A stretch of 7,609 bases of DNA from Peptostreptococcaceae bacterium (lineage in GTDB: Bacteria; Bacillota_A; Clostridia; Peptostreptococcales; Acidaminobacteraceae): assembly GCA_013619035.1 (NCBI GenBank), contig JABXKX010000443.1, positions 1-7,609 of the forward strand, in the 5' to 3' direction. The translations under genes and the position numbers were made by a program. Of the stretch, positions 1 to 7,609 are shown in pieces (positions within the stretch are counted from its first letter, which is position 1; each line of letters opens with the position of its first letter). The notes under the pieces were generated by a model. That model made no database searches and was not told where the DNA came from. It saw nothing but the letters and a program-made list of their open reading frames with translations.

Positions 1-14
1 AATTGAAATTATTT

Positions 15-35
15 GCTGCGATATTCCCTAGCAGC
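15..35 (-). other. Short hairpin at the predicted 5' end of a leftward transcript
   Basis: The minus strand has a 5-bp stem, GCTGC with GCAGC, around an 11-base loop. It begins almost exactly where transcription from the promoter at 42-70 would start. A hairpin at the extreme 5' end could stabilise the mRNA or be the first helix of a leader regulator. No U-tract follows, so it is not a terminator. The remainder of this leader lies outside the window and I recognise no known riboswitch class in what is visible. Confidence 0.35.
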
Positions 36-41
36 TTTTAT

Positions 42-70
42 ATAATATCAAGATGAGCTATAAAAGTCAA
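42..70 (-). promoter_or_regulatory. Sigma-A type promoter reading off the left edge
   Basis: On the minus strand, a TTGACT -35 box (65-70) and a TATTAT -10 box (42-47) are separated by exactly 17 bases, one mismatch each from consensus. Transcription would start near position 35 and leave the window. It lies downstream of the terminator at 131-156, so it belongs to the next transcription unit on the minus strand, whose gene is not visible. Confidence 0.6.
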
Positions 71-130
71 CAGAGTATTTTACATTTATTGAAGTTTATC
101 ATTTCCAAATCTTCAGATAACTTATCCATT

Positions 131-156
131 AAAAAAACCTCTATATAATTAGAGGT
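131..156 (-). terminator. Rho-independent terminator of the pyrCFKD operon
   Basis: The minus strand shows a 7-bp stem ACCTCTA/TAGAGGT with a 6-base loop, followed by seven T residues. It lies 33 bases beyond the stop of the small Lys/Glu-rich frame and ends the leftward pyrimidine operon. Since it comes after that small frame rather than right after pyrD, the small frame is part of the same transcript. Confidence 0.8.
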
Positions 157-188
157 AGTCTTACAATACCCAGTGTATTAGGCATCAA

Positions 189-368
189 TCATTTTTCCTT
201 GTTTTCTTTTTCTTTTTTTTGTTCTTCTAATAATCTATTTATTTTCGATTGAGTCGTTTCTCGTTTATGAATAGCCTTGGCTTCATCTTCTTTTTTCTTT
301 TTTGCTTCTTTTAAAGCCTCTAACTCTTTTTTTATTAAACTGTCAACTTTCTTCTGAAAAATGCTCAT
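189..368 (-). CDS. Small Lys/Glu-rich hypothetical protein, last gene of the pyr operon
   Basis: I do not recognise this 59-aa protein. About half of its residues are Lys or Glu (17 K and 11 E). It starts MSIFQKKVDSLIKKELEALK and looks like a single charged helix or short coiled coil with Leu/Ile at semi-regular spacing. There is no signal peptide, Cys cluster or membrane segment. The open frame extends upstream to a TTG at 422 overlapping pyrD. I prefer the ATG at 366-368 because it is preceded by an AGGTGG ribosome binding site (374-379) 5 bases away, whereas the TTG has none. It begins 34 bases after the pyrD stop and lies before the operon terminator, where clostridial operons often carry pyrE. 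Its low complexity leaves open a spurious frame in A-rich DNA. Confidence 0.5.
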   Translation of the reverse strand: MSIFQKKVDSLIKKELEALKEAKKKKEDEAKAIHKRETTQSKINRLLEEQKKEKENKEK

Positions 369-402
369 CTGTGCCACCTTACTGACTAGTGGCATTATCA
401 CA

Positions 403-1320
403 TTAACGAATAACTTGTCCAACTAGTTCCTTTATACTCTCAATATTATTGGACTTTAAGTATAAAGTCAAGTCGTTCAAAACTTTCTGACAGACTGTAG
501 GATCAACAAAGTTTGCCGTTCCTATAGATATCGCATCTGCTCCAGCCAAAATAAACTCGACCGCATCTTTATAGGTACTGATACCACCCATGCCAATAAT
601 AGGAATATTAACAACACCTGCAGTTTCATAAACCATACGTACTGCAACTGGTTTTACGGCAGGACCAGACAAACCACCGATACCTCTAGCCAAAATAGGT
701 TTTCTACTATTAATGTCAATAACCATACCGGTTAATGTATTGATCATTGATAAACAATCAGCTCCAGCTTCTTCAGCTGCTAATGCTATTTCTTTAATAT
801 CTGTTACATTAGGACTTAATTTAACAATTAAGTGTTTGTTTCCAGCTGCTTTTCTTACAGCCTTAGTTACTTTATATACCATCTTAGGATCTGTACCAAA
901 AGCAAGACCTCCTGCTTTAACATTCGGACAAGAGATATTAAGTTCTAAAGAATCAACATCTGCTCTTGATGTAATCTCTGCCATTTCACAGTATTCCTCT
1001 ATATTTGTACCATTAATATTAGCAATAATCTTTGTATCAAATTGTCTTAAATAAGGAATCTCATGTTCGATGAAATATTCAATGCCTGGATTTTGTAACC
1101 CAACACTGTTTAACATCCCCATAGGTGTTTCAGCAACTCTTGGAGATGGATTACCGAGTCTAGGCTTTAAAGTTAATCCTTTGACCATAATTCCACCGAT
1201 TTGATTTAGATCGACATATTCTGCATATTCGCGACCAAAACCAAAAGTGCCTGAAGCGACAGTAATGGGATTCTTCATTACCAAACCATTTAAATCTACT
1301 TTCAAATTAGGATTAGACAT
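403..1320 (-). CDS. pyrD: Dihydroorotate dehydrogenase B (NAD+), catalytic subunit PyrD
   Basis: Class 1B dihydroorotate dehydrogenase (305 aa, usual family length), a cytosolic FMN-binding TIM barrel that oxidises dihydroorotate to orotate and passes electrons to NAD+ through PyrK. Visible motifs: SGTFGFGREY near residues 23-32, VKGLT with the FMN-contacting Lys47, an N-N-G-like NING segment at 101-104, the catalytic-base Cys131 in NISCPN (Cys instead of Ser marks class 1), KLSPN at 167-171, and the phosphate-binding GMGGI (243-247) and IGTAN (266-270). The frame can be opened one codon earlier at a TTG, but ATG at 1320 follows a GAGG ribosome binding site and is the likely start. It overlaps the end of pyrK by 8 bases, consistent with translational coupling of two subunits that form a PyrD2K2 complex. 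Confidence 0.96.
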   Translation of the reverse strand: MSNPNLKVDLNGLVMKNPITVASGTFGFGREYAEYVDLNQIGGIMVKGLTLKPRLGNPSPRVAETPMGMLNSVGLQNPGIEYFIEHEIPYLRQFDTKIIANINGTNIEEYCEMAEITSRADVDSLELNISCPNVKAGGLAFGTDPKMVYKVTKAVRKAAGNKHLIVKLSPNVTDIKEIALAAEEAGADCLSMINTLTGMVIDINSRKPILARGIGGLSGPAVKPVAVRMVYETAGVVNIPIIGMGGISTYKDAVEFILAGADAISIGTANFVDPTVCQKVLNDLTLYLKSNNIESIKELVGQVIR

Positions 1321-2095
1321 CAAATACTACCTCACTTCCATAAAATACAGGACCATCTTTACAGACTCTCTTATTGCTTATTTCATGACCATTCTTTATA
1401 GCACATGTACATACTAAACAAGCCCCTATACCACAAGCCATTCTTTCTTCCATTAACAGCTGAGTTGGAACATTATATCTCTCACATAATTCTTTTACAG
1501 CTTTCAACATCATATGAGGTCCACAAACATACACTACTTCTGGCTTGTTTGATTTTAATCTTTCTTCTAATAAAGTAGTCACATAACCTTTTACTCCAAC
1601 CACACCTGATTCTGTAGCGATTTTTATATCATTACTGACTTCATTAAAATCATCCATATCAAATGGCTGATCTCTAAAGCCCAATAAAACTGGAATATCT
1701 TTTTTTAACGTTTCTTTCATCACACGCGCAAGCTCTTTAATAGGAGAAACCCCTATACCACCACCTACTATAATACTGTTTTCAGACATCTCTTCTAAAA
1801 AGAACCCATTTCCCACAGGACCTAAAACATTAATCTTCTCATCAATTTCTTTCTTTAATAGAAGAAGAGTACCTTCTCCTAATACTTTAATAGTTAATTC
1901 AAAACTGTCCTCTTCTACTTTACTTACACTGATTGGTCTTCTTAAAAGTGGATAACCATTGTCCGAAACCGATAGTCCGAAAAACTGTCCCGGCAGTATT
2001 TCCGGCATATCTTCTGGCTTTTCTAATACTATTTTAAAGATTTCATCATTTAAAATCTCTTTTTTTATTATTTTTAAATCATAAGTTTTCTTCAT
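1313..2095 (-). CDS. pyrK: Dihydroorotate dehydrogenase B electron-transfer subunit PyrK
   Basis: This 260-aa iron-sulfur flavoprotein of the ferredoxin-reductase family takes electrons from the FMN of PyrD through a [2Fe-2S] cluster and FAD to NAD+. An FAD-binding beta-barrel comes first, with PGQFFGL at 35-41 and LRRPIS at 51-56. A nucleotide-binding domain follows, with GGGIGVSP at 111-118 and YVCGPHMM at 189-196. The cluster loop has Cys221, Cys226, Cys229 and Cys245, the C-x4-C-x2-C-x15-C pattern of PyrK; Cys231 is extra. It starts 9 bases after the pyrF stop, and its AGGAG ribosome binding site overlaps the pyrF TAG. Its end overlaps pyrD by 8 bases. Adjacency to pyrD separates it from other reductases of this fold. 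Confidence 0.96.
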   Translation of the reverse strand: MKKTYDLKIIKKEILNDEIFKIVLEKPEDMPEILPGQFFGLSVSDNGYPLLRRPISVSKVEEDSFELTIKVLGEGTLLLLKKEIDEKINVLGPVGNGFFLEEMSENSIIVGGGIGVSPIKELARVMKETLKKDIPVLLGFRDQPFDMDDFNEVSNDIKIATESGVVGVKGYVTTLLEERLKSNKPEVVYVCGPHMMLKAVKELCERYNVPTQLLMEERMACGIGACLVCTCAIKNGHEISNKRVCKDGPVFYGSEVVFDV

Positions 2096-2104
2096 GTCAC
2101 TCTC

Positions 2105-3034
2105 CTAATAGTACTTCTTACCAGCGTCAATTAATGCTTGATTAATATCTTCCTTCATACTGATTACAGCTTCTTTAGCTGCTGTTTTATAATCTTTGTC
2201 ACTTTTTAGGTAAGCAAATATAATACCTCTAGATGAATTAACAATTGCTCCGAGTCCATCGTTGTTAAAACAATTTACAATATCTTTTCCTGTTGCTCCT
2301 TGAGCACCATAACCTGGTACAAGGAAATACGAGTTAGGCATTACTGTTCTTAATAAGTCTGCTTCTTCTGGGAATGTTGCTCCAACCACTGCACCTATTG
2401 GTGAATAACCGCAAGTATCAATCGTTTGTTGACTCCATGCATCAACTAATTCTCCAACCTTTTGGTAAATAGTCTCTCCATCTACAGTAAGATTTTGCAA
2501 TTGTTCCGAACTTTTATTTGATGTTTTAACCAACACCCACATACCTTTATCGTATGTTTTGATATCTTCAACAAACTCTTTTAAACAGTCATCTCCTAAA
2601 TAAGGATTTACGGTCACAGAATCCGAGAAGAAAGCCGACACTTTTTTACCATTTATATCTGTTAAGCCAAGGTGAGCATCTGAGTAAGCTTTAGATGTCG
2701 AACCAATATCACCTCTTTTGATATCAGCAATAACATGAAGACCTTTTTCCTTAGCATAATCACAAGCATCTTTATAAGCAATCAATCCCTCTATACCATA
2801 CTTTTCATAAAAAGCAATCTGTGGCTTTACTGCTGGCACTAAATCAGAGACCGCATCGATAATTCCTCTATTAAATTCTATGAAAGAATGTTTCACAGCT
2901 TCAAGAGTTTCACCATATTTTTCAAAGTATTTATTCTTTACTTCTTCAGGTATTTGTTCTATTCTAGGATCTAATCCTACAACAATCGGACTTTGTTTCT
3001 TAATGATACCTTCTACTAACTTATTAATTGACAT
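2105..3034 (-). CDS. pyrF: Orotidine-5'-phosphate decarboxylase, long (type 2) PyrF
   Basis: Converts OMP to UMP, the last step of UMP synthesis, in the cytosol. At 309 aa it belongs to the long subfamily found in clostridia, actinobacteria and myxobacteria rather than the roughly 240-aa Bacillus/E. coli type. Motifs in order: VVGLDPR (18-24), VKPQIAFYEKYG (69-80), the catalytic ADIKRGDIGST (103-113) holding the Asp-Lys-Asp charge network (D104, K106, D109), the phosphate-binding VPGYGAQGATG (239-249) and VNSSRGI (265-271). All key residues are present. The ATG lies 2 bases after the pyrC stop; its AGGAGG ribosome binding site is formed by the last two sense codons of pyrC, so its translation is probably coupled to pyrC. 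Confidence 0.95.
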   Translation of the reverse strand: MSINKLVEGIIKKQSPIVVGLDPRIEQIPEEVKNKYFEKYGETLEAVKHSFIEFNRGIIDAVSDLVPAVKPQIAFYEKYGIEGLIAYKDACDYAKEKGLHVIADIKRGDIGSTSKAYSDAHLGLTDINGKKVSAFFSDSVTVNPYLGDDCLKEFVEDIKTYDKGMWVLVKTSNKSSEQLQNLTVDGETIYQKVGELVDAWSQQTIDTCGYSPIGAVVGATFPEEADLLRTVMPNSYFLVPGYGAQGATGKDIVNCFNNDGLGAIVNSSRGIIFAYLKSDKDYKTAAKEAVISMKEDINQALIDAGKKYY

Positions 3035-3036
3035 AC

Positions 3037-4311
3037 TTACCTCCTATATACTATTTCACCATTTACTAATGTATACTCAATTACACCACTTACTTCAAAC
3101 CCGTTAAACGGTGTATTTTTTCCTTTTGAATAAAACTCTTTAGAATCAATTGTATAATTCTTGTTCAAATCAATAATTGTGAGATCTGCACACTTGCCAA
3201 CAGAAATATCACCAACATCTTTTCTAATGATTTTTGCAGGTACTGTACTCATCATCTCAATCAATCTATTTAATGTAATCACATTTGATTTAACTAAATA
3301 AGTATAAGACAATGCAAATGAGGTCTCTATTCCACTAATACCAAAAGCAGCCTTCTCATAAGCAACTTTTTTTGTTGCATCTTCATGAGGTGCGTGATCT
3401 GTCACAATACAATCAATATGACCTTCTTTTATACATTCTATCATATAGTCTCTATCAACCACACTTCTAATAGGCGGATTCACTTTTGTATAAGCATCCT
3501 CTTTTTCAACAATATCATCTGTTAAGATAAAGTGATGAGGACATATTTCAACAGTTACATTTACACCTTCTGCTTTACTCTTAACAATATGCTCCATCGA
3601 TTCTTTTGTACTGATATGACATATGTGAAGTCTTGAATCCGTTTCTTTACATAAATCGATATCTCTTTTTACTATATTAGATTCTGCTAAGTTGGGTATG
3701 CCAATAAGACCTAGTTCTTTACTTCTAGTCCCTTCATTCATACAACCATACTTAGCCAATTCGTCATCTTCTGTATGAGCCATTAAAACCAAGTCATTTT
3801 TTTTGATCTGTCTAAAAGCTTCTTTCATTATTTCTAAACTTGGTGTCGTTCTACCGTCGTCAGATACCGATACAATACCAGCATCCATCAACTCATCTAA
3901 TGGTGTAATCTCATTGCCTGAAATATCTTTTGTAATAGCACCCGCTATTTCCACTCTTGAAAAACCAGCTTTTTTATTTTGAGCTTGAATTAATTCTACA
4001 ACCTCTTTAGAATGTATCGCTGGTTTCGTGTTTGGCATGCAAACAACGGTTGTTACACCACCAGCTGATGCTGCTTGAGTACCAGTTTGAATCGTTTCTT
4101 TATCTTCAAATCCAGGTTCTCTTAAATGTACATGCAAATCAACAAATCCAGGACTTACAAGTTTGCCTGTTGCATCAATTATATGTTCAAAATTACCTTC
4201 AATGTGAGTTTCTATTTTTTCAACTTTACCATCTGTAATCAAAATATCTGTAATTTCATTTAACTGTGTTGCAGGATTAATCACATGTCCGTTTTTAATT
4301 AATGTACTCAT
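3037..4311 (-). CDS. pyrC: Dihydroorotase, class I PyrC
   Basis: Zinc amidohydrolase that cyclises carbamoyl-L-aspartate to dihydroorotate in the cytosol. At 424 aa it matches class I (Bacillus-type) enzymes. Metal and catalytic residues visible: DLHVHLREPG (H60, H62), bridging-type Asp152 in SDDGR, His179 in AHTED, His232 in CHIST, and Asp305/His309 in TDHAPHE. NPPIR (278-282) is the substrate-loop region, and the C-terminal GKCADLTIID closes the composite beta-sandwich. The frame stays open 21 codons upstream to a TTG at 4374, but that extension would be translated from the terminator hairpin. The ATG at 4311 has an AGGAGG ribosome binding site at 4315-4321 and begins MSTLIKNG, as homologues do. 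It is the first gene of the minus-strand operon and sits behind an attenuator (4325-4354). Confidence 0.96.
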   Translation of the reverse strand: MSTLIKNGHVINPATQLNEITDILITDGKVEKIETHIEGNFEHIIDATGKLVSPGFVDLHVHLREPGFEDKETIQTGTQAASAGGVTTVVCMPNTKPAIHSKEVVELIQAQNKKAGFSRVEIAGAITKDISGNEITPLDELMDAGIVSVSDDGRTTPSLEIMKEAFRQIKKNDLVLMAHTEDDELAKYGCMNEGTRSKELGLIGIPNLAESNIVKRDIDLCKETDSRLHICHISTKESMEHIVKSKAEGVNVTVEICPHHFILTDDIVEKEDAYTKVNPPIRSVVDRDYMIECIKEGHIDCIVTDHAPHEDATKKVAYEKAAFGISGIETSFALSYTYLVKSNVITLNRLIEMMSTVPAKIIRKDVGDISVGKCADLTIIDLNKNYTIDSKEFYSKGKNTPFNGFEVSGVIEYTLVNGEIVYRR

Positions 4312-4324
4312 TATTCCTCCTAAC

Positions 4325-4354
4325 AAAAAAGCCTTCTTATGGGCATAAGAAGGC
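4325..4354 (-). terminator. Leader terminator (attenuator) upstream of pyrC
   Basis: On the minus strand a perfect 10-bp stem, GCCTTCTTAT/ATAAGAAGGC, closes a GCCC loop and is followed by six T residues. It lies between the pyrC promoter and the pyrC ribosome binding site, so full-length operon transcription requires read-through. A competing 7-bp antiterminator helix can be drawn between GGAAGGT (4384-4390) and the hairpin's 5' arm GCCTTCT (4348-4354), with G-U wobbles at both ends. This is a classic attenuation layout. Confidence 0.85.
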
Positions 4355-4378
4355 GTAGAATCCGTAGAATTCAATCAT
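4337..4378 (-). CDS. Putative pyrC leader peptide, 13 aa, overlapping the attenuator
   Basis: This short frame encodes MIEFYGFYAFLCP. It starts with ATG (4376-4378) preceded by GGAAGG, a moderate ribosome binding site 6 bases upstream. Its TAA (4337-4339) lies in the first bases of the 3' arm of the terminator hairpin, so a translating ribosome would necessarily open that hairpin. Five of 13 residues are Phe or Tyr, encoded by UUC and UAC, within a 9-base tandem repeat (FYG-FYA). The design resembles the E. coli pyrBI leader, where ribosome and polymerase coupling senses UTP. Translation is inferred, not proven; the frame could be accidental. Confidence 0.45.
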   Translation of the reverse strand: MIEFYGFYAFLCP

Positions 4379-4383
4379 AACTT

Positions 4384-4400
4384 ACCTTCCAAGTCTCTCG
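4384..4400 (-). promoter_or_regulatory. Degenerate PyrR-loop-like element / antiterminator arm in the pyrC leader
   Basis: The minus strand reads CGAGAGACTTGGAAGGT. It resembles the PyrR loop core of the pyrB leader (CGAGAGGTTGAAAAGGT), and the distance from GAGAG to the next ATG is the same (16 bases). The closing lower stem seen in pyrB cannot be formed here, and the core GAGG reads GAGA, so PyrR binding is doubtful. GGAAGGT also serves as the 5' arm of the proposed antiterminator. Confidence 0.3.
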
Positions 4401-4427
4401 TACTTATTTAAAGGTTCTATTGTTCAA

Positions 4428-4456
4428 ACAATATCATAGCTAATAATTGATGTCAA
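4428..4456 (-). promoter_or_regulatory. pyrCFKD operon promoter
   Basis: On the minus strand a perfect TTGACA -35 box (4451-4456) is followed after 17 bases by TATTGT (4428-4433, four of six consensus bases). Transcription would start around 4421, giving a leader of about 110 bases before pyrC. The -35 box stands 14 bases from the -35 box of the divergent pyrB promoter. Confidence 0.65.
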
Positions 4457-4470
4457 GATTAAAATTTTAA

Positions 4471-4499
4471 TTGACAGACATTTTCTCATGTGATATCAT
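4471..4499 (+). promoter_or_regulatory. pyrBI promoter
   Basis: A perfect TTGACA (4471-4476), a 17-base spacer and TATCAT (4494-4499, one mismatch) form a strong sigma-A type promoter. Transcription would begin near 4506, so the leader before pyrB is about 130 bases and contains the whole PyrR-type attenuator. Confidence 0.75.
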
Positions 4500-4525
4500 G
4501 AAGCCAATAAAATATATACCTTTAA

Positions 4526-4553
4526 CTCGACCCGAGAGGTTGAAAAGGTCTAG
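4526..4553 (+). promoter_or_regulatory. PyrR-binding loop (anti-antiterminator) of the pyrB leader
   Basis: The RNA contains GACCCGAGAGGTTGAAAAGGTC (4529-4550, ends paired). It fits the PyrR-binding consensus core, NGNGAGGYU, flanked by CC and GG. The lower stem GACC/GGTC differs in sequence from the usual Bacillus stem but keeps the pairing, a compensatory change. In Bacillus, UMP-bound PyrR stabilises this hairpin, blocks the antiterminator and lets the terminator form. I infer the same negative control here, with pyrR encoded elsewhere. Confidence 0.75.
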
Positions 4554-4584
4554 CATGATATCTTTTGGATAACTAGGTCTTTTC
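4542..4584 (+). promoter_or_regulatory. Antiterminator helix of the pyrB leader
   Basis: GAAAAGGTCTAG (4542-4553) pairs over 12 consecutive positions with CTAGGTCTTTTC (4573-4584), including two G-U wobbles. Its 5' strand uses the 3' half of the PyrR loop and its 3' strand uses the 5' arm of the terminator. It is therefore mutually exclusive with both, as in PyrR-type attenuators. The 19-base loop contains a five-codon frame, MISFG-stop (4555-4572). Confidence 0.75.
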
Positions 4585-4604
4585 GTGTAGAAAAGACTTT
4601 TTTT
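4577..4604 (+). terminator. Leader terminator (attenuator) upstream of pyrB
   Basis: A perfect 8-bp stem GTCTTTTC/GAAAAGAC with a GTGTA loop is followed by seven T residues. It lies 33 bases before the pyrB start, between promoter and gene. Together with the overlapping antiterminator and PyrR loop it forms a complete three-structure attenuator. Confidence 0.88.
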
Positions 4605-4637
4605 ATTGCAAAGATAGTATCCATAGGAGGAGATAAA

Positions 4638-5582
4638 ATGAATCACTCAAGTTTAAGACATTTAATTGAGCCGGAAGATTTTACTAAAGAGGAAATCTTA
4701 AAAGTAGTAGAACTCGGGGAGGATATGTATAACAACCCATCAAAATACAGTGATATCTGTAATGGTAAGATCCTAGCTTCTTTATTCTATGAACCAAGCA
4801 CAAGAACAAAATTTAGTTTTGATTCAGCAATGTTAAGATTAGGTGGTAACTTAATTGGATTTGCTGATGCCAATACAAGTTCTGCTAAAAAAGGTGAAAG
4901 TATTGCTGATACCATTAGGGTTATGGGATACTATGCAGATATTATCGTAATGAGACATCCAAAAGAAGGTGCTCCTAAATTAGCTTCAATGTATTCTGAA
5001 GTACCAGTTATCAACGCTGGAGATGGCGGACACCAACATCCAACACAAACATTAACTGACTTACTAACAATAAAAGTATATAAAGGTCAATTAGAAAATC
5101 ATACAATTGCTTTCTGTGGCGACTTAAAATACGGTCGTACGGTACATTCACTAATTAGAACTATGGCAAGATTTAATGCTAAGAAGTTCATTCTAATTTC
5201 TCCAGAAGAATTACAATTACCTTCTTCATTAAAAAGACAACTTCTAGATCAATACGATATTGAAATTGAAGAAGTAAGATACTTAGAAGAAGTGGTAGAG
5301 CAAATTGATATTCTATATATGACTAGAATTCAGAAAGAAAGATTCTTTAACGAAGAAGATTATTTAAAACTAAAGAACTCTTACATTTTAACAAATGATA
5401 AATTGGAAAATGCAAAAGAAGACATGATTATCATGCATCCACTACCAAGAGTTAATGAAATTTCATATGAAGTAGATGATAACAAACGCGCTGTATACTT
5501 TGAACAATCAAAAATAGGGGTATACGTAAGAATGGCATTGATTTCGAAATTATTGGAGGTGGGACCATATGTTAGAGGTTAA
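4638..5582 (+). CDS. pyrB: Aspartate carbamoyltransferase catalytic subunit PyrB
   Basis: Condenses carbamoyl phosphate and L-aspartate to carbamoyl-aspartate, the committed step of pyrimidine synthesis. The 314-aa length is typical. Carbamoyl-phosphate residues are in [11 protein letters not shown] (51-61, STRT at 54-57) and HPTQ (134-137). SSAKKGES (81-88) is the swinging loop that supplies Ser and Lys to the neighbouring active site of the trimer. The aspartate domain has [10 protein letters not shown] (227-236) and MHPLPR (266-271). AGGAGG at 4625-4630 places the ATG well. The gene overlaps pyrI by 14 bases, so catalytic and regulatory chains are probably made in a coupled ratio, forming an E. 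coli-like c6r6 holoenzyme. Expression depends on the leader attenuator. Confidence 0.97.
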
Positions 5583-6003
5583 AGGTATTTTAAACGGTGT
5601 AGTACTTGATCATATCAAAGCAGGAAAAGGACTTGAAGTTTTCCATATGCTTAAGCTGAATAAAATTGATGCCCCAGTGGTTTTATTAATGAATGTCGGC
5701 AGTAAAGAGTTAGGAAAGAAAGACATCATCAAAATTGAAGATAAAGTAGATTTCAACTTCGATATCCTATCACTAATCGATACACATATCACGGTAAATA
5801 TCATCAAGAATGACAAAAGAGTTGAAAAGTTTACTGTAGAAGTACCAGAAGAAATTATCGGGCATATTGAATGTAAAAATCCTAGATGTATCACTAATTT
5901 TGATGATTACGTTAATCCAACTTTCCATAAATTTGCTGAAAATGATAAAGTATTAGAATATGTTTGTAGCTTCTGTGAGGAAATCACAAAGTTCAAAAAA
6001 TAA
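5569..6003 (+). CDS. pyrI: Aspartate carbamoyltransferase regulatory subunit PyrI
   Basis: Regulatory chain that binds nucleotides and transmits ATP activation and CTP/UTP inhibition to PyrB. At 144 aa it is slightly shorter than E. coli PyrI (about 153). The N-terminal allosteric domain has the nucleotide-site Asp-His pair in VVLDHIKAG (D14, H15) and KIED, with a Lys (K56) matching the E. coli effector-site lysine. The C-terminal zinc domain has Cys102, Cys107, Cys133 and Cys136 (C-x4-C...C-x2-C), the structural zinc site that contacts the catalytic chain. The GGAGGT ribosome binding site lies inside the end of pyrB, 8 bases before the ATG. A terminator follows 3 bases after the stop, making pyrBI a two-gene operon. 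Confidence 0.95.
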
Positions 6004-6006
6004 AGT

Positions 6007-6033
6007 AAGGCTTCCGTTTGGAAGCCTTTTTTT
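6007..6033 (+). terminator. pyrBI terminator
   Basis: A 9-bp stem AAGGCTTCC/GGAAGCCTT with a GTTT loop runs into an uninterrupted seven-T tract (6027-6033). It starts 3 bases after the pyrI stop and ends the pyrBI transcript. Confidence 0.9.
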
Positions 6034-6038
6034 ATTAA

Positions 6039-6067
6039 GAAAAAGCCGATGTTCAACACATCGGCTT
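6039..6067 (-). terminator. Terminator of the NSS transporter gene
   Basis: On the minus strand a 10-bp stem AAGCCGATGT/ACATCGGCTT closes a 5-base loop and is followed by a T-rich stretch (TTTTTCTTA). It lies just after the transporter stop. It is separate from the pyrI terminator beside it, so each convergent transcript has its own hairpin within about 60 bases. Confidence 0.85.
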
Positions 6068-6073
6068 AATTTA

Positions 6074-7534
6074 TTATATTTCCCAACCAAAGAATGTAAA
6101 TACTGCTTTTACTACACCTAAGTTGTATAAGAATACAAATACGATTCCTAGTGGTGCAATGAATTTACATAAGAAATCAAATACTACAAAGTATCCTATT
6201 TTAAGAACACCATTGTTTGATAATTCTTCTTTTATATCTTCATTTTTCATTTTCCAACCAACAAAGACAGAAATCATTAATCCACCTATTGGTAATAAGA
6301 AGTTAGCAGAGATTTTATCTAAAGCATCAAAGAATCCATATTGAGTAAAGAATCTAGCAACACCTTCGCCTTCGCTTAACTCTAATATTGGGAATGTTTG
6401 AGTAAATGGTCCTAAAGATAACGAACATAAAATACCCATAAAAGTAATAATTAGCGTAGAAATAATAGTTGCTTTTTTACGATCTAAGTTCATCTCTTCT
6501 GATAAGTATGCAACCACAACTTCTAAAATAGAAATCGAAGAAGTTAATGCAGCTACTGCAAGAAGTACAAAGAACATAATTCCGAATAATTGACCAATAC
6601 CACCCATTGCATTAAATACATTAGGTAAAGTAACGAATACTAATCCTGGTCCAACACCCGGTTCAATTCCAAATGCAAATACAGCAGGGAATATAGCTAA
6701 ACCAGCTAATAACGCAATTAAAGTATCTGCTATTGTTACTTGAATCGAAGTCACACCAAGGTTCTCTTTTTTACCAATATAAGAACCATATGTGATCATA
6801 GTACCCATACCAAGTGATAATGAGAAGAACGCATGTCCTAAAGCATCAAGAACAGAACTCAATTTTAAAGCACTCCATTCTGGTTTGAATAAGAATTCAA
6901 CACCAGCAGATGATCCTTTTAAAGAGATCGCTTTAATATCTAAGATAATAATAATGACTAATAACATCGGCATTAAAATCTTTGAATACTTTTCAATACC
7001 ATTCTTAACACCACCTAAGATAACACCAGCTGTTAATACCATAAATCCTACTTGGTACATAATAGGATGCCACCACTCACCAAAAGTACCAGCGTCATTT
7101 GTACCTGAAATGAAGTTACCAAACATACCACCAATTGCATCAGGTGACATATCTTTAAATGCTCCAAATATCATTTTTATAACATAGAAGAAAGTCCAAC
7201 CTGCAACTACGCCATAGAATGATAAAATCATGAATGCAGCACCAAGTCCCATCCAACCAGTTAAGAACCAAGGTGTATTTGGAGCTAATTTCTTAAATGA
7301 ACCAACAGCATTTTTTTGAGCGCGGCGTCCAATAAGGAACTCAGATAACATAATAGGTGCGCCAATAAGTGCGATACATACTAAATAAATTAAAATAAAT
7401 GCAGCTCCACCGTTAATTCCAACGATGTACGGAAATTTCCATATATTCCCTAGACCAATTGCTGAACCTGCAGCGGCAGCAATGATACCAAACTTGGATG
7501 TAAAACCATCACGTTTTGGATTTAAATTTTCCAT
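6074..7534 (-). CDS. Sodium-dependent transporter, NSS (SNF / LeuT-fold) family
   Basis: This 486-aa inner-membrane protein belongs to the neurotransmitter:sodium symporter family; bacterial members take up amino acids with Na+. I count 11 membrane segments (about 18-40, 45-69, 89-124, 158-175, 180-205, 229-253, 264-289, 311-346, 352-374, 398-426, 446-475), as in the Tyt1/MhsT type rather than 12-segment LeuT. TM1 carries GSAIGLGNIWKFPY (23-36) with the Na+/substrate Asn30. TM3 has the conserved Tyr107, TM6 the unwound FFSLSLGMG, TM7 Asp270 where LeuT has Asn286, and TM8 LTSS (330-333) for the Na2 site. Lys33 replaces the LeuT gating Arg. The ATG follows AGGAGG by 5 bases. The substrate cannot be read from sequence; hydrophobic or aromatic amino acids are plausible. 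No link to pyrimidines is evident beyond position. Confidence 0.93.
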   Translation of the reverse strand: MENLNPKRDGFTSKFGIIAAAAGSAIGLGNIWKFPYIVGINGGAAFILIYLVCIALIGAPIMLSEFLIGRRAQKNAVGSFKKLAPNTPWFLTGWMGLGAAFMILSFYGVVAGWTFFYVIKMIFGAFKDMSPDAIGGMFGNFISGTNDAGTFGEWWHPIMYQVGFMVLTAGVILGGVKNGIEKYSKILMPMLLVIIIILDIKAISLKGSSAGVEFLFKPEWSALKLSSVLDALGHAFFSLSLGMGTMITYGSYIGKKENLGVTSIQVTIADTLIALLAGLAIFPAVFAFGIEPGVGPGLVFVTLPNVFNAMGGIGQLFGIMFFVLLAVAALTSSISILEVVVAYLSEEMNLDRKKATIISTLIITFMGILCSLSLGPFTQTFPILELSEGEGVARFFTQYGFFDALDKISANFLLPIGGLMISVFVGWKMKNEDIKEELSNNGVLKIGYFVVFDFLCKFIAPLGIVFVFLYNLGVVKAVFTFFGWEI

Positions 7535-7550
7535 AAAAACCTCCTCTTTA

Positions 7551-7563
7551 AAACAATTTGTTT
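7551..7563. promoter_or_regulatory. Small inverted repeat between promoter and transporter gene
   Basis: AAACAATTTGTTT is a 13-base palindrome (6-bp arms around a central T) just upstream of the transporter ribosome binding site and downstream of the -10 box. Its place would suit a repressor operator, but palindromes of this composition arise easily in AT-rich DNA. Confidence 0.25.
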
Positions 7564-7584
7564 CTTTTTCGTAACAACTGCTTA

Positions 7585-7590
7585 ATTATA
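7585..7590 (-). promoter_or_regulatory. Probable -10 box of the transporter gene
   Basis: A perfect TATAAT on the minus strand lies about 50 bases upstream of the transporter ATG. With a 17-base spacer the -35 box would start at about 7608 and fall mostly outside the window, so the promoter cannot be confirmed in full. A TTGAAA closer in is only 5 bases away, too near to serve. Confidence 0.5.
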
Positions 7591-7609
7591 CACTATTTCA
7601 ATCTATAAA

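Follow-up and report, generated by a model that had tools for sequence, protein, structure and literature searches.

Divergent pyrimidine leaders of a Peptostreptococcaceae bacterium as probable PyrR attenuators, and start codons beside the PyrR loop in related Clostridia

Introduction

In the pyr attenuators of Bacillus subtilis, an antiterminator formed with an arm of the PyrR-binding loop is followed by a terminator and by the pyr genes. In mycobacteria, PyrR represses translation through a loop that overlaps the ribosome-binding site at the start of the pyr operon, and no terminator is known there. The UTP-dependent attenuation of Escherichia coli pyrBI is not known to involve PyrR or an RNA antiterminator. 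The Bacillota are often regarded as organisms whose transcription and translation are uncoupled. The PyrR loop acts as an anti-antiterminator in the known PyrR mechanism, as described in the available part of one source (PMC4347634). Leader peptides in the Firmicutes (hisS) have been discussed in a text that also cites PyrR, the two subjects not being joined in its accessible part (PMC2965389), and the PyrR motif is only listed in the available part of another (PMC3766115). Among the open-licence papers listed, as judged by titles, opening lines of abstracts and passages from three of them, none connects a leader ORF with a PyrR loop.

The locus considered here lies in a stretch of 7,609 nucleotides from a Peptostreptococcaceae bacterium, the whole of which is called the window. 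Its leaders resemble the B. subtilis PyrR attenuators (RF00515) in the loop CCUUUAA...GAGA...AAGG, the likely anti-antiterminator, and in the succession of an antiterminator drawn from the 3′ arm of the loop, a terminator, and downstream pyr genes. They differ from them in the loop sequence, which is CGAGA and thus one base shorter than the RF00515 consensus CAGAGA, in the back-to-back arrangement of two divergent leaders, and in the start codon found near the loop in the family of the window. The overlap of the PyrR loop with a ribosome-binding site resembles the mycobacterial repression, but in the window the loop is followed by a terminator, and it is a leader ORF that would be translated from the site. 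A short ORF overlapping the terminator upstream of pyr genes is shared with E. coli pyrBI, whereas the window has a PyrR loop and an antiterminator, and its ORF is not conserved.

Results

Two divergent operons for pyrimidine synthesis are present in the window. The minus strand carries pyrC-pyrF-pyrK-pyrD and the plus strand pyrB-pyrI, and in the intergenic region there are two leaders pointing away from each other. The minus-strand genes encode dihydroorotase (pyrC, 3037–4311; TIGR00857, 413 bits), orotidine-5′-phosphate decarboxylase (pyrF, 2105–3034; TIGR02127, 274 bits), the dihydroorotate dehydrogenase electron transfer subunit (pyrK, 1313–2095; NF000798, 228 bits) and dihydroorotate dehydrogenase (pyrD, 403–1323; NF005574, 439 bits). 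The plus-strand genes encode the catalytic subunit of aspartate carbamoyltransferase (pyrB, 4638–5582; TIGR00670, 362 bits) and its regulatory subunit (pyrI, 5569–6003; NF002063, 165 bits, slightly below the cut-off of 171 bits). A TTG-start ORF at 4374–3037 of the minus strand reads in frame through the pyrC terminator into pyrC, and the leader ATG of L002, L142, L145, L148 and L154 likewise reads in frame into pyrC. An N-terminal extension of PyrC from this TTG is left as a minor possibility, because pyrC has its own Shine-Dalgarno sequence, GGAGG, at 4316–4320 (minus strand).

In each leader, the match to RF00515 covers all 115 model positions. That of the pyrC leader (4418–4322, minus strand) scores 41.1 bits with an E value of 0.0039, and that of the pyrBI leader (4515–4607, plus strand) 38.2 bits with an E value of 0.014. 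Neither reaches the gathering score (54 bits), probably owing in part to the loop sequence, which is CGAGA in place of the consensus CAGAGA. This replacement is found in the loops 4385–4414 and 4519–4548 and equally in the other near-family pyr leaders collected, to which form of loop PyrR may have become co-adapted.

The pyrC leader RNA is predicted to fold (−24.2 kcal/mol, z −2.5) into the PyrR-binding loop, a small central hairpin and the terminator. The loop, or anti-antiterminator (CCUUUAAAUAAGUACGAGAGACUUGGAAGG; 4385–4414, minus strand), is indicated by the RF00515 match and by the hairpin fold; the small hairpin GAAUUC-UAC-GGAUUC (4358–4372, minus strand), taken from the minimum free energy fold, stands between the loop and the terminator. 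The terminator hairpin, GCCUUCUUAU-GCCC-AUAAGAAGGC (4331–4354, minus strand), was located by hairpin score and fold, and with the following run of six U residues (4325–4330, minus strand) it forms an intrinsic terminator ahead of pyrC. Within the hairpin, GCCUUCU (4348–4354, minus strand) is the alternative partner of GGAAGGU (4390–4384), and the resulting antiterminator of 7 bp has a stability of −9.4 to −9.5 kcal/mol, no stronger in the window than that of shuffles of the same bases (z −0.2). The divergent pyrBI leader has its PyrR-binding loop at 4519–4548 (plus strand; RF00515 match), a terminator hairpin at 4575–4599 (plus strand), read from the sequence and with a matching hairpin scored in the related leader L002, and an antiterminator of −9.3 kcal/mol (z −1.6).

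Related genomes support the assignment of these leaders to the PyrR element. The pyrC and pyrB leaders are the best two RF00515 matches in each of the two nearest genomes, where they too score below the gathering value, and pyrR was found above its curated cut-off in both of these genomes. Beyond these two, pyrR was above the cut-off in 19 of 19 genomes, the copy in G123 having an internal stop; a third close genome, G003, also carries the gene. The pyrC-type loop pattern, searched with one mismatch allowed, matched 29 of 393 related genomes, against none of the 393 for a reversed control pattern. Pairing between the loop 3′ arm and the terminator 5′ arm was stronger than in shuffles for the near-family pyrC leaders (mean z −2.4, n = 12; of the 13 leaders, L081 was left out for its weak terminator) and for the near-family pyrB leaders (mean z −1.7, n = 6). 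The segment upstream that pairs best with the terminator arm has its end 0–9 nt past that of the PyrR loop in 11 of these 12 pyrC leaders, L034 being the exception, and across the 12 the stability of the best upstream pairing averages 0.95 of that of the terminator itself.

An earlier note on this DNA had described a 13-residue leader peptide frame ahead of pyrC, and this frame, a candidate ORF encoding MIEFYGFYAFLCP and then a stop, does exist at 4378–4337 of the minus strand (ATG ATT GAA TTC TAC GGA TTC TAC GCC TTC TTA TGC CCA TAA). As had been described, its stop codon (4339–4337) falls early in the 3′ arm of the hairpin 4354–4331, UUC and UAC make up five of the 13 codons, and the frame is rich in pyrimidines; their share is 60%, versus 43% over roughly the first 300 nt of pyrC. 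The ribosome binding site is weaker than had been supposed: AAGG (4385–4388, minus strand), which precedes the ATG by 6 nt, is the only Shine-Dalgarno-like sequence for the ORF, and at the base of the pyrC-leader loop it doubles as part of the 3′ arm. When the 30-nt spacer was shuffled by single bases with the hairpin retained, an ATG frame ending in the hairpin arose in 5.0% of 20000 shuffles and one running beyond it in a further 11.6%.

Comparison with relatives, the check that had been proposed for this frame, did not bear out its conservation. Only three of 61 genomes have a PyrC more than 60% identical to that of the window (96, 77 and 69%), and the PyrR loop and the hairpin are kept in all three of the corresponding leaders, L001, L002 and L012. 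In L001 (PyrC 96%), the leader is unchanged from loop to terminator except for TTATG becoming TAAAG, so that AAG replaces ATG and no ATG, GTG or TTG is left in that frame; L001 comes from a metagenome assembly, and a local assembly error at this site is therefore conceivable. The ATG of L002 (77%) is in a different frame, which reads into pyrC in frame, and that of L012 (69%) is in a frame that stops after the terminator. Loss of the ATG or of the frame beside a retained hairpin is the result that the earlier note had named as refuting its proposal. Several relatives retain the nucleotide sequence UUCUACG where the 5′ arm of the terminator begins, and in L034 and L149 it lies out of the ATG frame.

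At the same time, start codons are concentrated next to the loop in the near family. Among 23 pyrC leaders with the same loop type, 19 have an ATG 2–14 nt past the AAGG of the loop, the others being L141, L146, L153 and L155, of which L155 is the leader of L001. Leaders whose first 45 nt were at least 80% alike were then dropped, a step which removed L001, as a look-alike of the window, and L153, both of them without the ATG; of the 13 distinct leaders that remained, 11 had it, compared with 3.7 ± 1.5 expected from shuffles, none of 300 of which reached 11; in a control interval of 20–32 nt, it was found in one of the 13. ATG is the most enriched trinucleotide beside the loop in this near-family pyrC set, and it ranks second, behind GAT, in other PyrR leaders. 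CCAGA-type leaders overall have the ATG in 16 of 33 cases (10.6 expected), and in the near-family pyrB leaders no clear excess was seen (2 of 6, 1.3 expected). The frames opened in the near family are not conserved, as they end after 2–4 codons (L146, L149, L151 and L152), in the hairpin, or in or after pyrC. Therefore, the start beside the loop may matter, or may once have mattered, in this family, and a defined leader peptide does not.

In other Clostridia with a related loop, an ATG near the loop opens a frame of at least 25 codons in 15 of 18 leaders, where shuffles gave 0.54 ± 0.68 with a maximum of 3. This group was defined by loop 3′ arms ending in CCAGRAAGG or CTAGAAAGG; the near-duplicates L163 and L118 were dropped, and L199 and L200, which are close to each other, were both counted. 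The exceptions are L165 (21 codons), L167 (14 codons) and L184 (no frame; it precedes pyrF). The ORFs of the long group have 28–79 codons, counted from the first ATG used, and all 15 reach or pass the terminator, the hairpins of L195, L200 and L201 being placed by eye. The downstream genes are pyrC or carA, the latter confirmed by family for four. The combination of a PyrR loop, a long leader ORF and a long terminator, lacking the RNA antiterminator and placed ahead of pyrC or carA, was noted in L015, L017, L162–L164, L168, L175, L177–L181, L195 and L199–L203. Many of these leaders have an early U-rich stretch, such as UUUUUGYUGU, which reads FCC, FFCC or FYY. L165 (G195 C2), a shortened leader with a PyrR loop, a truncated ORF and no matched downstream pyr gene, has the look of a relic copy of L168, which the same genome carries.

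The relation of the frames to the terminators was examined in leaders of all kinds. The collection of 108 loops was reduced to 70 distinct leaders, of which 62 had a terminator that could be scored, the terminators being located by our own hairpin score. An ATG at offset 1–14 was found in 37 of the 62. Its frame reaches the terminator in 28 of the 37, compared with 13 for the +1 frame and 9 for the +2 frame, and it stops inside the hairpin in 15 of the 37, compared with 1 and 0; where several ATGs were present, the longest frame was taken, which favours length somewhat. Those 15 comprise ten long-leader cases (ORFs of 29–56 codons), two near-family pyrC leaders (the window and L159) and the three canonical leaders L023, L054 and L206.

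The antiterminator pairing is absent from the long-ORF leaders. Pairing of the loop arm with the terminator arm gave a mean z of +0.5 (n = 14, counted without L200 and L168-type duplicates; in L195 and L201 the terminator was misplaced by the hairpin score), versus −2.9 in canonical leaders (n = 20, leaders with no separate scorable terminator being excluded). No other upstream partner clearly substitutes for it in the long-ORF group, in which the best pairing averages 0.51 of the terminator stability (n = 13, the L195 terminator again being misplaced), compared with 1.06 in canonical leaders (n = 18). Across the 62 leaders, the antiterminator is absent (z > −1) in 13 of the 21 that have an ORF of at least 20 codons reaching the terminator and in 5 of the 41 others (Fisher p 9e-5, uncorrected for kinship). 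The link is not strict, 8 of the 21 keeping the pairing.

Moreover, pyrR was above its cut-off in 16 of 16 genomes of the long-ORF type that were checked, the G123 copy being the one with the internal stop. RF00515 matched five of six long-ORF loci tested, at 36–42 bits and thus below the gathering score; L162 gave no match at E up to 1. The start, the frame and the stop position are what is kept in the long-ORF group, not the sequence. A conserved leader peptide was considered and rejected, since the amino-acid sequence is not visibly constrained even there. Nonsynonymous codons exceed synonymous ones in six of six pairs among L162, L163, L164 and L168, an insertion near the ORF end inflating the nonsynonymous count in the three pairs with L168, and dN/dS is about 0.3, 0.6 and 1.8 in the three computable pairs. 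Between L199 and L200 there are 10 nonsynonymous and 5 synonymous codons, with 7/5/7 changes across the codon positions, and for the L178 peptide no candidate was found in the protein collection. A general rule for PyrR leaders was likewise rejected, as an ORF of at least 25 codons occurs in only 3 of 26 other leaders (0.87 in shuffles). Several strong RF00515 loci have a loop ending in AAAGA and no adjoining start codon.

Discussion

The leaders of pyrC-F-K-D and of the divergent pyrBI operon are quite probably two separate PyrR transcription attenuators, a reading drawn from sequence comparison. With plentiful pyrimidines, PyrR would hold the loop 4414–4385 and prevent GGAAGGU from pairing with GCCUUCU; with the antiterminator thus prevented, the terminator 4354–4331 would form and pyrC would be off. 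When PyrR is unbound, the GGAAGGU:GCCUUCU antiterminator would form and RNA polymerase would read through. The direction of this regulation is presumed from B. subtilis, and binding of PyrR to the one-base-shorter loop is likewise putative. The 13-codon ORF, which sits between the loop and terminator elements, would not be essential to the switch in this organism; the frame exists, it is not conserved, and the switch probably does not need it. A single regulator probably serves both divergent operons, and the split within one intergenic region that the earlier note had envisaged, PyrR for pyrBI and ribosome-coupled sensing for pyrCFKD, thereby falls away, since both leaders match the PyrR element.

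Attenuation of the E. coli pyrBI type, in which UTP-dependent pausing couples the ribosome to the polymerase and PyrR plays no part, had been suggested for pyrC, and an ORF that overlaps the terminator and is 60% pyrimidine speaks for it. This is highly improbable, as a PyrR element and an antiterminator make up the leader, and relatives in which the hairpin persists do not retain the start codon. The claim that pyrC does not follow the PyrR mechanism is not supported, given the match to RF00515 and the retained PyrR-type antiterminator, and PyrR-free ribosome sensing was rejected on these two grounds. Sensing of amino acids through the Phe-Tyr codons can appeal to the five UUC or UAC codons among the 13, but the downstream genes are pyr genes and UUCUACG is out of the ATG frame in L034 and L149; with these codons not kept in frame in relatives, that suggestion is scarcely credible.

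Against the PyrR attenuator reading stand the scores of both leaders below the RF00515 gathering value and the window antiterminator, whose stability does not exceed that of shuffles. The plain PyrR model also leaves the clustering of ATG beside AAGG (11 of 13) unexplained, and this clustering speaks for an arrangement in which the AAGG of a PyrR attenuator loop doubles as a ribosome-binding site for translation of a short leader. PyrR would then hide the site and, with PyrR off, a ribosome starting at the ATG would reach the terminator and add to read-through. The excess over the 3.7 expected, the top rank of ATG among trinucleotides beside the near-family loop, and the 15 of 37 frames, that of the window included, that end in the hairpin against 1 and 0 in shifted frames are all consistent with such a scheme. 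However, the ATG is gone in the closest relative, L001; most of the 15 hairpin-ending leaders belong to the long-ORF group and only two, the window and L159, to the near family; frames vary from leader to leader within the near family; and its pyrB leaders have no clear ATG excess. The RNA antiterminator is also kept, and therefore translation should not be needed for read-through. For the window, we regard this double use of the loop as possible but unlikely, and that translation matters in the window itself as doubtful. The PyrR attenuator with an RNA antiterminator is thus the reading that we prefer for the window.

It is in the other Clostridia that a leader ORF finds support: there, the ORF ends in or beyond the pyr terminator, lying downstream of a PyrR loop and not, as had been proposed, in place of one. 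For this set of organisms, which are related to that of the window, comparison of the leaders makes it reasonably likely that a translated leader has taken the place of the RNA antiterminator in PyrR attenuators. The leader ORF would have its ribosome-binding site in the 3′ arm of the PyrR loop and bound PyrR would hide it; without PyrR, ribosomes would translate the leader and block formation of the terminator. These leaders point to a new variant, with translation of the leader gated by PyrR. If this is true, a protein–RNA switch would, in the Bacillota, hand antitermination to the ribosome and unite PyrR attenuation with leader-ORF attenuation, which are usually presented as alternatives. 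Because the antiterminator is present in some related leaders and absent from others, the change of mechanism is open to direct test. PyrR-gated leader-ORF attenuators of this proposed type would be marked by an ORF of at least 25 codons from loop to terminator and by the lack of an RNA antiterminator; the window ORF has 13 codons and the window keeps GGAAGGU:GCCUUCU, so that it is at most a short hybrid, its frame representing an abbreviated and as yet dispensable version of the long-ORF arrangement.

Additionally, in L016, L019, L022, L027, L028, L032, L034, L087, L089, L147 and L152, and also in L101, the region immediately before the pyrB start has a second PyrR-like loop (A/CCUUUAAnnnGAUnCnGnGnnAUCA..AAGGAGG), which overlaps the Shine-Dalgarno sequence of pyrB; the pattern of this loop had no match in the window, L002 or L012. 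In most carriers, it lies downstream of the first attenuator, which suggests transcriptional plus translational control by PyrR. In L160 (G118), there is one PyrR loop, which continues without a break into the pyrB ribosome-binding site and gene start, and this leader resembles the translational repression of mycobacteria.
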